64,000 bases of DNA, from assembly GCA_016192455.1 (NCBI GenBank), contig JACPUC010000008.1, forward strand, positions 270,297 through 334,296, read 5' to 3'. Source of the DNA: Candidatus Tectimicrobiota bacterium (GTDB lineage: Bacteria > JACPUC01). Both the position numbers and the translations under genes were made by a program. Within the stretch, counting starts at the first letter, position 1. The number at the start of each line of letters is the position of its first letter. Under the pieces are notes generated by a model that did no database searches, was not told the DNA's origin, and saw nothing but the letters and a program-made list of their open reading frames with translations. Positions 1-64,000 of this stretch are shown here, piece after piece.

Positions 1-871
1 ACGGCACCTCGCCGGGCAGCGGCACGCTCCCCACCACCGCGAAGCTGCGCAGGTCGAGGAGGCTCAGCAACGAGGGTGGCGTGCTGCCCACGTGGGTGAT
101 GAGCGCGTACCGTCCATCCGCCGAGATCTCTACCCGGAAAGGGTCCTTCTCCAGCGCAACAACCCGCAGCACCCGGAAATCGTCCAGCGCATAGACCCAG
201 GCGCTGGCATCCTCCAAGTTGACCACGACCGCCAGCGCTCCATCCGGGGTGACCGCCACATCGTAGGGTCCAATGCCCGCGGCCGGCGTGCTGACCACCT
301 CGAAGGTGTCGCCGCTGATCACCATGAGGCGGTTGATGAACTGGCTGACAACGAGGATGAAGCGCCCATCGGGCGTCACGGCGATGCCGCGCGGTCCGTC
401 GCCGACGGTCACCCGCCGGCGCACCTCCAGCGTCTCGGCATCGAAGATCAGCAGCTCATCGAGGGGTTCCGAAGCAACGCTCCGCGAGGAGCTCGTATCG
501 GGGTCCTGATTCACCGTCAGGAGATGCGCTCCGTCCGGTGTGAGGGCCAGGGCGAAGGCGGAGAAGCGATCCACGACGGCGGAGTCGCTTCGTTCCATGC
601 TGGCGAGGTGGACGGACGTGAGGAGACCCGTGCTCTGCTCACCCTCGACCGGGGGAAGATCAACGGTGAAGGAGAAGCGCTGGCTGGCGGGGTGGAGCAC
701 GAAGTGCTCGCTCGTGAGGTCCGAAAGCCGCAGGGGGACTCCCTGGGCGTGGGCGGCACCCCCCATGCTGAGAAGGTGCAGCAGGAGCAGCAGGGGGAAG
801 ACCCTAAGGAAGACCCAAGCAAGACACCGCCAACATCCCGCAGCGCCGTCCGCGCGCCCAGTATCGTCCAC
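1..871 (-). CDS. YVTN-type beta-propeller repeat protein (partial, C-terminus outside window)
   Basis: Reading the minus strand gives repeated blade-like units ending in motifs such as LALTPDGAHLLTVNQ, IAVTPDGRFILVVSQ, VAVTPDGALAVVVNL and ISADGRYALITHV, each followed by an 'xxxIDxxTxEV'-like strand. This is the signature of secreted YVTN/lactonase-like seven-bladed propellers. A hydrophobic segment (LRVFPLLLLLHLLSMGG) followed by AHAQG is a good signal peptide with a cleavage site. The reading frame is closed by a stop near 915; the start I chose is a GTG at 869-871, and an internal ATG beside the signal core is an alternative. The gene runs off the left edge, so length and C-terminus are unknown. 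No enzymatic residues can be assigned; such proteins often act as extracellular binding scaffolds. Confidence 0.7.
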   Translation of the reverse strand, partial: MDDTGRADGAAGCWRCLAWVFLRVFPLLLLLHLLSMGGAAHAQGVPLRLSDLTSEHFVLHPASQRFSFTVDLPPVEGEQSTGLLTSVHLASMERSDSAVVDRFSAFALALTPDGAHLLTVNQDPDTSSSRSVASEPLDELLIFDAETLEVRRRVTVGDGPRGIAVTPDGRFILVVSQFINRLMVISGDTFEVVSTPAAGIGPYDVAVTPDGALAVVVNLEDASAWVYALDDFRVLRVVALEKDPFRVEISADGRYALITHVGSTPPSLLSLLDLRSFAVVGSVPLPGEVP

Positions 872-1016
872 GGCGAGGTCCGCTCCGATTCGGGAAGCAA
901 GAGAAACATCAGATCATTGAATAGATATGCACCAACCTAAATTATTTGTAAAGCACAAAATGAGAGCACCCGTGCTCCCACACCCCCGCGCTGCGTTCCC
1001 ACCTCGCCACGAACCT

Positions 1017-2333
1017 TCATGTCATCGGCGGGTCGAGATCCGGGGTCCGCATGATCTCCCGCAGCACGGCGGTGGCGAAGCTGCCGGCGGGGAGCGCGAA
1101 GCTGACGCGCAGGCTCCAGGAGGCCGCGGCCTCCGCCCCGCCGCCGCGCCGCATGCCGGATTCGCCCCCCTCGCCCTCACCCTCCCCGGCCTCTCCCTCC
1201 TTCTGCTCCCAGGTGTGCCGCCAGTTCTCCAGGGGTACGCGGTAGGGACGCCGCTCGCCGGTGAGATGGACGCCGCAGATGGCGCCGCAAAAATCCTCGA
1301 GACGCACCTCGTCGCCTGCCAACACCTCGGCTTCGAGGCGCGCCGCCTCCCCCGCCGCCTGCAGGAGCTTCGCCCCGAACAGGGGACCGGCGGGGCTGAT
1401 GGCGAATGCGGCCAGGCGATCCTCCTCGGCCCCGGGATGTTCCACGTGGAACGCGGCGCCGTTCACGTGCTTCACCGCCACGTCGCCGTCGAACAGACGA
1501 TCAATGGCAGGCAGCCGCCGCGCCAGGCAGCGATTGAAGAGGAGGGACTGGTAGGCGGTGAGGTAGCGCCAGGCGTGCTCGTGGCGCAGGGCTTGGGCGG
1601 CGCGGCGGGCGTCGCCGCCGTGGCGTTGCAGCAGCTCGAGGAGGGTGCGCTCCTCGCGCTGGCCGTGGCCGAGCGCCCGCAGGGCCGCCTCCGGCCTTCC
1701 TTCGCGAAGCGCCCGGCGGGCGGCCTCGAGCTGCTCATCGGGGCGCGTCGCGCTGCTGAGGAGCGCCGGCCAGACTTCGTCCCAAGCGCCGCGCAGCAGG
1801 GCGCGACCGACGCGCTGGTTGTTGCCGTGTCGCCCGAAGCGCTGCGGCCCGAAGAGGTTCGGCACGCCGCGCTGGTGCAGGGTGTGCACGACCGCCAGGA
1901 GGTCAGGCTCCTGGTTGGGCAGCACGCCGCCGAGGCGGATGGTGAAGCGGTTGCCGCGCAGGTGGCCGAGGCGCAGCTTGTTGCGGTGCCGCGTGGCGAC
2001 GAGAACCCGCAGCCCCCGCTCGGCAAAGCCGGCCGCCGCGTCTGGATCAACGCCGTGCAGCGACACCCATTGCCGCGTCACCGCCTGCACGTCCTTCAGC
2101 CCGGCATAGCCCGCGGCGGGCGGCATCACCCCCAGGGTGCGGCAGAGGCGGCGGACGGCCTCGGTCGTGCTCAGCCCCTGTTTCTCAATCCACAGGTAGG
2201 CGTGCTCGCCCGCGCCGCATGGCTCGTAGAGCGGCAGTTCTTCAACGACGAAGTCCTCGGGCGCCTGCTTCAGCGTGCCGCCGATGCCACGCTGTCCGCA
2301 GAGGTATCCGAGGGGGTCGCGGGCGAGGGGCAT
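1017..2333 (-). CDS. truD: tRNA pseudouridine(13) synthase TruD
   Basis: TruD converts U13 to pseudouridine in certain tRNAs. The N-terminal region contains the family pattern GGTLKQAPEDFVVEELP, and the motif AGLKDVQAVTRQWVS carries the catalytic aspartate, residue 81 from the start chosen here (D80 in E. coli). The TRUD insertion domain follows (FGPQRFGRHGNNQRVGRALL near the middle). At about 438 aa it is longer than E. coli TruD (349 aa), mostly through insertions in the second half (EGEAGEGEGEGGESG low-complexity stretch). I place the start at the ATG preceded by GGAGACGAAGAAA; an upstream in-frame ATG at 2477 would add 48 residues without TruD character. It is divergent from smpB. Confidence 0.9.
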   Translation of the reverse strand: MPLARDPLGYLCGQRGIGGTLKQAPEDFVVEELPLYEPCGAGEHAYLWIEKQGLSTTEAVRRLCRTLGVMPPAAGYAGLKDVQAVTRQWVSLHGVDPDAAAGFAERGLRVLVATRHRNKLRLGHLRGNRFTIRLGGVLPNQEPDLLAVVHTLHQRGVPNLFGPQRFGRHGNNQRVGRALLRGAWDEVWPALLSSATRPDEQLEAARRALREGRPEAALRALGHGQREERTLLELLQRHGGDARRAAQALRHEHAWRYLTAYQSLLFNRCLARRLPAIDRLFDGDVAVKHVNGAAFHVEHPGAEEDRLAAFAISPAGPLFGAKLLQAAGEAARLEAEVLAGDEVRLEDFCGAICGVHLTGERRPYRVPLENWRHTWEQKEGEAGEGEGEGGESGMRRGGGAEAAASWSLRVSFALPAGSFATAVLREIMRTPDLDPPMT

Positions 2334-2533
2334 TTTCTTCGTCTCCACGGTGGGTCGTCTCCGGAAAGCGAGGTGTGGCGCGGGAGGGACCGGCCGTAGC
2401 TCCTCACGGCGGGCGATCAGGCGCAGACCTGCACCGCGCTGCCGCCGCGAAGCCATCGCAGGACGGTAGTGTAACAAGGGTGGACGCGGAGGAACAGGCC
2501 CGCCGGCGCAGGAGCCGAGCGGTTCGGGGCCGC

Positions 2534-2562
2534 TTGCCGGCGGGCAGGCTAGGTCTTATATT
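2534..2562 (+). promoter_or_regulatory. Sigma-70-type promoter for smpB
   Basis: TTGCCG and TATATT are separated by exactly 17 nt, about 165 nt upstream of the smpB start. Placement and spacing fit a housekeeping promoter; the -35 box matches 4 of 6 consensus bases and the -10 box 5 of 6. The transcribed leader of roughly 160 nt has no recognisable riboswitch. Confidence 0.5.
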
Positions 2563-2726
2563 GTGACCACCCCTCGGCTTCAGCCACGCCCGTGAGTCTC
2601 TTCTCCGGGGATGAGCGTCCGCGGGTGGCGGGGTGAAAGGCGAGGGTGCAACCCCGCCCGCCCCTTTCCAGAGGTCGCGGGGAGACGAACCCGCGCTGCC
2701 GTTTGCCTCTCCTGGGTGCGCGAGCC

Positions 2727-3215
2727 ATGGCCGCAAAGGACGCCGCGAAAAACGGCGTCAAGATCATCTGTCAGAACAAGAAAGCGCGCTTCGAGTACGA
2801 GGTGATCGAGACGCTGGAGGCGGGGCTTGCCCTGCAGGGCACCGAGGTGAAGTCGCTGCGCGAGGGGCGGGCCAACCTGGCGGACAGCTACGCCGTCATC
2901 GAGGATGGCGAGGTGATCCTGCTGAACTGCCACATCAGCCCCTACGCCCCGGGGAACATTCACAACCACAATCCGCTGCGGCCGCGCAAGCTCCTGTTGC
3001 ACAAGCGCGAGATTCGCCGGCTCTACGGCAAGCTGGCGGAACGGGGCCTGACGGCGGTTCCCCTGCGCCTTTACTTCCGCAACGGGCTGGCCAAGGCTGA
3101 AATCGCCCTGGTGCGCGGCAAGAAGCTGTACGACAAGCGCGAGACCATCAAGCGCCGCGACGCCCAGCGCGACATCGAGCGCGTCTTCCGCCGCAGCCAG
3201 CGGGGCGGGAAGTAG
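2727..3215 (+). CDS. smpB: SsrA-binding protein SmpB
   Basis: SmpB binds the tRNA-like domain of tmRNA and brings it to stalled ribosomes for trans-translation. The 162-aa product has the family landmarks: NKKARFEYEVIETLEAGLAL near the N-terminus, GTEVKSLREGRANLADSYA, the HISPYAPGNIHNHNP segment, and the basic tail KLYDKRETIKRRDAQRDIER that becomes helical in the ribosome. The start is the ATG of MAAKDAAKNG; the in-frame extension upstream has no family resemblance. Its RNA partner ssrA lies 2.65 kb downstream on the same strand, separated by the cytochrome gene. Confidence 0.97.
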   Translation: MAAKDAAKNGVKIICQNKKARFEYEVIETLEAGLALQGTEVKSLREGRANLADSYAVIEDGEVILLNCHISPYAPGNIHNHNPLRPRKLLLHKREIRRLYGKLAERGLTAVPLRLYFRNGLAKAEIALVRGKKLYDKRETIKRRDAQRDIERVFRRSQRGGK

Positions 3216-3866
3216 CAGCCTCTCCCTCGAGGTCGGTAGGTTTGCCTCTCCCCCAAACTCAGCTCCCGAAAACTTGTCCCCACCGGAAACCAAGAGCCAG
3301 GACCCGCCCGCGATCTCCCTCCCCGGAAGCGGCGGTTAACTCGCTTGCGAAACCCATCGACGTCTTCGAGGTAGCCGTGGCGATGACCAACGGCGACGCC
3401 AGGGAGGTGCCCCTAAACGCCTTTTCTGGCAAGAATTTAGCCTCGATTGACTGAAATTAGCTGAAAGACAATTTGACCTTTCTTGACATACATCAAGGTA
3501 ATGATAGACTCCAGGAAAGACATGTGTCAATTGTGGCGCGTGATTGGATCACAGCGTGACCCGATGCTTTCAGCAGGTCGTGAGCCGTGGGGGGATTGAC
3601 TGCCTGTAGCCGGGGGGCTTGATCTATCCGGGCGGCCGACGAGGCTGAGGTTTTGCTGGGCCCGCGAGCCGGCGCCGGAAGAGGATGAACGCTACAGGTC
3701 TTGTTCACGCGAGGAACGGAAAGGAGGTGATTTCAGTCCAGGGCAAGGGCAGAGCCGCGTCTCGCGCAAGGTGAGAACCGTGCTGGCGGCTGCAAACCTT
3801 CCGCAGTGGCGCGCCGCTGTCCATGCGCAGCGATACCACACAGCCTAGATGGAAAGGAAACCGCTG
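3216..3866 (+). other. Long leader/intergenic region before the cytochrome gene
   Basis: This 650-bp stretch contains the FNR-like box (3483-3496) and, at about 3719-3733, a perfect Shine-Dalgarno sequence AAAGGAGGTGAT that has no plausible start codon at normal spacing: only a 16-codon GTG frame follows. I found no convincing coding sequence. A short leader peptide or an unrecognised structured leader is possible but unproven. Confidence 0.4.
3483..3496 (+). promoter_or_regulatory. FNR/CRP-family box upstream of the cytochrome gene
   Basis: TTGAC-ATAC-ATCAA is a near-perfect match to the FNR/Dnr half-site arrangement TTGAY-N4-RTCAA. The first arm also reads TTGACA and is followed 16 nt later by TAGACT, so the site may overlap a -35 element. 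It lies about 370 nt upstream of the secreted cytochrome gene and suggests control by oxygen or nitrogen oxides. The regulator is not in the window. Confidence 0.45.
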
Positions 3867-5435
3867 ATGAGACGTTTCGTCCTTTGCATGGGAGTTGTGG
3901 TCTGTCTGTTGGTGGCAGGTGCGGCGGCGGAAGCGCAGGCGCCCGTCGATTTCAGCAACGCCACCACCACGGTACTGCCCGACGGCAATGTGCGCATCAA
4001 CAATGTGCGAGTGAATCTGCCCCCCGATGTCGTCGGCACATTTTTCGCCACCTTCGCCTTCACGCTCGAGATTCCGGGGTACCGCTTGGTCGATTTCGGC
4101 CCCTGGATTGGCTCGGAAGGCGGCGGCCCCTTCGATACCTACTTCTCCCTCGCGGTGGTCGAGAACGGCCACAACCACGCCGGGGCGAACCTGCTGTTCC
4201 TTGACTTCAACGGCGACACCCCATCAGCAAACACCGTGGTGTCGAGGCGCGTGTCGGCCAACTCCATCCGCCTCGACGGCAGCATGGCCGATTGGGATCC
4301 AACCATGCTCAGCACGATCCCGGGCCGGCCGATGAATAACTACCCGCTGAGCGAGTTCTTCGACGCCATCAACACGGAGATCACCGTCGGCTCGGCTTAC
4401 GACGAGGAGAACTTCTATCTCCTGGTGAGTTGGCTCGATGCCAACAACGACCGCAGCGACCGGCGCAACGAATGGCAGTTCGACGGCACGAGCTGGAGCG
4501 CGTTGACGCACGCGCGGGTGGCGGCGGGAACCCGGCAGGCGAACGTCGTGAATCGCGACGATCGGCTCTCCGGTGCTGAAAGTGAAGACCGCGTCCTCAT
4601 CTTCTTCCCGATCGTCGATACGGAAAACAACTTCACCGCCGGCGGCATCGGCTGCGGCGCGTATTGCCACGCCAATCTCGCGAGGAGCGGCAATCCCGCC
4701 ACGACGAACATCGCGGAGGGGGTGTCGGTGATGGCCACGAACGTCGCCGGCGACCTCGGCGACGAATGGCACTGGAAGGCGGCGCGCAGCGCCCCCATGG
4801 GCTCCGCCGACGACCGCAAGGTCTCCTTCGCCGAAGGGACGGCGGATGGCCGCGGCTCCGACGCGGGGCGCGGCACCGACGGCAGCAACTCCAATCAGGC
4901 CGGCGATGGGCCGTCGTTCATGCCCATCGGCGGCGGCTCGGCCCGCGTGCTTTACGACGCCGCCAAGCAGCCGCTCGACCAAAGCCTGCTCCGCGCCGGA
5001 GATTTCCTCCCGTTTGCCGTCTCCCGCGCGCCGCAGGGCAGCCGCGGCGAAGTTCGCACGGTGGATTCGTTCGACCCGGCGACGGGTCGCTGGGTGGTCG
5101 AGTTCCAGCGCAAGATGTTCACCGGCAACCCTGACGATCACCAGTTCACCGAAGGGCCCGATGCCGCGCCGCCAACGAGCCCGGCGGTGAATTTCGGTGA
5201 TAGCGCCAGCGGCCGACCCCTCTACGCCCAGAAGTGCGCGGCCTGCCACGGCGCCAGCGGCGAAGGTGTGTTCGCCGGCGATGCGTGGTCGGTTCCGCGG
5301 GTGCAGCGCACCAGCAGCCCGCTCATCCTGCGGGCCATTCGCTACGTGCCGGCCATGCGTGGCGTCGAGCTTGCGCCGCAGCAAGCCGAGGATATTGCGG
5401 CGTTTCTGCAAACGCAGATCATCGCGCAGCAGTAG
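3867..5435 (+). CDS. Secreted c-type cytochrome with ethylbenzene-dehydrogenase-type heme-binding domain
   Basis: The 522-aa product starts with a signal peptide (MRRFVLCMGVVVCLLVAGAAAEAQA). The middle (about residues 110-420) resembles the heme-binding domain of the ethylbenzene dehydrogenase gamma-subunit/DMSO-reductase-associated family: TVGSAYDEENFYLLVSWLD, DRVLIFFP, and GCGAYCH, a CX3CH motif (C263, C267, H268) of the kind common in this family. The C-terminus is a small cytochrome c with CAACH (C457-H461) and a possible distal Met in YVPAMRGV. It is therefore a periplasmic electron carrier or the electron-acceptor subunit of a respiratory oxidoreductase. No molybdopterin catalytic subunit is adjacent, so its partner is unknown. 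The start is the second ATG, which is preceded by AAAGG at 9-nt spacing. Confidence 0.75.
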   Translation: MRRFVLCMGVVVCLLVAGAAAEAQAPVDFSNATTTVLPDGNVRINNVRVNLPPDVVGTFFATFAFTLEIPGYRLVDFGPWIGSEGGGPFDTYFSLAVVENGHNHAGANLLFLDFNGDTPSANTVVSRRVSANSIRLDGSMADWDPTMLSTIPGRPMNNYPLSEFFDAINTEITVGSAYDEENFYLLVSWLDANNDRSDRRNEWQFDGTSWSALTHARVAAGTRQANVVNRDDRLSGAESEDRVLIFFPIVDTENNFTAGGIGCGAYCHANLARSGNPATTNIAEGVSVMATNVAGDLGDEWHWKAARSAPMGSADDRKVSFAEGTADGRGSDAGRGTDGSNSNQAGDGPSFMPIGGGSARVLYDAAKQPLDQSLLRAGDFLPFAVSRAPQGSRGEVRTVDSFDPATGRWVVEFQRKMFTGNPDDHQFTEGPDAAPPTSPAVNFGDSASGRPLYAQKCAACHGASGEGVFAGDAWSVPRVQRTSSPLILRAIRYVPAMRGVELAPQQAEDIAAFLQTQIIAQQ

Positions 5436-5867
5436 TAAGCAGAGCCGAGGCGCGCCAACGCCGCTTCGGGGGCGCGATCCGCGCGTGGTCACAGCATCGC
5501 CGCGCCAGGCGCCGACGCCAGGCGCGTTGGCGTGGCATCGCTGCCGCTCGGTGAGCAGGGGGTGTGGGGGATCCTTAGATCCCCCACCCATTACTCCCGC
5601 ACCGATTTCACTTCCGACAAAACACCTCTCCTGGCATGTTCGTGAACGCCGCAGAAGCAATCAAGGGAAGAAAATCTGCCTCGTTCGTGTTATATTGAGA
5701 AGTAAAGACGAGGAGGGAGGCTCCATCGTGCGCGGAGCTGGCGGCCGGAGAGTGATGGCGTGAGCCGCCGCTCCCAGGGTCCAGGCAGCCAGATCACGCC
5801 GCGGGGACGAGCCGCGGGGGGCCGAGGGGCGCCTCGGCTATCGTCAGGCAACGCACTCATTCAGAAA
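5436..5867 (+). other. Intergenic region upstream of ssrA
   Basis: No gene is seen. A 9-bp hairpin around 5562-5583 (TGGGGGATC...GATCCCCCA) could end the cytochrome transcript, but it lacks a U-tract. An extended -10 like element (TGTTATATT, near 5688-5696) lies 170 nt before the mature tmRNA 5' end, and a GC-rich hairpin (GCCGAGGGGCGCCTCGGC) lies just upstream of it. If this promoter is used, tmRNA is processed from a longer precursor; no consensus promoter is visible directly at the mature 5' end. Confidence 0.3.
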
Positions 5868-6235
5868 GGGGGCGAACTGGGTTCGACGGGGGTAATTGAG
5901 CGTTTTGCTGCATGCCGAGGTCGTCACCAACCTCGTAAATCAGGTGGCACACCAAGCAAGTGCGGAAACCGAAGCACTTCCTCTGGCTGCGTAACAACTC
6001 GGCCAGCGTTCTCCCTGCCCGCGCCTCTGGGGTGGGATGAGGGCGTCATAAACAGAGACTAGCGCCGCAGGTTCCGCCTGGCTGCCTGTCGCGCGAACCA
6101 ACGCCGGACTAGGGACCGGTTGTATCCCCCGCCCGTGGGAGTGACCGGCCCGAAATATCCAATAACGAGGCTACGCATGTAGACGCACGGCGTGAAGACC
6201 TTCGGACGCGGGTTCGATTCCCGCCGCCTCCACCA
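5868..6235 (+). ncRNA. ssrA: tmRNA (transfer-messenger RNA)
   Basis: The 5' end reads GGGGGCGAACTGGGTTCGAC and the 3' end GGGTTCGATTCCCGCCGCCT followed by CCACCA. The seven terminal bases on each side form an acceptor stem that includes the G3-U70 pair recognised by alanyl-tRNA synthetase; the T-arm is GCGGG/CCCGC with a TTCGATT loop and CCA is encoded. PK1 is visible as CGAGGT/ACCTCG with CACC pairing to GGTG. The tag frame from GCA at 5956 to TAA at 5992-5994 encodes ASAETEALPLAA; resuming at GCA 5947 would add AHQ. About 190 nt of its 3' part recurs at 12767-12956, and no terminator follows the CCA here, consistent with an island inserted at the end of the gene. Confidence 0.95.
6046..6235 (+). 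repeat. Left copy of 190-bp ssrA 3' direct repeat (attL-like)
   Basis: This is the 3' half of the functional tmRNA gene. Aligned without gaps to 12767-12956 it shows 8 substitutions in 190 bp (about 96% identity), with the terminal 35 bp including the T-arm and CCA identical. The two copies bracket the cusCBA island in direct orientation, as expected for insertion at a tmRNA gene that regenerates a functional 3' end. Confidence 0.9.
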
Positions 6236-6281
6236 ACTACGAAGCTTCCCATCATGGGCTGTCGCGGCGGATAATGACGAA

Positions 6282-6629
6282 ATGCGCAAACTGAGGGTGT
6301 TTCTGCTACTGCTGCTTTGCATCGCGATCCCGCTCCAGGGATTCGCGCACATGTCCGTGGCAGAGACGACTTACGCGATGGAACACGCCGCGGCTGAGTT
6401 CATGGCGGATGCAGCAACCCCGCATGACTGTTGCGACAATGCCGACACCCCTGCCAAGACCACCGGCAAGGCGTGCGGTCAGTGCGGCAGCCCGTGTCCT
6501 GTCTTTCAGGTGCGCACTCATTCGCCTGCGCCCGTTCATGCCGTCCGCTTCCCCCGGTTCCGCCTGATCGAGCTATTCGTTCACTCCTTCTATCCCTCCA
6601 GCGTCTGGCGCCCGCCAGCTCTCTTCTGA
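6282..6629 (+). CDS. Small secreted cysteine-containing protein upstream of cusCBA
   Basis: A 115-aa protein with a signal peptide (MRKLRVFLLLLLCIAIPLQGFAH) and a cysteine/histidine cluster (HDCCDNADTP and CGQCGSPCPVF). I do not recognise a named family with certainty. Short proteins with this architecture commonly precede CusCBA/CzcCBA operons, and the Cys/His residues would suit periplasmic metal binding. It is the first gene of the island, 113 nt before cusC on the same strand, so co-transcription with the efflux genes is likely. The start is the ATG following ATAATGACGA. Confidence 0.6.
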   Translation: MRKLRVFLLLLLCIAIPLQGFAHMSVAETTYAMEHAAAEFMADAATPHDCCDNADTPAKTTGKACGQCGSPCPVFQVRTHSPAPVHAVRFPRFRLIELFVHSFYPSSVWRPPALF

Positions 6630-6742
6630 CTCCCTGAAACACCAAGTGCCGCGGCCGTTTGTCTCTGACAGACGGTGATGGGGTTGTCCGCGCGCGTGAA
6701 GCCTTGCTTCATTGCCGCGCGCTCCTCGAAGGGAGTTGGTCT

Positions 6743-8026
6743 ATGCATTTTCCCGAATCTGCCACCCGGCCAGGGCGGTCTGTTGCGTACCGCGTGGCCG
6801 TGACGGTCCTGCTGGCAAGCCTGAGCGGCGTGGCTAACGCCGATGCCCTTTCATTTCAGGAGGCGCTGGCTTTGGCTTTGCGCGAGACGCCGGTCCTGAG
6901 GGCGAACACCGCCCAGGTCGATGCCGCCACCCAAGCGGCGATTCCCGCGGGAGCACTGCCGGACCCCAAACTCGCGCTGGGTGTCGACAACCTGCCGATT
7001 GACGGCCCCGACCGCTACAGCCTGAGCCGTGATTTCATGACCATGCGGCGCATCGGCGTGATGCAGGAGTTTCCCAACCGGGCCAAGCGCAAGGCGCGTG
7101 TGGCGGCCGCGCAGGGCCGGGTGGCCGTGGCCGAGGCGCAGACCCGCGTCACGCGGTTGACCGTACTGCGGGAGGTAGCGGTCGCCTGGATCGCGCGCGG
7201 CAGCATCGAGCGCCAGCTTACGCGCAGCGATGCCCTCCTGGCCGAAAACCGCCTGTTCGAAGCGGCCGTGCGCGCGCAGCTCGCGGCTGGCAAAGCTGCA
7301 GCGAGCGAGGTGGTCGCGCCACGGCAGGAAGCCGCGCTGATCGAAGAGCGCCAAGACGTCCTGCGCGCGCAGCGCGAGCAAGCCCTTGCACAGTTACGGC
7401 GCTGGATCGGACCAGCGGCGCAGGCGCCGCTGACAGGCGTGGTTCCTGACTGGCCTATCGAACGCGATGGGCTGCTGCGCCGCCTGCGCCAACACCCGGA
7501 ACTGGCCGCGTTCGACCCCAAGGCCCGTGTTCTCGAGGCGGAACGGGCCGAGGCACAGGCGGCCAAGAAACCGGACTGGGCGCTGGAATTGGCCTACCAG
7601 CAGCGCGGCCCGCAGTTTGGCGACATGGTGTCACTGCAAGTCAGCTTCGACTTGCCGCTGTTCGCCGGCTCGCGCCAGAACCCGCAGATCGCGGCCAAAC
7701 TGGCCGAGCGGACCGCGCTTGTGGCCGAGCGCGAGGCCATGCTGCACGAACACGCGGCCGCGCTTGAAGCGGATTTCGCCGAGTACCAGCGCCTTGTGAA
7801 TGCCGTCCAGCGCCAACGTGAGGTGCTGCTGCCGCTGGCCGAGGAGAGGGTGACGCTCGCGCTGGCCGGCTGGCGCGGGGGCAAAGGCAGCCTGACCGAA
7901 CTGATCGCCGCCCGCCGCGAACGCATCGACGCTGAACTCAAAGCCATCGCACTGGAGGGCGAACGTCAGCAGATGGCCGCCCGCCTGCACTACGCCTATG
8001 GCGACATCGCCGGAGAACAAGGATGA
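6743..8026 (+). CDS. cusC: Outer-membrane factor of Cu/Ag RND efflux system (CusC/CzcC-like)
   Basis: A 427-aa TolC-superfamily outer membrane factor that would form the exit duct of the tripartite exporter. After a signal peptide (VAVTVLLASLSGVANA) comes the OEP repeat pattern: LSFQEALALALRETPVLRANTAQVDAA, LPDPKLALGVDNLPI, and the second repeat SLQVSFDLPLFAGSRQNP. The ATG chosen is preceded by GGGAG at 8 nt. The stop overlaps the start of the next gene (ATGA), showing translational coupling. Its identity as part of a Cus-type rather than Czc-type system rests on the neighbouring CusA/CusB, since outer membrane factors alone do not give specificity. Confidence 0.85.
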   Translation: MHFPESATRPGRSVAYRVAVTVLLASLSGVANADALSFQEALALALRETPVLRANTAQVDAATQAAIPAGALPDPKLALGVDNLPIDGPDRYSLSRDFMTMRRIGVMQEFPNRAKRKARVAAAQGRVAVAEAQTRVTRLTVLREVAVAWIARGSIERQLTRSDALLAENRLFEAAVRAQLAAGKAAASEVVAPRQEAALIEERQDVLRAQREQALAQLRRWIGPAAQAPLTGVVPDWPIERDGLLRRLRQHPELAAFDPKARVLEAERAEAQAAKKPDWALELAYQQRGPQFGDMVSLQVSFDLPLFAGSRQNPQIAAKLAERTALVAEREAMLHEHAAALEADFAEYQRLVNAVQRQREVLLPLAEERVTLALAGWRGGKGSLTELIAARRERIDAELKAIALEGERQQMAARLHYAYGDIAGEQG

Positions 8027-9510
8027 AACATCCCAAGAAAATCTTGCTGATACCCGTCGTCGCTTCCGCGCTGCTGGCGCTCGGCGCAACGGGCGGAGGG
8101 TGGTGGGCGAGGCACGACGCCAGGTCCGCCAGCACGGCAGCGCACGCGCCGCAGGCCGCCGCGCAGACTGAGCGCAAGGTGCTGTACTGGTACGACCCGA
8201 TGGCCCCGCAGCAGCGCTTCGATCAACCCGGCAAGTCGCCGTTCATGGGCATGGAACTGGTGCCCAAGTATGCCGATGAGACCGACAAGGGCAGTGGGGT
8301 CAAGATCGATCCCGCAGCGATCCAGAACCTCGGTGTGCGACTGGCCAAAGTCGAGCGCATGCCGCTGGCGACTCAGGTCGGGGCTACCGGTCTCATCGCT
8401 TTCAACGAGCGCGACGTGGCGGTGGTGCAGAGCCGGGTTGGCGGCTTCGTCGAGCGAGCCTGGCCGCTGGCCCCGGGCGATGTCGTGAAGGCTGGCCAGC
8501 CCCTGGTGGAATTGCTGGTGCCGGAGTGGGCCGCGGTCCAGCACGAGTGGCTGGCGCTGCGATCCGTCGGTGACGCGGCGCTGCAGGCCGCCGCAAGCGA
8601 GCGGCTGCGCCTTTCGGGTATGCCGGAGGCCCTCATTCGCGAAGTCGAGCAAAGCGGCACAGCGCGTTCGCGCTATACGGTGACCGCGCCCATCGGCGGC
8701 GTGGTGCAGGCCCTCGAGGTGCGCGCAGGCATGACCGTGATGGCGGGACAGACGCTGGCGCGCCTGAATGGACTGTCCACGGTATGGCTGGACGTCGCGG
8801 TGCCCGAGGCGCTGGCCGATGCGGTGCGCGTGGGCAGCCGAGCCCAAGCGCGACTGCCCGCTTTCCCCGGACAACTCATCGAAGGTCGAGTGACCGCGAT
8901 CTTGCCAGCGCTGCAAGAAACCACACGCAGTCTGCGGGTGCGGGTGGAGCTGCCGAACCCGAACGGCCGTCTGCGTCCCGGCCTGTCCGCCCAGGTGACG
9001 CTCACCTCGCCGTTGCAGGACACCGCGCTCGCCGTACCGACCGAGGCGGTGATTCGCACCGGCCAACGCGCCCTCGTGATGGTGGCGCAGGACAACGGGC
9101 GATTCATGCCGGTGGAGGTCACGCTGGGCCGCGAGATCGGTGACCGCACCGTGATCGCCGCGGGACTCGCCGAGCGGCAGCACGTGATCGCCAGCGGGCA
9201 GTTCCTGATCGACTCGGAGGCGAGCCTGCGCGGCATCGTTCTTGGCGCGGCGAGTGAGCCGGCGGCCATGGCCTCCACCGCATTGCACGAGGCCGACGCC
9301 ACGATCGAAGCGATCGAGGGCAACAAGATCACGCTCGCGCATGGGCCGTTCAAGACGCTCGCCATGCCAGGCATGACGATGGCGTACCCGCTGGCCAATC
9401 CTGCCTTGGTCCAGGGCCTGAAAGTCGGCGACAGGGTGCGCATCGGTGTGCGCCAGACGGATGCGGGCCTCGTGGTCGAGCGTCTCGAACAAACACGAGG
9501 TGGTAGATGA
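8023..9510 (+). CDS. cusB: RND periplasmic adaptor CusB with heavy-metal-binding and fused CusF-like domains
   Basis: A 495-aa membrane fusion protein. An N-terminal signal/anchor (residues 7-27) is followed by a heavy-metal-binding domain (about 54-84: [24 protein letters not shown]), then the barrel-sandwich and beta-barrel domains ([40 protein letters not shown]). The C-terminus (about 420-495) is a CusF-like OB-fold carrying the methionine-rich motif [10 protein letters not shown], so the Cu(I)/Ag(I) chaperone is built into the adaptor; the tryptophan of E. coli CusF is not evident. The gene overlaps cusC and cusA by 4 nt on each side. Substrate is most likely Cu(I)/Ag(I). Confidence 0.9.
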
Positions 9511-12500
9511 TCGCCCAACTCATCCACTGGTCGGTCGCCAACCGCTTTCTGGTGCTGCTGACGACCTTGTTCCTCACGGTCTGGGGCATCTGGTCGGTCA
9601 CGACCATACCCATCGACGCGCTGCCCGATTTGTCCGACGTGCAGGTGATCATCCGCACGAGTTACCCGGGCCAGGCGCCGCAGATCGTCGAGAACCAGGT
9701 GACCTACCCTTTGGCCACCACCATGCTGTCGGTGTCCGGCGCCAAAACGGTACGCGGCTTCTCCTTTTTTGGCGACAGCTTCGTCTACGTGCTGTTCGAG
9801 GACGGCACGGACCTGTACTGGGCGCGCTCCAGGGTGTTGGAATATCTCAACCAGGTGCAGGGGCGATTGCCGGCCACCGCCAAGCCCGCCCTGGGGCCGG
9901 ATGCCACGGGTGTGGGCTGGATCTACCAGTACGCGCTGATCGACAAGACCGGCCGGCACGATCTCTCGCAACTACGCGCGCTGCAGGACTGGTTCTTGAA
10001 GTTCGAGCTGAAGACCCTGCTCAACGTCGCCGAAGTCGCCACCGTCGGCGGCATGGTTAAGCAATACCAGATCGTGCTCGACCCGGTGAAGCTCGTGAGC
10101 CTCGGCATCACGCACGAGCAAGTGATCGACGCCTTGCGCCGCGCCAACCAGGAAACCGGTGGGTCCGTGCTCACCCTGGGCGAAACGGAACTGATGGTGC
10201 GCGCCAGCGGCTACCTGAAGTCGATCGACGATTTCCGCGCGATTCCGCTCAAGCTCGAAGGCGGCGTGCCGGTGACGCTTGGCGATGTCGCCCACATCCA
10301 GCGCGGCCCCGAGATGCGGCGCGGTATCGCCGAACTCGACGGCGAAGGCGAGGTGGTGGGCGGCGTGGTCGTCCTGCGCTCGGGCAAGAACGCGCGCGAG
10401 ACGCTGGCCGCCGTGCACGCCAAGCTCGAATCCCTCAAAGCCAGCCTGCCCAAGGGTGTGGAGATCGTCACCACCTACGACCGAGGCGCGCTCATCGACC
10501 GGGCCATCGACAACCTCTCGTACAAGCTGATCGAGGAGTTCATCGTCGTCGCGCTCGTCTGCGCGCTGTTCCTGTGGCATCTGCGTTCGTCGCTGGTGGC
10601 CATCGTGTCCCTGCCGCTCGGGGTGTTGATCGCCTTCATCGTCATGCGCCATCAGGGCATCAACGCCAACATCATGTCGCTGAGCGGCATCGCGATTGCT
10701 GTGGGCGCCATGGTCGATGCGGCCGTGGTGATGATCGAGAACGCCCACAAAAAGGTGGAGGTCTGGCAGCACGCGAATCCGGGCGAGACACTCAAGGGCG
10801 ACGCGCACTGGCAAGTGATGACAGAGGCAGCGGTCGAGGTGGGTCCGGCGCTGTTTTTTTCGCTGCTCATCATCACCCTGTCTTTCATCCCCGTGTTCAC
10901 CCTGGAAGCGCAGGAGGGGCGCTTGTTCGGGCCGCTCGCCTTCACCAAAACCTATGCCATGGCGGCCGCGGCGGCCCTCTCGGTGACGCTCATCCCGATC
11001 ATGATGGGCTACTGGATACGCGGCAAGCTGCCGGATGAGTCGCGCAATCCGCTCAACCGCTGGCTGGTGCGTGCTTATCACCCGCTGCTGGATGCGGTGC
11101 TGGCACGCCCCAAGCTCACGCTCGTGCTGGCCGTGCTGCTCACCCTCACCGCGGCCTGGCCGATCAGCCGCCTCGGCGGCGAATTCCTGCCGCCGCTCGA
11201 CGAAGGTGATCTGCTCTATATGCCAAGCGCGCTACCGAACTTGTCAGCCCAGAAGGCCGGCGAGATATTGCAGCAGACTGACCGCATGATCAAGACCGTC
11301 CCCGAAGTGGCGCGCGTGTTCGGCAAAGCAGGCCGCGCCGAGACCGCCACGGATCCGGCGCAGTTGGAGATGTTCGAGACCACGATCCAGTTCAAACCGC
11401 GTGATCAATGGCGGGCGGGCATGACGGCCGCGAAGCTCGTGGAGCAACTGGACCGGGCCGTCCAGGTGCCGGGGCTGACCAACATCTGGATTCCGCCCAT
11501 CCGCAACCGCATCGACATGCTCGCCACCGGCATCAAGAGCCCCATCGGCGTCAAGATTGCCGGGACCAATCTGGCCGATATCGACCGCGTCGCGCAGCAG
11601 GTGGAACGCATCGCCAAAACCGTGCCCGGCGTCTCATCGGCGCTGGCCGAGCGCCTCACCGGCGGGCGCTACGTCGATGTCGAGATCGACCGCGCGGCTG
11701 CCGCCCGCTACGGGCTCAACATCAGCGAAGTGCAGTCCGTGGTGGCGAGCCTCATCGGCGGTGAAAACGTCGGCGAGACCGTGGAGGGCCTGGCGCGCCA
11801 TCCGATCAATGTCCGCTATCCACGCGAGTGGCGCGACACGGTGGAGCGTCTTGCGCAACTGCCCATCGTCACGCCCATGGGCAGCCAGCTCACGCTGGGC
11901 ACGGTGGCACGCGTCAAGGTCACCGACGGCCCACCCTTCCTCAAGAGCGAAAACGCGCGCCCCAGCGGCTGGGTGTACGTCGATGTGCGCGGCCGCGATC
12001 TGGCCTCCACGGTGGCCGATCTGCGTGCGGCGGTCACGCGCGAGGTCAGGCTCGAACCTGGCATAAGCCTGGCCTATTCCGGTCAGTTCGAGTTCATGGA
12101 ACGCGCCAACGCGCGGCTCAAACTCGTGGTGCCGGCCACCTTGCTGATCATCTTCGTGTTGCTGTATCTCACCTTCGCCCACTTTGACGAAGCCTTGCTG
12201 ATCCTCGCCACGTTGCCCTTCGCGCTCACCGGCGGCGTGTGGTTCCTGTACCTGATGGGCTTCAACCTGTCGGTTGCCACTGGGGTGGGCTTCATCGCGC
12301 TGGCCGGGGTGGCGGCAGAGTTTGGGGTGGTCATGCTGATCTATCTCAAGCACGCCTGGTACGACCGGATCGATGCCGGCCAAGCGACCGAGTCCGGCCT
12401 GCTCGATGCGATCCGCGAAGGTGCCGTGCTGCGTGTGCGGCCCAAGGCGATGACGGTGGCCGTCATCGTTGCCGGCCTCTTGCCCATTCTGTGGGGGAGC

Positions 12501-12659
12501 GGCACAGGCAGCGAGGTGATGAGCCGCATTGCCGCTCCCATGGTGGGCGGCATGGTCAGCGCGCCGCTCTTGTCCTTGTTCGTTATTCCCGCAGCGTACC
12601 GGCTGATGCGCCGCCGGCAACTTCCCTCAGCCACTCATCCGCAAACGAAAAGAGACTAA
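9507..12659 (+). CDS. cusA: Cu(I)/Ag(I) RND efflux pump CusA
   Basis: A 1050-aa inner-membrane proton-driven pump. It is strikingly close to E. coli CusA in the first 450 residues ([75 protein letters not shown]). The proton-relay motif GAMVDAA in TM4 places the key Asp at residue 404. Twelve TM segments and two large periplasmic loops fit the HME-RND family length. It is the last complete gene of the cusCBA operon; three nucleotides after its stop begins a truncated ORF (see 12662). Metal preference is inferred from similarity to CusA. Confidence 0.95.
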
Positions 12660-12661
12660 CC

Positions 12662-12772
12662 ATGAAGAAATCGATCCCTTCTATATTAGTACTCCTGTGT
12701 CATAAAGTTCCTCCCGCCCGCGTCTCCCTGCCGCACCAGAGGCAGGGGTGGCGGCGGAGGAGGACCTCATAA
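12662..12772 (+). pseudogene. Truncated start of a gene after cusA (possible CusF-like), broken at island end
   Basis: Directly after cusA an ATG opens the signal-peptide-like sequence MKKSIPSILVLL, then the reading frame becomes non-protein-like (CHKVPPARVS...) and ends within the ssrA-like sequence. I infer that a small exported gene, in this operon position often a CusF-type metallochaperone, was cut off at the junction around 12690-12710. What remains is too short to identify. Confidence 0.5.
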
Positions 12773-12956
12773 ACAGAGACCAGCGCCGCAGGTTCCGCCT
12801 GGCTGCCTGCCGCGCGAACCAACGCCGGACTAGGGACCGGTTGTATCCCCCGCCCGTGGGAGTCACCGGCACGAAGCACCCAATAACGAGGCTACGCATG
12901 TAGACGCACGGCGTGTAGACCTTCGGACGCGGGTTCGATTCCCGCCGCCTCCACCA
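12767..12956 (+). repeat. Right copy of ssrA 3' fragment (displaced tmRNA 3' end, attR-like)
   Basis: Same length as 6046-6235 and about 96% identical, including the T-arm and the encoded CCA, but there is no tmRNA 5' half, PK1 or tag upstream. Weaker similarity to the PK2 region of ssrA (TCTCCCTGCC...) extends leftward to about 12715 with indels, so the shared segment is larger than a minimal recombinase core. It is followed immediately by an intrinsic terminator, suggesting that this is where the original gene ended. It cannot make a functional tmRNA on its own. Confidence 0.9.
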
Positions 12957-12966
12957 ATTCGCCGCA

Positions 12967-12994
12967 AGGCCAACCGGTGACGGTTGGCCTTTTT
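12967..12994 (+). terminator. Intrinsic terminator after the ssrA 3' fragment
   Basis: AGGCCAACCG-GTGA-CGGTTGGCCT is a perfect 10-bp stem with a tetraloop, followed by TTTT. It lies 10 nt after the CCA of the displaced ssrA 3' end and is probably the ancestral ssrA terminator. Confidence 0.85.
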
Positions 12995-13094
12995 AGTTGA
13001 GTAGGCTGTCGTTTCGGTCCTTCCCCCTTTGGAGGAAGGACTGAAACGCAAGATGAAGGCACGTCACCATCCGAAAGCCGGGAAACCCTCCCTG

Positions 13095-13138
13095 TTCCAT
13101 AATGTAGGTAATTATTGACAACTACCTACATTTTGGAA
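13095..13138 (+). promoter_or_regulatory. Operator of the AbiE toxin-antitoxin operon (16-bp inverted repeat)
   Basis: TTCCATAATGTAGGTA (13095-13110) and TACCTACATTTTGGAA (13123-13138) form an inverted repeat with one mismatch in 16, separated by 12 nt that contain TTGACA. It sits just before the antitoxin start. AbiEi antitoxins are known to autoregulate by binding inverted repeats at their own promoter, so this is the expected operator. Confidence 0.75.
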
Positions 13139-13150
13139 CACCATGCCTGC

Positions 13151-13750
13151 ATGGAATCTTCTCACCAAGCTCTCCTCGACCTGGCCAAGCACCATGGTCT
13201 GATACGCCCGCGCGACCTGGCGCCCCTGGGGATTTCACGGGTTGCCCTGACACGGCTTGTGCGCCGCGGGATGCTCGAGCGGGTCGGCCGTGGCCTCTAT
13301 GCGCTTCCAGACCGGTCCGTCTCCGAGCATGCTGCTCTGGCCGAGGTCGCCCGCAAGTACCCGCAGGGAGTGATCTGCCTGCTGTCGGCACTGCGATTCC
13401 ACAACCTCACCACCCAGTCCCCCTTCGAAGTCTGGCTGGCAATTCCGAACAAGGCCCGCGCGCCCCGGCTCGAGTACCCACCGCTGCGGATCGTGCGATT
13501 CTCCAGCCAGGCTCTTATCGAAGGCATGGAGGAGCACGTGGTCGACGGTGTTCCGGTCCACGTGACCACCGTTGCCAAGACGGTGGCCGACTGCTTCAAG
13601 TACCGGAACAAGATCGGCCTGGACGTAGCTCTCGAAGCGCTACGGGAGGCGTGGAGAGAGAAGCGCGTCAGCATGGACGAGCTATGGCGCTATGCCCGGG
13701 TCTGCCGGGTCAGCAATGTGATGCGGCCTTATCTCGAAAGCCTGACGTGA
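13151..13750 (+). CDS. abiEi: AbiEi-type antitoxin / transcriptional regulator
   Basis: A 199-aa member of the type IV toxin-antitoxin AbiEi family. The N-terminal winged helix-turn-helix (LIRPRDLAPLGISRVALTRL, then VRRGMLERVGRGLYALPD) binds DNA. The C-terminal domain (VICLLSALRFHNLTTQSP, VHVTTVAKTVADCFKYRNKIGLDVALEALREA) is the antitoxin part. The start chosen is the ATG of MESSHQALL; an upstream in-frame start lies inside the operator. The stop overlaps the GTG start of the toxin gene (GTGA), showing translational coupling. It represses the operon and counteracts the nucleotidyltransferase toxin encoded next. Confidence 0.88.
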   Translation: MESSHQALLDLAKHHGLIRPRDLAPLGISRVALTRLVRRGMLERVGRGLYALPDRSVSEHAALAEVARKYPQGVICLLSALRFHNLTTQSPFEVWLAIPNKARAPRLEYPPLRIVRFSSQALIEGMEEHVVDGVPVHVTTVAKTVADCFKYRNKIGLDVALEALREAWREKRVSMDELWRYARVCRVSNVMRPYLESLT

Positions 13751-14648
13751 ACAAGCGGAACATGGCGGCCTCGGTGCGCGCCCGGTTGCTCGACAAGGCC
13801 CGTGCCGAAAAACTGGACTTCAACCTCCTCCTCACCCGTTACGCACTGGAACGCCTCCTCTATCGGTTGAGCACCTCGCTTTACGCCGATCAGTTCCTGC
13901 TCAAGGGCGCACTGCTGTTCGACCTATGGTTCGGCATTTCACACCGACCAACCCGCGATGCCGATCTGCTGGGGCTCGGTTCGGCAGAAGTACGGCACAT
14001 CGACACCGTGTTCCGAGGACTATGTGCGGTTGCGGTTGACGACGGAATTGTCTTCCAACCGGAATCGGTACGTGTCGAGGAAATCCGCAAGGAGGCCACA
14101 TATCCCGGTGTGCGCGTGACTCTCGTGGGCCTGATCGAGAAGGCGCGCTGCCGGTGCAGGTTGACATTGGTTTCGGCGATGCTGTCACGCCGGGTCCAGA
14201 AGCCATTGAGTACCCGGTAGTGCTTGCCGATCTGCCGGCGCCGAGGCTGCGCGCGTACCCGCGATATTCGGTGATCGCCGAGAAACTTGAAGCAATTGTG
14301 TCGCTCGGCATTGCCAACAGCCGCATGAAGGACTACTTCGACCTGCGGATCCTGGGCAGGTACAGCGATTTCGACGGCGGCATCCTCTGCCAGGCGATCC
14401 GCGCTACCTTCGATCGGCGGAACACGCCGCTACCGGAGGGTGTGCCGCTCGGCCTGTCTGACGAGTTCGCGCAGGATCGGCGGAAGCAGGTGCAATGGCA
14501 GGCATTCTTGAAGAAGAACGTGTTGACCGCCACCACGCTGGCCGAGGTCGTGGCATCGCTGAGGGCGTTCCTGATGCCGCCGCTCGATGCGCTTCATCAA
14601 GAAGCGGAGTTCCCACGACGGTGGCGAGCCGGTGGCGTGTGGGAATAG
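13747..14648 (+). pseudogene. abiEii: AbiEii-type nucleotidyltransferase toxin, interrupted by a one-base frameshift
   Basis: The first part (from GTG at 13747) gives LLTRYALERLLYRLSTSLYADQ, FLLKGALLFDLWF and RPTRDADLLG, the nucleotidyltransferase core with its acidic residues. It runs to VTLVGLIEKARCR and then stops being family-like near 14147-14150. In the next frame the protein resumes as VQVDIGFGDAV, VIAEKLEAIVSLGIANSRMKDYFDLRIL to 14648. One missing base would restore KARLPVQVDIGFG and a normal toxin of about 300 aa. It may be a real inactivation, leaving the antitoxin alone, or a sequencing error. Family knowledge: such toxins transfer nucleotides (GTP-binding; cytidylyl transfer to tRNA in some) and cause growth arrest or abortive infection. 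Confidence 0.85.
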
Positions 14649-14694
14649 CGCTCGGCGCTCGCGTCGGTTGCGGAGGCAGGAATCGAACCGCTGA

Positions 14695-14762
14695 CAGGGG
14701 ATGTAAGGTTCAAGCTGGTACCGGCATCGAGAACCAGCAGGGCACCGTTTGAACATCCCCTG
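14695..14762. repeat. Nested inverted repeat downstream of the AbiE operon
   Basis: CAGGGGATGT (14695-14704) pairs perfectly with ACATCCCCTG (14753-14762), and inside it GCTGGT (14714-14719) pairs with ACCAGC (14733-14738). Next to it, 14671-14691 read on the minus strand resembles a tRNA 3' end (GGTTCGATTCCTGCCTCCG) without a proper T-stem. This may be the end of a mobile element or an RNA-gene remnant. No gene is present between 14649 and 15108. Confidence 0.4.
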
Positions 14763-14894
14763 CGGTGGTGCTCCTCGGCCGGGATTTCCGGTTGTCTCCC
14801 ACACAGTTTGAACCAACACGCAACCTTACGATTGTACGCTTTCAACGCTTGGGGGGACGCTGGCTGCCAGCCCACCCACACCGTTGCAAGGACA

Positions 14895-14917
14895 GCCACC
14901 TACAGGTGGCTTTTTTT
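14895..14917 (+). terminator. Intrinsic terminator
   Basis: GCCACC-TACA-GGTGGC followed by seven T residues on the + strand. It closes off the AbiE segment before the chromate transporter. Confidence 0.8.
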
Positions 14918-15036
14918 GCGCAGTCCCGCCTGTCCGCGGGGGTTCCGCGAAAATCCGCGGACTCCTGATCCCGGCTGCCTGGCTCCGCTGACTTTCAGAG
15001 TGTGAATTCTCTTGATCGTGCGCCTCCTTCCATGTA

Positions 15037-15053
15037 TTATCGAATCACGATAA
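15037..15053 (+). promoter_or_regulatory. Palindrome upstream of chrA, candidate operator
   Basis: TTATCG-AATCA-CGATAA is a perfect 6-bp inverted repeat in a locally AT-rich stretch, 56 nt before the chrA start. A PadR-type regulator is encoded after chrA and is the natural candidate to bind it, though the binding specificity is not established. Confidence 0.35.
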
Positions 15054-15108
15054 CGAATGCCGATGATTGCCTCCCGCGCCTCACCCCTGTGTGACTTGAG
15101 GGCCTCTT

Positions 15109-16326
15109 ATGGGATCAGCCATGGCAACCACCACCGATGACCGAGTCTCCACCTTGACCGCCTTTCTCATTTTCCTGCGACTGGGCCTGACCTCGTTCGG
15201 CGGGCCGATCGCCCACCTCGGCTATTTTCGGGACGAGTTCGTGGCGCGCCGACGCTGGCTCAGCGAACAGAGCTATGCCGACTTGGTGGCCCTCTGCCAG
15301 TTCTTGCCCGGACCGGCCAGCAGTCAGGTGGGCATCGCCATCGGCCTGTCGCAGGCCGGCCTACCCGGCGCGCTGGCCGCGTGGCTGGGCTTTACCCTCC
15401 CCTCGGCGTTGGCGCTGACCCTGTTTGCCCTGGGGATGACCATGTGGGGAAATGTTCTGGATGCTGGACCGCTGCATGGTCTCAAGGTGGTCGCGGTTGC
15501 GGTCGTGGCGCAAGCCGTCTGGGGCATGGCGCGCAATCTTTGCCCCGACGCAGCGCGAATCACGCTGGCCGCGGCGGCGGCCGGCATCGTGCTCCTCTGG
15601 CCGACCGCCTGGGGACAAGTCGGCGTGATCGCCGCCGGCGGAGTCGCCGGCCTGCTTCTGTTCAAACCCGAATCCCAGGACGAGCACTCGCCGCTGCCGA
15701 TCACGGTCAGTCGCCGGATGGCCCTGGCTGCGCTGCTGGTGTTTTTCTGTTTCCTCGTCGGCTTGCCGCTGGCCGCGCAAAGCGGGCAGAGCCAGACCTT
15801 GTCGTTGATTGATGCCTTCTACCGAGCGGGTTCCCTGGTGTTCGGCGGCGGCCATGTGGTGTTGCCACTCCTGCAATCCGAAGTCGTTCCCCCTGGTTGG
15901 GTCAGCAAGGAAGCTTTCCTCGCCGGCTATGGCGCGGCGCAGGCAGTGCCGGGGCCGCTTCTCACCTTCGCCGCCTATCTCGGCGCCGTGATGCGTCCGG
16001 CGCCGAATGGCTGGCTCGGTGGGCTGATCAGCCTGCTCGCCATCTTCGCACCCTCGTTCCTCTTGGTCGTCGGTGTCTTGCCGTTCTGGGAGCGGCTGCG
16101 CCGGCACCTCCGTACCCAAGCAGCTCTGCGTGGCATCAACGCGGCTGTCGTCGGCCTGCTGTTGGCCGCCCTCTATCACCCTGTGTGGACCAGTGCCATC
16201 CTAAGACCGGCCGATTTCGTCCTCGGTTTAGCCGCCTTCGTAGCCCTGGCGTTCTGGAAACTGCCGCCGTGGTTGGTGGTGCTCCTCAGCGCGCTGGGCG
16301 GCTGGCTCCTTGGCATCTTGTCGTAG
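15109..16326 (+). CDS. chrA: Chromate transporter ChrA (long two-domain form)
   Basis: A 405-aa CHR-family inner-membrane protein exporting chromate. Both homologous halves are present: the first has LGLTSFGGPIAHLGYFRDEF (F30-P33) and LCQFLPGPASSQ; the second has AGSLVFGGGHVVLPLL (from F245) and GYGAAQAVPGPLLTFAAY. About ten to thirteen hydrophobic segments are visible. Length is normal for the long form. It is followed after 21 nt by a PadR-type regulator, so the pair probably forms a small inducible resistance operon within the accessory region. A start at the internal ATG (15121) is also possible. Confidence 0.93.
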   Translation: MGSAMATTTDDRVSTLTAFLIFLRLGLTSFGGPIAHLGYFRDEFVARRRWLSEQSYADLVALCQFLPGPASSQVGIAIGLSQAGLPGALAAWLGFTLPSALALTLFALGMTMWGNVLDAGPLHGLKVVAVAVVAQAVWGMARNLCPDAARITLAAAAAGIVLLWPTAWGQVGVIAAGGVAGLLLFKPESQDEHSPLPITVSRRMALAALLVFFCFLVGLPLAAQSGQSQTLSLIDAFYRAGSLVFGGGHVVLPLLQSEVVPPGWVSKEAFLAGYGAAQAVPGPLLTFAAYLGAVMRPAPNGWLGGLISLLAIFAPSFLLVVGVLPFWERLRRHLRTQAALRGINAAVVGLLLAALYHPVWTSAILRPADFVLGLAAFVALAFWKLPPWLVVLLSALGGWLLGILS

Positions 16327-16347
16327 GCGAAACGAGGAAAAACGACG

Positions 16348-16683
16348 GTGACGGACAAGGACTTGTATGGCGGACTGATCCGCCTGCACATCCTCTATCA
16401 TGCAGCACAAGGACCGATCTTCGGCCTGGGTATCATGGAAGAATTGGCGCGGCACGGCTATGACATCAGCGCGGGCACGCTCTACCCGATGCTGCACGGA
16501 CTCGAACGCAAGGGCTATCTGCGGTCGCGCCACGAACGAACGGGGCGTCGCGAGCGGCGCATCTATGAGATCACCCCCGAGGGTTTGGCGGCCCTGCAAT
16601 CTGCCCGTATCAAAGTCAAAGAGTTATTCGGGGAATTGTTCGAAGACGGTCCTGATGAGGCTGCGGGAGGCTGTGCAGATTGA
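16348..16683 (+). CDS. PadR-family transcriptional regulator
   Basis: A 111-aa winged-helix protein. It has the PadR pattern ILYHAAQGPIFGLGIMEELARHGYDISAGTLYPMLHGLERKGYLRS (written here as the visible HTH region at residues 12-58), then the wing RERRIYEITPEGLAAL and a C-terminal dimerisation helix. It starts at GTG 21 nt after chrA. PadR proteins usually repress their own operon and release on ligand binding; here the likely target is chrA. No effector can be deduced. Confidence 0.88.
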   Translation: MTDKDLYGGLIRLHILYHAAQGPIFGLGIMEELARHGYDISAGTLYPMLHGLERKGYLRSRHERTGRRERRIYEITPEGLAALQSARIKVKELFGELFEDGPDEAAGGCAD

Positions 16684-16729
16684 CGCTCTGGCAGCCACGG
16701 CGGCATCTCTTGGCCACAGGTGAGCGGGT

Positions 16730-16905
16730 TCACACCGCACGACGCGTCCGCTGCTTCTCCCCCAACATCGGCGGATCGACCGAGGGATCGACCAGGGTCG
16801 CGTCGGGCGGAAGGGTCTCGTTAGGAATCGCGGCAACGACCTCCGACGCCAGGATCGGCAGATTGAGTAGCCGGTCCACGTAGCCGCGGTCGATGCCCTG
16901 GCGCT
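16730..16905 (-). pseudogene. Remnant resembling the C-terminus of a serine recombinase
   Basis: On the minus strand an open segment ends RQGIDRGYVDRLLNLPIL, ASEVVAAIPNETLPPDA and then a stop at 16730. The pattern 'GxxxxYVxRLLxLxxLAxxxxxAI' is typical of the C-terminal HTH of large serine recombinases and invertase-like proteins. No recombinase N-terminus is present upstream, so this is a fragment. It marks the right edge of the accessory segment before the catabolic genes. The rest of 16906-17173 shows nothing recognisable. Confidence 0.4.
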
Positions 16906-17173
16906 TTCGTCCGCTCTCCCCGCCCCTCTTACCTGGGCCCCCTCCTTGGACAACCCCACCACCTCAAACCAGGCGCCTTGCCAGCCCCTTGACAATCCCC
17001 TCAATCCTGTCCAAAAGGGGATCAGAGAGTACCTTCCAGAGGGTTCGAAGCACAGCCGAGGCCGAGCTTCTGGGCTCAAGGCAGTCCTCGACGCGGCGCA
17101 CGCCGCAGCCGGGGGCGGGTGATGAGGTTGCGCAGAAGCCACGCGCGGGAGCACGAAAGCATGGGGTGGAACC

Positions 17174-18571
17174 GTGGGGAACGCTGAGGGGGCGCCGGAC
17201 CGCATCGCGGACATCCAGAAGCTCTCGCGGCGGGAGCTGGAGGCGCTGCAGTGGGCGCGCCTCCGGGAGACGATCGAGCGCGTCATGGCGCAGAGCCCCT
17301 TCTACCAGCAGCTCTACCGGAAACAGCACCTGAAGCTCGACAAGATCACCTCGCGCGACGCCTTCTGCGAGATGGTGCCGATGATCGACAAGAAGATGCT
17401 GCTCGCCGATCAGGAGGCCGCCCCGCCCTTCGGCACGCGCCTGCTGACCCCCGAGCAGGAGATCATGCACACCTGCATGACCAGCGGCACCACCGGCCTC
17501 GGCCAGGAGGTGCACCCCTTCAGCTTCGCCGACATGGCCGTGCTGGCGGAGAGCTGGGGCACCATGTTCCGCTGGCGCGGCCTCGTGCCGGGCGACCGCA
17601 TCTACCTCTTCTGGCCCGTCGCGGTGCAGATCGCCGGCCTCTCGATGGCCTACGCCATGCAGGAGTTCAAGGCGAGCTGCTTCTTCGGCGCCACCCTGGA
17701 CACGGAGCGCAAGCTGCGCACCATGCAGCGTTTCCCGCCGCACGGCATCATCACGGTGCCGGCGTACTTGACGCGACTGACGGTGCTCTGCCAAGAGATG
17801 GGCATCGAGCCGCGGCGCGACTTCCCCACCCTGAAGATGATCGACGCCTCCACCCAGGCCTTCAGCACCGGCTGGGTGCGGGAGATGGAGGAGTTCTGGG
17901 GCGTGCCGCTGGCCGAGCTCTACGGCAGCTCGCAGTCGGCTCCGGGTGTCATGTTTTCGGGCCGCGGCGACGTGCTGCGAGCCGACGGCAGCCGCGGCCT
18001 CCTCTGCGCCATGGAGCATACGCTCTACTTCGAGGTTCTCGACCGCGGCACGGGAAAGCCGGTGCGCTCCGGCGAGGAGGGAGAGCTCGTCATCACGAAC
18101 TTCCGCCGCACGACGCCGCTCATCCGCTTCCGCATGGAGGACCGCGTCACCTACTACGACCACACCCACTGCCGCCAGGGCTACCCCTTCGCCGGCCTGC
18201 AGTGCGGCACCATCGCCCGCTACGACGACATGATGAAGATCAAGGGGCAGAACGTTTGGCCGGAGGCCATCGATGAGGTCGTCTTCAGCTTCTCGCCGGT
18301 GTCGGAGTATAACGGGCGCGTCTACATCGACGCGAAGGGACGCGAGGTGGCGGCCATCAGTTTCGAGCTGAAGCGCGCCGCGCGTCTGAACGAGGAGGAC
18401 CTGGAGGCGCTGACGGAGAGGATGGGAGAGAAACTGCGCAGCCACCTCGGCGTGTCATTCCACCTTCAGATCGCCCCCCATGGCACGGTGGAGCGCTTCA
18501 CCTTCAAGGCGCGCCGCTGGACCGACGAGCGGCGCACGGGCCGGCAGGTCGAGAAGTACCTGGCAACGTGA
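17174..18571 (+). CDS. PaaK-like aryl-CoA ligase (AMP-forming)
   Basis: A 465-aa adenylate-forming enzyme of the phenylacetate-CoA ligase type, activating a carboxylic acid, most likely aromatic, to its CoA thioester with ATP. Residues 103-108 are the phosphate-binding TSGTTG; other landmarks are SPFYQQLYRK, ELYGSSQSAPG (adenine-binding region), GELVITNFRRTTPLIRFRMEDR and the C-terminal GQNVWPEAIDEVVF. It begins at GTG. It is followed by the reductive-dehalogenase-like gene 50 nt later and the MBL-fold gene, suggesting one operon. The precise substrate cannot be read from sequence; benzoate- or phenylacetate-like acids are inferences from family and context. Confidence 0.85.
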   Translation: MGNAEGAPDRIADIQKLSRRELEALQWARLRETIERVMAQSPFYQQLYRKQHLKLDKITSRDAFCEMVPMIDKKMLLADQEAAPPFGTRLLTPEQEIMHTCMTSGTTGLGQEVHPFSFADMAVLAESWGTMFRWRGLVPGDRIYLFWPVAVQIAGLSMAYAMQEFKASCFFGATLDTERKLRTMQRFPPHGIITVPAYLTRLTVLCQEMGIEPRRDFPTLKMIDASTQAFSTGWVREMEEFWGVPLAELYGSSQSAPGVMFSGRGDVLRADGSRGLLCAMEHTLYFEVLDRGTGKPVRSGEEGELVITNFRRTTPLIRFRMEDRVTYYDHTHCRQGYPFAGLQCGTIARYDDMMKIKGQNVWPEAIDEVVFSFSPVSEYNGRVYIDAKGREVAAISFELKRAARLNEEDLEALTERMGEKLRSHLGVSFHLQIAPHGTVERFTFKARRWTDERRTGRQVEKYLAT

Positions 18572-18621
18572 TGGCCCGGTGAGCTGCCCCGCCTCCCCAG
18601 CCTTTGGAAAGGTTCCGGAGC

Positions 18622-19860
18622 ATGCCGCACTTTCGAGATCCTCTTCCCACCTCTGGACGGACGAGGGAGGTTTCCCCGTCAGCGACCCAGGGGAACGGCT
18701 CAGCCACGGCCGGAGCCGCGGAGGCCGCCGCGCCTGCCCCAGCGGCCGTGCCGCGGTTGACCACCCCTATCGTGGGGCCGCGGGAGCAGTTCGACCAGCG
18801 TCAGCAGAACCATACCCGCATCTCCCTCGGCGAGCTGGGGGAGAAGGCCGCTGCCGCCTGGAACAGCGAGTCGGTCGATCCCTTCCGGCGCATCTTCTAC
18901 CCGCTCAACCGGCCGCAAAATGTCGCCATGCGCTCCTGGCTGAAAGTGGCGGATGGGCCGCTCAACCCGCAGCGGGTCGAGGTGCGCAACCCGGCGAAGA
19001 TGTCCGAGATTATCAAGGGAGTGGGGAAGTTCCTCGGCGCCAGCGAGGTGGGCATCTGCGAGCTCGACCCGGCGTACGTCTACAGCCACCGCGGCCTGCG
19101 CATCGACTTCTACAAGGGGCGCGCCGGCACGCCGATCACCCTCACGCACCGCTACGCTATCTCCATCCTCATCGAGATGGACTACCCGAATTTCCGCAAC
19201 TCGCCGGGGTTCATCGATGACGCCGCGGTGGGGAAGGGCTACCTGGAGACGGCGAAGGTGGCCGTCTCCCTGGCCGGGTATATCCGCGAGCTCGGCTACC
19301 CCGCCAAGGCGCACTTCCACCTCGAGGAGGAGGTGCTGCACATCCCCATCGCCGTCATGGCGGGGTTGGGCGAGCTGGCCCGCAACGGCTCCATGATCAC
19401 CCGCAAGTACGGCCCGCGCCACCGCCTTGCCACGGTGACGACCGACCTCCCCCTGGCCGTCGACCAGCCGGTGGACCTCGGCGTGCAGAAGCTCTGCCGC
19501 ATGTGCACGAAGTGCGCCGTGAGCTGCCCGGTGCAGGCGATCCCGAAGGAGAACGAGCTGCCCGTCATTCGCGGCGTGCAGAAGTGGTACCTCGACAACG
19601 ACGCCTGCGCCACCTACTGGACCGCCAACTGGAAGCGCTGGAACTCCTGCGCCCGCTGCATCGCCGTCTGCCCCTGGAACCGCCCGTGGAACCGGCGGCA
19701 GCGCCTCGCCACCTGGCTGGTGCCGCGCTCGAAGCTGGCGCGCCGCCTCCTCTTGAAGCTCGACGACCTGCTGCGCGGCAAACGACCCAACCCGCAGGTC
19801 GAGTGGCTCTACTATAAGCAGAAAGGCGTGAAGGACGCCGGACTCTACGTGGTGGAGTGA
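18622..19860 (+). CDS. Reductive-dehalogenase-like cobalamin/Fe-S protein, soluble type
   Basis: A 412-aa protein. The C-terminal half has the RdhA ferredoxin signature: C292-x2-C295-x2-C298-x3-CP, then C329, C343-x2-C346-x3-CPWN. Just upstream come ELARNGSMITRKYGPRHRLATVTTDLPL and the spacer GVQKWYLDN, typical of reductive dehalogenases rather than epoxyqueuosine reductase. The N-terminal half (about 85-265) corresponds to the corrinoid-binding nitroreductase-like core. There is no twin-arginine signal, only a low-complexity Ala/Pro-rich N-terminus, so the protein is likely cytoplasmic, and no RdhB anchor is adjacent. Between an aryl-CoA ligase and an MBL-fold enzyme, a role in reductive removal of halogen (or another group) from an aromatic CoA ester is plausible but unproven. 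ATG chosen because of AAAGG 9 nt upstream. Confidence 0.8.
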   Translation: MPHFRDPLPTSGRTREVSPSATQGNGSATAGAAEAAAPAPAAVPRLTTPIVGPREQFDQRQQNHTRISLGELGEKAAAAWNSESVDPFRRIFYPLNRPQNVAMRSWLKVADGPLNPQRVEVRNPAKMSEIIKGVGKFLGASEVGICELDPAYVYSHRGLRIDFYKGRAGTPITLTHRYAISILIEMDYPNFRNSPGFIDDAAVGKGYLETAKVAVSLAGYIRELGYPAKAHFHLEEEVLHIPIAVMAGLGELARNGSMITRKYGPRHRLATVTTDLPLAVDQPVDLGVQKLCRMCTKCAVSCPVQAIPKENELPVIRGVQKWYLDNDACATYWTANWKRWNSCARCIAVCPWNRPWNRRQRLATWLVPRSKLARRLLLKLDDLLRGKRPNPQVEWLYYKQKGVKDAGLYVVE

Positions 19861-19943
19861 CGGCGGCGTCGTGCTGCCGCTGCTTCACCCCGTCCCTCGC
19901 TCAAATCCCGCCACCATGCACCACTGCGTTTAGGGACGACCCG

Positions 19944-21491
19944 ATGTCGAAGATGACCCCACCCGCCGCCACCCGCCCCTTCCCAGGCCGCATGCCAGCC
20001 GGCATGCCGAACCCCTTCGGCAAGTTGCGGTACGGCTCCTTCCAGCAGCTCACCCCTTCCTGCTACATCTTCCGCAACATCGTCAACTCCGGGGTGGTGA
20101 TCACGGCGGACGGCGTGGCCGTGGTGGACACGCAGATCAACGAGCCGATGGCGCGGCGGCTGCTGGCGGCGATCCGCGGCGTGACGGACGCGCCCATCCG
20201 CTACGCCGTCAACACCCACTACCACTGGGACCACTGGGCCGGCAACAACGTCCTGCGCGAGGCCGGCGCCACCCTCATCTGCGGCGCCTTGACACGGCAC
20301 TTCATGGAGGTGCGCAACCGGCGTCAGCGCGCCTTCCTGCAATCGCGCGGCTTCTCGCTGCCGCCTGATGATCCGGCAAAACCAGACGTCACGTTCGAGG
20401 GCGAGCTGACCCTGCGGCTCGGCACCGTGCCGCTCCACCTCCTGTTCCTGGGACGCGCCGAGACGGATGATGCCACGGCCGTCTGGGTGCCCACGGAGCG
20501 CTGCGCAATGAGCGGCGATACGCTCATGACCGGCAGCTTCCCCATCCTCGGCCAGCCGGTGATGAACGAGGGTCTCTCCGACAACCGAGACTGGATCAAA
20601 ACCCTCCAGCGCCTCAAGTCCCTTGACCCGGAGCGCATCATCCCCGGTCATGGCAACCCGGGCGGGAATGCGGAGATCGACTTCTTCATCGAGCTGCAGG
20701 CATACTTCCTCGACGCCGTGGCGGCGCTCCTCGATGAGGGGCTGCCGCCGCACACCATCATCGAGCGCGTCGAGGCGGAGCTGCCCGAGCGCTACGCCAG
20801 TCTCGCCGAGGTATGGGGAACACCGCGCTACGCCATCCTGCGCGTGCTCCACAGCATGACCGGCTGGCAGCAGGTGAAACCCTCCGCCCTGCCAGCGGCG
20901 CGGCCCGACGAGGTGGCAGCCGCCCTCGCCGCGCTCGAACCCGATGCGTCCCGCTACATCGAAGCTGCTCAGGAGGCGGAACCGGGGAACCCCGGCCTCG
21001 CCCTGGCGATCATGGACGCGGCGGTGCGCGAGTTTCCCAACGATCCCCTGCTCTGGGTGCGGCGCGGCCAGCTCTACCTGCAGGGCTCGCGCAACGCGCG
21101 CTCCGTGCTGGAGCGGGGGGACTACTTCATCGAGGTGCGCCGCTCCGCGGAACGCGCCCTGGCGTGTGATCCGGAGTGCGCGCCCGGGCTCGTGCTCCTG
21201 GGGTCGTACCTGGCGATGGGGGCGTACCGAAACGGCGATGATCCCGCCGAAGCAATGACCTACCTCAGCAAGGCTCTGCGCACGAGCCTCTCGCAGCGCG
21301 ACGAGGCGAAGGTACACTGCTACCTGGGTCTCTGCTGTCGCGCCCGAGAGGATGAGGCATCGGCGCGCGCTTCGTTCGAGAAGGCGCTGGAGCTTGACCC
21401 CTCGTACATGCCGGCTCGGCTGGCGATGCTGGGGGGGCAGGAGGAGGCGTCGAACGAAGCCGGCGCTCGCCAGGAAGACAGCACTCAGTAA
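19944..21491 (+). CDS. MBL-fold metallohydrolase with C-terminal TPR region
   Basis: A 515-aa protein. The N-terminal metallo-beta-lactamase fold shows the metal motif H92-Y-H94-W-D96-H97 (NTHYHWDHWAGN), MSGDTLM for the bridging Asp, and IIPGHGNP for the late histidine. Residues about 330-500 are tetratricopeptide-like helices (NPGLALAIMDAAVREFPNDPLLWVRRGQ; ARASFEKALELDPSYMPAR). The overall layout resembles alkyl-sulfatase/SoxH-like MBL proteins with helical extensions. A GTG overlapping the previous stop would add 29 residues of unconvincing sequence, so I prefer the ATG at 19944. It is probably co-transcribed with the CoA ligase and RdhA-like genes; substrate unknown (thioester or other ester hydrolysis is possible). 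Confidence 0.75.
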   Translation: MSKMTPPAATRPFPGRMPAGMPNPFGKLRYGSFQQLTPSCYIFRNIVNSGVVITADGVAVVDTQINEPMARRLLAAIRGVTDAPIRYAVNTHYHWDHWAGNNVLREAGATLICGALTRHFMEVRNRRQRAFLQSRGFSLPPDDPAKPDVTFEGELTLRLGTVPLHLLFLGRAETDDATAVWVPTERCAMSGDTLMTGSFPILGQPVMNEGLSDNRDWIKTLQRLKSLDPERIIPGHGNPGGNAEIDFFIELQAYFLDAVAALLDEGLPPHTIIERVEAELPERYASLAEVWGTPRYAILRVLHSMTGWQQVKPSALPAARPDEVAAALAALEPDASRYIEAAQEAEPGNPGLALAIMDAAVREFPNDPLLWVRRGQLYLQGSRNARSVLERGDYFIEVRRSAERALACDPECAPGLVLLGSYLAMGAYRNGDDPAEAMTYLSKALRTSLSQRDEAKVHCYLGLCCRAREDEASARASFEKALELDPSYMPARLAMLGGQEEASNEAGARQEDSTQ

Positions 21492-21563
21492 GGGAACGGC
21501 GGGTTGACGAGCGTGAGAAGAACGGGGAGGGAGGGTCCCTGCGACAGAGAACCTTGCTGCCGC

Positions 21564-21621
21564 AAAAAAATTAAGGGACCGAGAACAACTTCGGGGGGGC
21601 AGGAGGTGCCCTCGGTCCCTT
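21564..21621 (-). terminator. Minus-strand intrinsic terminator
   Basis: AAGGGACCGAG (21573-21583) pairs with CTCGGTCCCTT (21611-21621) over 11 bp with no mismatch; read on the minus strand the stem is followed by TTAATTTTTTT. On the + strand no U-tract follows, so it does not serve the upstream + strand gene. Confidence 0.65.
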
Positions 21622-21866
21622 CGCCTACTCCGCAACTACCCGGCGTCGTAGTCGGCTGTGTCGGCTGAGGCTCTGCCGGGTAATTGCAGAGCAAGCTGTC
21701 CGCAACAAGGAACTATGTCATAAGTCCTGCGAGAGCCACCGGAATCGAGGTCGGCTGCATCGGCATCGGCTGGTGACTCTCGCTTGGGCTTCTGAACGGT
21801 CCAGGGAATTGGAGGAGGAGGTCTATCCCAACTGTTCCGTTCGGGTTGTAATATGGACTGGACCGC
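21564..21866 (-). ncRNA. Predicted structured RNA on the minus strand (four hairpins plus terminator)
   Basis: Four successive inverted repeats lie between the MBL gene and lysR: 21797-21804/21858-21865 (8 bp), 21729-21740/21772-21783 (12 bp), 21628-21643/21676-21691 (16 bp) and 21573-21583/21611-21621 (11 bp). In the 12- and 16-bp stems, all three non-Watson-Crick positions are C-A on the + strand but G-U on the minus strand. The last hairpin is followed, on the minus strand only, by TTAATTTTTTT. The two middle loops share CAGCCGAC and further AGCCGA/GCCGAT copies. Together this points to a minus-strand RNA of about 300 nt with an intrinsic terminator. No known Rfam family is recognised. Confidence 0.55.
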
Positions 21867-21874
21867 GGTATAAT
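21846..21874 (+). promoter_or_regulatory. Promoter of the LysR gene
   Basis: TTGTAA and a perfect TATAAT are spaced by 17 nt, about 80 nt upstream of the LysR start, in an AT-rich patch that contrasts with the surrounding GC-rich DNA. It overlaps the first hairpin of the predicted minus-strand RNA, so the two transcripts could interfere with one another. Confidence 0.65.
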
Positions 21875-21952
21875 GCAATCGAAAATATTTAATTTTATCT
21901 ATTAGAATGGCTGATTGAAGGGCTGGTGACGGCCCAGCACGGGAGTCGGGCC

Positions 21953-22876
21953 ATGGACCTGTTGAACTTCAAGATCTTCTGCGATGTCGTGGAGACCAGG
22001 AGTTTCACCAAGGCGGCGGCGCGGAACTACCTCTCCCAGTCAGCGGTGAGCCAGCAGGTGCGCTCGATTGAGGAGGAGCTCAATGAGACGCTGATCAACC
22101 GCGGGCGCGGCACGCTCGAGCTCACCGAGGCCGGGGAGATTTTCCTGGTGGGAAGCCGCAGCATCCTGCAGAGTTTCGAGGAGATCAAGGCGCGGCTCGC
22201 GGCGACGAAACGCGAGGTCAGCGGCGCCATCCGCATCTCCAGCACCTACAGCATCGGCCTCTATGAGCTGCCCCCCTACCTGCAGCGGTTCATCCAGCTC
22301 TACCCCAACGTGCAGATGAGCGTGGACTATCGCCACACCCCCGATATTTACGAGGACGTGATCAGCAAGCGCGTTGACCTGGGGTTTGTCGCCTACCCAT
22401 CACCTCGGCCGCAGCTCACCATCCACCCCTTCCGGGAGGACCGTCTGACGCTGGTGTGCCATCCTGACCACCCCTTCAGCAAGCTGAGCAGCATTGATCC
22501 TCGGCAGCTCCACGAGCAACCGTTCGTCGCCTTCAGCCGCGTCACCCCGACGAGCAAGGCGATCCGCCGCATCCTCAAGCGGGCTCACGCGCAGGTCCGC
22601 ATCGTCATGGAGTTCGATAACATCGAGCTCATCAAGCGCGCCGTGGAGATCAACGGCGGCGTGTCGATTGTGCCCTGGCACACCATCCTGCCGCAGGTGC
22701 AGAATGGCGTGCTCGCCGCGGTGCCGCTGCGCAACGCCAACGATCTGCGTCCCCTCGGTGTGCTGCTGCGCAAGGAACGCATCCTCCCCACGGCGGTGCT
22801 GCGATTCCTTGATCTGCTCGAAGAGCCGCTCGACATCGCGAACCACATGAAGGCGAGCAAGTCCGCGGGCCGCTAG
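21953..22876 (+). CDS. LysR-family transcriptional regulator
   Basis: A 307-aa LysR protein. Residues 2-60 form the winged HTH (LNFKIFCDVVETRSFTKAAA, YLSQSAVSQQVRSIEEELNE), and residues about 90-290 the periplasmic-binding-like effector domain (RISSTYSIGLYELPPYLQRF; ISKRVDLGFVAYPS; VEINGGVSIVPWHTIL). It follows the CysB/Cbl-like general layout, but the effector is unknown. The start is the ATG preceded by GGGAG. It lies downstream of the predicted structured RNA and before a thioesterase on the same strand; the upstream CoA-ligase/RdhA operon is a possible target. Confidence 0.9.
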   Translation: MDLLNFKIFCDVVETRSFTKAAARNYLSQSAVSQQVRSIEEELNETLINRGRGTLELTEAGEIFLVGSRSILQSFEEIKARLAATKREVSGAIRISSTYSIGLYELPPYLQRFIQLYPNVQMSVDYRHTPDIYEDVISKRVDLGFVAYPSPRPQLTIHPFREDRLTLVCHPDHPFSKLSSIDPRQLHEQPFVAFSRVTPTSKAIRRILKRAHAQVRIVMEFDNIELIKRAVEINGGVSIVPWHTILPQVQNGVLAAVPLRNANDLRPLGVLLRKERILPTAVLRFLDLLEEPLDIANHMKASKSAGR

Positions 22877-22924
22877 CGCCGCTCCCTAGCATGGCCTCCA
22901 GGCGCCCACAAGGAGCCTTCTCTG

Positions 22925-23353
22925 ATGGCCGAGCGCGACTATGCCAAGATTTTCCCACGGGTGAAGGAGACCTCACCCTTCTACCAGTTGCTGGGAATTG
23001 AAGAGGTCGAGGTGCGGGAGGGCTATGCCAGCCTGCGGATGGAGTTTCGTCCTCAACTCACCCACTCCTATGGCATCGTCCATGGCGGGGCGATGACCGC
23101 CCTGATCGACTCCACCGGGGCGGTTGCGCTCCTCACCCGCGTGAGGCGAGGGGAGACAGTCACCACCATCGAGCTGAAGGTGAACTTCCTCGCCTCGGTC
23201 GCCGCGGGGAGGATGACGGCCGAAGCCGTCATCGTGCACCACGGCCGCCGCACCGCCGTGATCGACTGCACCGTGACCCGCGGCGACGGCAAAAAAGTGG
23301 CGAAGGCGCTCCTGACGTACATGATCCTCCAGCCCGAGGCCGCGGCAGGGTGA
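22925..23353 (+). CDS. PaaI-like hotdog-fold acyl-CoA thioesterase
   Basis: A 142-aa hotdog thioesterase. The motif SYGIVHGGAMTALIDSTGAVALL carries the active-site HGG and the nearby catalytic Asp, followed by TTIELKVNFLASVAAGRMTAEA and a C-terminal strand. Such enzymes release CoA from dead-end aromatic or other acyl-CoAs, fitting a neighbourhood of CoA ligases. It is 48 nt after lysR and probably in the same transcript. Substrate not determinable. Confidence 0.88.
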   Translation: MAERDYAKIFPRVKETSPFYQLLGIEEVEVREGYASLRMEFRPQLTHSYGIVHGGAMTALIDSTGAVALLTRVRRGETVTTIELKVNFLASVAAGRMTAEAVIVHHGRRTAVIDCTVTRGDGKKVAKALLTYMILQPEAAAG

Positions 23354-23429
23354 TGGGCCGCCGCAGCCGCGAAGGATTTCGCGCGAGCGCGTCATGGGGC
23401 GTTCCGCGACCGACGCAGGGAAGACGCGC

Positions 23430-24407
23430 ATGCACCGTTCTACGTCCGCCGTGATGGGATTTCCCGCCTTGTCGTCGGCGATGCTGCTCCACCCAGGGCG
23501 GGAGCCGGCCGCGGCATGGCGCAGACTGCCTCGCCGCTTCTGCGCCCTTCTCTTCCTCCTCGCCGCGGCCGCTGGCCTGCCCCTCTGGGTCGATGCACCT
23601 GCGGCCATCGCGGCGGCTCCGGCGGCGGGGGCGGAGCAGGACGACGCCCCGCGCTCCGGCGCGCTTCTGGACCGCACGCTGCTGCGCGCGCACCTGGCCT
23701 TTCGCAGCGGGGCGCTCGACCGTGCCACGCTCATCTACCGCGCACTCTCCACGCGCGATCCGGCGGCGCGCGCCGCGCCGGCGCCGCAAGCGCTGCGGGA
23801 AGCCGCGGGGTACCAGCTTGGCCGCCTCGCCCAGGCGCAGCGGCAGTATCAGCGCGCCGAGGGCCGCTGGCTATCCTTTCTTCAGCGCCACCCGCACTCG
23901 AGGCGCCTGGCGCATGCCGCAGCCCATCGCGAGCTCGCCAGCGCGCTCCGTCACGTCACCGCGGGCGAACTGCAGCAGGCCTTGCAGCGCCTGCGCGCTC
24001 TCCTCCATCGCGGCGAGCCCCGTCCGCCTCGGGAGGTCATCAGCCGCATCCGCCAGGATGCAAGCGTCATCGCGCTGCTGCAGCAACGCCAAATCGCGCT
24101 CGATCAGCGGGACCTGGACCTCTACCTCCAGGTCGTCGATCCCGCCTACGCCGGGCCCGGTGGCATGAAGGGGCTGCGGGCGCGTCTCGGCCTCCTCTTC
24201 AAGCGCTTCCAGCACATCCGCATGCGCTACCGCAGCGTGCACCTCGAGGTGCGCTCCGACACCGCCCATGTGGAGGCTGACGCTGAACTGCGCCTGGACG
24301 GGGCGGCGAACCCGACCGAGGCGCTCCACTTCACCACGCATGACTCCCTTGACCTGCGGCACGGCCCCAACGGCTGGCGCATTACGGCAGGTCTGAGTGG
24401 CTGGTAA
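23430..24407 (+). CDS. Exported TPR-like protein with NTF2/SnoaL-like C-terminal domain
   Basis: A 325-aa protein. An N-terminal hydrophobic segment (FCALLFLLAAAAGLPLWVDA) is a signal peptide or anchor. Residues about 70-210 are helical and TPR-like (LAFRSGALDRATLIYRALST; AEGRWLSFLQRHPHSRRLAHAAAHREL). The C-terminus (about 220-325: DASVIALLQQRQIALDQRDLDLYLQVVDPAY, VEADAELRLDG, WRITAGLSGW) resembles the NTF2-like domain found at the end of cell-envelope proteins. I do not recognise the exact family. The start follows AGGGAAG. It probably acts in the periplasm or on the membrane surface. Confidence 0.6.
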   Translation: MHRSTSAVMGFPALSSAMLLHPGREPAAAWRRLPRRFCALLFLLAAAAGLPLWVDAPAAIAAAPAAGAEQDDAPRSGALLDRTLLRAHLAFRSGALDRATLIYRALSTRDPAARAAPAPQALREAAGYQLGRLAQAQRQYQRAEGRWLSFLQRHPHSRRLAHAAAHRELASALRHVTAGELQQALQRLRALLHRGEPRPPREVISRIRQDASVIALLQQRQIALDQRDLDLYLQVVDPAYAGPGGMKGLRARLGLLFKRFQHIRMRYRSVHLEVRSDTAHVEADAELRLDGAANPTEALHFTTHDSLDLRHGPNGWRITAGLSGW

Positions 24408-24550
24408 AACCGGCGGCCGGGGAACGCTGCAGGAACGTGGCGACGCCGGCGGGTATCAGCGGCCACGCGACAGCCCGTGCGAGGCTGGAACGGGAACATG
24501 ATACGAGAAGAGAGGTGCGCCTCGCGCCGCCGATTCATGAGGACGCAGGC

Positions 24551-25555
24551 ATGGGCTCGGATTCAACGCTCGTCTACTCGCGGCGCTTCCGCGTCAAGAC
24601 CATCGAGGCCGCGAGGTTGCGCGCCTCGTTCGCCGAGGATGTGCGGCAGGGCTTGAGCGCCAGGTCCAAACGGCTGTCGCCGAGGTACTTTTACGATGAT
24701 CAGGGCTCGCAGCTCTTCGAGCGCATCACCGAGCTGCCGGAGTACTACCTGACGCGCACGGAGACGGAAACCCTGCGGCGGCATGTGGGCGCGATGCTGC
24801 AGGGGGTTGATGCGGAGACGGCGCTCGTCGAGCTCGGCAGCGGCAGCTCAACGAAGACGCGCCTCATTTTCGACGCCTTCTTGCAACGCTCGGCAACCCT
24901 GCACTACCTGCCCGTGGACATCTCGAAAACCATGCTGGTGCAGAGTTGCCGCACCCTCCTGAAGGAGTATGAAGCTCTGGAGATCACCGGCTACGTGGCG
25001 CGGTACGAGGAGGCCCTTGCCGCCATCGGGCAGGCGGAGCTTGGCCGCAAGCTCATCTTCTTCCTAGGCTCCAGCATCGGCAACCTGGAGCCGCACCAGG
25101 CCCGGGACTTCCTGGCGCGCCTCGCCGGCGCCATGTCGGCGGATGACGCCGCCATCATCGGCTTCGATGCCCAGAAGGAGGTGCGTCTCCTCGAAGCGGC
25201 GTACAACGATGCCCAGGGGGTGACGGCGGCGTTTAACCTCAACCTCTTGCGTCGCATCAACCGCGAGCTGGCGGCGAACTTCGACCTCGAGGCCTTCGCG
25301 CACTACGCCCCGTACAACATCCAGGAAGGCCGCATCGAGATGCACCTCGTGAGCACCAGGGAGCAACTCGTCACCATCGGGACGATGGGCCAGCAGGTCG
25401 CTCTGCGCCGCGGCGAGTCGATCCATACCGAGAATTCCTACAAGTATACGCGGGCGCAGATCCAGGACCTCGCCGAGAGCGCCGGGCTGCGTCTGGACAG
25501 AACCTGGACGGATGCGGGCGAGATGTTCTTCCTCTGCCGCTTCCTCCTGGCCTGA
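24551..25555 (+). CDS. EgtD-like L-histidine N-alpha-methyltransferase family protein
   Basis: A 334-aa SAM-dependent methyltransferase of the EgtD family. Landmarks are LSPRYFYDDQGSQLFERITELPEYYLTRTE at the N-terminus, the SAM-binding LVELGSGSSTKTRLIF, LPVDISKTML, FFLGSSIGNLEP and IGFDAQKE, and the C-terminal substrate region IHTENSYKYT. EgtD makes hercynine, the first step to ergothioneine. The usual partner EgtB (sulfoxide synthase) is absent nearby, so the product may be hercynine or a related betaine, or egtB may lie elsewhere. The ATG is preceded by GAGGA. Its neighbour downstream is a betaine-type ABC transporter, which could import or handle a quaternary amine. Confidence 0.85.
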   Translation: MGSDSTLVYSRRFRVKTIEAARLRASFAEDVRQGLSARSKRLSPRYFYDDQGSQLFERITELPEYYLTRTETETLRRHVGAMLQGVDAETALVELGSGSSTKTRLIFDAFLQRSATLHYLPVDISKTMLVQSCRTLLKEYEALEITGYVARYEEALAAIGQAELGRKLIFFLGSSIGNLEPHQARDFLARLAGAMSADDAAIIGFDAQKEVRLLEAAYNDAQGVTAAFNLNLLRRINRELAANFDLEAFAHYAPYNIQEGRIEMHLVSTREQLVTIGTMGQQVALRRGESIHTENSYKYTRAQIQDLAESAGLRLDRTWTDAGEMFFLCRFLLA

Positions 25556-25696
25556 CCTTGCCCCTGACGCTCTCTGCCCGAGACCGCGCGAGCACTCCGC
25601 TGAGCGGACGCCGCGCGGCCCGGGAAGGGGCTGCCGCCCGCACCGCATTGGCGCCTGCGGGGCGCTGCCTGCCGCTCTGGAACAGCGATTTCTGCC

Positions 25697-26428
25697 ATGT
25701 CCCAGATCATCTTTGAGCATATCTCCAAGACGTACGGCGCCACGGCGGCGTTGCGCGACCTCTGCCTCGAGTTCCCCGACAAGATGACGACCGCCGTGGT
25801 GGGCACGAGCGGCAGCGGCAAGTCCACGCTGCTCCAGCACATCAACGGCCTTGTCCTTCCCTCGCGGGGGGTCGTGAAGGTCTTCGAGGAGCCGATCGAC
25901 TACGCGCGCCTGCGGCAGTTGCGCCTGCGCATCGGGTACGCCGTGCAGGGGAGCGGCCTCTTCCCCCACCTCACGGCGAAGCAGAACATCACGCTGCTGG
26001 CGCGCCTGCAGAAATGGGAGCGGCCCCGCCTCGAGGCGCGCGCCGAGGAGCTGATGCGGCTGGTGAACCTGCCGCTCGACTACGCGCCTCGCTACCCCCA
26101 CGAGCTGAGCGGCGGCGAGCAGCAGCGCGTCGGCCTCTGTCGCGCCATGATGCTGGACCCGCCCATCTTCCTCCTCGATGAAGCGTTTGGAGCCCTCGAT
26201 CCCATCACCCGCGGCGAGGTCCACGAGGAGTTCCTGAGGCTGCAGCGCGCCGCGCCGCGCACCGTCGTCCTCGTCACGCACGACGTGCGCGAAGCCTTGA
26301 AGCTTGGCGACTACCTGGTGGTGCTCTCGAAGGGGGAGCTTCAGCAGGCGGGGCCGTGCGAGGAGGTCGTCGCCTCGCCCGCCACGGAGTTCGTGCGACA
26401 GTTTCTGCGGACGCAACTCGAGACGTGA
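25697..26428 (+). CDS. ATP-binding protein of glycine betaine/compatible-solute ABC transporter (OpuCA-like)
   Basis: A 243-aa ABC ATPase. Walker A is GTSGSGKST (residues 36-44), the signature is LSGGEQQRVGLCRAMM, Walker B IFLLDEAFGALDP, and the switch His is in VLVTHDVREAL. The FGALDPITRGEVHEEFL stretch is typical of the quaternary-amine-uptake (ProV/OpuCA) family. It lacks the C-terminal CBS domains found in many osmosensing relatives. It is followed 90 nt later by a fused binding-protein/permease, completing the transporter. Confidence 0.88.
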   Translation: MSQIIFEHISKTYGATAALRDLCLEFPDKMTTAVVGTSGSGKSTLLQHINGLVLPSRGVVKVFEEPIDYARLRQLRLRIGYAVQGSGLFPHLTAKQNITLLARLQKWERPRLEARAEELMRLVNLPLDYAPRYPHELSGGEQQRVGLCRAMMLDPPIFLLDEAFGALDPITRGEVHEEFLRLQRAAPRTVVLVTHDVREALKLGDYLVVLSKGELQQAGPCEEVVASPATEFVRQFLRTQLET

Positions 26429-26518
26429 GTGGTCCTGCGGCGAGAACCGGCGGACGGCCAGGGGAGGCGCGGCTCTTGCTCTCCTCGAAGCCCGGATCAC
26501 CATCCGGAGAGCGGCGGC

Positions 26519-28024
26519 ATGGTTCACCCTGCGACGTGGCTTCTGGCGCCTCTGCTCCTGGGGTTCTTCCTGGCGGCGGGCGGCACGGCGGCGGGCAAGC
26601 CGATCATCATCGGCTCGAAGCAGTTCAATGAGAGCTATATCCTGGGCGAGGCGATGGCGCAGGTGTTGGAGGCGCGCGGCTACCGGGTGCAGCGCCGCCT
26701 CGGCCTGGGGGGCACGCTGATCTGCTTCGAAGCCCTGCGGAGCCGCGAGATCGACCTCTACCCGGAATACACCGGCACCATCGAGCAGGCCATCCTGAAG
26801 CTGCCGCGGCACGCCACCCGCGAAACCCTCAACGACAAGCTCCGCGAGGCGTACGGGCTGCGCCTGCTGCGGCCCTTCGGCTTCAACAACACGTATGCCC
26901 TGGCCCTCCCCGAGGACCTCGCCAGCAGGCTGGGGATTGCCGCGATCAGCGATCTGATGCGCTTCCCGAACCTGCGCATGGCCTTCAGCCACGAGTTCAT
27001 GGAGCGCCAGGACGGCTGGCCCGGGCTCGCCGCCGCCTACCGCTTGGCGACGAAGCCGACGGGCATCCAGCATGGCCTCGCTTACCAGGCGATCCAGGAG
27101 CGCACCATCGACGTGACCGATGTCTACTCGACCGACGGGGACATCGAGAAGTACCGCCTCGCCGTGCTGCGGGACGACAAGGAGTTCTTCCCGCAGTACT
27201 TGGCGGCGCCGTTCGCGCACCTGGGCGTTGACGAGCAGGTTGCGGCGGTCGTGAACGAGCTGCAGGGGAAGATCTCTGACGCCGCGATGCGGCGGGCGAA
27301 CGCCCAGGTGCTCTTGAAGGGGGCGACGTTCGCCGAGGCGGCCGGCTCGCTGCTGAGGGAGATCGGCGTGGCGCAGGCAACGCGGGAGAGAAGGGACGGC
27401 GCCTTCTGGCTTACCCTCCTCCTGCAAACCGTCACCCACCTCAAGTTGACGCTTATCGCCCTGCTGGCGGCGATGCTCGTGGCCATGCCGCTGGGGGTGC
27501 TCGTCTACCGGCTGCAGCGCCTCTCCCGCCCCATCATCTACGCTGCCGGCCTGCTCCAGACAATCCCCTCCATTGCGCTGCTGGCGTTCATGATCCCCTT
27601 CTTCGGCATCGGCGTAAAGCCGGCCATCGTCGCCCTCTCCCTCTATGCGCTGCTGCCCATCCTGCGCAACACCGCCACCGCGCTCTTCTCCATCGATCCG
27701 CTGCTGAAGCGCGTCTCCATCGGCATGGGGATGACGACCTGGCAGCGCCTGCGGCACATCGAACTCCCCCTGGCCGCCCCGACGATCATGGCGGGCATCA
27801 AGACGGCGGCGGTGATCAACGTCGGCACGGCGACGCTGGCGGCCTTCATCGGCGCCGGCGGCCTGGGCGAACCGATCGTGACGGGGCTGGCCTTGAACGA
27901 CTCCGCGATCATCCTGCGCGGCGCCATTCCCGCGGCGCTGCTGGCCGTGCTCACGGAGTTCGCCTTCGAGGTCCTGGAGCGCCGGCTCGTGCCGCGCCAC
28001 CTCCTGCAGCGCCTCGGTGCGTAG
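26519..28024 (+). CDS. Fused substrate-binding protein and permease of a betaine-type ABC transporter
   Basis: A 501-aa protein. After a signal/anchor (WLLAPLLLGFFLAAGGTAAG) comes an OpuAC/OsmF-type binding domain (IIIGSKQFNESYILGEAMAQ; IDLYPEYTGTIEQAIL; TDVYSTDGDIEKYRL, about residues 25-300). Residues about 320-500 are the permease with the inner-membrane EAA-like region (ISIGMGMTTWQRLRHIELPLA without strict EAA, then GTATLAAFIGAGGLGEPIVTG). Here the binding domain precedes the permease, the reverse of the more familiar permease-then-binder fusions. With the upstream ATPase it forms a two-gene transporter for glycine betaine or a similar solute. Start chosen at the ATG after GGAGAG. Confidence 0.85.
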   Translation: MVHPATWLLAPLLLGFFLAAGGTAAGKPIIIGSKQFNESYILGEAMAQVLEARGYRVQRRLGLGGTLICFEALRSREIDLYPEYTGTIEQAILKLPRHATRETLNDKLREAYGLRLLRPFGFNNTYALALPEDLASRLGIAAISDLMRFPNLRMAFSHEFMERQDGWPGLAAAYRLATKPTGIQHGLAYQAIQERTIDVTDVYSTDGDIEKYRLAVLRDDKEFFPQYLAAPFAHLGVDEQVAAVVNELQGKISDAAMRRANAQVLLKGATFAEAAGSLLREIGVAQATRERRDGAFWLTLLLQTVTHLKLTLIALLAAMLVAMPLGVLVYRLQRLSRPIIYAAGLLQTIPSIALLAFMIPFFGIGVKPAIVALSLYALLPILRNTATALFSIDPLLKRVSIGMGMTTWQRLRHIELPLAAPTIMAGIKTAAVINVGTATLAAFIGAGGLGEPIVTGLALNDSAIILRGAIPAALLAVLTEFAFEVLERRLVPRHLLQRLGA

Positions 28025-28116
28025 CGGAGCGCTGCGCTGCGCCGCCTGCCGGCCTGTCGCGACGGCCCGATGCCCCCCGTCCGCCAGTGCCGGTGCGCCC
28101 CGCAGGACACGTGCGG

Positions 28117-28563
28117 ATGCCCTACACGAGACTCGACGCCGCGCAGACGCTGGCCCAGGCGTTCGCTCTCCTGGAATCGGTCCGTTTTGCCCTCGTCATC
28201 ACCGTCAGCACCGACGGCCGGGAGCCGCGCTGCCGCCTCATGACCCCCGTGCCGCACCAGGGGAGCATCTGGTTCCGCACCCGACGCGGCTCGGGGAAAA
28301 TTCGCCAGCTCCGGGAGCGGCCCAGCGCGGCGGTCATCGCGGAGCGCGACGGCTACGTGGCCATGGCGAGCTTCCGCGGCCTGGTGGAGGTGATCGACGA
28401 GGCGGGGCTGCTCCGGGAACCTCAGGCGCCCGCGCGCCTGGCCGCGACCTTCGAGGAGGAGCTTGGGACACAGCGCTACCTGCTGAAGCTCGTCCCCCGG
28501 CACGTGCGCTACGTCGACCACGCAGCGAGGTGCAAGGGCGAGGCGCACCTCGCCGCGCCCTGA
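28117..28563 (+). CDS. Pyridoxamine-phosphate-oxidase-like FMN-binding split-barrel protein
   Basis: A 148-aa protein with the split-barrel pattern FALVITVSTDGREPRCRLMTPV, GSIWFRTRRGSGKIRQLRERP and AAVIAERDGYVAMASFRG, as in general-stress and flavin/F420-binding PNPOx-like proteins. The C-terminus LVPRHVRYVDHA is also typical. It probably binds FMN and reduces an unknown substrate. An upstream GTG (28087) is an alternative start. It converges with the LarC-like gene. Confidence 0.7.
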   Translation: MPYTRLDAAQTLAQAFALLESVRFALVITVSTDGREPRCRLMTPVPHQGSIWFRTRRGSGKIRQLRERPSAAVIAERDGYVAMASFRGLVEVIDEAGLLREPQAPARLAATFEEELGTQRYLLKLVPRHVRYVDHAARCKGEAHLAAP

Positions 28564-28648
28564 GAGGCCGGGCGGGGAAATGAGGCTCCGGGGAGGGGAA
28601 AAGCGGACGGGCCGCCCGAAACGCTCTGCGCGGGCGTGGGTGGCGCCG

Positions 28649-29602
28649 TCAGGCGGCGCCGAGGAGCAATCGCACGACGTTAGGCAGGGTGGGGACATCG
28701 CGCCGGCCCGCACCATAGCCGACGCGGTCGATGCGGCGAAACGGCGGCGTGGCGGCATAGCCCGCCGCGATGGTGATGAGGATGGCGGCGCCGGTCGGCG
28801 TCAGGCACTCGCCCTCGAGGGTGTGGGAGCCCAGCGGCGCCCCCCCCATCCGCAGCAGCTCGACGACGGCAGGAACCGGCACCGGCATGAGGCCATGGGC
28901 GCAGCGCACCATGCCGCTCCCCACCGTCAGCGGGGAGACGATGGCGCGCTCGATGCCGAGGAGCTCGTAGCCGATCGCGAACCCGGTGATATCGATGATC
29001 GCATCGACCGCCCCCACCTCGTGGAAATGGACCTCCTCGGGCGCGATGCCATGCACCCTCCCCTCCGCCACGGCAAGGTTCCAGAAGATCTCCCGCGCCA
29101 GCCGACGCGCCGCCGAGCTGATGGGAGCCGCGTCGAGCAGGGCGTGAATCTGCCGCACGCCGCGCGCCTGCTCGTGCGCGTGGCTGTGGCCGTGGGCCTC
29201 AGCGGCAGGTCGAGGAGGCGCGGCATGAGGAGGCGCCGAGTGGTGGTGGCCGGCCCCATGGTGGGCATGGTGCGCCGCGCGGCTATGACTGTGCGCGCCG
29301 TGGTGTGTCGGCCTCGATTCGGCTTTGTGCTCCGTCGCTTCAGTTCCACCCTCGTCCGCTGCCGCGGCCTCCTGCGGCACGGTGTCGGCCTCCACGCCGG
29401 CGATGCGCACGGTCAGCTTGGTCGCCGCCAGGCCCTGCCGGCGCACGCGCTCCACCACCACTTCCAAGCTCTCGACCGTGAGGGGAAGCTTCTGGAGCTC
29501 GGCGCGCCAGGCGCCTTCATCGAGGCCGGCGTCAAGGAGGCTGCCAAGCAGCATGTCGCCGCTGGCGCCGGCAAAGCAGTCGAAGTACGCCGTCCACCCC
29601 AT
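28649..29602 (-). CDS. larC: LarC-like nickel-insertion protein with His-rich insert, lacking the LarC2 domain
   Basis: A 317-aa protein of the LarC family, which inserts nickel into the pincer cofactor precursor of lactate racemase-type enzymes. The start AYFDCFAGASGDMLLGSLLDAG, the middle ISSAARRLAREIFWNLAVAEGRVHG, EVHFHEVGAVDAIIDITGF and the end LTPTGAAILITIAAGYA are classical. A histidine-rich stretch (about residues 95-150, HHGAHSHSRAAHHAHH) is likely metal storage. The protein ends at LPNVVRLLLGAA, where most LarC proteins continue for about 130 residues (LarC2, made by frameshift in Lactobacillus). Only about 85 bp separate it from the convergent gene, so no LarC2 can follow. The ATG follows AAGAAGG. 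No larA, larB or larE is seen. Confidence 0.85.
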   Translation of the reverse strand: MGWTAYFDCFAGASGDMLLGSLLDAGLDEGAWRAELQKLPLTVESLEVVVERVRRQGLAATKLTVRIAGVEADTVPQEAAAADEGGTEATEHKAESRPTHHGAHSHSRAAHHAHHGAGHHHSAPPHAAPPRPAAEAHGHSHAHEQARGVRQIHALLDAAPISSAARRLAREIFWNLAVAEGRVHGIAPEEVHFHEVGAVDAIIDITGFAIGYELLGIERAIVSPLTVGSGMVRCAHGLMPVPVPAVVELLRMGGAPLGSHTLEGECLTPTGAAILITIAAGYAATPPFRRIDRVGYGAGRRDVPTLPNVVRLLLGAA

Positions 29603-29715
29603 GACCTTCTTCCCGTTCCTCACCTGGAGGCCGCCAGGGACCCCCACCAACGAATGCTCCGGACAAGGCGTCGCACGGATCAGCGAAGGTTCGAAGCCGC
29701 ACCCCCGATCTGACC

Positions 29716-30651
29716 TCAGAAGTGCATCACATCCTCTTCAAAATCGTCCGTCTCGATTTGGATCGTCGAGTGGTTCATCCCAAAGCGCTCCTTCAGGATG
29801 CGCCGCAGGTTCTGCAGGAGTGTCTTGGGGGACACCCCGTCGCCGCGGACGACGTGCGCGCTCAACGCATCCTTCCCTGAAGAGATGGTCCAGACGTGCA
29901 AGTCATGGATGGACCGCACCCCCTCCGTGTCGAGCATCGCCTGCTCCACCGCGCCGATGTCGATGTGCGCCGGGGTGCTCTCCATGAAGACGTTGACCGC
30001 CTCCTGGAGGAGCTTCAGGGAGCTGAAGATGATGAGGACGGCGATGATCACGCTGATGATGGCGTCGGCGAGGTACCAGCCGCGCCAGAGGATGAGGGCC
30101 GCGGCGAGCAGCACCCCCACGGAGCCGAGGAGGTCGCCGACAACGTGCACGAAGGCGCCGCGCACGTTGAGGTTGTGGGCGCTGGCTTCGCGCAGGAGGA
30201 GAATCCCCACCACGTTGACGACCAGGCCGCCGGCGGCGATCAGGGCCATCGTGCCGCCCAGCACGGGCTGCGGCGTCAGGAACCGCTGGTAGGCCTCGTA
30301 GATGATCCACAAGGCGACGACGACCAGGAAGATGCCGTTGACGAGAGCGGCGAAGATCTCCGCGCGGTGGTAGCCGTAGGTGTGGCGCGGACCGGCGTTC
30401 ATGTTCGCCAGGCGCAGCGCCAGGAAGGTGACGAGCAGCGAGGCGAGGTCGGAGACCATGTGCCCGGCGTCGGAGAGGAGGGCCAGGCTGTTGGTGAGCA
30501 GTCCCCCGATCACTTCCGCCACCATGTAGGCGGCGGTCAACCCCATGACGAGGCGGAGCGAGCGGTCGGTCCTCCCGTCGAAGGCGCGCGAGAGCCCGTG
30601 CCCCGCTCGGTGGGCGTGGTCATCATGGCTTGCTGGTGCGTACTGATTCAT
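29716..30651 (-). CDS. CDF-family divalent metal cation exporter (ZitB/CzcD-like)
   Basis: A 311-aa cation diffusion facilitator. The His-containing N-terminus (SHDDHAHRAGHG) precedes six TM segments. The metal-site motifs are SDAGHMVSD in TM2 (HxxxD) and HVVGD in TM5 (HxxxD), as in zinc/cadmium exporters. The cytoplasmic C-terminal domain (SIHDLHVWTISSGKDALSAHVV; HSTIQIETDDFEE) binds regulatory metal. It overlaps the end of the preceding flavoprotein gene by 29 nt, so the two are translated together. The substrate is probably Zn(II) or a related ion. Confidence 0.92.
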   Translation of the reverse strand: MNQYAPASHDDHAHRAGHGLSRAFDGRTDRSLRLVMGLTAAYMVAEVIGGLLTNSLALLSDAGHMVSDLASLLVTFLALRLANMNAGPRHTYGYHRAEIFAALVNGIFLVVVALWIIYEAYQRFLTPQPVLGGTMALIAAGGLVVNVVGILLLREASAHNLNVRGAFVHVVGDLLGSVGVLLAAALILWRGWYLADAIISVIIAVLIIFSSLKLLQEAVNVFMESTPAHIDIGAVEQAMLDTEGVRSIHDLHVWTISSGKDALSAHVVRGDGVSPKTLLQNLRRILKERFGMNHSTIQIETDDFEEDVMHF

Positions 30652-31981
30652 GGCGTTGCAGAAAAGCGGGTTGGAGGCTCCGCGAGCCGTTGCCGCTTCG
30701 CTCCGTGGTGAAAAGGCGCTGCATGCCCGCCAGAATGCGCTTCGCGGTGACGCCGCTGCTGTTCACGAAGAGCTGCCGCGGGCCATCGCGCAGCACCGCC
30801 GCGGCGCCGGTGAAGAAGAGCGGCAGCGGCGCCGCGCCGGCTCTGGTGACGGCGCGGAAGTCCTCGTCGAGGACCGGGTAGGGACCATCGACGAGCAGGT
30901 CGCCGAGCACGGGCCGCAGGAACGGCAGGCGCCGCACGTCGAACGCGTAGCCCGTCGCCAGGATCAGGTGGTCCACCTGCGCCATGTCTCCGTCGCGCAG
31001 CATCAGCCGCACCCGCCGCCGCCATGGCAGCGCCGCGCCGACGTCGCAGCCGAAGCGCGTCCGCAGGCGCGGCTGCGGGCTGTGCAACAACTCCCGGTGG
31101 AGGAAGGGGCTGATCGTCGGCCCCCACGCCAGGGCGCCGGCGAGCAGCCGTCGGCGCGCCTCCGCCGGCAGGCCGGCAAAGCGCCCGCAGTGCCGGTCGT
31201 TGAACCACTGGGACGGAACCGGGTAGAGGTGCGGCCGCGGCGGGCGCCGGGCCAGCCACCAGACGACCGGCACGCGCGTCTCGGCGAGGAGCCGGGCGAC
31301 CGCCTCCGCCGCCGACTGCCCGCCGCCCAGGACGGCCACGCTCTCGGCGTTCGCCAATGGCGCGATCGTCAACCCATGGCTGTGGCTGAAGTGCACCCCG
31401 TCCTCAAGTCCGCCGGTCATCTCTTCCGGCAGGCGACGGAACTCGCCGCCTCCCCAGCCGACCATGCCGGTCGCCAGGACGACCCAGCGGCTGTGCAGCC
31501 GCCGCAGCGCTCCGCCGCAGCGCACCAGGAGATCAAGGCCGTCCGCTGCGGTGGACGAGCGGGCATCCGCCCCGGCTGACTGTGGGCGTTCGATCGCCAC
31601 GACCTCCGCCCCTGGGACGACGCAGCCCAGGCGCTCGGCCACCTCCTGGAGGTAGGCATGGTACTCCCGCCGCGACACGCCGTAGAGGGCGGCCAGGCTC
31701 GCGGGCCGGGCAGGCGGCCCGCCGAGGACCGCCTCGCGGAAGCGCGCGAAGGTCCACGTCCGCCACGGATCGTGCCAGGCGACGAGATCGTGGAGCGCCG
31801 GCGAGCGCAAACGCATGGCCTCCGGCATGGCGGGGGCTGTCCAGGAGGCGGCCGCCGCGTGCCGCTCCAGCACCTGCACGTCCCGCAGCATCCCCTGGCC
31901 CTCGCAGAGCAGGTAGAGAGCCACGCTCAGCCCGCGAGGACCGGCGCCGACGATCGTCACCGTGGCATGCCGCGCCTGCAT
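30623..31981 (-). CDS. FAD-dependent monooxygenase-like flavoprotein
   Basis: A 452-aa flavoprotein with an N-terminal FAD-binding Rossmann motif (TVTIVGAGPRGLSVALYLL) and a second dinucleotide site VAVLGGGQSAAEAVARLL, plus the late ATGYAFDVRRLPFL. The arrangement resembles L-ornithine/L-lysine N-hydroxylases and flavin monooxygenases. The region around LVVLATGMVGWGGGEF fits the same fold. It overlaps the downstream CDF exporter gene by 29 nt, an unusual pairing that hints at a metal-related role such as siderophore or metallophore chemistry. That link is inference only. Confidence 0.65.
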   Translation of the reverse strand: MQARHATVTIVGAGPRGLSVALYLLCEGQGMLRDVQVLERHAAAASWTAPAMPEAMRLRSPALHDLVAWHDPWRTWTFARFREAVLGGPPARPASLAALYGVSRREYHAYLQEVAERLGCVVPGAEVVAIERPQSAGADARSSTAADGLDLLVRCGGALRRLHSRWVVLATGMVGWGGGEFRRLPEEMTGGLEDGVHFSHSHGLTIAPLANAESVAVLGGGQSAAEAVARLLAETRVPVVWWLARRPPRPHLYPVPSQWFNDRHCGRFAGLPAEARRRLLAGALAWGPTISPFLHRELLHSPQPRLRTRFGCDVGAALPWRRRVRLMLRDGDMAQVDHLILATGYAFDVRRLPFLRPVLGDLLVDGPYPVLDEDFRAVTRAGAAPLPLFFTGAAAVLRDGPRQLFVNSSGVTAKRILAGMQRLFTTERSGNGSRSLQPAFLQRHESVRTSKP

Positions 31982-32122
31982 GGATCACTACCGCGGTCAG
32001 GCGGCGTCTGGAACGCCGGCGCTCATGCGGCCGAGCACGGAAGGCCCCGCGCCATGGCCCGGCGCGCCGCAAGGCTGGCGGTGAGTCCGCCGCCCGCCGC
32101 TGCGTTGCGGGATCGCCTCTCC

Positions 32123-33385
32123 TCAGCCGGGGGGGCAGGTCCCGTGCGCCAGATGGTGCTCGAAATCGCCGCGGAAATGTCTTACGGCGCTCAGCACCGG
32201 CGCCGCCGCCATGGCGATGAGGCTGCATCGGCCCTTGCCGCGGTTGAAGGCGGCCACCTTGTCGAACTGGTCGAGGAGCATCGGGGTGCCCTTGCCCTCC
32301 TTGATCTGCCGCAGGAGCGTCTGAAACGTCGAGGTCTCCATGCGGCAGGCGGGGCAGGCGCCGCACGACTCGGCCGCGAAGAAGCCGGCATGCTTCAGCG
32401 CCTCTTCAAGCATGCAGCGCCCTACCGGGATGAGCTCCATAACGCCGCAGCCGAGGATCGAGCCGGCATCGCGCATCGCCTGGTGATCGAGCGGCGTGTC
32501 GAGGCAGGTTGCCGGCAGGAAGGCCGTCGAGGGCCCGCCGGGCAGGATCGCCTTGATGGCCTTGCCGTCCCGCAGGCCGCCCCCGCAGCCGTCGATGAGC
32601 TGCCGCAACGGCGTCCCCAGCGGCAGCTCGTAGGCCCCCGGGCGCCGCACCTCCTCGCCGAGGCAGAAGATCATGGTTCCGGGGCTCTGCGCGGTGCCGA
32701 AGCCGCGGAACCACGCCGCGCCCCGCAGGACGATGCGCGGGATGTTCGCCATGGTCTCGATGTTGGAGACCAGCGTGGGCTTGCCGAACAGCCCCGCCTG
32801 GACAGGGTAGGGGGGCTTCTCGCGCGGCACGGGGTCCTTGCCCTCGAGGACTTCGAGCGCCGCCGTGTCTTCGCCCGCGACATAGGGGGTGGGCGCCCGG
32901 AAGAGCTCGAGTTCGAAGGAGAAGGCGCTGCCCAGGATGCCGCGGCCGAGGTATGCCTTCCCGGCGGCCTCCTGCATGGCGGCGGCGAGGCTCGCCTGCG
33001 CCGCCGCATAGGTGCGGTTGACGTAGAGGTACCCCTTGGTCGCACCGACCGCCAGGGCGCAGAGCGTCACCCCCTCCAGGATGAGGTGCGGGTGGTGCTC
33101 CATGAGGATGCGATCCTTGAAGCTGCCGGGCTCGTCCTCGCCGCCGTTCGCCACCACGAACTTCTGCTCGGCTTGCGCCTTCGCCGTCAGCTCCAGCTTC
33201 GTCCCCGTCGGGAAGGCCGCGCCGCCCCTGCCGCGAAGGCCGGCCGCCTGCACCTCCTCGATCACCCGCGCGGGCGCCTGCGCGTCCACAATGGCGCTGA
33301 GGGCTTCATAGCCGCCGCGCCCGCGGTAGGCAGCCAGGGATTCCTTGGCGGTGGACTGCCGTGCCGGGAACAGGATCGTATCCAT
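32123..33385 (-). CDS. NuoF-like NADH-binding FMN/4Fe-4S subunit
   Basis: A 420-aa flavin-iron-sulfur subunit related to NuoF/HoxF. The FMN/NADH region is GLRGRGGAAFPTGTK (from about residue 50) and NGGEDEPGSFKDR (80-92), followed by YVAGEDTAALEVLEGK. The 4Fe-4S site is SC341-x2-C344-x2-CR with C387 in GRCSL. Last gene of the seven-gene minus-strand cluster, preceded by the NuoE-like ferredoxin; no complex I genes are nearby, so the pair likely forms a soluble NAD(P)H:acceptor module feeding another enzyme of the cluster. Start chosen at MDTILFPARQ after AGAAGAGAG. Confidence 0.85.
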   Translation of the reverse strand: MDTILFPARQSTAKESLAAYRGRGGYEALSAIVDAQAPARVIEEVQAAGLRGRGGAAFPTGTKLELTAKAQAEQKFVVANGGEDEPGSFKDRILMEHHPHLILEGVTLCALAVGATKGYLYVNRTYAAAQASLAAAMQEAAGKAYLGRGILGSAFSFELELFRAPTPYVAGEDTAALEVLEGKDPVPREKPPYPVQAGLFGKPTLVSNIETMANIPRIVLRGAAWFRGFGTAQSPGTMIFCLGEEVRRPGAYELPLGTPLRQLIDGCGGGLRDGKAIKAILPGGPSTAFLPATCLDTPLDHQAMRDAGSILGCGVMELIPVGRCMLEEALKHAGFFAAESCGACPACRMETSTFQTLLRQIKEGKGTPMLLDQFDKVAAFNRGKGRCSLIAMAAAPVLSAVRHFRGDFEHHLAHGTCPPG

Positions 33386-33683
33386 CTCTCTTCTTTCGTG
33401 GAGGAGACGCAGCCCTTCGCCCAGGACCGCAGGAGGAGCGGCGCGCGGTGAAAGCGCCCGCTGCCCCGAGGCGGCGGCACCGCCGGCCCACGCCAACCTA
33501 GGCGTGGAGCGTCATCACCCGAGCAGGCGCGGCACAGCGCCTCGCAGGCGGCGTCCCAGGTTCCCCCCGCCGCGCTCTTACGATAGCCAATCAGAGGGCG
33601 ATGCTCAAGGAGGCAACGCTTTGCTCAGGTGCAACAATGGGGTCCAGCAAAGGGGATGTGCAGCAGTGCGATGGAGGAAGCGG

Positions 33684-34016
33684 CTAGAACAACCCTGCAT
33701 CGAGGAGCTGGAAGATGAACTCACGGTGGGTGGGATCGATCTTGTTCATGAGGCGCTCAACGGCAGGACCGCCGCAGAGATGGTCGAGGATCGCTTTGAC
33801 GTCGCCCGGCTTGACGGCCGCATACCAGTGACGGCTCGGGTGGAGCACGATGTTCGGGGCTTCATGGCACGCCCCGAAGCACATGTACTCCTTAACCTCG
33901 ATGTCCTCCACGCCGCGCTCGTCCAACCCTTTCTTGATCGCCGCCATCAGCTCGTCGGACCCGCGTCCCCTACAGTCGATATTCCGGCAGACGAGCAGGT
34001 AGCGGCGTCCCTCCAC
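33684..34016 (-). CDS. Thioredoxin-like 2Fe-2S ferredoxin (NuoE-like)
   Basis: A 110-aa protein of the thioredoxin-like [2Fe-2S] ferredoxin family, with cysteines C10, C15, C46 and C50 (LLVCRNIDCRGRGSDEL, EVKEYMCFGACHEAPNI) in the NuoE/HoxE-like order. It starts at GTG preceded by GGGAGAG; an upstream ATG (34094) would add 26 residues lacking homology. It lies between the BoxB-like and NuoF-like genes, so it probably shuttles electrons from NADH-reduced NuoF-like protein. A 298-nt gap separates it from the NuoF-like gene, with nothing recognisable in it. Confidence 0.8.
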   Translation of the reverse strand: MEGRRYLLVCRNIDCRGRGSDELMAAIKKGLDERGVEDIEVKEYMCFGACHEAPNIVLHPSRHWYAAVKPGDVKAILDHLCGGPAVERLMNKIDPTHREFIFQLLDAGLF

Positions 34017-34138
34017 AGCGCTCTCCCTCGCGCCTTCGCAACGTTGCAAGCTTCTCAAGCCAACCCACCGCGCGCCCCGCGGCGCTCGCCGCACGAGGAG
34101 CCGGCCGCGGGGTGGTCTCGGCGGGTGCGAGCCCCGGC

Positions 34139-35251
34139 CTAGGCTTTCGCGGCGCCGAGGACCCAGTCGTGGTCCTTCATCAACCCCCGCAGCTCCGCCT
34201 CGTCCCCCGGCGTCGGCAGGACCTCGCGGCGGTGCTTCTGGTACGCCTCCTTGCTCAGCTCAACCCCTTCGACACTGTAGCTCTTGCCGGCGTAATCCCC
34301 GATGCGTCGGTTGAACTTGAGGTCCGGCAGGCGCAGCTTCGGCTCTCCCTCCGGAACCTGTTCGTTGAGCTGATCGACGAGCTTTTGGACCTCCGCCACG
34401 TAGGCTGCCCGCGCCGCCTCGTTGAGGGCGTTCTTATCCGCCGCCTCCTTGGCCGTGTCCTCGTTGTAGCGGCCCTTGACGCCCCAGACGTAGGCCCAGG
34501 CCGCCGAGCCCGAGTGGTCGGTGCCGAAGAGGTCGTAGGCCGAGCTGGCCCACTTCGTGAGGTACTTCTGGAACAACCGGAGTGGGACCCTGCGCGCCTT
34601 CAGCACCCGCGTCAGCCCCTGGTGGCCGGTCATGAGGTGGAACGATTCCTCCTGCAGCATCGGCCCCATGCTGCGGGCCAGGGGGGCGAAGCTCGAGCGG
34701 CTGAGCATGGTGAGCTGGAACTTGCCGTCGCGGTCAACGAGCTCCTGGAAGAGGTAGAGGTCGAACCAGGTGGTGATGGGATCGTTGAAGGTGGTGAGGA
34801 GCCGGGTGTTCTTCGTGGCGCGGCGTTCGAGGAGCTTCTGCGCTTCGATCTTGCCGGAGTCGCCGAAGTGCTCGAGCAGCACATCCGTCATCTGGAAGCC
34901 GTGCCGCGTCTCCTCTTGCATGATGCGCACCAGGCACTTGAGGTCGGCGTCGCTCGGGGCGGTCTCCAGCAACTGGCGCTGCTGCTCCACCGAGGCGAAC
35001 TCGGTGTCGCCCTGGAAGGTGATCATGGCCAGGATGGAGTCGCGGATGCGCTGGTCGGGAACCTGGCGGGCGTTTCGCCACTTCGGGCGCCCCTTGTAAT
35101 CGCCGAACTCGATCTCCTCCGTCTTCATCTCGCCGTACTTAGCGACGGGCATGAAATCACGCGTGAAGCGCTCGTCCAGGTTCAGCTCTCGCTGCCAGGC
35201 GCGAAAGACCGACACCCAATCATCCCGGTTGCTGATCTTTGCCGAACTCAT
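34139..35251 (-). CDS. BoxB-like diiron aromatic-CoA epoxidase homolog
   Basis: A 370-aa diiron protein. The stretch TFQGDTEFASVEQQRQLL, the motif QEETRHG (E114, H117), LLERRATKN, the pair DRDGKFQLTML and QEESFHLMTG (E202, H205) parallel those of BoxB, the oxygenase of benzoyl-CoA 2,3-epoxidation; ExxH pairs supply the iron ligands. It is about 100 residues shorter than typical BoxB (about 473 aa). It could also be a PaaA-like phenylacetyl-CoA epoxidase relative, but the DTExASVEQQR and LLERR landmarks favour BoxB. Neighbours include two crotonases and NADH/ferredoxin electron-transfer proteins, consistent with ring oxygenation of an acyl-CoA. Function is inferred. Confidence 0.75.
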   Translation of the reverse strand: MSSAKISNRDDWVSVFRAWQRELNLDERFTRDFMPVAKYGEMKTEEIEFGDYKGRPKWRNARQVPDQRIRDSILAMITFQGDTEFASVEQQRQLLETAPSDADLKCLVRIMQEETRHGFQMTDVLLEHFGDSGKIEAQKLLERRATKNTRLLTTFNDPITTWFDLYLFQELVDRDGKFQLTMLSRSSFAPLARSMGPMLQEESFHLMTGHQGLTRVLKARRVPLRLFQKYLTKWASSAYDLFGTDHSGSAAWAYVWGVKGRYNEDTAKEAADKNALNEAARAAYVAEVQKLVDQLNEQVPEGEPKLRLPDLKFNRRIGDYAGKSYSVEGVELSKEAYQKHRREVLPTPGDEAELRGLMKDHDWVLGAAKA

Positions 35252-35310
35252 GCTGCTGCATCCTTCTCCGCCGCGCCGGCCGGTCGAGCCAACGGCTCCG
35301 TCGCCAACGG

Positions 35311-36108
35311 CTACGCCCCCTTGAACAGCGGCACGCGCCTCTCCACGTAGGCCGACAGGCCCTCCTTGGCATCCTCGCTCTGGAAGAGCTGCTGCTGCAG
35401 CTCGCGCTCAATCGCCAGGGCTTCGGAGAACGGCACCTCGCCGCCGGACTGCACCGAGCGCTTGATGAGCCCCACCGCCTTGCTGGCCTTGTTGGGCGGG
35501 CAGAACTGCCGGGCGTAGTCCATCACCTCCTGGACGAACTCATCGGCGTCGGTGCTGGCGTAGATGTCGTGGATGAGTCCCCAGTCGAGCGCCTCCTCGA
35601 ACGAGAAGGTGCGCCCGGAGGCCATCAGCTCGATCGCCCTGGCCTTGCCCAGCAGGCGGGTGAGGCGCTGCGTGCCGCCCGTGCCCGGCAGCACGCCGAG
35701 GGCCACCTCGGGCAGGCCGGTGCGGCCGGAGTCCTTGCGCGCGATGCGCAGATCGCAGGCCATGGCGATCTCCAGCCCGCCGCCCACCGTGTGGCCGTTG
35801 AGCGCCGCAATGATCAGCTTCGGCGTCTGCTCGAAGCGCGTCAGCGTTTCATTGGCGTGCAGGCAGAAAAAGTACTTGAAGCGCGGGGTCACGGAGGTGA
35901 GCATCTGGATGTTGGCGCCAGCCGAGAAGAACTTCTCCCCATGCCCCCGCAGCACGATCACGGAGGCATCGTCATCCATGCGCGCCGTCAGGATCGCCTC
36001 GTCCAGCTCCCGCATCATGGCGTAGGTATAGGTGTTGGCCGGTGGATCATTCAGCTCGATGAGCGCCACCCCTTTCTCGGTTGTATAGTTGACGAGCTTC
36101 TCCGCCAT
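35311..36108 (-). CDS. Enoyl-CoA hydratase/isomerase
   Basis: A 265-aa crotonase. The oxyanion-hole and catalytic stretches are present: FSAGANIQML, NGHTVGGGLEIAMACDLRIA and TGLPEVALGVLPGTGGTQRL, with both catalytic Glu positions (in GLEI and PEV) retained, consistent with hydratase activity. The C-terminus has the usual helices. It precedes the BoxB-like gene by 59 nt on the same strand. Likely hydrates or opens an unsaturated acyl-CoA in the same pathway. The ATG follows AGGAGAG. Confidence 0.88.
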   Translation of the reverse strand: MAEKLVNYTTEKGVALIELNDPPANTYTYAMMRELDEAILTARMDDDASVIVLRGHGEKFFSAGANIQMLTSVTPRFKYFFCLHANETLTRFEQTPKLIIAALNGHTVGGGLEIAMACDLRIARKDSGRTGLPEVALGVLPGTGGTQRLTRLLGKARAIELMASGRTFSFEEALDWGLIHDIYASTDADEFVQEVMDYARQFCPPNKASKAVGLIKRSVQSGGEVPFSEALAIERELQQQLFQSEDAKEGLSAYVERRVPLFKGA

Positions 36109-36383
36109 CGCAGGCTCTCCTCCACCTGGAAGGTGAGGCGGGGAACCCTCCCCGCACCAAAAAACCGACGTACTCCGAATAATTCAGACTCGTACTATTT
36201 CTATGCAACGGAGTATAACAAAAAACTCTTCCCATTCAACGGCCAATGTTGCGGAGAATCCTGGTCGCTCCCCCCGAAGGTCGCGGGCGGGCCGGGTCTT
36301 CCCGCTTGCCGCCACCACCTCCCTGGCCTCGGCTCCCCAACCAGGAAACGCAGCAGAGAGCCGCCCGGCCGTCTGGCCTCCGC

Positions 36384-37157
36384 CTAGCGGTGCTGCCAGT
36401 TCGGCTGGCGCTTCTCCAGGAAGGCCTCGATCCCCTCCGCCGCGTCAGCCAGTTTCACGAGCTGGTCCAGGTAAAGGCTTTCGCGCCGCGCCAGGGCCGC
36501 CATGAACGCCTCATGTTCCTCCATCAGCACCGCCTTGCGGGTGAGGCGCAGCACCGCGGCGCTCTTGGTGCTCAACTGCTGCACCAGCGCCGCCAGGCTC
36601 GATTCCAGCTCGCCATCCGGCACCACCCGCGTGACCAGGCCGCATTCCCACGCCTGCCGGGCGCTCAGGGGTTCCCCCCCGGCGATGAAGTCGAGCGCCC
36701 GCTTGGCCCCCATGACGCTGGGACAGAGCGCCGCGGCGATCGGCGGGAAGCAGCCGACGTTGATCTCCGGCTGGCCGAAGCGCGCGTTCTCGGTGGCGAT
36801 GACGTAGTCGCAGCAAATCGCCACCTCGCAGCCGCCGCCAAGGGCGTGGCCATGCACCCCGGCGATGCTGATGCAAGAGAGGTTCAGAAGCCGCCGCATC
36901 ACGGAGTGGAACTTCGTGAGCATCACGTACGCCACGTTCGGGCGGTGGATGCCCACCTCGACACCGGCGCAGAACGCCTTGGGGCCGGCGCCGGTGATGA
37001 GGAGGACGCTGACCTCCGGCGACGCCTGAAGACGATCGAGGGCGGCCGAAATCTCGTCGAACATCTCGGCGTTGAGAATGTTCAAGGGGGGCTGATTGAG
37101 AACAAGGCGCGCCGTGCGCTGCTCAATCTGAAAGGTGATGCGTGAGAAGGAATCCAT
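36384..37157 (-). CDS. Crotonase resembling cyclohexa-1,5-dienecarbonyl-CoA hydratase (Dch)
   Basis: A 257-aa crotonase. The pattern PPLNILNAEMFDEISAALDRL, AFCAGVEVGIH, GHALGGGCEVAICCDYVIA and the very characteristic ARFGQPEINVGCFPPIAAAL match the dienoyl-CoA hydratases (Dch/BamR) of anaerobic benzoyl-CoA degradation more closely than ordinary enoyl-CoA hydratases. Catalytic Glu positions (CEV, PEI) are kept. GGGAG lies 7 nt before the ATG chosen; the ATG at 37163 is equally in frame. A Dch-like enzyme beside a BoxB-like oxygenase is odd, since they belong to anaerobic and aerobic routes respectively. Confidence 0.75.
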   Translation of the reverse strand: MDSFSRITFQIEQRTARLVLNQPPLNILNAEMFDEISAALDRLQASPEVSVLLITGAGPKAFCAGVEVGIHRPNVAYVMLTKFHSVMRRLLNLSCISIAGVHGHALGGGCEVAICCDYVIATENARFGQPEINVGCFPPIAAALCPSVMGAKRALDFIAGGEPLSARQAWECGLVTRVVPDGELESSLAALVQQLSTKSAAVLRLTRKAVLMEEHEAFMAALARRESLYLDQLVKLADAAEGIEAFLEKRQPNWQHR

Positions 37158-37310
37158 CGGCATGCTCCCAGTGCGCGGGACTTCGCCAGCTCGCGCACCC
37201 CATCCGCGCGAGCGCGCGGCACTCGCGGCGCCAGGGGTGGGGGGGATCAATGAGCCCTCGGAAAAAATCTCCTCCCCCTCTCCGTTCTCCACCCGGTAAA
37301 TTCACACGGC

Positions 37311-38630
37311 TCATACTGGACCACGTCGGGAGGCGCTCGCCGTAGCTGTCGGCGGCCGCCCGAGACCGGGGCCTTGTTGAGACTCCTGGCAGATTCTGCC
37401 GTAGATGCCGGGATTCCTCAGCAGCGCCTCCTTCCAGCGGTGTATCTCCAGGCGGCGGCGGATAAGCTGCTGCACGACGCCCATGGAGCGGGCCTCCTCC
37501 GGCCCTCCGGCGGCGATCATGCCCACCAAGCAGCCGTCGCGCAGGGCGATCTTGCGGTAGACATCCCCGTTGGCGCTCGTGAAGCTGTACATCTCCACCC
37601 CCGGGCGCTCGCTGAAGATGCCGATCGAGGTGAGAGTGAGGCCGAAGGCATCGAGGACGTTCATGCTCAGGCTGCCGGGGTACCGCGCGCTGCCGCCGGC
37701 CATGTTCACGCCGGCAATCCTCCCCTGCTCCACGGCGGTCGGCCAGATGGCGTGCACCACCCGTTCACCGCTGAGGAAGTCAAAGCCCTCCGCGCAGTCG
37801 CCGGCGGCGTAGACATCGGGCTGGTTCGTTTGCATGCGTTCATCGACGAGGATGCCGCGCTGGCAGGCGATGCCGCTGCCGTGCAGGAAGTCGATGTTGG
37901 GGCGGACGCCGGCGCCCAGGACAATCATCTCCACGTCGAGCCGGCTGCCGTCCTTCAGGTGGACGAGCTTGCGCCCCTGCTGCTGGCTTACCGCCACGGC
38001 TTCCATGCCGGTGCGCACCGTGATGCCGCTCGCCTCCATACGCCGCCGCAGCATGGCCGCCGCCGGCGGGTCGAGGAGGTTCGGCATCACCTGCGGCTGC
38101 AGCTCCACCACCGTGAACCTGATGGACGGCTTCAGCTTCCACATGGCGTTGATCGTCAGCAGGCTGATGAACCCTGCTCCCAGGACCGCCGCCGAACTTA
38201 CCTCGCGGCTGCGCTCGCGGATGGCCTGCGCATGGGCCAGCGTCCAGTGCGGCAAGACTTCGGTCGCATCGAGGCCGGCGATCGGCGGCCGGTGCGGCGT
38301 CGAGCCCGTGGCGAGAAGGAGCTTGTCGTAGGTCAGCTCCTCGCCATCCTCCACGGTGAGCCGATGTCTCGAAGGATCGACCGCCGTGACGCGTTCGCCG
38401 AAGCGGCGCGTGATGCCGAGGCGCTCATAGTAAGCGTCGTCCTTGAAGAAGAGCGTGGCGTCGCCGATTTCGCCGCAGAGGTAGTACGGCGTGGCGACGC
38501 GCGAGTAGGCGGCGGTCGGCTCCTCCGAGACGAGGATGAGCGGCGTCGCCTGATCGCAGCGGCGCAGCGCCTCGCAGGCGTTCAACCCCGCGGCGCTGTT
38601 GCCGACGACAACGAACGGAGCCTTCGCCAT
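37311..38630 (-). CDS. NAD(P)/FAD-dependent oxidoreductase (NirB/rubredoxin-reductase type)
   Basis: A 439-aa pyridine-nucleotide:disulfide oxidoreductase family protein: FAD site VVVGNSAAGLNACEALR, NAD site SAAVLGAGFISLLTI, FAD-carboxylate region QPDVYAAGDCAE, and VGEVTP-like C-terminal dimer region. Resembles the FAD module of nitrite reductase NirB and NADH:rubredoxin reductases, which pass electrons from NAD(P)H to small Fe-S proteins. The start after AGGAAAG is used; an upstream in-frame extension overlaps the ferredoxin gene. Second gene of the cluster, just after the ferredoxin; a reductase partner for that ferredoxin is the obvious role. Confidence 0.85.
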   Translation of the reverse strand: MAKAPFVVVGNSAAGLNACEALRRCDQATPLILVSEEPTAAYSRVATPYYLCGEIGDATLFFKDDAYYERLGITRRFGERVTAVDPSRHRLTVEDGEELTYDKLLLATGSTPHRPPIAGLDATEVLPHWTLAHAQAIRERSREVSSAAVLGAGFISLLTINAMWKLKPSIRFTVVELQPQVMPNLLDPPAAAMLRRRMEASGITVRTGMEAVAVSQQQGRKLVHLKDGSRLDVEMIVLGAGVRPNIDFLHGSGIACQRGILVDERMQTNQPDVYAAGDCAEGFDFLSGERVVHAIWPTAVEQGRIAGVNMAGGSARYPGSLSMNVLDAFGLTLTSIGIFSERPGVEMYSFTSANGDVYRKIALRDGCLVGMIAAGGPEEARSMGVVQQLIRRRLEIHRWKEALLRNPGIYGRICQESQQGPGLGRPPTATASASRRGPV

Positions 38631-38770
38631 GCTGGTCTTTCCTGCCAGCCGCCGGAGGCTACGGCGCCTCCTGCTCTGGGCGGCGCATGGAGGAACCCGC
38701 AGGGGCAACAGCGCGGCGGTGAGGAACCACCCGCCAGGGCTGACGCAGGGGGTTGAGAGAGGGCGAGGGG

Positions 38771-39256
38771 CTATCCCTGCATGGCGGCCTTGACGCGCTC
38801 GGCGAAGGCGCCGCGGCGGTGCTCCCGCGTCGTCTCGATATCGCGAAACTCCAGCGCCCCGGGAGCGCAGAATTTCACGCACTGCGGCTCGCCGTGGCAG
38901 AGGTCGCAGTTCTGCGCCACCCCGAGTTTCGTGCTGTACCCCATGACGCCGAACGGGCAGGCCAGCATGCACATCTTGCAGCCGATACACTTCGCCGCCG
39001 TCACCTCAACCCAGCCGTTCTCCAGCTTGCCGATCGCGTCGGTGGGGCAGACCTGGCCGCAGGGGTAATCGTCGCAGTGGTAGCAGGCCATCGGCAGGTA
39101 GAAGGCGTCTTCCTGGAAGACCTCCACCCGGATACGCGAGCGCTGCGGGTTGAACTCCCCCTCGTGCTCGAAGCTGCAGGCCAGCTCGCACATGCGGCAG
39201 GCGGTGCATTTCTCGGGATGGATCACAAGCTGCTGCGTCACCGTGGCAGGTGCCAT
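38771..39256 (-). CDS. Multi-cluster 4Fe-4S ferredoxin (HycB/DmsB-like electron transfer subunit)
   Basis: A 161-aa ferredoxin. Cysteine motifs are CTACRMCELACSFEH, YHCDDYPCGQVCP, CIGCKMCMLACPFG and CDLCHGEPQCVKFC, giving up to four [4Fe-4S] clusters. This layout is common in electron-transfer subunits beside aldehyde ferredoxin oxidoreductases, benzoyl-CoA reductases and similar enzymes. First gene of the seven-gene cluster; the ATG follows GGAGG at 8 nt. It probably carries low-potential electrons between the FAD oxidoreductase and an unidentified reductase. Confidence 0.88.
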   Translation of the reverse strand: MAPATVTQQLVIHPEKCTACRMCELACSFEHEGEFNPQRSRIRVEVFQEDAFYLPMACYHCDDYPCGQVCPTDAIGKLENGWVEVTAAKCIGCKMCMLACPFGVMGYSTKLGVAQNCDLCHGEPQCVKFCAPGALEFRDIETTREHRRGAFAERVKAAMQG

Positions 39257-39535
39257 CGGGCAAACCTCCGCCGGGGCCAAGGCTGGAGCTCAAGGGACAG
39301 ACTTTGAGAACGGCCCGCATTGTTGCAAGCGCCGCCTGCGGTGTCAAGGCGCTCCCCTCCCCTGGCGGCGCGCCAAGCCCTGCCGCTAACAACAACCCCG
39401 CGGGAAGGGCTGGAAACTTGCGACGTTTTGTGCTAGCTGTCGCTGGTTTGCTGTGGCCCCGGTTTCCCTGCAAGCCGTTCGCCACTGCTGTTTCGCACCA
39501 TTCGGCCCACGCCGGCGCCTGCACGAGGATGATCC

Positions 39536-39997
39536 ATGTTGCAGAAGATCGTTTGGTTCGGCCTGGCCGGCGCCTTCGGCAGCCTCTCCCGCGCGACTCT
39601 GACGCGCCTGGTCCAGGCCCGTATCTACAGCGAGTTTCCGCTTGGCACGCTGACGGTCAACGCCCTGGGCTGCTTCATGTTCGGGGTCATCTGGGCGCTG
39701 GGGGAGGAAGGCTCGCTCCCCAGCGATGAGCTGCGCCTTGCCGTCCTCGTGGGCTTCCTGGGGGCCTTCACGACCTTCTCGACGTTCAGCTTCGAGGCGG
39801 GTATGCTATTGCGCTCCGCGCAGTGGTGGTGGGCGGCGGGCTACCTCCTGCTGAGCAATATCGCGGGCGTTGTTCTGGCGCTTGCAGGCATGACGCTCGT
39901 GCGCGTATTCTACAGGGGCGCTCGGCAAGCCGGGCCGTTGGCTCGGCTCTTCGCCACGGCCGAAGAAATTTCGTTGCAGGGTCGAGAGAGCGGCTGA
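39536..39997 (+). CDS. crcB: Fluoride ion channel/exporter CrcB (Fluc)
   Basis: A 153-aa protein with four TM segments. Signatures are GLAGAFGSLSRATLTRLV (GxxG..R), PLGTLTVNALGCFMFG (pore-lining Asn and central helix) and GFLGAFTTFSTFSFE, the conserved GxxGxxTTFSTF stretch. It forms a dual-topology dimer that lets fluoride out of the cell. No fluoride (crcB) riboswitch consensus is visible in the 280 nt upstream. It diverges from the ferredoxin cluster. The tail from about residue 125 is longer than usual. Confidence 0.93.
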   Translation: MLQKIVWFGLAGAFGSLSRATLTRLVQARIYSEFPLGTLTVNALGCFMFGVIWALGEEGSLPSDELRLAVLVGFLGAFTTFSTFSFEAGMLLRSAQWWWAAGYLLLSNIAGVVLALAGMTLVRVFYRGARQAGPLARLFATAEEISLQGRESG

Positions 39998-40127
39998 CGC
40001 CCCTGCCCTCGCCGCGAATGCCTTGCGCGCGCGCCGAATCAGGCAAGCGAACTGGACCCGCGGAGGTAACGCCGCAGCCCTCCCACGAAGGCAATGGAGC
40101 GCTGCGCTGGAGCTTGAAGGACCGCCG

Positions 40128-41582
40128 ATGCAGCAACGAAGCAGGAAACTCCTGTCGCGCCTTGCTCTTGCCGCCCCCGCCCTGCTGGGTGCGCTGCTCT
40201 GGTCGCTCTGGTTCACGGCGCCGAGCTGGGCCGAAGCAACCGCCGCCGCGCCCGCCGCCGGCGTGGCGCCGTCGCTGCAGGCGCAGCGCCAGGTTCTCCC
40301 GAACGGTCTCGTCGTGCTCGTGGCCCAGAAGCGCAAGCTCCCCATTCTGCGGGCGCAGCTCCTGCTGCGCGTTGGCGCGGCGCACGAGCCCGAGATCCAG
40401 GCGGGGCTGGTGAACCTCCTGGCGGCCCTCCTCGACAAGGGGGCTGGAGAGCGCAGCGCGGCTGAGATCGCCGAGACCATCGAGTTCCTTGGCGGCAGTC
40501 TGAGCGTCGACGCCTCGGCCTTCACCCTGGAGGTCGAGCTGGAGGTCCTCTCGAAGGACAGCACGCCCGGCTTCGAGCTCCTCCGGGATGTGGTGCGCCG
40601 GGCGACCTTCGCCCCGGCCGAGGTGGAGCGCGCCCGCGCCGCAATCCTCTCCGAGCTGGCGCGGCGCGCCGAGAACCCGAACCAGGTCGCCGCTGATGCC
40701 TTCCGCGAGCTCCTCTACGGCGAGCATCCCTTGCATCGCCCCGTGGAAGGCTACGAGAGGACCGTCGCCAAGCTGACGCGGGAAGACGTCGTGGCGTTCT
40801 ACGATCGCTTCGTGCGACCCGGGCACGGCATCCTGGTCATCGTCTCCGACCTGCCGGCCGAGCGCATGCTGGCCCTGGCGCGGGCCGCCTTCGACTCCTG
40901 GGAACGCGGCGCGGCAGCGGTGCCCGAGGTTCCCGCGGCGGCGGCGCCCCGCGGCCTGCGGGTGCGGGTGGTGGACCGCGAGGTCAACCAGTCCTACGTG
41001 CAGCTCGGCCACCTGGGAGTGCCGCGCGCCAGCCCCGACTACAACGCCGCGCGCGCCATGAACTACATCCTGGGCGGCAGCGGCTTCTCGTCGCGCCTCT
41101 ACGAGACGGTGCGCGAGCAGCACGGTCTGGCGTACTCGGTGCACTCTTACTTCCAGCCGCAGGGGCGCGGGCCGGGGAGGTTCGAGGTGGGGCTGCAGAC
41201 GAAGATCGCCAGCACCTCGCAGGCCCTCGACGAGGTCTTCCGCGAGCTGGAGCGCATGCGCCAGGCGCCGGTGAGCGCCGACGAGCTGAAGGCGACGCAG
41301 GAGTACTACCGCGGCTCCCTGCCGCGCCTGACGGAGCGCTATGGCCAGGTCGCCGAGCTGCTCCTCACCCAGGAATACCACGGCCTGCCGGCGGAGTTCT
41401 GGCGACACGACATCGACGCCATCGAGCGCCTGACGGCGGCGGACATCCAGCGCGCCGCCAAGCAGTACCTCCACCCGCGCGACCTCGTCGTTTCCATCGC
41501 CACGAAGCGGGCCGAGCTGAAGCTGACCACCCCCGCCCTGCAAGGGGCGGAGATGCTCCCCGGCGACGGCGCGGCGCGCTGA
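40128..41582 (+). CDS. M16-family peptidase-like protein lacking the HxxEH zinc motif
   Basis: A 484-aa exported M16B-type protein. After a signal peptide (LALAAPALLGALLWSLWFTAPSWA), the first domain has the family frame VLPNGLVVLV and LLRVGAAHEPEIQAGLVNLL, but where active members have HxxEH it reads VNLLAALLDKG, so zinc binding is lost. The second half keeps SGFSSRLYETVREQHGLAYSV. In M16B pairs, such zinc-less subunits (PqqL/ YmxG partner type) work together with a catalytic one; none is seen beside it. Start chosen at the ATG after AAGGA. It is followed by a hairpin terminator. Confidence 0.8.
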   Translation: MQQRSRKLLSRLALAAPALLGALLWSLWFTAPSWAEATAAAPAAGVAPSLQAQRQVLPNGLVVLVAQKRKLPILRAQLLLRVGAAHEPEIQAGLVNLLAALLDKGAGERSAAEIAETIEFLGGSLSVDASAFTLEVELEVLSKDSTPGFELLRDVVRRATFAPAEVERARAAILSELARRAENPNQVAADAFRELLYGEHPLHRPVEGYERTVAKLTREDVVAFYDRFVRPGHGILVIVSDLPAERMLALARAAFDSWERGAAAVPEVPAAAAPRGLRVRVVDREVNQSYVQLGHLGVPRASPDYNAARAMNYILGGSGFSSRLYETVREQHGLAYSVHSYFQPQGRGPGRFEVGLQTKIASTSQALDEVFRELERMRQAPVSADELKATQEYYRGSLPRLTERYGQVAELLLTQEYHGLPAEFWRHDIDAIERLTAADIQRAAKQYLHPRDLVVSIATKRAELKLTTPALQGAEMLPGDGAAR

Positions 41583-41591
41583 CGTAGTACC

Positions 41592-41626
41592 CCACGAATT
41601 TCGCGCTCTCAATTCGTGGAGATTTT
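41592..41626 (+). terminator. Intrinsic terminator after the M16-family gene
   Basis: CCACGAATT (41592-41600) pairs with AATTCGTGG (41611-41619), perfect 9 bp with a 10-nt loop, followed by AGATTTTT. It lies 10 nt after the stop codon. Confidence 0.75.
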
Positions 41627-41784
41627 TACCGCGAGGGAACCTCGCCCCCTCGCGCACCCCATGTACGCGAGCTGCGCGGTAGCCCGCGCAGCCCCCACGC
41701 CCCCCCGGCGTGCCTGAGGCTTTCACCACCTCACCACATTCCCGCCACCCCTTCCGTCAGCGTCTCCCTCGACGAGCCTCACTC

Positions 41785-43002
41785 TCATGATGACGCGACG
41801 GATGCCTTCACCGTTTCGGCGCGCAGCAGCTCCCGTTCCGGCTCCGGCATCGGCAGGCGGCTGAAGACGAGGAACATCCACAGCGCCAGCATGCCGAGCG
41901 CGCCGGCGGCGTAGTAGATCCACGCCACGCCGAGGAGGTTGAGGAGCGCGCCGCCGACAAAGCCGCTGCCGACCATGCCGACGCTCTGCGCCATCATGAA
42001 CATCCCCTGCGAGGCCCCCATGCCGCAGTCGCGCCCGAACTCCACGGTGATCGCCGCCATCGTCGGCAGGAGGAGGGCGTCGGCAAGCCCCAGGACGAGG
42101 CTGCTGATCAGGAGCTGGGTGAAGGTGCCGCTGCGGGCGATGAGCACCAGGGAGAGGGTGTGGATGCCGATCCCCACCGCCATCAGCAGGCGCCGGTCAA
42201 ATCGGTCGGCAAGCCAGCCGCAGGGCACCTGGAGCAACGTGCCCAGCATCAGCTCGAGGGTAAGCACCGTGCCGACACGGGTGCTGCTGATGCCGAGGCT
42301 TGAACGGCCCAGGATCGGCAGGAAACTGAAGAGGGAGCCATGCCCCAACGCCGCCAGGGCGCGGAAGAGGAGGAAGCCCCGCAACGTCGGCACGCGCCAG
42401 AAGAGCCGCAAGGGGAGCGACCTGCCGGCCCCCTCCACGGCGCCCACCAAGAGGGGACGCGCCGGCAAGGCCAGCGCCACGAGCAGACCCGCCGCCAGGT
42501 TCAAGACTCCCGTGAGGGCGAACGCCGCCTGCAGGGACCAGGCATCCTTGACGTAGCCGCCCAGCATCGGCCCCACCCCGAACCCCGCGAACATGGCGAT
42601 ATTGAAGGCGCCCATGTAGCGCCCCTCGCGCAGGCGCGGCGTCAGGTCCCCGACGTAGGCCTGGGCGATCGGCAGCACCATGGCCGAGGCCACTCCCTGC
42701 ACGAAGCGCAGGAGCACGATCTCGGTGAGGTCGTCAACCAGCGCGTAGGCGAGGCCGATGCCAGCCGAGGCGAAGAGGCCCCAGGTGATGAACGGTTTGC
42801 GCCGCGTGCGGTCAGACCAGCGACCGAACGCCGGCAGCGCCAGGGTGCGCGACACCGAGAAGGAGGAGAACATGAGCGCCAGCCACATGCCGCCGGCCCC
42901 CAGGTCCAGGGCATAGAGCGGCAGCAGCGGCACCACCACCCCGAGCCCGAACAGGGCGGCGAACGTGGCGCAGAAGAGGACGATGAACTCGCGTTGGAAC
43001 AT
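41785..43002 (-). CDS. Major facilitator superfamily transporter
   Basis: A 405-aa membrane protein with twelve hydrophobic segments. MFS loop motifs are FGRWSDRTRRKPFI (loop 2-3) and WLADRFDRRLLM (loop 8-9), and GVASAMVLPIAQAYVGDLTP matches the drug:H+ antiporter motif region. It is likely a drug or metabolite exporter. The start is the ATG of MFQREFIV; the in-frame stretch upstream is not hydrophobic or family-like. Substrate not predictable. Confidence 0.88.
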   Translation of the reverse strand: MFQREFIVLFCATFAALFGLGVVVPLLPLYALDLGAGGMWLALMFSSFSVSRTLALPAFGRWSDRTRRKPFITWGLFASAGIGLAYALVDDLTEIVLLRFVQGVASAMVLPIAQAYVGDLTPRLREGRYMGAFNIAMFAGFGVGPMLGGYVKDAWSLQAAFALTGVLNLAAGLLVALALPARPLLVGAVEGAGRSLPLRLFWRVPTLRGFLLFRALAALGHGSLFSFLPILGRSSLGISSTRVGTVLTLELMLGTLLQVPCGWLADRFDRRLLMAVGIGIHTLSLVLIARSGTFTQLLISSLVLGLADALLLPTMAAITVEFGRDCGMGASQGMFMMAQSVGMVGSGFVGGALLNLLGVAWIYYAAGALGMLALWMFLVFSRLPMPEPERELLRAETVKASVASS

Positions 43003-43899
43003 GATCCGACCTGCAGCAGCCCGCACGACTCCTGGCGGGGAGGGGAGTGGGGCTGGAACGTGCTGGACTGTGGCACGGTGCAGCCGCGAGGTAAAGGGCA
43101 AAGCCAGCGCCGCCACAACTTCACCCTCATGCCGAGGAGTCGATCCTGTCGCTTCCCCGCCCCGATCCCTTCGCGGAGCCGCGGTGATTCCCTTCGCGGG
43201 CGACCCTGCGCCGGGGGGCGCCAGGCGGACGCGGTCGCTGTTTCGAACGGGCCTCCACTTCGGCTTCAAGAGAGCAAGGGGCCCGGCCGACCTGTCCCCC
43301 AGGCGGCTGCCCCAGCGGGAGTTCCGCCAGCCGCTGTCACTCGGCGAGGTCGTGGTCCCCTTCTGTTAAGCAGTTCACACAAGATCTGGTAAGGGTTTTG
43401 GCAGTTAACCACAATATACGCAAAGATCCCCCTGATTTCAGCCGCTAAGCCCGCCGCCACGCGAAACGCCACAGGATGCCAGGAATACGGCACAAGATTC
43501 AGGAAATCAACGTGTTCCGGTCTACCCCTGGATTCGACACGGTCCGTTCCGGCAACGGCTCGTACGGACGCCATGCAGGGAGGAGGTTAAGATTTTGGCT
43601 GCCACTATATCTTGTGCTGTCTTTCTGGCTCCTCTCCAATATCTTGTATTTTTCTCTTGACAACTTCGTTCTCTAGTGGAATCGTATGGCGAAGGTAAGT
43701 CCTGTCGGCAAGGGGCGGCAGGGCAGCAGCATGCAGGGGAGTCCAAGGTTCTGAGAAGCGGCATGTATGGCGCGCCTTCGTGTCACGCCGGGAACGCCAC
43801 AGCGACGGGGTGAGGGGCCGCGCGCGCGGCGGCATTCGCCACCGGGGCGCTTGGGCATCGAGGCAGGTCAGGAGGCTGGCATTGCAGGGGAGAGGAACG
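43003..43899. other. Long intergenic region (about 0.9 kb) without a recognised gene
   Basis: No convincing protein gene on either strand. The right half is less GC-rich, carries TTGACA with a weak -10 downstream near 43656, a strong GGGAGGAGG sequence followed only by a very short TTG frame, and TATCTTGT repeated twice about 45 nt apart. This may be the promoter and leader region of the unusual regulator gene that follows. Confidence 0.3.
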
Positions 43900-44559
43900 A
43901 TGAAGTTCAAGGAACGTATTCGCGAGCTTCGCACCGCATTGGGCCTCTCGCAGCGGCAGTTCGCCGAGGTGGCGGGGCTCAGCACCACGGCGATCTACTA
44001 CTACGAGTGTGGCCGGCGCATCCCGCGCGAGAAGAGCTTGCAGAAGATCATCTCCTCCTTCCACATCAGCCCGAAGAAGTTCTACAACGGGCTGCGCCTC
44101 CAGGAAGAGCGCCAGGGGCGCAAGATTTACATGGAGGCGGAGTGGCTGCGCTCGCTCTACGTGGATCAGGGCTTCACGGCAGCCCAGATCGCCCGCCTGC
44201 GGAGTTGCAGCAAGTCCGCCGTCCTCTCCAGGCTGCGGGAGTACAACATCGAGCGCCGGCCCCGCTTTGGCCGTTCCGGCCCGCAGAGGATTATGAGCCA
44301 TCCCGAGGTGGTGCAGGAGCTCTTGGCGAACCGCTTCGAGTGCCAGGAATGGTTGGGTCTCCTGCCGTCCACGGAGGCATGGGTGTTGACCCGCCGTCTC
44401 GGTCTCCTCGGCGAGCGGGTGCACACCCTGCAGGAGCTGGGCAATTCGTTGGGGCTGACGCGCGAGCGCATCCGCCAGATTCAGAACAGCGGCCTTGATC
44501 GTCTGCGCCGCCTGCACGTGACCGCCCCGACCTTCGTGCGCGCCGTCGCGGCTGGCTAG
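43900..44559 (+). CDS. Unusual regulator: XRE HTH, second HTH and sigma-70 region-4-like domain
   Basis: A 219-aa protein with three DNA-binding modules. Residues 1-62 are an XRE/cI-type HTH (LGLSQRQFAEVAGLSTTAIYY, then YECGRRIPREKSL). Residues 78-118 contain a second HTH (GFTAAQIARLRSCSKSAVLS). Residues 157-205 match sigma-70 region 4, including the recognition helix TLQELGNSLGLTRERIRQIQ and LDRLRRL. No sigma region 2 or 3 is present, so it is not a complete sigma factor. It could be a promoter-specific activator contacting the -35 element or RNA polymerase. ATG after AGAGGAACG. I do not recognise a described family with this order. Confidence 0.75.
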   Translation: MKFKERIRELRTALGLSQRQFAEVAGLSTTAIYYYECGRRIPREKSLQKIISSFHISPKKFYNGLRLQEERQGRKIYMEAEWLRSLYVDQGFTAAQIARLRSCSKSAVLSRLREYNIERRPRFGRSGPQRIMSHPEVVQELLANRFECQEWLGLLPSTEAWVLTRRLGLLGERVHTLQELGNSLGLTRERIRQIQNSGLDRLRRLHVTAPTFVRAVAAG

Positions 44560-44664
44560 CGGGACATCTGAAGCGTGCGTTGGCGGATTTGATCCGTTCC
44601 AGGTGGCGTTGGTAGGCTGGTTTCTTGTAGGGAAGCCTTGCTCCTCTCCACTTCTCACATCGGT

Positions 44665-44700
44665 TCCCTCTCTTCTTGGGAGAGGGGCCGGGGTGAGGTT
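44665..44700. repeat. CCCTCTC/GAGAGGG hairpin of the common intergenic repeat type
   Basis: CCCTCTC-TTCTTGG-GAGAGGG followed by GCCGGGGTGAGG. This combination recurs in intergenic regions of many high-GC bacteria as a dispersed repeat. It lies between the convergent regulator and M28 peptidase genes and could act as a bidirectional terminator. Confidence 0.45.
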
Positions 44701-44807
44701 TGGCCGGGGGGGCGCGGATTCGACGCCTCCCTGACATCCTGTCTCGCAGGCGAGGGATACGGTCTCCCCGGCGGTCTCTCGCCTTCGTCCCGGGGCGCGC
44801 CGCGCCA

Positions 44808-45761
44808 TCATTCCCTCCCCGCCTCTTGCCGCACAAATAGCTCGATTGCCGGCAGGGTCTCGAGCACCAGCTCGCCCACCACTTTGAGGCTCTTCAAGCT
44901 CAGCTTATCCAGGGTATCCTCGGCGGTGTGCCAGAACGGTCCCGGCTCCGTTGCCGCGCCGTACGAGAAGTCGATGAGGTCGACGGCGGGGATACCGGCC
45001 CGCCGGAAGGGGAGGTGGTCATCCTGAATGCTCGACTCCCGGCTGCTGAAGAACCCTTCCAACCGCAGGCGACGGGCGCTCTCCAGGAAGAGCCCGAGGA
45101 GCGCGGGTGAGGAGAACCCTTCCCGCAGGAGGTTGAGGTCACGGTCGCCGACGAGGTCCAGGATCACCGCGGCCTTGATCGCCGCCAGCCATCCCTCCTC
45201 CTCCCCCACCTCGATGAAATGCCGGCTGCCGTACAGTCCATCGACTGACGAGAAGTCCCGCAAGGCCTCTTCGCCATCGAAGAAGACAAAGAGCAGGGTC
45301 AAGCGCTGGGGCTTGGCGGCAAGCACGCGCGCCAGCTCCAGGAGCACCCCGACGCCCGATCCCCCATCATTGGCCCCCACAAAGGTGAAGGTGGAAAAGA
45401 GCTTCGTGTCGTAGTGGCAGGCCAGCACCAGGGCCGCCGGCTCCTCTCCCGCCAGGATGCCGACGATGTTGGTCATCTCCATCTCACCGAGCGGGGTCGC
45501 GGCGGTGAAACGCTGCAGCTCCACGCGCAGTCCCGCCGCCTCGAGCTGCTTCGCGAGGTACTCCTGGACTCGGCGCGACGCCGCCGTTCCGGGCGGATGC
45601 GGACCGAAGTCAACGAAACGCTTGACGTGCTCGTAGGCGCGCGCGGCATCGAAGCGGGGCGCAGCCGGGAGAAGCGTGGTGGGGGCGCTTTGCGCCGCGA
45701 GAGGAAGGACTACCAGCCAGCTCAGGAGCATGGGTGGGAGGAGGCGGAGACGACGACGCAC
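44808..45761 (-). CDS. Exported M28-family zinc peptidase / glutaminyl cyclase-like
   Basis: A 317-aa secreted protein with a signal peptide (PPMLLSWLVVLPLAAQSAP). Metal and catalytic motifs are LACHYDTK, GANDGGSGVGVLLELA, VFFDGEEAL, VILDLVGD and PFWHTAEDTLDKL. The pattern of Asp/Glu/His and the region QDDHLPFRRAGIP are closest to glutaminyl-peptide cyclotransferases of the M28 family. It may cyclise N-terminal Gln or act as an aminopeptidase. It starts at GTG. It converges with the sigma-4-like regulator gene. Confidence 0.88.
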   Translation of the reverse strand: MRRRLRLLPPMLLSWLVVLPLAAQSAPTTLLPAAPRFDAARAYEHVKRFVDFGPHPPGTAASRRVQEYLAKQLEAAGLRVELQRFTAATPLGEMEMTNIVGILAGEEPAALVLACHYDTKLFSTFTFVGANDGGSGVGVLLELARVLAAKPQRLTLLFVFFDGEEALRDFSSVDGLYGSRHFIEVGEEEGWLAAIKAAVILDLVGDRDLNLLREGFSSPALLGLFLESARRLRLEGFFSSRESSIQDDHLPFRRAGIPAVDLIDFSYGAATEPGPFWHTAEDTLDKLSLKSLKVVGELVLETLPAIELFVRQEAGRE

Positions 45762-45997
45762 GGTGAGAACTTACCGGAAGGGAAGAGGTGCGGCACGCTG
45801 TTCAGGTCTGCGTGGTCCTGCGCTTGCCCGCGCCAGCCAATCGTACGTGAAGTGCGCGGCTGTGGCAAGGAAGCTGCCTTCGCTCAGCTCGTCGGGAGCT
45901 TGGCACGAACCGCGGTGGGGTTCTCGAGCGTGCGACCGGGAGGGAGCCTTGGCGCCGCGATGGTCGGGAATCCGCCGCCGGAGCGCGCGGTCGGCGA

Positions 45998-46567
45998 TCA
46001 GACCCTTCTCACCTTGGCCAGCCAGCGACGCACGGTGGCGAGGCGGATGTTCGCCGGCAGCGCCTGAAGCGCGGTAACGAGATCGTAGAGCTCTTCATCG
46101 GCCTCGGCGCGCAAGACGATGGGAGCCGCGCTCTCCTGCTTGGAGCGTGGGAGCGGAGCGGCGCCGCCGCCGGCCGGCAGCGCCGTCCCCCGCGCAAGGG
46201 GCGCGCGCATCACATACTCGGATGGTTCCTCGCGCACGCCGCCTGAACGGGCAACAAAAGCCGCATCGACGAGGTAGCCCTCCACCCCCCGCAGCCCCGG
46301 CCCCTGGCGCGCGAGGCGCGCCGGAACACGCTCCTCCCACTGGATAGGCGCCTCCTCCTGGAAGCCGAGCAACCAGTCGGCACTGACGTCGAAGACGCTA
46401 CAGATCTTCTTCAGGAGATTGCGGCTCAACCCCTGCTTGCCCGATTCAATCACCGAGATGAAGGCGCGCGACATGCCAAGGCGCCGAGCAAACTCGGCCT
46501 GCGTGAGGCCGTGCCCTTGCCGCAGCAACCGCAGTCGAGCAGAAGGATTGCTTTTATTTGTTGACAT
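45998..46567 (-). CDS. XRE-family transcriptional regulator with unknown C-terminal region
   Basis: A 189-aa protein. Residues 8-68 are an XRE HTH (LRQGHGLTQAEFARRLGMSR, AFISVIESGKQGLS, FDVSADWLLG). The remaining 120 residues have no recognised domain; the end (LYDLVTALQALPANIRLATVRRWLAKVRRV) is helical. One of three XRE-type regulators in 4 kb. A TTGACA-N17-TACACA promoter lies upstream at 46869-46897. Confidence 0.8.
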   Translation of the reverse strand: MSTNKSNPSARLRLLRQGHGLTQAEFARRLGMSRAFISVIESGKQGLSRNLLKKICSVFDVSADWLLGFQEEAPIQWEERVPARLARQGPGLRGVEGYLVDAAFVARSGGVREEPSEYVMRAPLARGTALPAGGGAAPLPRSKQESAAPIVLRAEADEELYDLVTALQALPANIRLATVRRWLAKVRRV

Positions 46568-46868
46568 CCTGTTGATCCACGCCTATCTTCAGGGTTGAGG
46601 CGGCGAACCGTGACGCCAAGGCGGTCCCGGGGCCGCGCCGGCTCTCTCCCGCCTCTGGGTCGCCGCCGGCGGCGCGGCAGGGCGTCGCCGCTGGCGGTCC
46701 CCTGCGGTCGGTCGCACGCTTCTCGCCTCGGCGGAGCGTTGCTGCTCGGCGTGCGCCTGAAGAACGCCGAACGCGCCTCGGCGCGTCGCCCGCGAGCGCA
46801 AGAGAGGTGAAACTCGCTGAGAAAACGACTTCGGCAAAGGCACCAACGTAGGTGTGATTCATTCACTC

Positions 46869-46897
46869 TGTGTAGAACGCTATAGGCGCCGTGTCAA
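46869..46897 (-). promoter_or_regulatory. Promoter for the minus-strand XRE gene
   Basis: On the minus strand TTGACA (46897-46892) is followed after 17 nt by TACACA (46874-46869). GTGTTGACAC around the -35 box is partly palindromic and may be an operator. It lies about 300 nt upstream of the XRE start. Confidence 0.4.
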
Positions 46898-47689
46898 CAC
46901 CTCTTTGCAGAAATGCAAGGTGAGTGGCAGACAAGGAGCAAGGCAAGCATGACTGCGATCCCCGCGCGGGAGGGTGGCCGATCAAGGCGGCCGCCGCAAG
47001 TCGAAGCAGGGAGCCACGCGGAGCCAGGCGCCTGTCGCCTGCTCAGATCTCGCTGCAGCACGCCGATCCTCTTCGAACTGGAGATCGTTGCTTCACAACA
47101 AAGGATGACGATGATCATAAATCACAAACATCTTATTTCTGTATATCAAAAATAAGCGTTTTGCTTTTAACATGAGAGAAAATCGTGTCCACTGCCTGTC
47201 ACCCCATGCAGTGATCAAGGGAGAAAAAATTCGCCCCGGAAAGATCTTCAAGCTTCAAAAAGTCGTTGCAGAAAGTTCGACACTTTGCTAAATAGACTCT
47301 ATACTTGATTATACAAAGTACTGCTACTACTGGTTTGGTCTCATTCGGGACTGTGGTGGAGGGGAACAGGGAGGGCACTGTGGCGGCATGGGCGGTCGAG
47401 CTTTACCTCCCCCATTCCCTGCTGCCACTCATCGCCGGCCTGGAGGGGTCTTCGATGAGCTTTCATGGTGGCGCTGCACGCCACACCACGGCGTGGATCG
47501 CTGCCCCTGGCCGGGACGAAACCTGAAGTTCGAGACTCTACCATAAATCAGGCTGCTTTGGGCGGCAGCCTGGGCAGCGTAGACAGGCGGCCTGCTGGCG
47601 AAAGGAGCCAGAGGAGGCCAGAAGGGGTTATCCACAGCGAGCCCGTGGATCACCCGCTTCGTTCGACCATGACAGAGAAGGCGCTACCC
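46898..47689. other. Intergenic region between divergent XRE genes
   Basis: About 0.8 kb with no recognised gene. The 47120-47330 part is AT-rich relative to its surroundings and carries candidate promoters (for example TTCGAC-18 nt-TATACT) and the inverted repeat described at 47302. Nothing else could be identified. Confidence 0.35.
47302..47320 (+). promoter_or_regulatory. Candidate XRE operator
   Basis: TACTT-GATTATACA-AAGTA is a perfect 5-bp inverted repeat overlapping candidate -10 sequences (TATACT, TTATAC) upstream of the XRE/ImmA gene pair. Size and symmetry fit cI/XRE-type operators. Confidence 0.35.
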
Positions 47690-48106
47690 ATGGACATCGG
47701 TTCATTCATTCGCATGCACAGGAAACGACTCGACTTGACGCAGGAAGATATCGCCCGGGCGCTCGGCTACGACAACTACCAGATGATCTCCAATATCGAG
47801 CGCGGCATCGCCTCGCTGCCAAAGTTCAAGGTGCCGAAACTCGCTGAAATCCTGCAGGTGGCGGAGGCGGACATCCTGGACACCAGCTTCAAGGGACGGA
47901 AGCTCGGTGAGAACCGCGATATCCGGGTGCTCTTCGAGCGCGGCATGAACCAGCGCAAGTCAGCCATGTCCGTCGTGATTGACAAGGAGGATGAACCCGA
48001 GTTATACCGCATTATCACCAGGGTGCGAAACTCGAAGGTGCGGGACAAGTTCATCTCCATCGCCAATACCCTGCTTGACCTTGAACCGGAAGAGCGGCAG
48101 AACTAG
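47690..48106 (+). CDS. XRE-family regulator paired with ImmA/IrrE peptidase
   Basis: A 138-aa regulator with an N-terminal HTH (IGSFIRMHRKRLDLTQEDIA, RALGYDNYQMISNIERGIAS) and a helical C-terminus (MSVVIDKEDEPELYRIITRV). It starts at the ATG preceded by AGAAGG; an ATG 21 nt upstream is possible. The adjacent downstream gene encodes an ImmA/IrrE-type metallopeptidase, which in known pairs cleaves or relieves the XRE repressor, so the two probably form a stress- or damage-responsive switch. Confidence 0.85.
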   Translation: MDIGSFIRMHRKRLDLTQEDIARALGYDNYQMISNIERGIASLPKFKVPKLAEILQVAEADILDTSFKGRKLGENRDIRVLFERGMNQRKSAMSVVIDKEDEPELYRIITRVRNSKVRDKFISIANTLLDLEPEERQN

Positions 48107-48173
48107 CGCGCACGACGAGCGCTCGCGGACCTAGCCTACGGGGTGGGAGAGACGCCACCAAGGTAGTCGCCTG

Positions 48174-48743
48174 ATGTTGTCGCGCACGAACGAAATCATC
48201 AGAAGCGTCACCGAGATTCATCTCGCCACGCGCTTCACCGATCCGCCGTTCAGTGTGCGCGAGTTCTCGAAGTACTACCCCGCCTTTCAATTTCAGGCCT
48301 CCACCGACCTGCCGGCCGGCATCGACGGCCAGCTCGTCGTGCAGGACGGGCGCAACTACGTCTTTTTTCGCAAGGGACAGTCGCACGTCCGTAACCGCTT
48401 CACGATCTGTCACGAAGTCGGCCATGCCTTCCTGCACGTCGAGGAGGAGGCATTCAAGTGCGATGCGGTGGAACATCGCGGCCGCGACTACTTCCTCCAT
48501 CGTCCCATCAAGGAGCAGGAAGCCGACTTCTTCGCCGCGGAACTGCTCGTTCCACTCCCCATGCTGGATCGCTTCGTCCTCGATGATTTGAATACCGTGA
48601 AGGAGAAGGAACACCAAGAGCTTGTGCGGGTGCTGGCGGAGAAGTTCATGGTCTCCAAACCGTGCATGCAGCTCCGTCTGGAAGACCTCAACGACATTCG
48701 CCGCACCACTGCTGGGCGGGGCGTCTATCTGAAGCGAGCGTAA
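48174..48743 (+). CDS. ImmA/IrrE-family zinc metallopeptidase
   Basis: A 189-aa protein with the zinc motif H80-E81-V-G-H84 (RFTICHEVGHAFLH) and a third ligand in PIKEQEADFFAAELLVP (the Glu of EADFFA). This COG2856-type peptidase acts on XRE repressors in ICEBs1 ImmA/ImmR and IrrE/DdrO. It follows the XRE gene after 67 nt on the same strand. No integrative element genes are beside it, so it may be a domesticated chromosomal switch. Confidence 0.9.
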   Translation: MLSRTNEIIRSVTEIHLATRFTDPPFSVREFSKYYPAFQFQASTDLPAGIDGQLVVQDGRNYVFFRKGQSHVRNRFTICHEVGHAFLHVEEEAFKCDAVEHRGRDYFLHRPIKEQEADFFAAELLVPLPMLDRFVLDDLNTVKEKEHQELVRVLAEKFMVSKPCMQLRLEDLNDIRRTTAGRGVYLKRA

Positions 48744-48919
48744 CGCCCGCGTCCCGCCGGCAGGGCGCGAGCTGCAACGGGGCGACCGGCGACCCCGCGG
48801 CTGCCTGCCGCCGGCGAGCTCCCGCCTTCGGCTTTACGGCGCCGGCATCCTGGCCGCGGCCCGTGGAGCACGCGGCTGCCGCGCCGCGCTTCACGGCACG
48901 CCCCCGGTCCCTCCTTCAG

Positions 48920-50098
48920 CTATTCCATCCTCCCGATCACTCCCTGCTCGATGAGGTCGGCGATCTCCCCCTCCTGGTAGCCGAGCTCGCGCAGCAAGCT
49001 CTCGGAATGCGCCCCGCGAGGCGGAGGCGGGGTGTCGGTTAGGCGTTGCGCCCCGGTGACGCGCAGGGGCGACCCCACCTGGATGGACCCCGGAACCACG
49101 TCCGCGCGCCCCATGCCGCGCGCCGCCACCTGCGGATCGGCAAGGACCTCGTCGAGCCGCCGCACCGACCCCCAGGCCACCTCCCGACCGGCCAGCAAGG
49201 CTTCCCATTCCGCCAGCGTGCGGCTGGCCATGAGCGCCTCGAGGCGCTCCCGCAGCTCCGGGTGCTCGTGCAGGGGGGTGAATTGCGCCTCAATGAGGTC
49301 GGGGCGCTCCACCAGGGTGCAGAAGGCGCGCCAGAACTTCTCCTCCAGGTTGCCCAGGGTGAGGAAGCGGCCGTCCTTGGTGCGATAGACGTTGTAGCAG
49401 GGGGCGCCGCCGGTGAAGTGTCCGCTTCCCCGCTGCGGCATCTCGCCGCTGGCGAGCAAGCGCTCGAGGTGGAACCCGAGCATGGCGACGACGCAATCGA
49501 GCATGGCGACGTCGACGTAGCAGCCCCGCCCGGTGCGCTCCCGCTGCAGCAAGCCGATCAGCAAGCCGATGCAGGCCATCATGCCGCCGGCCAGGTCGGC
49601 GGTCAGCACGCCGGGGATAACGGGGGGGCCGTTGTGCGGGCCGTTCAAATCGAGGGCGCCGCCGAAGGCCATGTAGTTGACATCATGCCCCACCCAGGTG
49701 CGGTAGGGCCCCTCCTGCCCGTAGCCGCTGAGCGAGCAGTAGACGAGCTGCGGGTTCAGGCGATGCAGCTCCTCCACCCCAAGCCCAAGCTGGGCCATGA
49801 CCCCGGGGCGGAACCCCTCCAGCAGCCCCTGCGCCGTCGCCGCCAGGCGCCGAAACGCCTCCCGTCCGGCCGGCGCCTTCAGATTGATCATCAGGCTCTT
49901 CTTGTTGCGATGCACCGAGTAGGGGGGGGCGAAGCCGCCCAGCTCAGGGCGCGGGGTGCGCAGAGGATTGGTGCCCTGGAGGTCTTCGATCATGATGACC
50001 TCGGCGCCATGGTCGGCGAGCAGCCAGGTGCCGAACGGACCCGGCAGGTGGCGGCAGAGATCGATGATTCGCAGACCGTTCAGCATCGAAAGCGGCAT
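48920..50098 (-). CDS. CaiB/BaiF-family (class III) CoA-transferase
   Basis: A 392-aa class III CoA-transferase. Landmarks: RIIDLCRHLPGPFGTWLLADHGAEVIMIED (split here as the N-terminal frame), NKKSLMINLKAPAGREAF, the catalytic Asp in WVGHDVNYMAFGGAL, GVLTADLAGGMMACIGLL and PCYNVYRTKDGRFLTLG. Related enzymes move CoA between carboxylic acids or racemise 2-methylacyl-CoAs; the exact substrate is unknown. ATG after GGAGGGAG. Divergent from the HypE-like gene. Confidence 0.88.
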   Translation of the reverse strand: MPLSMLNGLRIIDLCRHLPGPFGTWLLADHGAEVIMIEDLQGTNPLRTPRPELGGFAPPYSVHRNKKSLMINLKAPAGREAFRRLAATAQGLLEGFRPGVMAQLGLGVEELHRLNPQLVYCSLSGYGQEGPYRTWVGHDVNYMAFGGALDLNGPHNGPPVIPGVLTADLAGGMMACIGLLIGLLQRERTGRGCYVDVAMLDCVVAMLGFHLERLLASGEMPQRGSGHFTGGAPCYNVYRTKDGRFLTLGNLEEKFWRAFCTLVERPDLIEAQFTPLHEHPELRERLEALMASRTLAEWEALLAGREVAWGSVRRLDEVLADPQVAARGMGRADVVPGSIQVGSPLRVTGAQRLTDTPPPPRGAHSESLLRELGYQEGEIADLIEQGVIGRME

Positions 50099-50392
50099 GG
50101 CATGCTCCCTCCGTCGTCATGGGGTGTCCGTCAGAAGGTTCAGGGGAACGCGGCGCATCTGGCATGGCGGCCCAACCCCGGCCCGTCGGCTGCGCGTTTG
50201 GCCCCGCGGCGACCTTGGCTGGGAGGCCCCGCCGCATCCTGCAAGCCGAGGAGCGCCACGGCCTCCGGCCCCGCCATCCCATCCCGGCGCGTTGACGGGC
50301 GTTGCCAAAGCCAACTATACCGTAGCGAAGGGGACGGGAGCGCTCGTTCGTTGCGCTGCCGCCATAAGGTTCTCCCCTTGCGAGTCGGGGCG

Positions 50393-51514
50393 ATGTCCGA
50401 ACACGCTCATCAGCATGCCGCTGACCAAAAGCAGCCCCTCGAGCCCGCCACCCCGCGGCGCCCACGGAACGCGCCGGCGACGCTTCGGCCCGGGAAGCTG
50501 CCGCCGCGGCTCTTGGAGCGTCTCCTCGAGGAGTGCCCCACGCGGGGCGCCGGGGTCATCCTCGGCCCAGCCTATGGCGAGGACGCCGCGGTGCTCGAAT
50601 TCGGCGACCGCTGCCTGGTGGCCGCGGCGGACCCCGTGACGTTCGCCGCCGACGCGCTTGGCTACTACGCCGTGGTGGTGAACGCGAACGATATCGCCAC
50701 GCGCGGCGCAACCCCCCGCTGGTTCCTCGCCACCGTGCTCCTCCCCGCCACAGCCACCGAGGAGCTCGCCCGCTCGATCTTCCAGGATATCGGCCGGGCC
50801 TGCCGGGAGCTCGGTGTGCTGCTCGTGGGCGGCCACTCCGAGGTGGTGGCGGAGCTGCCGCAGGCGATCGTCGCCGGCCACATGCTCGGCGAAGTCTCCA
50901 GGGCGAACCTGCGCACCACCGCGGCAGCCCGCGCGGGAGACCTTCTCCTGCTGACGAAATCGTTTCCTCTCGAGGGCGCCGCCATCCTGGCCCGCGACTT
51001 CAAGGATCGCCTGCCGGCCGGAGCCTATCGGCAGGAGGAGCTCGCCCAGGCGGCGGCAGCCCTCTTCGAGCCGGGCATCTGCGTGGTGCGCGACGCGGCG
51101 GCGGCCCTGAAGGCAGGCGGCGTGCACGCTCTCCACGACCCCACGGAAGGCGGCCTGGCGGAGGGCATCTGGGAGCTGGCGACCGCCGCCGGCCTCGGAG
51201 CAGAGGTACGGGCCGCCTCCCTGCCGCTGCTCCCCGTCGCCCAGCGCATGTGCGCCGATCTCGGCCTGGAGCCACTCGGCCTGATCGCCTCGGGGTCGCT
51301 GCTGCTTGCCGTTGCCCCGGAGTCGGCGGCGGACGTCCTGCGGTCACTGCGCGAGAGCAGGGTTTCCGCTTGCGCGATCGGCCGTCTCAGCGCCGAGCCG
51401 GGAGTCGTCCTCCTCACCACGGAGGATGGTTCGCAACGGCCTCTGCCGCGCTTCCCCGTCGATGAGCTCGCCAGGCTCATCGCCGGGAACGATCCCTTGA
51501 CGCCACATCCGTAA
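50393..51514 (+). CDS. AIR synthase-related protein (HypE/ThiL-like)
   Basis: A 373-aa protein of the PurM/HypE/SelD/ThiL superfamily: GPAYGEDAAVLEFGDRCLVAA for ATP/Mg binding, VVVNANDIATRGATPRWFLA, LVGGHSEVVAEL and DPTEGGLAEGIWELATAAG. HypE makes the cyanide ligand for [NiFe]-hydrogenase, but no other hyp genes are nearby and the C-terminal PRxC motif of HypE is not present, so this is more likely one of the stand-alone archaeal/bacterial HypE-like proteins of unknown substrate. N-terminal 40 residues are His/Pro-rich. Start is the ATG of MSEHAHQH. Confidence 0.75.
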   Translation: MSEHAHQHAADQKQPLEPATPRRPRNAPATLRPGKLPPRLLERLLEECPTRGAGVILGPAYGEDAAVLEFGDRCLVAAADPVTFAADALGYYAVVVNANDIATRGATPRWFLATVLLPATATEELARSIFQDIGRACRELGVLLVGGHSEVVAELPQAIVAGHMLGEVSRANLRTTAAARAGDLLLLTKSFPLEGAAILARDFKDRLPAGAYRQEELAQAAAALFEPGICVVRDAAAALKAGGVHALHDPTEGGLAEGIWELATAAGLGAEVRAASLPLLPVAQRMCADLGLEPLGLIASGSLLLAVAPESAADVLRSLRESRVSACAIGRLSAEPGVVLLTTEDGSQRPLPRFPVDELARLIAGNDPLTPHP

Positions 51515-51644
51515 TTACCTACCTTCCTCCTGTTCGCTGCCACGCGAGCCTCCCCGCGAAGAACCTGAGGGACCGCCTCGCCTCGCCGGCAGCCTTTCTC
51601 CGCACCGCAACGTGATCTCCGCAGCCGGAGAGAAAGCATACCCC

Positions 51645-52061
51645 ATGAGCACACCGCAAGCTACCTTGCCAAGCATTGCACTGCTCAGCACGGACCTCTT
51701 CTTCGCCACGAAACTCCGCGCGGCGGCGGCGCGCCTCGAGCGGCCCCTGCGCGTGCTGGCGGACGCCGCCGAGCTCGGCGGGATGGAGCCTCCATGCCTT
51801 GTCCTCATTGACCTGGAGACGCCTGCTCTCGATATCGAGGCCTGCATTGAGGAGGCGCGACGGCACACCGGCACGGCTCCCCTCATCGCCTTCGGACGGC
51901 ACACCCACCGGGAGCAACTGGAGAGAGCCAAGGCCGCCGGCTGCGCCGAGGTGCTGACGCGCTCGGACTTCGTTGCGCAGCTTGGCGACATCCTGCGGCT
52001 GGCAGGCGCGGCGCCTTCCTCTCGTTCCGGAATGTCTGGGGAAAAGGCTTCTTCCTCGTAA
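51645..52061 (+). CDS. Divergent receiver-like (response regulator fold) protein
   Basis: A 138-aa protein with an alternating alpha/beta pattern like a receiver domain: SIALLSTDLFFATKLRAAA, PCLVLIDLETPALDIEACIEE (Asp in LIDLE at the phosphoacceptor position), APLIAFGRHTHREQLERAKAAG and AEVLTRSDFVAQLGDIL. The early acidic pair of true receivers is not obvious, so phosphorylation is doubtful. No histidine kinase is adjacent. An upstream GTG (51612) is an alternative start. Confidence 0.6.
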   Translation: MSTPQATLPSIALLSTDLFFATKLRAAAARLERPLRVLADAAELGGMEPPCLVLIDLETPALDIEACIEEARRHTGTAPLIAFGRHTHREQLERAKAAGCAEVLTRSDFVAQLGDILRLAGAAPSSRSGMSGEKASSS

Positions 52062-52194
52062 CCCTGCGGGCGGGCCGAAGGCCGGAAAGGAGCTGGTGGC
52101 AGAGTAAGTGGCGCCCGAATGAGTGGGGCGAGAGCACCTTGCCCCCCTGGCTCTCCGCGCCCTTCTCGGACCCTCCCGCACCTCGCCGAGATCG

Positions 52195-52524
52195 TTACGC
52201 CGCCGGCAAGCCGCCGCGCTCCAGGAGGCGGGCAAGCTCATCGGCAACCTCGCCGCCGGGGCGGTCGGTTTCCAGGAGCTGGTGCGGCGCGAACCCGGCG
52301 CGCCGGGATGAGCCGGCGTCGGCGCGCAGCTCGACTGCCCGCGCGCCGGGCCGCGGCTCCGTGCTGACGCGCAGGTAGGCGCGGCAGAGGTTGGCGATCG
52401 TCGCTTCCTGCAGGAGGAGGGTCTCCCCCTGAAGTTGCAAGGCGGCGCGGATGTGCTGATGCCCGGTCGGCACGCCGACCAGGAGGCGCTCGATCTGCTC
52501 GTTGGCGATGGGACGGATGCTCAT
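52195..52524 (-). CDS. Small protein of unknown function (109 aa)
   Basis: I do not recognise a family. The sequence begins MSIRPIANEQIERLLVGVPT, continues as an amphipathic and strand-rich protein (HIRAALQLQGETLLLQEATIANLCRAYL), and has no signal peptide, TM segment or cysteine cluster. The coding frame has the low-GC-at-second-position pattern of neighbouring genes, and GAAGAGAG lies before the ATG. Convergent with the receiver-like gene. Confidence 0.5.
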   Translation of the reverse strand: MSIRPIANEQIERLLVGVPTGHQHIRAALQLQGETLLLQEATIANLCRAYLRVSTEPRPGARAVELRADAGSSRRAGFAPHQLLETDRPGGEVADELARLLERGGLPAA

Positions 52525-53046
52525 GGCTCTCTTCCGGTTCTCCGGTCGCTCGCGGGCGCCACAGCTAGGGGGACGGCAACGGCGCAGTACGGCGGCGCGC
52601 AGGCCCTGCGGTGCCTCCAGGAGCAAAGGCGGCGCGGCACGTGATCCCCGGCCATGGCGCCCCCTTGGACGCCGTTCCCCGCGGTGGCTGCCTGGTGTTG
52701 CGCCGCGTAAGTTCCATCTTTAAGTCGACGGCTCCTTTGTGCCATGTGGGGAGAAGTTTGGGGGGGGGACCCCTTGCTCCCCCACACCTCCTGTTCCGTA
52801 GGGGTGGTTCGCGAACCGCCCCTACCAGCCGGGGTGCGCGAGGGGGCGAGACTTTCTTGCAAATCTCTGCGGTCCCATTTGAGAAACAGCACACGAGCCG
52901 CAGACGTCCCCCGTGGGCTGCGGCGTTCGCGCCTTGCTGGGAAGACGGCTCTCATCGAGGAGAAGTTGGGGAGAAAGCTAGGGAGGAGCAGCAGGGAGGA
53001 GGGGCCGCGGCGCGCAGGAAGCAGGGGGGTTGCAACGTGGCAGGAA
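52525..53046. other. Intergenic region with palindromes
   Basis: About 520 bp with no recognised gene. It contains the 28-bp palindrome at 52798-52825 and a G-rich/C-rich hairpin nearby (GGGGGGACCCC...GCTCCCCC). The stretch 52840-53040 shows nothing identifiable. Confidence 0.4.
52798..52825. repeat. 28-bp near-perfect palindrome (REP-like)
   Basis: GTAGGGGTGGTTCG-CGAACCGCCCCTAC is symmetric with one mismatch (T/C). Similar GTAGGGGCGGTTCGCGAACC palindromes are familiar from intergenic regions of high-GC environmental bacteria, so this is probably a copy of a REP-type dispersed element. Confidence 0.6.
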
Positions 53047-53919
53047 CTACTTCGCGTTCTCCTTGCCGCCGCTGCGCAGGTACCTGAGAAAAGGATCGTT
53101 GGCGGGCAGGACGACCGTGGCATTCTTCTTCAGCGTATTCCGGTAGGCTTCCAGCGAGCGCATGAAGGCGAAGAACTCGGCATCCTGCAAGTACGCCTCG
53201 GCGTAAATTGCCACCGCCTTGGCATCGCCGCCCCCGCGGACTTTCTGCTCTTGCTCGTAGGCGTCGGCGAGGATGATCGTCTTGTCCTTATCGGTCTCGG
53301 CGCGGATCTTGGCCGCCTCCTCCTCCCCCTCCGAGCGGTAGCGCTTCGCCTCGCGGATGCGCTCGGCGCGCATGCGTCCGAACACCGCGCGCTCGTTCTC
53401 CGGGGGGAGATCGGCGCGCTTGATGCGCACGTCGTTCACCTCGATGCCGTACGTTTCGCTCTTCTCCCTGCTGCGCTCGGTGACGAGGCGCATGATCTTG
53501 GCGCGCTGCGCCGAGATGATCTCCGAGAGATCATGGCGCGCCAGCTCCACGCGCAGCTCGGAGTACACGATGTCGTCGAGGCGCGCCTGCGCCCCCATCT
53601 CGTTGCGCACCGTTTCAATGAAGCGGCGGGGATCGCTGATGCGCCAGCGCACATAGTTGTCCACCACCAGGGTCTTCTTGTCTTTCGTGATGATGTTCGT
53701 CGGCGCGCTCTCGTACTCCATCAGCCGGCGATCCAGGATCGTGACCTTCTGGATCAAGGGAATCTTGACGTGCAGCCCCGCCTCCCGCAGCGCCCGGACG
53801 AAGCGCCCGAACTGGGTCACGACCGCCTGCTCCCGCTCGTCAACGCTGAACGTCACCGAGTTGACGAGCAGCAGCAGAATGATCACGATACTGATGATGA
53901 TCCCTGGGCGTCGCAGCAT
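53047..53919 (-). CDS. hflC: HflC, membrane protease modulator (band 7/SPFH)
   Basis: A 290-aa SPFH protein with an N-terminal TM (IIISIVIILLLLVNSVTFSV), then the band-7 domain (VDEREQAVVTQFGRFVRALR, KIPLIQKVTILDRRLMEYES, RWRISDPRRFIETV) and a coiled coil (RMRAERIREAKRYRSEGEEE). The C-terminal FLRYLRSGG is usual. It forms the HflKC ring that surrounds and restrains the FtsH protease. It follows hflK by 20 nt, one operon. Start after GAGGTTTCC. Confidence 0.95.
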   Translation of the reverse strand: MLRRPGIIISIVIILLLLVNSVTFSVDEREQAVVTQFGRFVRALREAGLHVKIPLIQKVTILDRRLMEYESAPTNIITKDKKTLVVDNYVRWRISDPRRFIETVRNEMGAQARLDDIVYSELRVELARHDLSEIISAQRAKIMRLVTERSREKSETYGIEVNDVRIKRADLPPENERAVFGRMRAERIREAKRYRSEGEEEAAKIRAETDKDKTIILADAYEQEQKVRGGGDAKAVAIYAEAYLQDAEFFAFMRSLEAYRNTLKKNATVVLPANDPFLRYLRSGGKENAK

Positions 53920-53939
53920 GGAAACCTCGACGGCAATCG

Positions 53940-54908
53940 TTACCGGGCCGCAGGCAGCCGCTTGTTGAGGGGCAGGAACTGCAGTAGGCTGCCGGCTGAA
54001 TCAGATTCCACGATAAACTTCTCCATGTCCGGCAGGATTTCTTCCATGGTTTCGAAGTAGAGCCGTTCGCGGGTGATGTCTTTCGCCTTCCGATACTCCG
54101 CCAGCACCTGGAGAAACCTCTGCGCATCGCCTCGCGCCCGCTTCTCCTTCTCGGCGGCATAGGCCTCCGCCTGCCGAACGATCTGGGCCGCGCCGCCGCG
54201 CGCTTTCGGCAGCAGGTCGTTCTGGTAGGCCTGCGCCTCGCGCATGAGCCGCTCCTTGTCCTCCCGCGCGCTCGCCACATCCTTGAAGGCTTCGGTAACC
54301 TGCTGCGGGGGATTAACGTCCTGGAGCTGCACGGCGACGACCTGGACACCCATCTTATAGCCCTCGAGGATGCCCTGGAGGAGCACCCGCGTGTCCTCCT
54401 GCAACTGGAATTTCCCGGTGGTCAGCGCTTCGTCGATGTTGCGACCGCCGATCGTCTCGCGCATCGCCGATTCGGCGGCATCCCGCATGGTCTTGCCGAC
54501 GTCGCGCACGTTGAAGAGGTAGTTGACGGCATCAGAGATGCGGTACTGAACAATGAAGTCCAGCTCGATGATGTTCTCATCGCCGGTGAGCATGAGGGAT
54601 TCCGGCAACACATCCCGGTAGCGCGCCGGCGGCCCCTGGGCGATGGTGCGGAAGCCAAACTCCATGCGCTTGACTTCGGTCACCTTCGGGGTAAACACGC
54701 TCTCGAACGGCCATGGGAGGTGGTAGCGCAGTCCCGGCGCGGTGGTGGTCAAGTGCCTCCCAAAGCGCAACTCCACCCCCTGTTCATCAATGCTCACCTT
54801 GTAGATGCCGCTGGCCAGCCAAAGGAGGATGGCAATCGCCAGGATGACCGAGCCGCCGGGTAACTTCAGGTTCCGCAGGTTCAGCTTCGGAATCTTGAAC
54901 TCCGGCAT
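53940..54908 (-). CDS. hflK: HflK, membrane protease modulator (band 7/SPFH)
   Basis: A 322-aa SPFH protein with a short N-terminal region, a TM (GGSVILAIAILLWLASGIYKV), the band-7 domain (QGVELRFGRHLTTTAPGLRYHLPWPFESV; VQYRISDAVNYLFNVRD) and a charged coiled coil (ASAREDKERLMREAQAYQND). It lacks the long Gly-rich N-terminus of E. coli HflK (419 aa). Partner of HflC. The first ATG at MPEFKIPKLN is used; upstream sequence is not family-like. Divergent from rarA. Confidence 0.94.
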   Translation of the reverse strand: MPEFKIPKLNLRNLKLPGGSVILAIAILLWLASGIYKVSIDEQGVELRFGRHLTTTAPGLRYHLPWPFESVFTPKVTEVKRMEFGFRTIAQGPPARYRDVLPESLMLTGDENIIELDFIVQYRISDAVNYLFNVRDVGKTMRDAAESAMRETIGGRNIDEALTTGKFQLQEDTRVLLQGILEGYKMGVQVVAVQLQDVNPPQQVTEAFKDVASAREDKERLMREAQAYQNDLLPKARGGAAQIVRQAEAYAAEKEKRARGDAQRFLQVLAEYRKAKDITRERLYFETMEEILPDMEKFIVESDSAGSLLQFLPLNKRLPAAR

Positions 54909-55113
54909 TGAGAATGGATCACTCGGGCTAGGACGCACCCTGAAACCTCGCTTGCGGGAAACGCGCCTGGCGGCGGATGGCGGGGCCCACCTGCTCGGTG
55001 GCATACCCTCGGAACGTAGCGCCCCGAGCCTTGCCCCGGAGCCTTGCCGGGGACGCCAGAGCGGCGGGCCTGCGGAGTGTACCCATTGTTGCTGTGGAAT
55101 CCGCAGCTTCTTT

Positions 55114-55137
55114 GCGGTAACTATAGCGGTAACTATA
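55114..55137. repeat. Tandem 12-bp repeat between hflK and rarA
   Basis: GCGGTAACTATA occurs twice head to tail (55114-55125 and 55126-55137) in the divergent promoter region. The copies contain TATA-like segments and may be promoter or regulator-binding elements. Confidence 0.5.
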
Positions 55138-55182
55138 GAGGGCTACGGAGAGAAAGTCAAGCGAGGGAGGTAAGTCCGCGCC

Positions 55183-56622
55183 ATGTCGCACTCGCCGCTT
55201 GAGCTCTTCCCCGCCTTGCAAGGGGACGAGGGGCGCCGACCTCACCGTCCCCCCCTGGCGGACCGGATGCGCCCGCGCAAGCTTGACGAGTTCGTGGGCC
55301 AGCGCCACCTGCTGGCGCCCGGGAGGGTGCTGCATCGCGCCCTCGAGCAGCAGGAGGTGCACTCCCTCATCTTCTGGGGCCCGCCCGGCAGCGGCAAGAC
55401 TACCCTCGCGCACCTCATCGCGGCGCGCATTCAGGCGCACTTCGAGGCCTTCAGCGCCGTCCTGGCGGGCGTGAAGGAAATCCGCGCCGTCGTGGACGCG
55501 GCGAAGGCGCGCCGCCGCCGTGATGGCCGCGGCACGATCCTCCTCGTCGACGAGATCCACCGCTTCAACAAGGCCCAGCAGGACGCGTTTCTGCCGCACG
55601 TCGAGGATGGCACCATCATCCTCATCGGCGCCACCACGGAAAACCCCTCCTTCGAGGTGAACGCGGCGTTGCTCTCGCGCCTGCGGGTCTACACCCTGGA
55701 GGCGCTCTCGGATGAGGACCTCGCCGCGATTCTGCAGCGGGCGCTGCGGGATGCGGAGTGTGGCCTGGGAAGCGAGGGGGTGGTCCTCGAGGAGGCGGCG
55801 CAAGGCGAGCTCATCCGACTGGCCGACGGCGACGCGCGCGCCGCGCTGAACCTCCTCGAGCTTGCGGCCGTCACCACCCCCGTCGCCGGGGACGGCCTGC
55901 GCCGCCTGACCCCGGAGGCCATTGTGCGGGCGGCGCAACGGAAAACCCTCCTGTACGACAAAGTGGGCGAGGAGCACTACAACCTCATCTCGGCCCTCCA
56001 CAAGAGTCTGCGGGGGGGCGATCCGGATGCCTCGCTTTACTGGCTCAGCCGCATGCTCGAGGCCGGCGAAGACCCGCTCTACGTCGCGCGGCGTCTGGTG
56101 CGCTTCGCCTCCGAGGACGTGGGGAACGCCGACCCGCAGGCCCTCTCCCTGTGCATGGCCGCCATGCAGGCCGTCCACTTCATCGGCCTGCCCGAGGGGA
56201 AGCTGGCCCTGGCCCAAGCCGCCGTCTACCTGGCCCTGGCCCCGAAGAGCAATGCGCTCTACGTGGCGTACGGCCAGGCCGCGGCGGACGCCACCCAGGA
56301 GCGCGCCGAACCGGTGCCGCTGCACTTGCGCAATGCGCCCACGCGCCTGATGCGCGAGCTGGGCTACGGCACGGGGTACGAATACCCCCACGACGCGCCC
56401 GAGGCTTTGGTTGGGCAGGAGTTCCTGCCGGAGAGCTTGCAAGGTCGGCGCTACTACGCGCCGCGCGGCGCCGGGTTCGAGGCCGAGCTGCGGCGGCGCC
56501 TGCAAGCCTGGCGGCAGGGGCGGGCGCGTCTCCAGGCGGCACGTGACCAGCCTGGGCACGCGGCCCCGGAGAGCTCCCCTCCCTCCCCGGAAGCGCCGAC
56601 GCGGCGGGGCGCCGAGTCCTAA
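55183..56622 (+). CDS. rarA: Replication-associated recombination protein RarA (MgsA)
   Basis: A 479-aa AAA+ ATPase acting at stalled replication forks. Walker A is [16 protein letters not shown] (GKT at 71-73), followed by the RarA-specific [19 protein letters not shown], Walker [22 protein letters not shown], sensor 1 [14 protein letters not shown] and the C-terminal tetramerisation region ([37 protein letters not shown]-like stretch). The C-terminus carries an extra 35-residue Pro/Arg tail. Divergent from hflK. Confidence 0.95.
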
Positions 56623-56946
56623 GAGGCAACTCTCGCTGTCGGGGAAGCTCGTGACTGTCACGGCAACCATGGCAAAGATTCAGGGCGCGCCGCCATGGCC
56701 GCGCCGCGGCGACTGGACACATGCAGAATAATGTTGCCAAGCGGGGAGCGATCAAGCATAGTAGGAGACCACGGGGGCCGGATCTCACCGCTGATCCTTG
56801 TTCTCACGTTCTCCTCGCGCGGTGAGCGGGTGCACCGCAGAGGGAAGCACATCCCCATATCCCATCGAGGTCAGAGAGGGGAGGCTGCGCCAGGGTGCAA
56901 CGCGCAGGTCTCACGTTGTTGAACGACCAGAGAGGAGGAGAAGGCG
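56623..56946 (+). other. Leader region of the binding-protein gene
   Basis: About 320 bp with no recognised gene. It ends in a strong ribosome-binding site (AGAGGAGGAGAAGG) for the next gene. No promoter of clear consensus is visible. Confidence 0.35.
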
Positions 56947-58119
56947 ATGGTTCGATGGAGGATGATACCGTGGGTGGCCGTGTGCGTGGCGGCGCTGCTG
57001 CTCGGCGCGTGGGGACTGACACCGGCAAGCGCGAAGGTGGAGGGGAAGGAGATCCTCATCGGCGGCCTCTACCCGGTGACCGGCCTCGGCGCTGAGTGGG
57101 GAGAGTTCGGCCTGGCGGGGACGCAGATCGCCATTGAGGAAATTAACAAAGCGGGCGGCATCAATGGTGTACCGCTGCGGCTCATCCACTACGATTATGA
57201 GAGCAAGACGGCGCCAAGCATCGCCCTCGCCAAGAAGCTCGCCACCAGGGACAAGGTCTTGATGATCACCGGGCCGTGCTTCAGCTCCGCCTGCGAAGTG
57301 GTCTTCCCGCTGTTGGACCAGATGAAGATCGTGGCGGTGTCGTACTGCTCCTCGGCGCCGGGCCTGTCGGCCCTGAGCACCTGGGCCTTCCGCAACACGC
57401 TCACGAGCGACAAGCAGCTCGACACGGCGATGAAGCAGTGGGTGAAGATGTACAACGTGAAGAAGGCGGTGATCCTGTACAACTCCGCCGACAAGGTCTC
57501 GACCTCGGAGGGGAGGGACCTCCTGCCCGTGCTCTTTAAGAAGCATAACGTCCAGCTTCTCGACTCCCTGACGTTCCAGAGCGGCACTCTGGACTTTGCA
57601 GCTTACATCACCAAGGTGAAGGGGCTCAATCCGGATGGCATCGGCATCGGCTCCTGCTACCAGGAAGGCGCCAACATCATGCGCGAAGCGCGTAAGCAGG
57701 GCTTGAAGGCCGCCTTCATCGGCGGCGCCTGCAACACGTCGCCCGACCTCATCCGCCTCGGCGGCACGGCGGCGGAAGGCTACGTCGGCTCCACCGCGGC
57801 CTGGTTGGAAGACCCGCGCCCGAAGGTGCAGGCCTTCGTCAAGAAGGTCATAGAGCGTACCGGCGGCAGGCGCCCGAACTACGGCGGCTTCCGGGCTTAC
57901 GACAACATTTACATCATCAAGAAGATCATCGAAGAACAAGGCGTGACGAACAAGCCCGAAGACCTTGAGAAGGACCGCGAGAAGATGAAGAAGGGGTGGG
58001 CCTCGTTGAAGAACTTCGATGGCGTCTCCGGCATCACCACCATGGACGAGGTGGGCGACGGCATTGGCGAGGCGGTGGCGCTGATCGTCCGCAACGGCAA
58101 GTACGAGAAGATCGAGTAA
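56947..58119 (+). CDS. Branched-chain-amino-acid-type ABC transporter substrate-binding protein
   Basis: A 390-aa periplasmic binding protein (peripla_BP_6/Leu-Ile-Val-binding type). A signal peptide (WVAVCVAALLLGAWGLTPASA) is followed by ILIGGLYPVTGLGAEWGEFG, IAIEEINKAGGINGVPLRLI, MITGPCFSSACEVVFPLLDQ and TSDKQLDTAMKQWVKMYNV. Such proteins in environmental bacteria often bind aromatic acids or other carboxylates rather than amino acids. No permease or ATPase genes of this transporter type are adjacent, so it is an orphan here. A hairpin terminator follows. Confidence 0.9.
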   Translation: MVRWRMIPWVAVCVAALLLGAWGLTPASAKVEGKEILIGGLYPVTGLGAEWGEFGLAGTQIAIEEINKAGGINGVPLRLIHYDYESKTAPSIALAKKLATRDKVLMITGPCFSSACEVVFPLLDQMKIVAVSYCSSAPGLSALSTWAFRNTLTSDKQLDTAMKQWVKMYNVKKAVILYNSADKVSTSEGRDLLPVLFKKHNVQLLDSLTFQSGTLDFAAYITKVKGLNPDGIGIGSCYQEGANIMREARKQGLKAAFIGGACNTSPDLIRLGGTAAEGYVGSTAAWLEDPRPKVQAFVKKVIERTGGRRPNYGGFRAYDNIYIIKKIIEEQGVTNKPEDLEKDREKMKKGWASLKNFDGVSGITTMDEVGDGIGEAVALIVRNGKYEKIE

Positions 58120-58179
58120 GCAGGCCTTCAGGCTCGCGCGGGCTGGGCGGCGCGGCATGCGGCGGCGCCCAGCCCGGAG

Positions 58180-58226
58180 CCGCCACGCCGCGCTGTCCGC
58201 CGGCGTGGTGGTGGAGTGTTTTTTTG
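58180..58226 (+). terminator. Intrinsic terminator after the binding-protein gene
   Basis: CGCCACGCCG and CGGCGTGGTG pair around a 10-nt loop, and GGAGTG-T7 follows. A second GC-rich hairpin (GGCTGGGCG...CGCCCAGCC) lies just upstream. The rest of 58227-58506 holds nothing recognisable. Confidence 0.7.
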
Positions 58227-58506
58227 GTTTCGCACCCTTCTCCTTCGACTCTTCCCCTTTTTTCGTGGCGCTGAGCGCGCCGCTCTCTCCAAGTCGCGCC
58301 GCGACACGCGCGTGCTCGCTGCGCCGCTGACCTTGTCTCGGCTTGACCACGCCTGCAAGGGAACACCCCACCACCACGCCGAAGCTTGGAGGTAGGCATC
58401 CTCCGCCCCTCGCGCCTGCGATGCTCTCCCCGCGGAAGGCTCCTCCGGCCTCTCGTGCCGCTGCCATGACCAGGCGCCTGGAGCAGACCCGCTGGCCGGA
58501 GCGAGG

Positions 58507-59571
58507 CTAGGCCAAGAGTTCAGACTTCGGCGTGCTGCCGCCGGGCTCGTTGAGCGGGTAGTGGCAGGCGACGAGGTGGCCGTTGCCGAGATCGCGCAAC
58601 GCCGGCGCCTCGACGGCGCAGTCGTCGCGCTTGTGGGGGCAGCGGGGGTGGAAGTAGCAGCCGCTGGGGGGATTGATGGGGCTGGGCACATCGCCGCTGA
58701 GGATGAGGCGCTTCTTCTTGTACGTCGGATCGGGGATCGGCACGGCGCTCAGGAGCGCCTCGGTGTACGGGTGCTTCGGATCGTGGGCGACATTTTCGCC
58801 GCTGCCCAGCTCCACGATCTTGCCGAGGTACATGACGGCGATGCGGTCGCACATCTGGCGGACGACGCTGAGGTTGTGGGCGATGATGAGGTAGCTGAGA
58901 CCGAACTCTTCCTGCAGCGCCGCAAGCAGGTTAATGACCTGGGCCTGGATGGAGACATCCAAGGCGCTCACCGGCTCGTCGCCGATGATGAGCTTGGGGT
59001 GCAGCGCCACGGCGCGGGCGATGCCGATGCGCTGCCGCTGCCCACCGCTGAACTCGTGCGGGTAGCGCTTCATGTGCTCGGGCCGCAAGCCCACTTTCAG
59101 GAGCAGCTCGGCCACGCGCTCCTCGCGCGCTCTCCCCTTGGCGAGGCGATGGATGGCCAGAGGCTCGCCGACGATGCTGCCCACGGTCATGCGCGGATTC
59201 AACGAGGCGTAGGGGTCCTGGAAGATGATCTGCATGTCGCGCCGCAGCGCCCGCATCTCCTTCTTGCCGAGGCCGAAGACATCGGTCCCCTCGAAGAGCA
59301 CCCGCCCGCCGGTGGGCTCGATGAGGCGCAGGATGACGCGCCCTGTCGTCGTCTTGCCGCAACCGGACTCGCCGACCAGTCCCAGCGTCTCGCCCCGGCG
59401 CACCGTGAAGCTCACGCCGTCGACGGCGTAAACGTAGCCAAGCGTCTTGCTGAAAATCCCCCCCCTGAGCGGAAAATGCTTCCGCAGCTCTTCCACCGCG
59501 AGGAGAGGAGCGCTCTCCTCCGCAGAGGCGCCGGCGGAGGAGGGGCGAGCAGGCGTGGCCGCGTCGTTCAT
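58507..59571 (-). CDS. dppF: Oligopeptide/dipeptide ABC transporter ATP-binding protein (DppF/OppF-like)
   Basis: A 354-aa ABC ATPase of the peptide/nickel family: Walker [11 protein letters not shown]-loop [14 protein letters not shown], signature [15 protein letters not shown], Walker [17 protein letters not shown], and the oligopeptide/dipeptide C-terminal region with cysteines ([14 protein letters not shown]). The start ATG overlaps the stop of the dppD-like gene by 4 nt. The matching permeases (DppB, DppC) and binding protein (DppA) are not in the window. Confidence 0.92.
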
Positions 59572-60593
59572 GGCGAGTCACTCAGGAGGAAACAGCGGGC
59601 GGCGTGCTGGCCGTTGGACGGCTCTTCCCCCCCAGCCGGGGAATCGACGGAGTAGAAAGAGGGGTCGTCGTGGCGGCAACGCTCCATCACATACTGACAG
59701 CGCGGGTGGAAGGCGCAGCCCTCCGGCACCGCGTAGAGGCTCGGCACGATGCCGGGGATTTCCGGCAGGCGCTGGCCGGGCTGGTGGTGCGCCCGATCGA
59801 GCCGCGGCACCGAGGCCAGGAGCCCCTGCGTGTAGGGGTGGCTGGGAGTGCCGAAGATCTCCTTGGCGCTCCCCTGCTCCACGATGCGGCCGGCATACAT
59901 CACGGCAATCTGCTGCGCTGACTCCGCCACCACCCCAAGGTCGTGGGTGATCATGATGATGGCGGCGCCAAGCTCTTCCTTGAGCTTCAGCATGAGGTCG
60001 AGAATCTGCGCCTGGATGGTGACGTCGAGGGCCGTCGTCGGCTCGTCGGCCAGGAGCACCTTGGGGTTGCACGACAGCGCCATGGCGATCATGGCGCGCT
60101 GCCGCATGCCGCCGCTGAGCTGGTGAGGGTACTCCCGCACTCGACGCTCGGGATTGGCCATCGCCACCAGGCGCAGCATGTCGATCGATTTCTCCATCGC
60201 CGCTTTCTTGCTCAGCCCCTGGTGCAGGATGATGGCCTCGCTGATCTGGTTGCCGATGGTGAACACCGGGTTGAGCGAGGTCATCGGCTCCTGGAAGATG
60301 ATGGAGATTTCGTTGCCCCGAATTTTGCGCATCTGCGCTTCCGTCAGCTCCAGGAGCTCGCGCCCGCCAAGCTTGATGCTCCCCCCCACGATCTTGCCGG
60401 GAGGGTCGGGAATGAGGCGCAGGATCGAGAGCGCCGTCACTGTCTTGCCGCATCCCGACTCGCCCACCAGCCCCAGCGTCTCACCTTCCCGGAGCTGAAA
60501 GCTCACGCCGTCCACGGCGCGCACCACTCCCTCGGCGGTGAAGAAGTGCGTTTGCAGGTCCGTCACATTCAGAAGAGGGGGTGAAGCGTTCAT
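59568..60593 (-). CDS. dppD: Oligopeptide/dipeptide ABC transporter ATP-binding protein (DppD/OppD-like)
   Basis: A 341-aa ABC ATPase: [20 protein letters not shown], Walker [24 protein letters not shown], signature [15 protein letters not shown], Walker [17 protein letters not shown] and the C-terminal [12 protein letters not shown] motif typical of the DppD side of the pair. First of the two ATPase genes; ATGA overlap with dppF. Start is [10 protein letters not shown]; upstream in-frame residues are not family-like. Confidence 0.92.
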
Positions 60594-60738
60594 GGGAGCA
60601 TCACAGTGAAGAGAACAGCCATCCCGGGAAAGGCGACATCGAGACCCCGCCTGCAAGGCGAGGCGCGCCGCTTCGCTCTTGTACCATATCCTGCGGCCGA
60701 ACGCATGCGCGCAGAGGGACGCGGTCGCGCTCGGCGTC

Positions 60739-60960
60739 CTACGCCCCCGCCGCGCGCAGCTTCTCCTCGAGGGTCGTCGCCCAGGCGTCGAGCGGGGTGC
60801 TGGCGGGGACGACGATCTCGAACTTGCCGCTGGGCAGCCGCCGGACATCGCCGGGGTCCTCCGGCGAGAGGGGGACCTCGATCGCTTCGCGCGACAGCCC
60901 CATCGCATCCGTGACGGCGAAAATCGCCTCCATCTCCTTCATCGTCACGACTTCCAGCAT
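60739..60960 (-). CDS. Small protein of unknown function (about 73 aa)
   Basis: An acidic 73-aa protein starting [20 protein letters not shown] and ending [19 protein letters not shown] precedes the chosen ATG; an upstream ATG (61077) would make 112 aa. The pattern [20 protein letters not shown] suggests a compact helix-strand domain, but I recognise no family. It lies between the BNR-repeat gene and dppD on the same strand, so it may belong to that transcript. Confidence 0.45.
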
Positions 60961-61110
60961 CCCGCGCCCCTCCACGTTCTTCTCCGGCGCCTCCACCTCT
61001 GCCTTCGCGCCCATTCCACCCGGCGCTCCCGACGTCTCCGCGGCCTCAATCGGCCATCCCCCGACCGCAACCGGCATGCCCCTCCCGGAGCCGCATTCTA
61101 CCCCAAGTCG

Positions 61111-62103
61111 CTATCGAGGCACCACGGCAAGGCTGCCAACCGCAACGCTGCCGAGGGACACCGGCAGCTTCTCCCAGCTTGCCCCGCGATCGCCGCTCCG
61201 GTAGAGCGCCCCCTTGTCCGTCCCGGCATAGACCACCGCGCTGTCGGAGAAATCCCAGGCGAGGGCCACCGCCATGTCACGCTTGGAGCCCGGCCAGTCC
61301 GGCTCATGCCAGGTGCGGCCGCCGTCGGTCGAGCGCATCAGCCGACTGCTGCGCCGCCGCGAGCTGTCCGCGCAGGCCACCAGGACGAGGTCGGCGTCAT
61401 CCGGCGCCGGGCTGATCGGCACGATGTAGGGGAGCGGCAAGCCGCTGCCAATCTCGGTCCAGGTATCGCCGCCGTCGTCGCTGCGGTACGGGTGGCGCGC
61501 CGTGGCGGCATAGAGCGTTCGGGGGCGCGCCGGGGTGACGCTCAGGCTGTGCACATCCGGGTGCGTGCCGAGGCAGGCCCGCCAGGACGCGCCGGCGTCG
61601 GTCGAGCGGTAGACGCCGCCCACCTCCACCCCGGCGTAGAGACAGGCGGCGTCATGCGCCGCCAGCGTCAGGGCGCGCACGTGCGGCTGGCGCGGCTCGA
61701 AGAAGTACCAGTCCTTCGACTCGGGCAGCAGGCGGAAGTTCTCACACTCCCGCCAGCTCGCACCGCCATCCTCGCTTTGGTAGATCGCCGCCGGCTCGCT
61801 CCCCACGGAGAGCCGCTCCGGCTGCTGCGGGTGCACGGCCACGCTATGGGCGTGCTCGACGGGGTAGCGCTCGAGCCGCCGCCAGGTGCCGCCGCCATCG
61901 TCACTTCGCCACAGGCCCGCCTCGTACGCCGCCAGGTACGCCACCCGGGGCTGCGTCCGGCAGACCGCCAGGCGGGCCGCCGCGTGCTCCAGCGGCGTCA
62001 CCGCGCCGACCACCTCCGCCGAGCCGTCGGTGCGACAGGCTACCTTACAGACACCATCGTGCATGCCGACCAGGAGGTAGGCGCGCACGCTTCCAGTTGC
62101 CAT
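61111..62103 (-). CDS. BNR/sortilin-like beta-propeller protein
   Basis: A 330-aa protein without a signal peptide, built of repeated Asp-box units: GLWRSDDGGGTWRRL, IYQSEDGGASWRE, VYRSTDAGASWRA, PYRSDDGGDTWTE, LMRSTDGGRTWHE and LYRSGDRGASWEK. This is the sialidase/sortilin-like propeller signature (S/T-x-D-x-G-x-T/S-W). No catalytic Arg triad or Tyr typical of sialidases is apparent, so a binding or structural role is likely. It is on the same strand as the small protein and dppDF. Confidence 0.85.
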   Translation of the reverse strand: MATGSVRAYLLVGMHDGVCKVACRTDGSAEVVGAVTPLEHAAARLAVCRTQPRVAYLAAYEAGLWRSDDGGGTWRRLERYPVEHAHSVAVHPQQPERLSVGSEPAAIYQSEDGGASWRECENFRLLPESKDWYFFEPRQPHVRALTLAAHDAACLYAGVEVGGVYRSTDAGASWRACLGTHPDVHSLSVTPARPRTLYAATARHPYRSDDGGDTWTEIGSGLPLPYIVPISPAPDDADLVLVACADSSRRRSSRLMRSTDGGRTWHEPDWPGSKRDMAVALAWDFSDSAVVYAGTDKGALYRSGDRGASWEKLPVSLGSVAVGSLAVVPR

Positions 62104-62327
62104 TGCTGATCCCTCCTCCGCCCCGCCGCCGGGTCAGGCGGGAAGCCTAGCCCGTCACGGGGCCCCTGCCCATCCGGGCCCTGCTCCTACAGGATAGTAC
62201 AGCGGGGGGCGCAGTTCACGCCTCCTCCGGCGGCTGCCGCGTGGACAGGCGGATGGCCCGCGGCGCGCCGCCAGCCGAATGCGGTTGCACGAGGGGTTCC
62301 GGCCAAACCTCGCCGGCGCACGGGAGG

Positions 62328-63794
62328 TTACGGCGCCGCGAGGGTGAACCGCTGCTCCGCGTAGCCAAGGAGGTCGCCGGAGTCAAGGCTGGCATCGTCG
62401 AGCGCGCCGGCCGCGGTGAGGGCCAGAAAGGCGAGGGCCGGACCGGCCGGGTCGTCAGGCGCGAGGCGAAGGTCGGCAACCGCGGCGGCGGAGAAGGCAA
62501 ACCCAGGCGTAAGCGGGAAACCGCGCAGGACCGGCAGGAACGTTGTGGGGCGCTGCAGCGCGAAGCCCGCATCAAGGAAGGCGAGGGAGCCGTCCGCGAA
62601 GGCAAACCCAAGGTAGACGTCGACGGTGCGGGGCGCGCCATGGTAGGCGGCGGCCGCCAGCAGGCGCAGCGGCTGCCCGAGCTGGCGCGCGGCATGATCG
62701 GGAGCGATCCACAGGCTCAGCTCGGCGGCAGGTGACGCGAGCGTGAAGACCTCGGTCACGCCGCTCGTCGAGAACCCGGCGAGCACGCCGCCGCCGGGGA
62801 TGTAGATGCGCCCATCGAGGAGCGCCGCGCCGATGCCGTGCCGAGGTGTGGGCAGCGCCGGGGCCTGGCTCCAGCTATCGCTGGCGGGATCGTAGGCTTC
62901 GTTCTCGGCAAACGTCGCCGCGAGCGACTCGCCGCCGAAGACGTAGAGCCTGCCGCCCAGCGCCGCGGCGGCGATGCCGCTGCGGGGCGTCGGCATGGGG
63001 GAGCCGCTGGACCAGCGCCCGGACGCCGGATCGTACACCTCCAGCGTGCCGAGGTTGAGCGCGGGGGTGTTGTCGCGACCGCCGGCGGCGTAGAGTCGCC
63101 CCTCGATCGCCGCCGCGGCAAGGTGATCGCGCGCCGTCGGCATCGGCGGCAGGCTCTCCCAGCGGTCCGCCACGGGATCATAGCGGGCAGCCTCGGCCAC
63201 CGAGCCGTTCCGGAAGCCGCCGGCGACGTAGAGCTGGTTGTCGATGACGGCCGCTGCGGCCGCGCCACGCGGCGTCGGCAGGGGGGCGCGCTCCGACCAT
63301 GCCCCGCGCTGCGGGTCGAAGGCGTAGACCGAGGCCACGGCGTCAAAGGCAAGGGTCGCGAACCCACCCGCGACGTAGAGCACGCCGTCCACGGCTGCCG
63401 CGGCGGCGTGGTGACGCGGCGCCGGCAGCGGCGCCAGCAGCTCCCAGATGTTCCTCACGGGATCGTAGCGCTCGACGGTGGCTACGGACCGGCGCTCGGC
63501 ATCAATCCCGCCGAGCACGTAGACGAAGCCGCCCAGGGCTGCAACGGCCACTTCCTGGCGCGGAGTCGGCAGCGGGGCGCCCAGGCTCCAGAAGCCCGCC
63601 TCAGCAGCGCTGCCCCCTTCCTGAGCCTGGGCGGCAGTCGGCGAAGCGATCTCCCCGCCACTCCCCAGCACGGCGGCGAGCCACGCAACCAGCAGAGCGA
63701 CTCGGACCGCGGCGGCCTGGCGGCGCGGCCCCACCCCTCCCCGGAAAAGGTTGCGGAGGGTGGTGGCGATGCTGAGCCCGCGGGCAACCATCAT
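62328..63794 (-). CDS. Exported Kelch-repeat protein
   Basis: A 488-aa protein with a signal peptide (VALLVAWLAAVLGSGGEIAS) and about six Kelch repeats (GGFVYVLGGIDAERRSVATV, GVLYVAGGFATLAFDAVASV, NQLYVAGGFRNGSVAEAARY, GRLYAAGGRDNTPALNLGTL, GRLYVFGGESLAATFAENEA, GRIYIPGGGVL). The remaining C-terminal 150 residues (LSLWIAPDHAARQLGQ...) form a second domain without clear homology. Likely an extracellular beta-propeller. GTG/ATG start choice at the N-terminus is uncertain by a few residues. Confidence 0.85.
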   Translation of the reverse strand: MMVARGLSIATTLRNLFRGGVGPRRQAAAVRVALLVAWLAAVLGSGGEIASPTAAQAQEGGSAAEAGFWSLGAPLPTPRQEVAVAALGGFVYVLGGIDAERRSVATVERYDPVRNIWELLAPLPAPRHHAAAAAVDGVLYVAGGFATLAFDAVASVYAFDPQRGAWSERAPLPTPRGAAAAAVIDNQLYVAGGFRNGSVAEAARYDPVADRWESLPPMPTARDHLAAAAIEGRLYAAGGRDNTPALNLGTLEVYDPASGRWSSGSPMPTPRSGIAAAALGGRLYVFGGESLAATFAENEAYDPASDSWSQAPALPTPRHGIGAALLDGRIYIPGGGVLAGFSTSGVTEVFTLASPAAELSLWIAPDHAARQLGQPLRLLAAAAYHGAPRTVDVYLGFAFADGSLAFLDAGFALQRPTTFLPVLRGFPLTPGFAFSAAAVADLRLAPDDPAGPALAFLALTAAGALDDASLDSGDLLGYAEQRFTLAAP

Positions 63795-63868
63795 GGCGCA
63801 AACCGCGCGTCTCCCCCCAGCAGCGTAGGAGACCTCGGGAAAGATATTCCGCGACGTGACACTAGTAC

Positions 63869-64000
63869 TTAGTTGCGTAATTCAGTTATACGCCTCGTAA
63901 GGGTGACTGGGTGGACGACCGTTTTGCGCCACTCGAAGGGGGCGGCCTCAGGATTATAGGCGGCGATGAACGCTTCGATGGCGGCGCGCAGCTCAGCCAC
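63869..64000 (-). mobile_element. C-terminal end of an IS630-like transposase (runs off the right edge)
   Basis: On the minus strand, reading from the window edge, VAELRAAIEAFIAAYN, PEAAPFEWRKTVVHP and then ITELRN-stop at 63869-63871. The 'ELRxAIxAFIxAYNxxAxPFxWxK' pattern is the classical end of IS630-family transposases. The inverted-repeat end of the element is probably within 63840-63868. The rest lies outside the window. Confidence 0.75.

Follow-up and report, generated by a model that had tools for sequence, protein, structure and literature searches.

The 464-nt spacer lying upstream of a LysR-type regulator gene in a Candidatus Tectimicrobiota bacterium raises the question of whether it encodes a structured RNA of its own, and on which strand. 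It belongs to a window of 64,000 nucleotides, the whole stretch analysed here and the source of all positions below, which is the final part of a 334-kb contig. The genome (4.46 Mb, 88% complete, GC content 67%) is the sole representative of its phylum in the genome set searched. The spacer (21492-21955) separates two (+) strand genes. One encodes a metallo-beta-lactamase (MBL)-fold plus TPR protein (19857..21491) and is convergent to the predicted RNA; the other is the LysR-type regulator gene (ORF 21926..22876; LysR_substrate 7.6e-46, HTH_1 1.5e-19), divergent to the RNA and probably starting at the ATG at 21956. The lysR promoter that an earlier note on this DNA had read as TTGTAA-17-TATAAT is present as a promoter-like site at 21846..21874 (+). 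Every called gene from 2646 to 28563 is on the (+) strand. Thus, the minus strand holds no nearby gene that the element could lead, and an mRNA leader is excluded by the orientation of the neighbouring genes. At 18604-19860, the window also encodes a protein of the reductive dehalogenase family (TIGR02486, above cut-off), next to a CoA ligase of the AMP-binding type.

The predicted sRNA covers about 320 nt of the (-) strand (21564..21884), from a weak promoter-like site to a U-tract. This site, TTCAAT-16-TAAAAT (21892..21919, (-)), is the best on the minus strand; its score of 8/12 falls below the 9/12 threshold of the promoter scan, and it would place the transcription start near 21884. Folding recovered the four hairpins in a row that the earlier note had described on this strand. 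HP0 (21794..21842, (-)) is the weaker one, with pair probabilities of 0.89-0.98 in its outer helix and 0.43-0.45 in its inner helix, and its loop region contains the anti-Shine-Dalgarno-like ACCUCCUCCUCC. HP1 (21729..21783, (-)) has a 12-bp stem including one G-U pair and a 31-nt loop with AGCCGA repeats (pair probability 0.98-1.00). HP2 (21623..21696, (-)) has an unbroken 22-bp stem including four G-U pairs and a 30-nt loop with CAGCCGACACAGCCGAC (pair probability 1.00). HP3 (21573..21621, (-)), with the loop CCUCCUGCCCCCCCGAAGU, is terminator-like, and its 15-bp stem (pair probability 0.97) is made of a perfect 11-bp part followed by two G-U pairs and two further pairs. Mean pair probabilities of HP1, HP2 and HP3 were 0.97-1.00 in each of four folded stretches. 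Two of the stem lengths given earlier were right, the 12-bp stem and the perfect 11-bp stem, the latter as part of HP3, whereas the supposed 16-bp stem is the 22-bp stem of HP2. The U-tract TTAATTTTTTT follows the last hairpin at 21564..21574, on the minus strand only as had been claimed, and overlaps HP3, whose final two bases are the first two U of the tract. Read directly, the GC-rich HP3 and the immediately adjoining UUAAUUUUUUU have the build of an intrinsic terminator. The automatic terminator scan lists none for the element because the HP3 loop exceeds the permitted length (8 at most).

For 21540-21900, the predicted folding energy of the minus strand is -145.5 kcal/mol (z -7.24), a stability reached by none of 100 shuffles. 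The plus strand of the same region is also better than its shuffles (z -3.77). The strands differ in their imperfect pairs, which the earlier note had given as G-U on the minus strand and C-A on the plus strand: over HP1, HP2, HP3 and a further helix, P1, we counted 8 G-U and 0 A-C on the minus strand, as the note had it, and the chance of such one-sidedness is 2^-8 = 0.004 given equal odds for both strands. No other stem in the window, on either strand, is as long as that of HP2; in four shuffled windows the longest stems were of 14-17 bp. Background statistics were drawn from sampled stretches of the same genome totalling about 534 kb; among their 436 spacer strands (218 spacers), the element spacer ranks second by summed stem length, and the sole spacer above it is twice as long. 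Strong folding alone is not unique, as three other spacers of the window (12935-13104, 41608-41777 and 5436-5605) reach similar scores (best z -5.6 to -7.4). The features that set the element apart are its G-U strand signature, its single copy and its repeat-bearing loops. Among the other structured spacers, that at 41583-41784 is very hairpin-dense, lies between convergent genes and has a plus-strand z of -7.4.

The loops carry two kinds of motif. Three copies of CAGCCGAC, four of AGCCGA and five of GCCGA are present, every one of them within the loops of HP1 and HP2, in line with the five AGCCGA/GCCGAT-like copies reported earlier for the middle loops. The outer loops, those of HP0 and HP3, carry ACCUCCU, with 2 copies observed against 0.02 expected. 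Four AGCCGA copies were reached in 0 of 5000 dinucleotide shuffles and two ACCUCCU copies in 0 of 5000 shuffles, counts that are somewhat generous because the k-mers were picked after inspecting the sequence. The likeness between the HP1 and HP2 loops exceeds that in all 3000 shuffles (0/3000), and a 33-nt stretch covering these loops is directly repeated (73%), the stems being otherwise different. As to the previous proposal that the repeated loop motif is a binding site, the two loops are clearly more alike than chance would give, but the search for mRNA targets of the AGCCGA loops found none that exceeded the background of shuffled loops. At gene starts, none of the four loops gave targets better than shuffled loops. 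ACCUCCU is the usual anti-Shine-Dalgarno core, a general consensus that may not be the 16S 3' end of this host. The 16S gene was only partly found in the host assembly. Of 421 called genes, 94 have a Shine-Dalgarno-like motif ahead of them, versus 29 in the control stretch, and such sites therefore exist in the host, if not as the dominant type.

One candidate target lies next to the element. The HP3 loop sequence CCUCCUGCCCCCCC has a perfect 14-nt complement, GGGGGGGCAGGAGG, in the MBL-fold gene (21431..21444, (+)). A scan of 423 whole genes with the HP3 loop placed this adjacent gene first (-37.4 kcal/mol, the next at -32.4 kcal/mol), with the caveat that C-rich loops easily pair with G-rich sequence in a genome of 67% GC. 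The exact 13-mer core occurs three times in the genome, namely in the element, in the MBL-fold gene and at one site on another contig. As the match was found post hoc, with one loop of four singled out, we regard it as a lead only.

Beyond the U-tract, the stretch 21543..21563 (-) is predicted to pair with 21698..21719 (-), forming the 3' and 5' strands of helix P1, which encloses HP2 and HP3. P1 comprises 17 predicted pairs with small interruptions, with probabilities of 0.78-1.00, mostly above 0.95. Pairing of this strength appeared in 1 of 3000 flank shuffles and in 20 of 5000 background stretches, some of which possibly overlap the P1 site itself. Because of this pairing past the U-tract, the 3' end of the RNA may not sit there; the modelled helix may reflect either occasional transcription through the U-tract or an inverted repeat at the DNA level. 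The earlier description was incomplete in that both this helix, past the supposed 3' end, and the ACCUCCU of the outer loops were missing from it.

The element has no coding character: a protein-coding reading was rejected, as the minus-strand ORF shows a third-position GC of 0.53 versus 0.88 for lysR and has no family match. At the gathering threshold, Rfam 15 returned only the tmRNA in the window, which upholds the statement that no known family fits. With relaxed thresholds, the element matched BjrC68 (RF02353) only, and this best Rfam score was 23.2 bits (E 0.0006-0.001), short of the gathering score of 39. Among divergent housekeeping RNAs, RNase P RNA and tmRNA were also discarded, RNase P RNA being found elsewhere in the genome and tmRNA at 5868-6235. 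BLAST with the whole element gave short weak matches only, both against 98 genomes and in the search for a second copy in its own genome. A covariance model of HP2-HP3, run on 386 genomes including the host, detected no homologue in the 385 others; the best outside match (26.8 bits) was inspected and judged to be generic GC-rich hairpins without a U-tract. Plasmid and phage records gave one short match at chance level, and occurrences of a degenerate 20-mer loop pattern in 74 viral contigs were taken as chance. The LysR relatives are too distant for a comparison (best 47-48% identity), their upstream genes differ and no syntenic spacer was found. A search for an Hfq gene gave no match in the 88%-complete host genome.

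Several known systems offer points of comparison. The OxyS gene is divergent from oxyR. The gcvB gene is divergent from gcvA, the LysR-type gene of its activator, and terminators form part of the layout (PMC1557403). The element is similar to GcvB and OxyS as a predicted RNA gene divergent from a LysR-type gene, with several stem-loops and a 3' terminator; it differs in having no sequence or structure match to them and in a host without detected Hfq. The rhizobial SmelA075 and SmelA099 sRNAs consist of several hairpins showing anti-Shine-Dalgarno loops, CCUCCUCCC, on variable stems (PMC3927594). Here too, hairpins in a row show an anti-Shine-Dalgarno loop sequence on differing stems. However, CCUCC is found only in HP0 and HP3 and not in each loop, the inner hairpins carry AGCCGA instead, and Rfam gave no match to a family of this kind. 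BjrC68 shares one hairpin followed by a terminator-like hairpin, but its fit requires long insertions in both loops, and the matched UACCCGGCA is mostly stem in the element and mostly loop in BjrC68. The resemblance to GcvB/OxyS and to the rhizobial anti-Shine-Dalgarno sRNAs is one of layout.

Taken at the level of sequence, these data support a structured minus-strand RNA, divergent from lysR, with a loop motif beyond chance. We consider that the locus is probably a stand-alone sRNA gene of about 320 nt on the (-) strand, divergent from lysR and ending at an intrinsic terminator formed by HP3 and the U-tract. Transcription of the minus strand would start from the site divergent to lysR, and the neighbouring LysR protein might, like GcvA with GcvB, control the RNA from the promoter region that the two genes share. 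The RNA would use its loops for base-pairing: those of the outer hairpins, which are C-rich, could cover Shine-Dalgarno sites or, alternatively, the HP3 loop could cover the G-rich stretch of the neighbouring MBL-fold mRNA, and the two AGCCGA loops may present one common sequence to a putative partner. A more elaborate version, which we hold as decidedly speculative, is a lineage-only regulatory RNA that the adjacent LysR protein switches and that has two domains, each with an anti-Shine-Dalgarno loop and an AGCCGA loop; its 3' half would end at the U-tract or, when read through, close via P1, and its last loop would regulate the neighbouring metallo-hydrolase mRNA. As an intergenic sRNA candidate the element is credible and of an ordinary kind, with a clean anatomy and in an isolated lineage. 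Should it be transcribed, such a lineage, without detected Hfq, would have an sRNA not described before, and its clear layout would let specific loop mutations be designed; if not, it is another structured spacer.

The strong folding of other window spacers invites another reading, namely that the hairpins exist at the DNA level and belong to a REP/MITE-like palindromic element or its relic. P1 is indeed laid out like terminal inverted repeats, here of a 177-bp insertion (21543-21719), and palindromic spacer elements occur elsewhere in the genome. Such elements are multi-copy, however, whereas this one is single, with short weak matches elsewhere. By eye there is no clear target-site duplication, the supposed boundary has the AGCCGA loop repeat on either side of it, and all wobbles are G-U on one strand. 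We thus find this origin unlikely, while giving it some weight. The palindromic spacer elements on other contigs include GTAGGGGCGG...CCGCCCCTAC and CTCTGCGCCTCTGCGG.

The convergent layout and the 14-nt perfect complement in the adjacent gene, the best of 423 genes, would also suit a cis-antisense or convergent-terminator element that tunes or stops the MBL-fold gene and has no distant targets. The minus transcript would overlap the 3' UTR of the MBL-fold mRNA, the HP3 loop pairing within the coding end, and the terminator scan found no plus-strand terminator after that gene. The AGCCGA loops and HP0 are left unexplained by this role, and the common 22-nt stretch could be due to chance or to a duplicated G-rich run. 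As a replacement for distant targets we judge it quite unlikely; it is compatible with a stand-alone sRNA, and both may hold. Finally, as the flanking genes are both (+) and the plus strand folds better than its shuffles, the hairpins could belong to a transcript reading through from the MBL-fold gene into lysR. This is highly improbable: on the plus strand the 22-bp stem has four A-C breaks and the U-tract is absent, and lysR has a good promoter-like site of its own. The stand-alone sRNA gene remains the reading that we prefer.

Further observations concern the tmRNA region of the window. A nearly identical repeat of the final ~118 nt of the tmRNA gene (5868-6235) is present downstream at ~12841-12957, and the gene and this repeat flank a CusC/CusB/CusA-type metal efflux operon (6659-12659). 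The region has the appearance of an island that inserted at ssrA; the genes scanned there include no integrase. Next to the tmRNA repeat are genes for an AbiEi antitoxin-like and an AbiEii toxin-like protein (13115-14648). Only profile positions 103-229 of 238 are covered in the AbiEii match, which may mean a truncated gene or a mis-called start. The tmRNA encodes the tag peptide AETEALPLAA, which differs from the common tags of the AANDENYALAA type.
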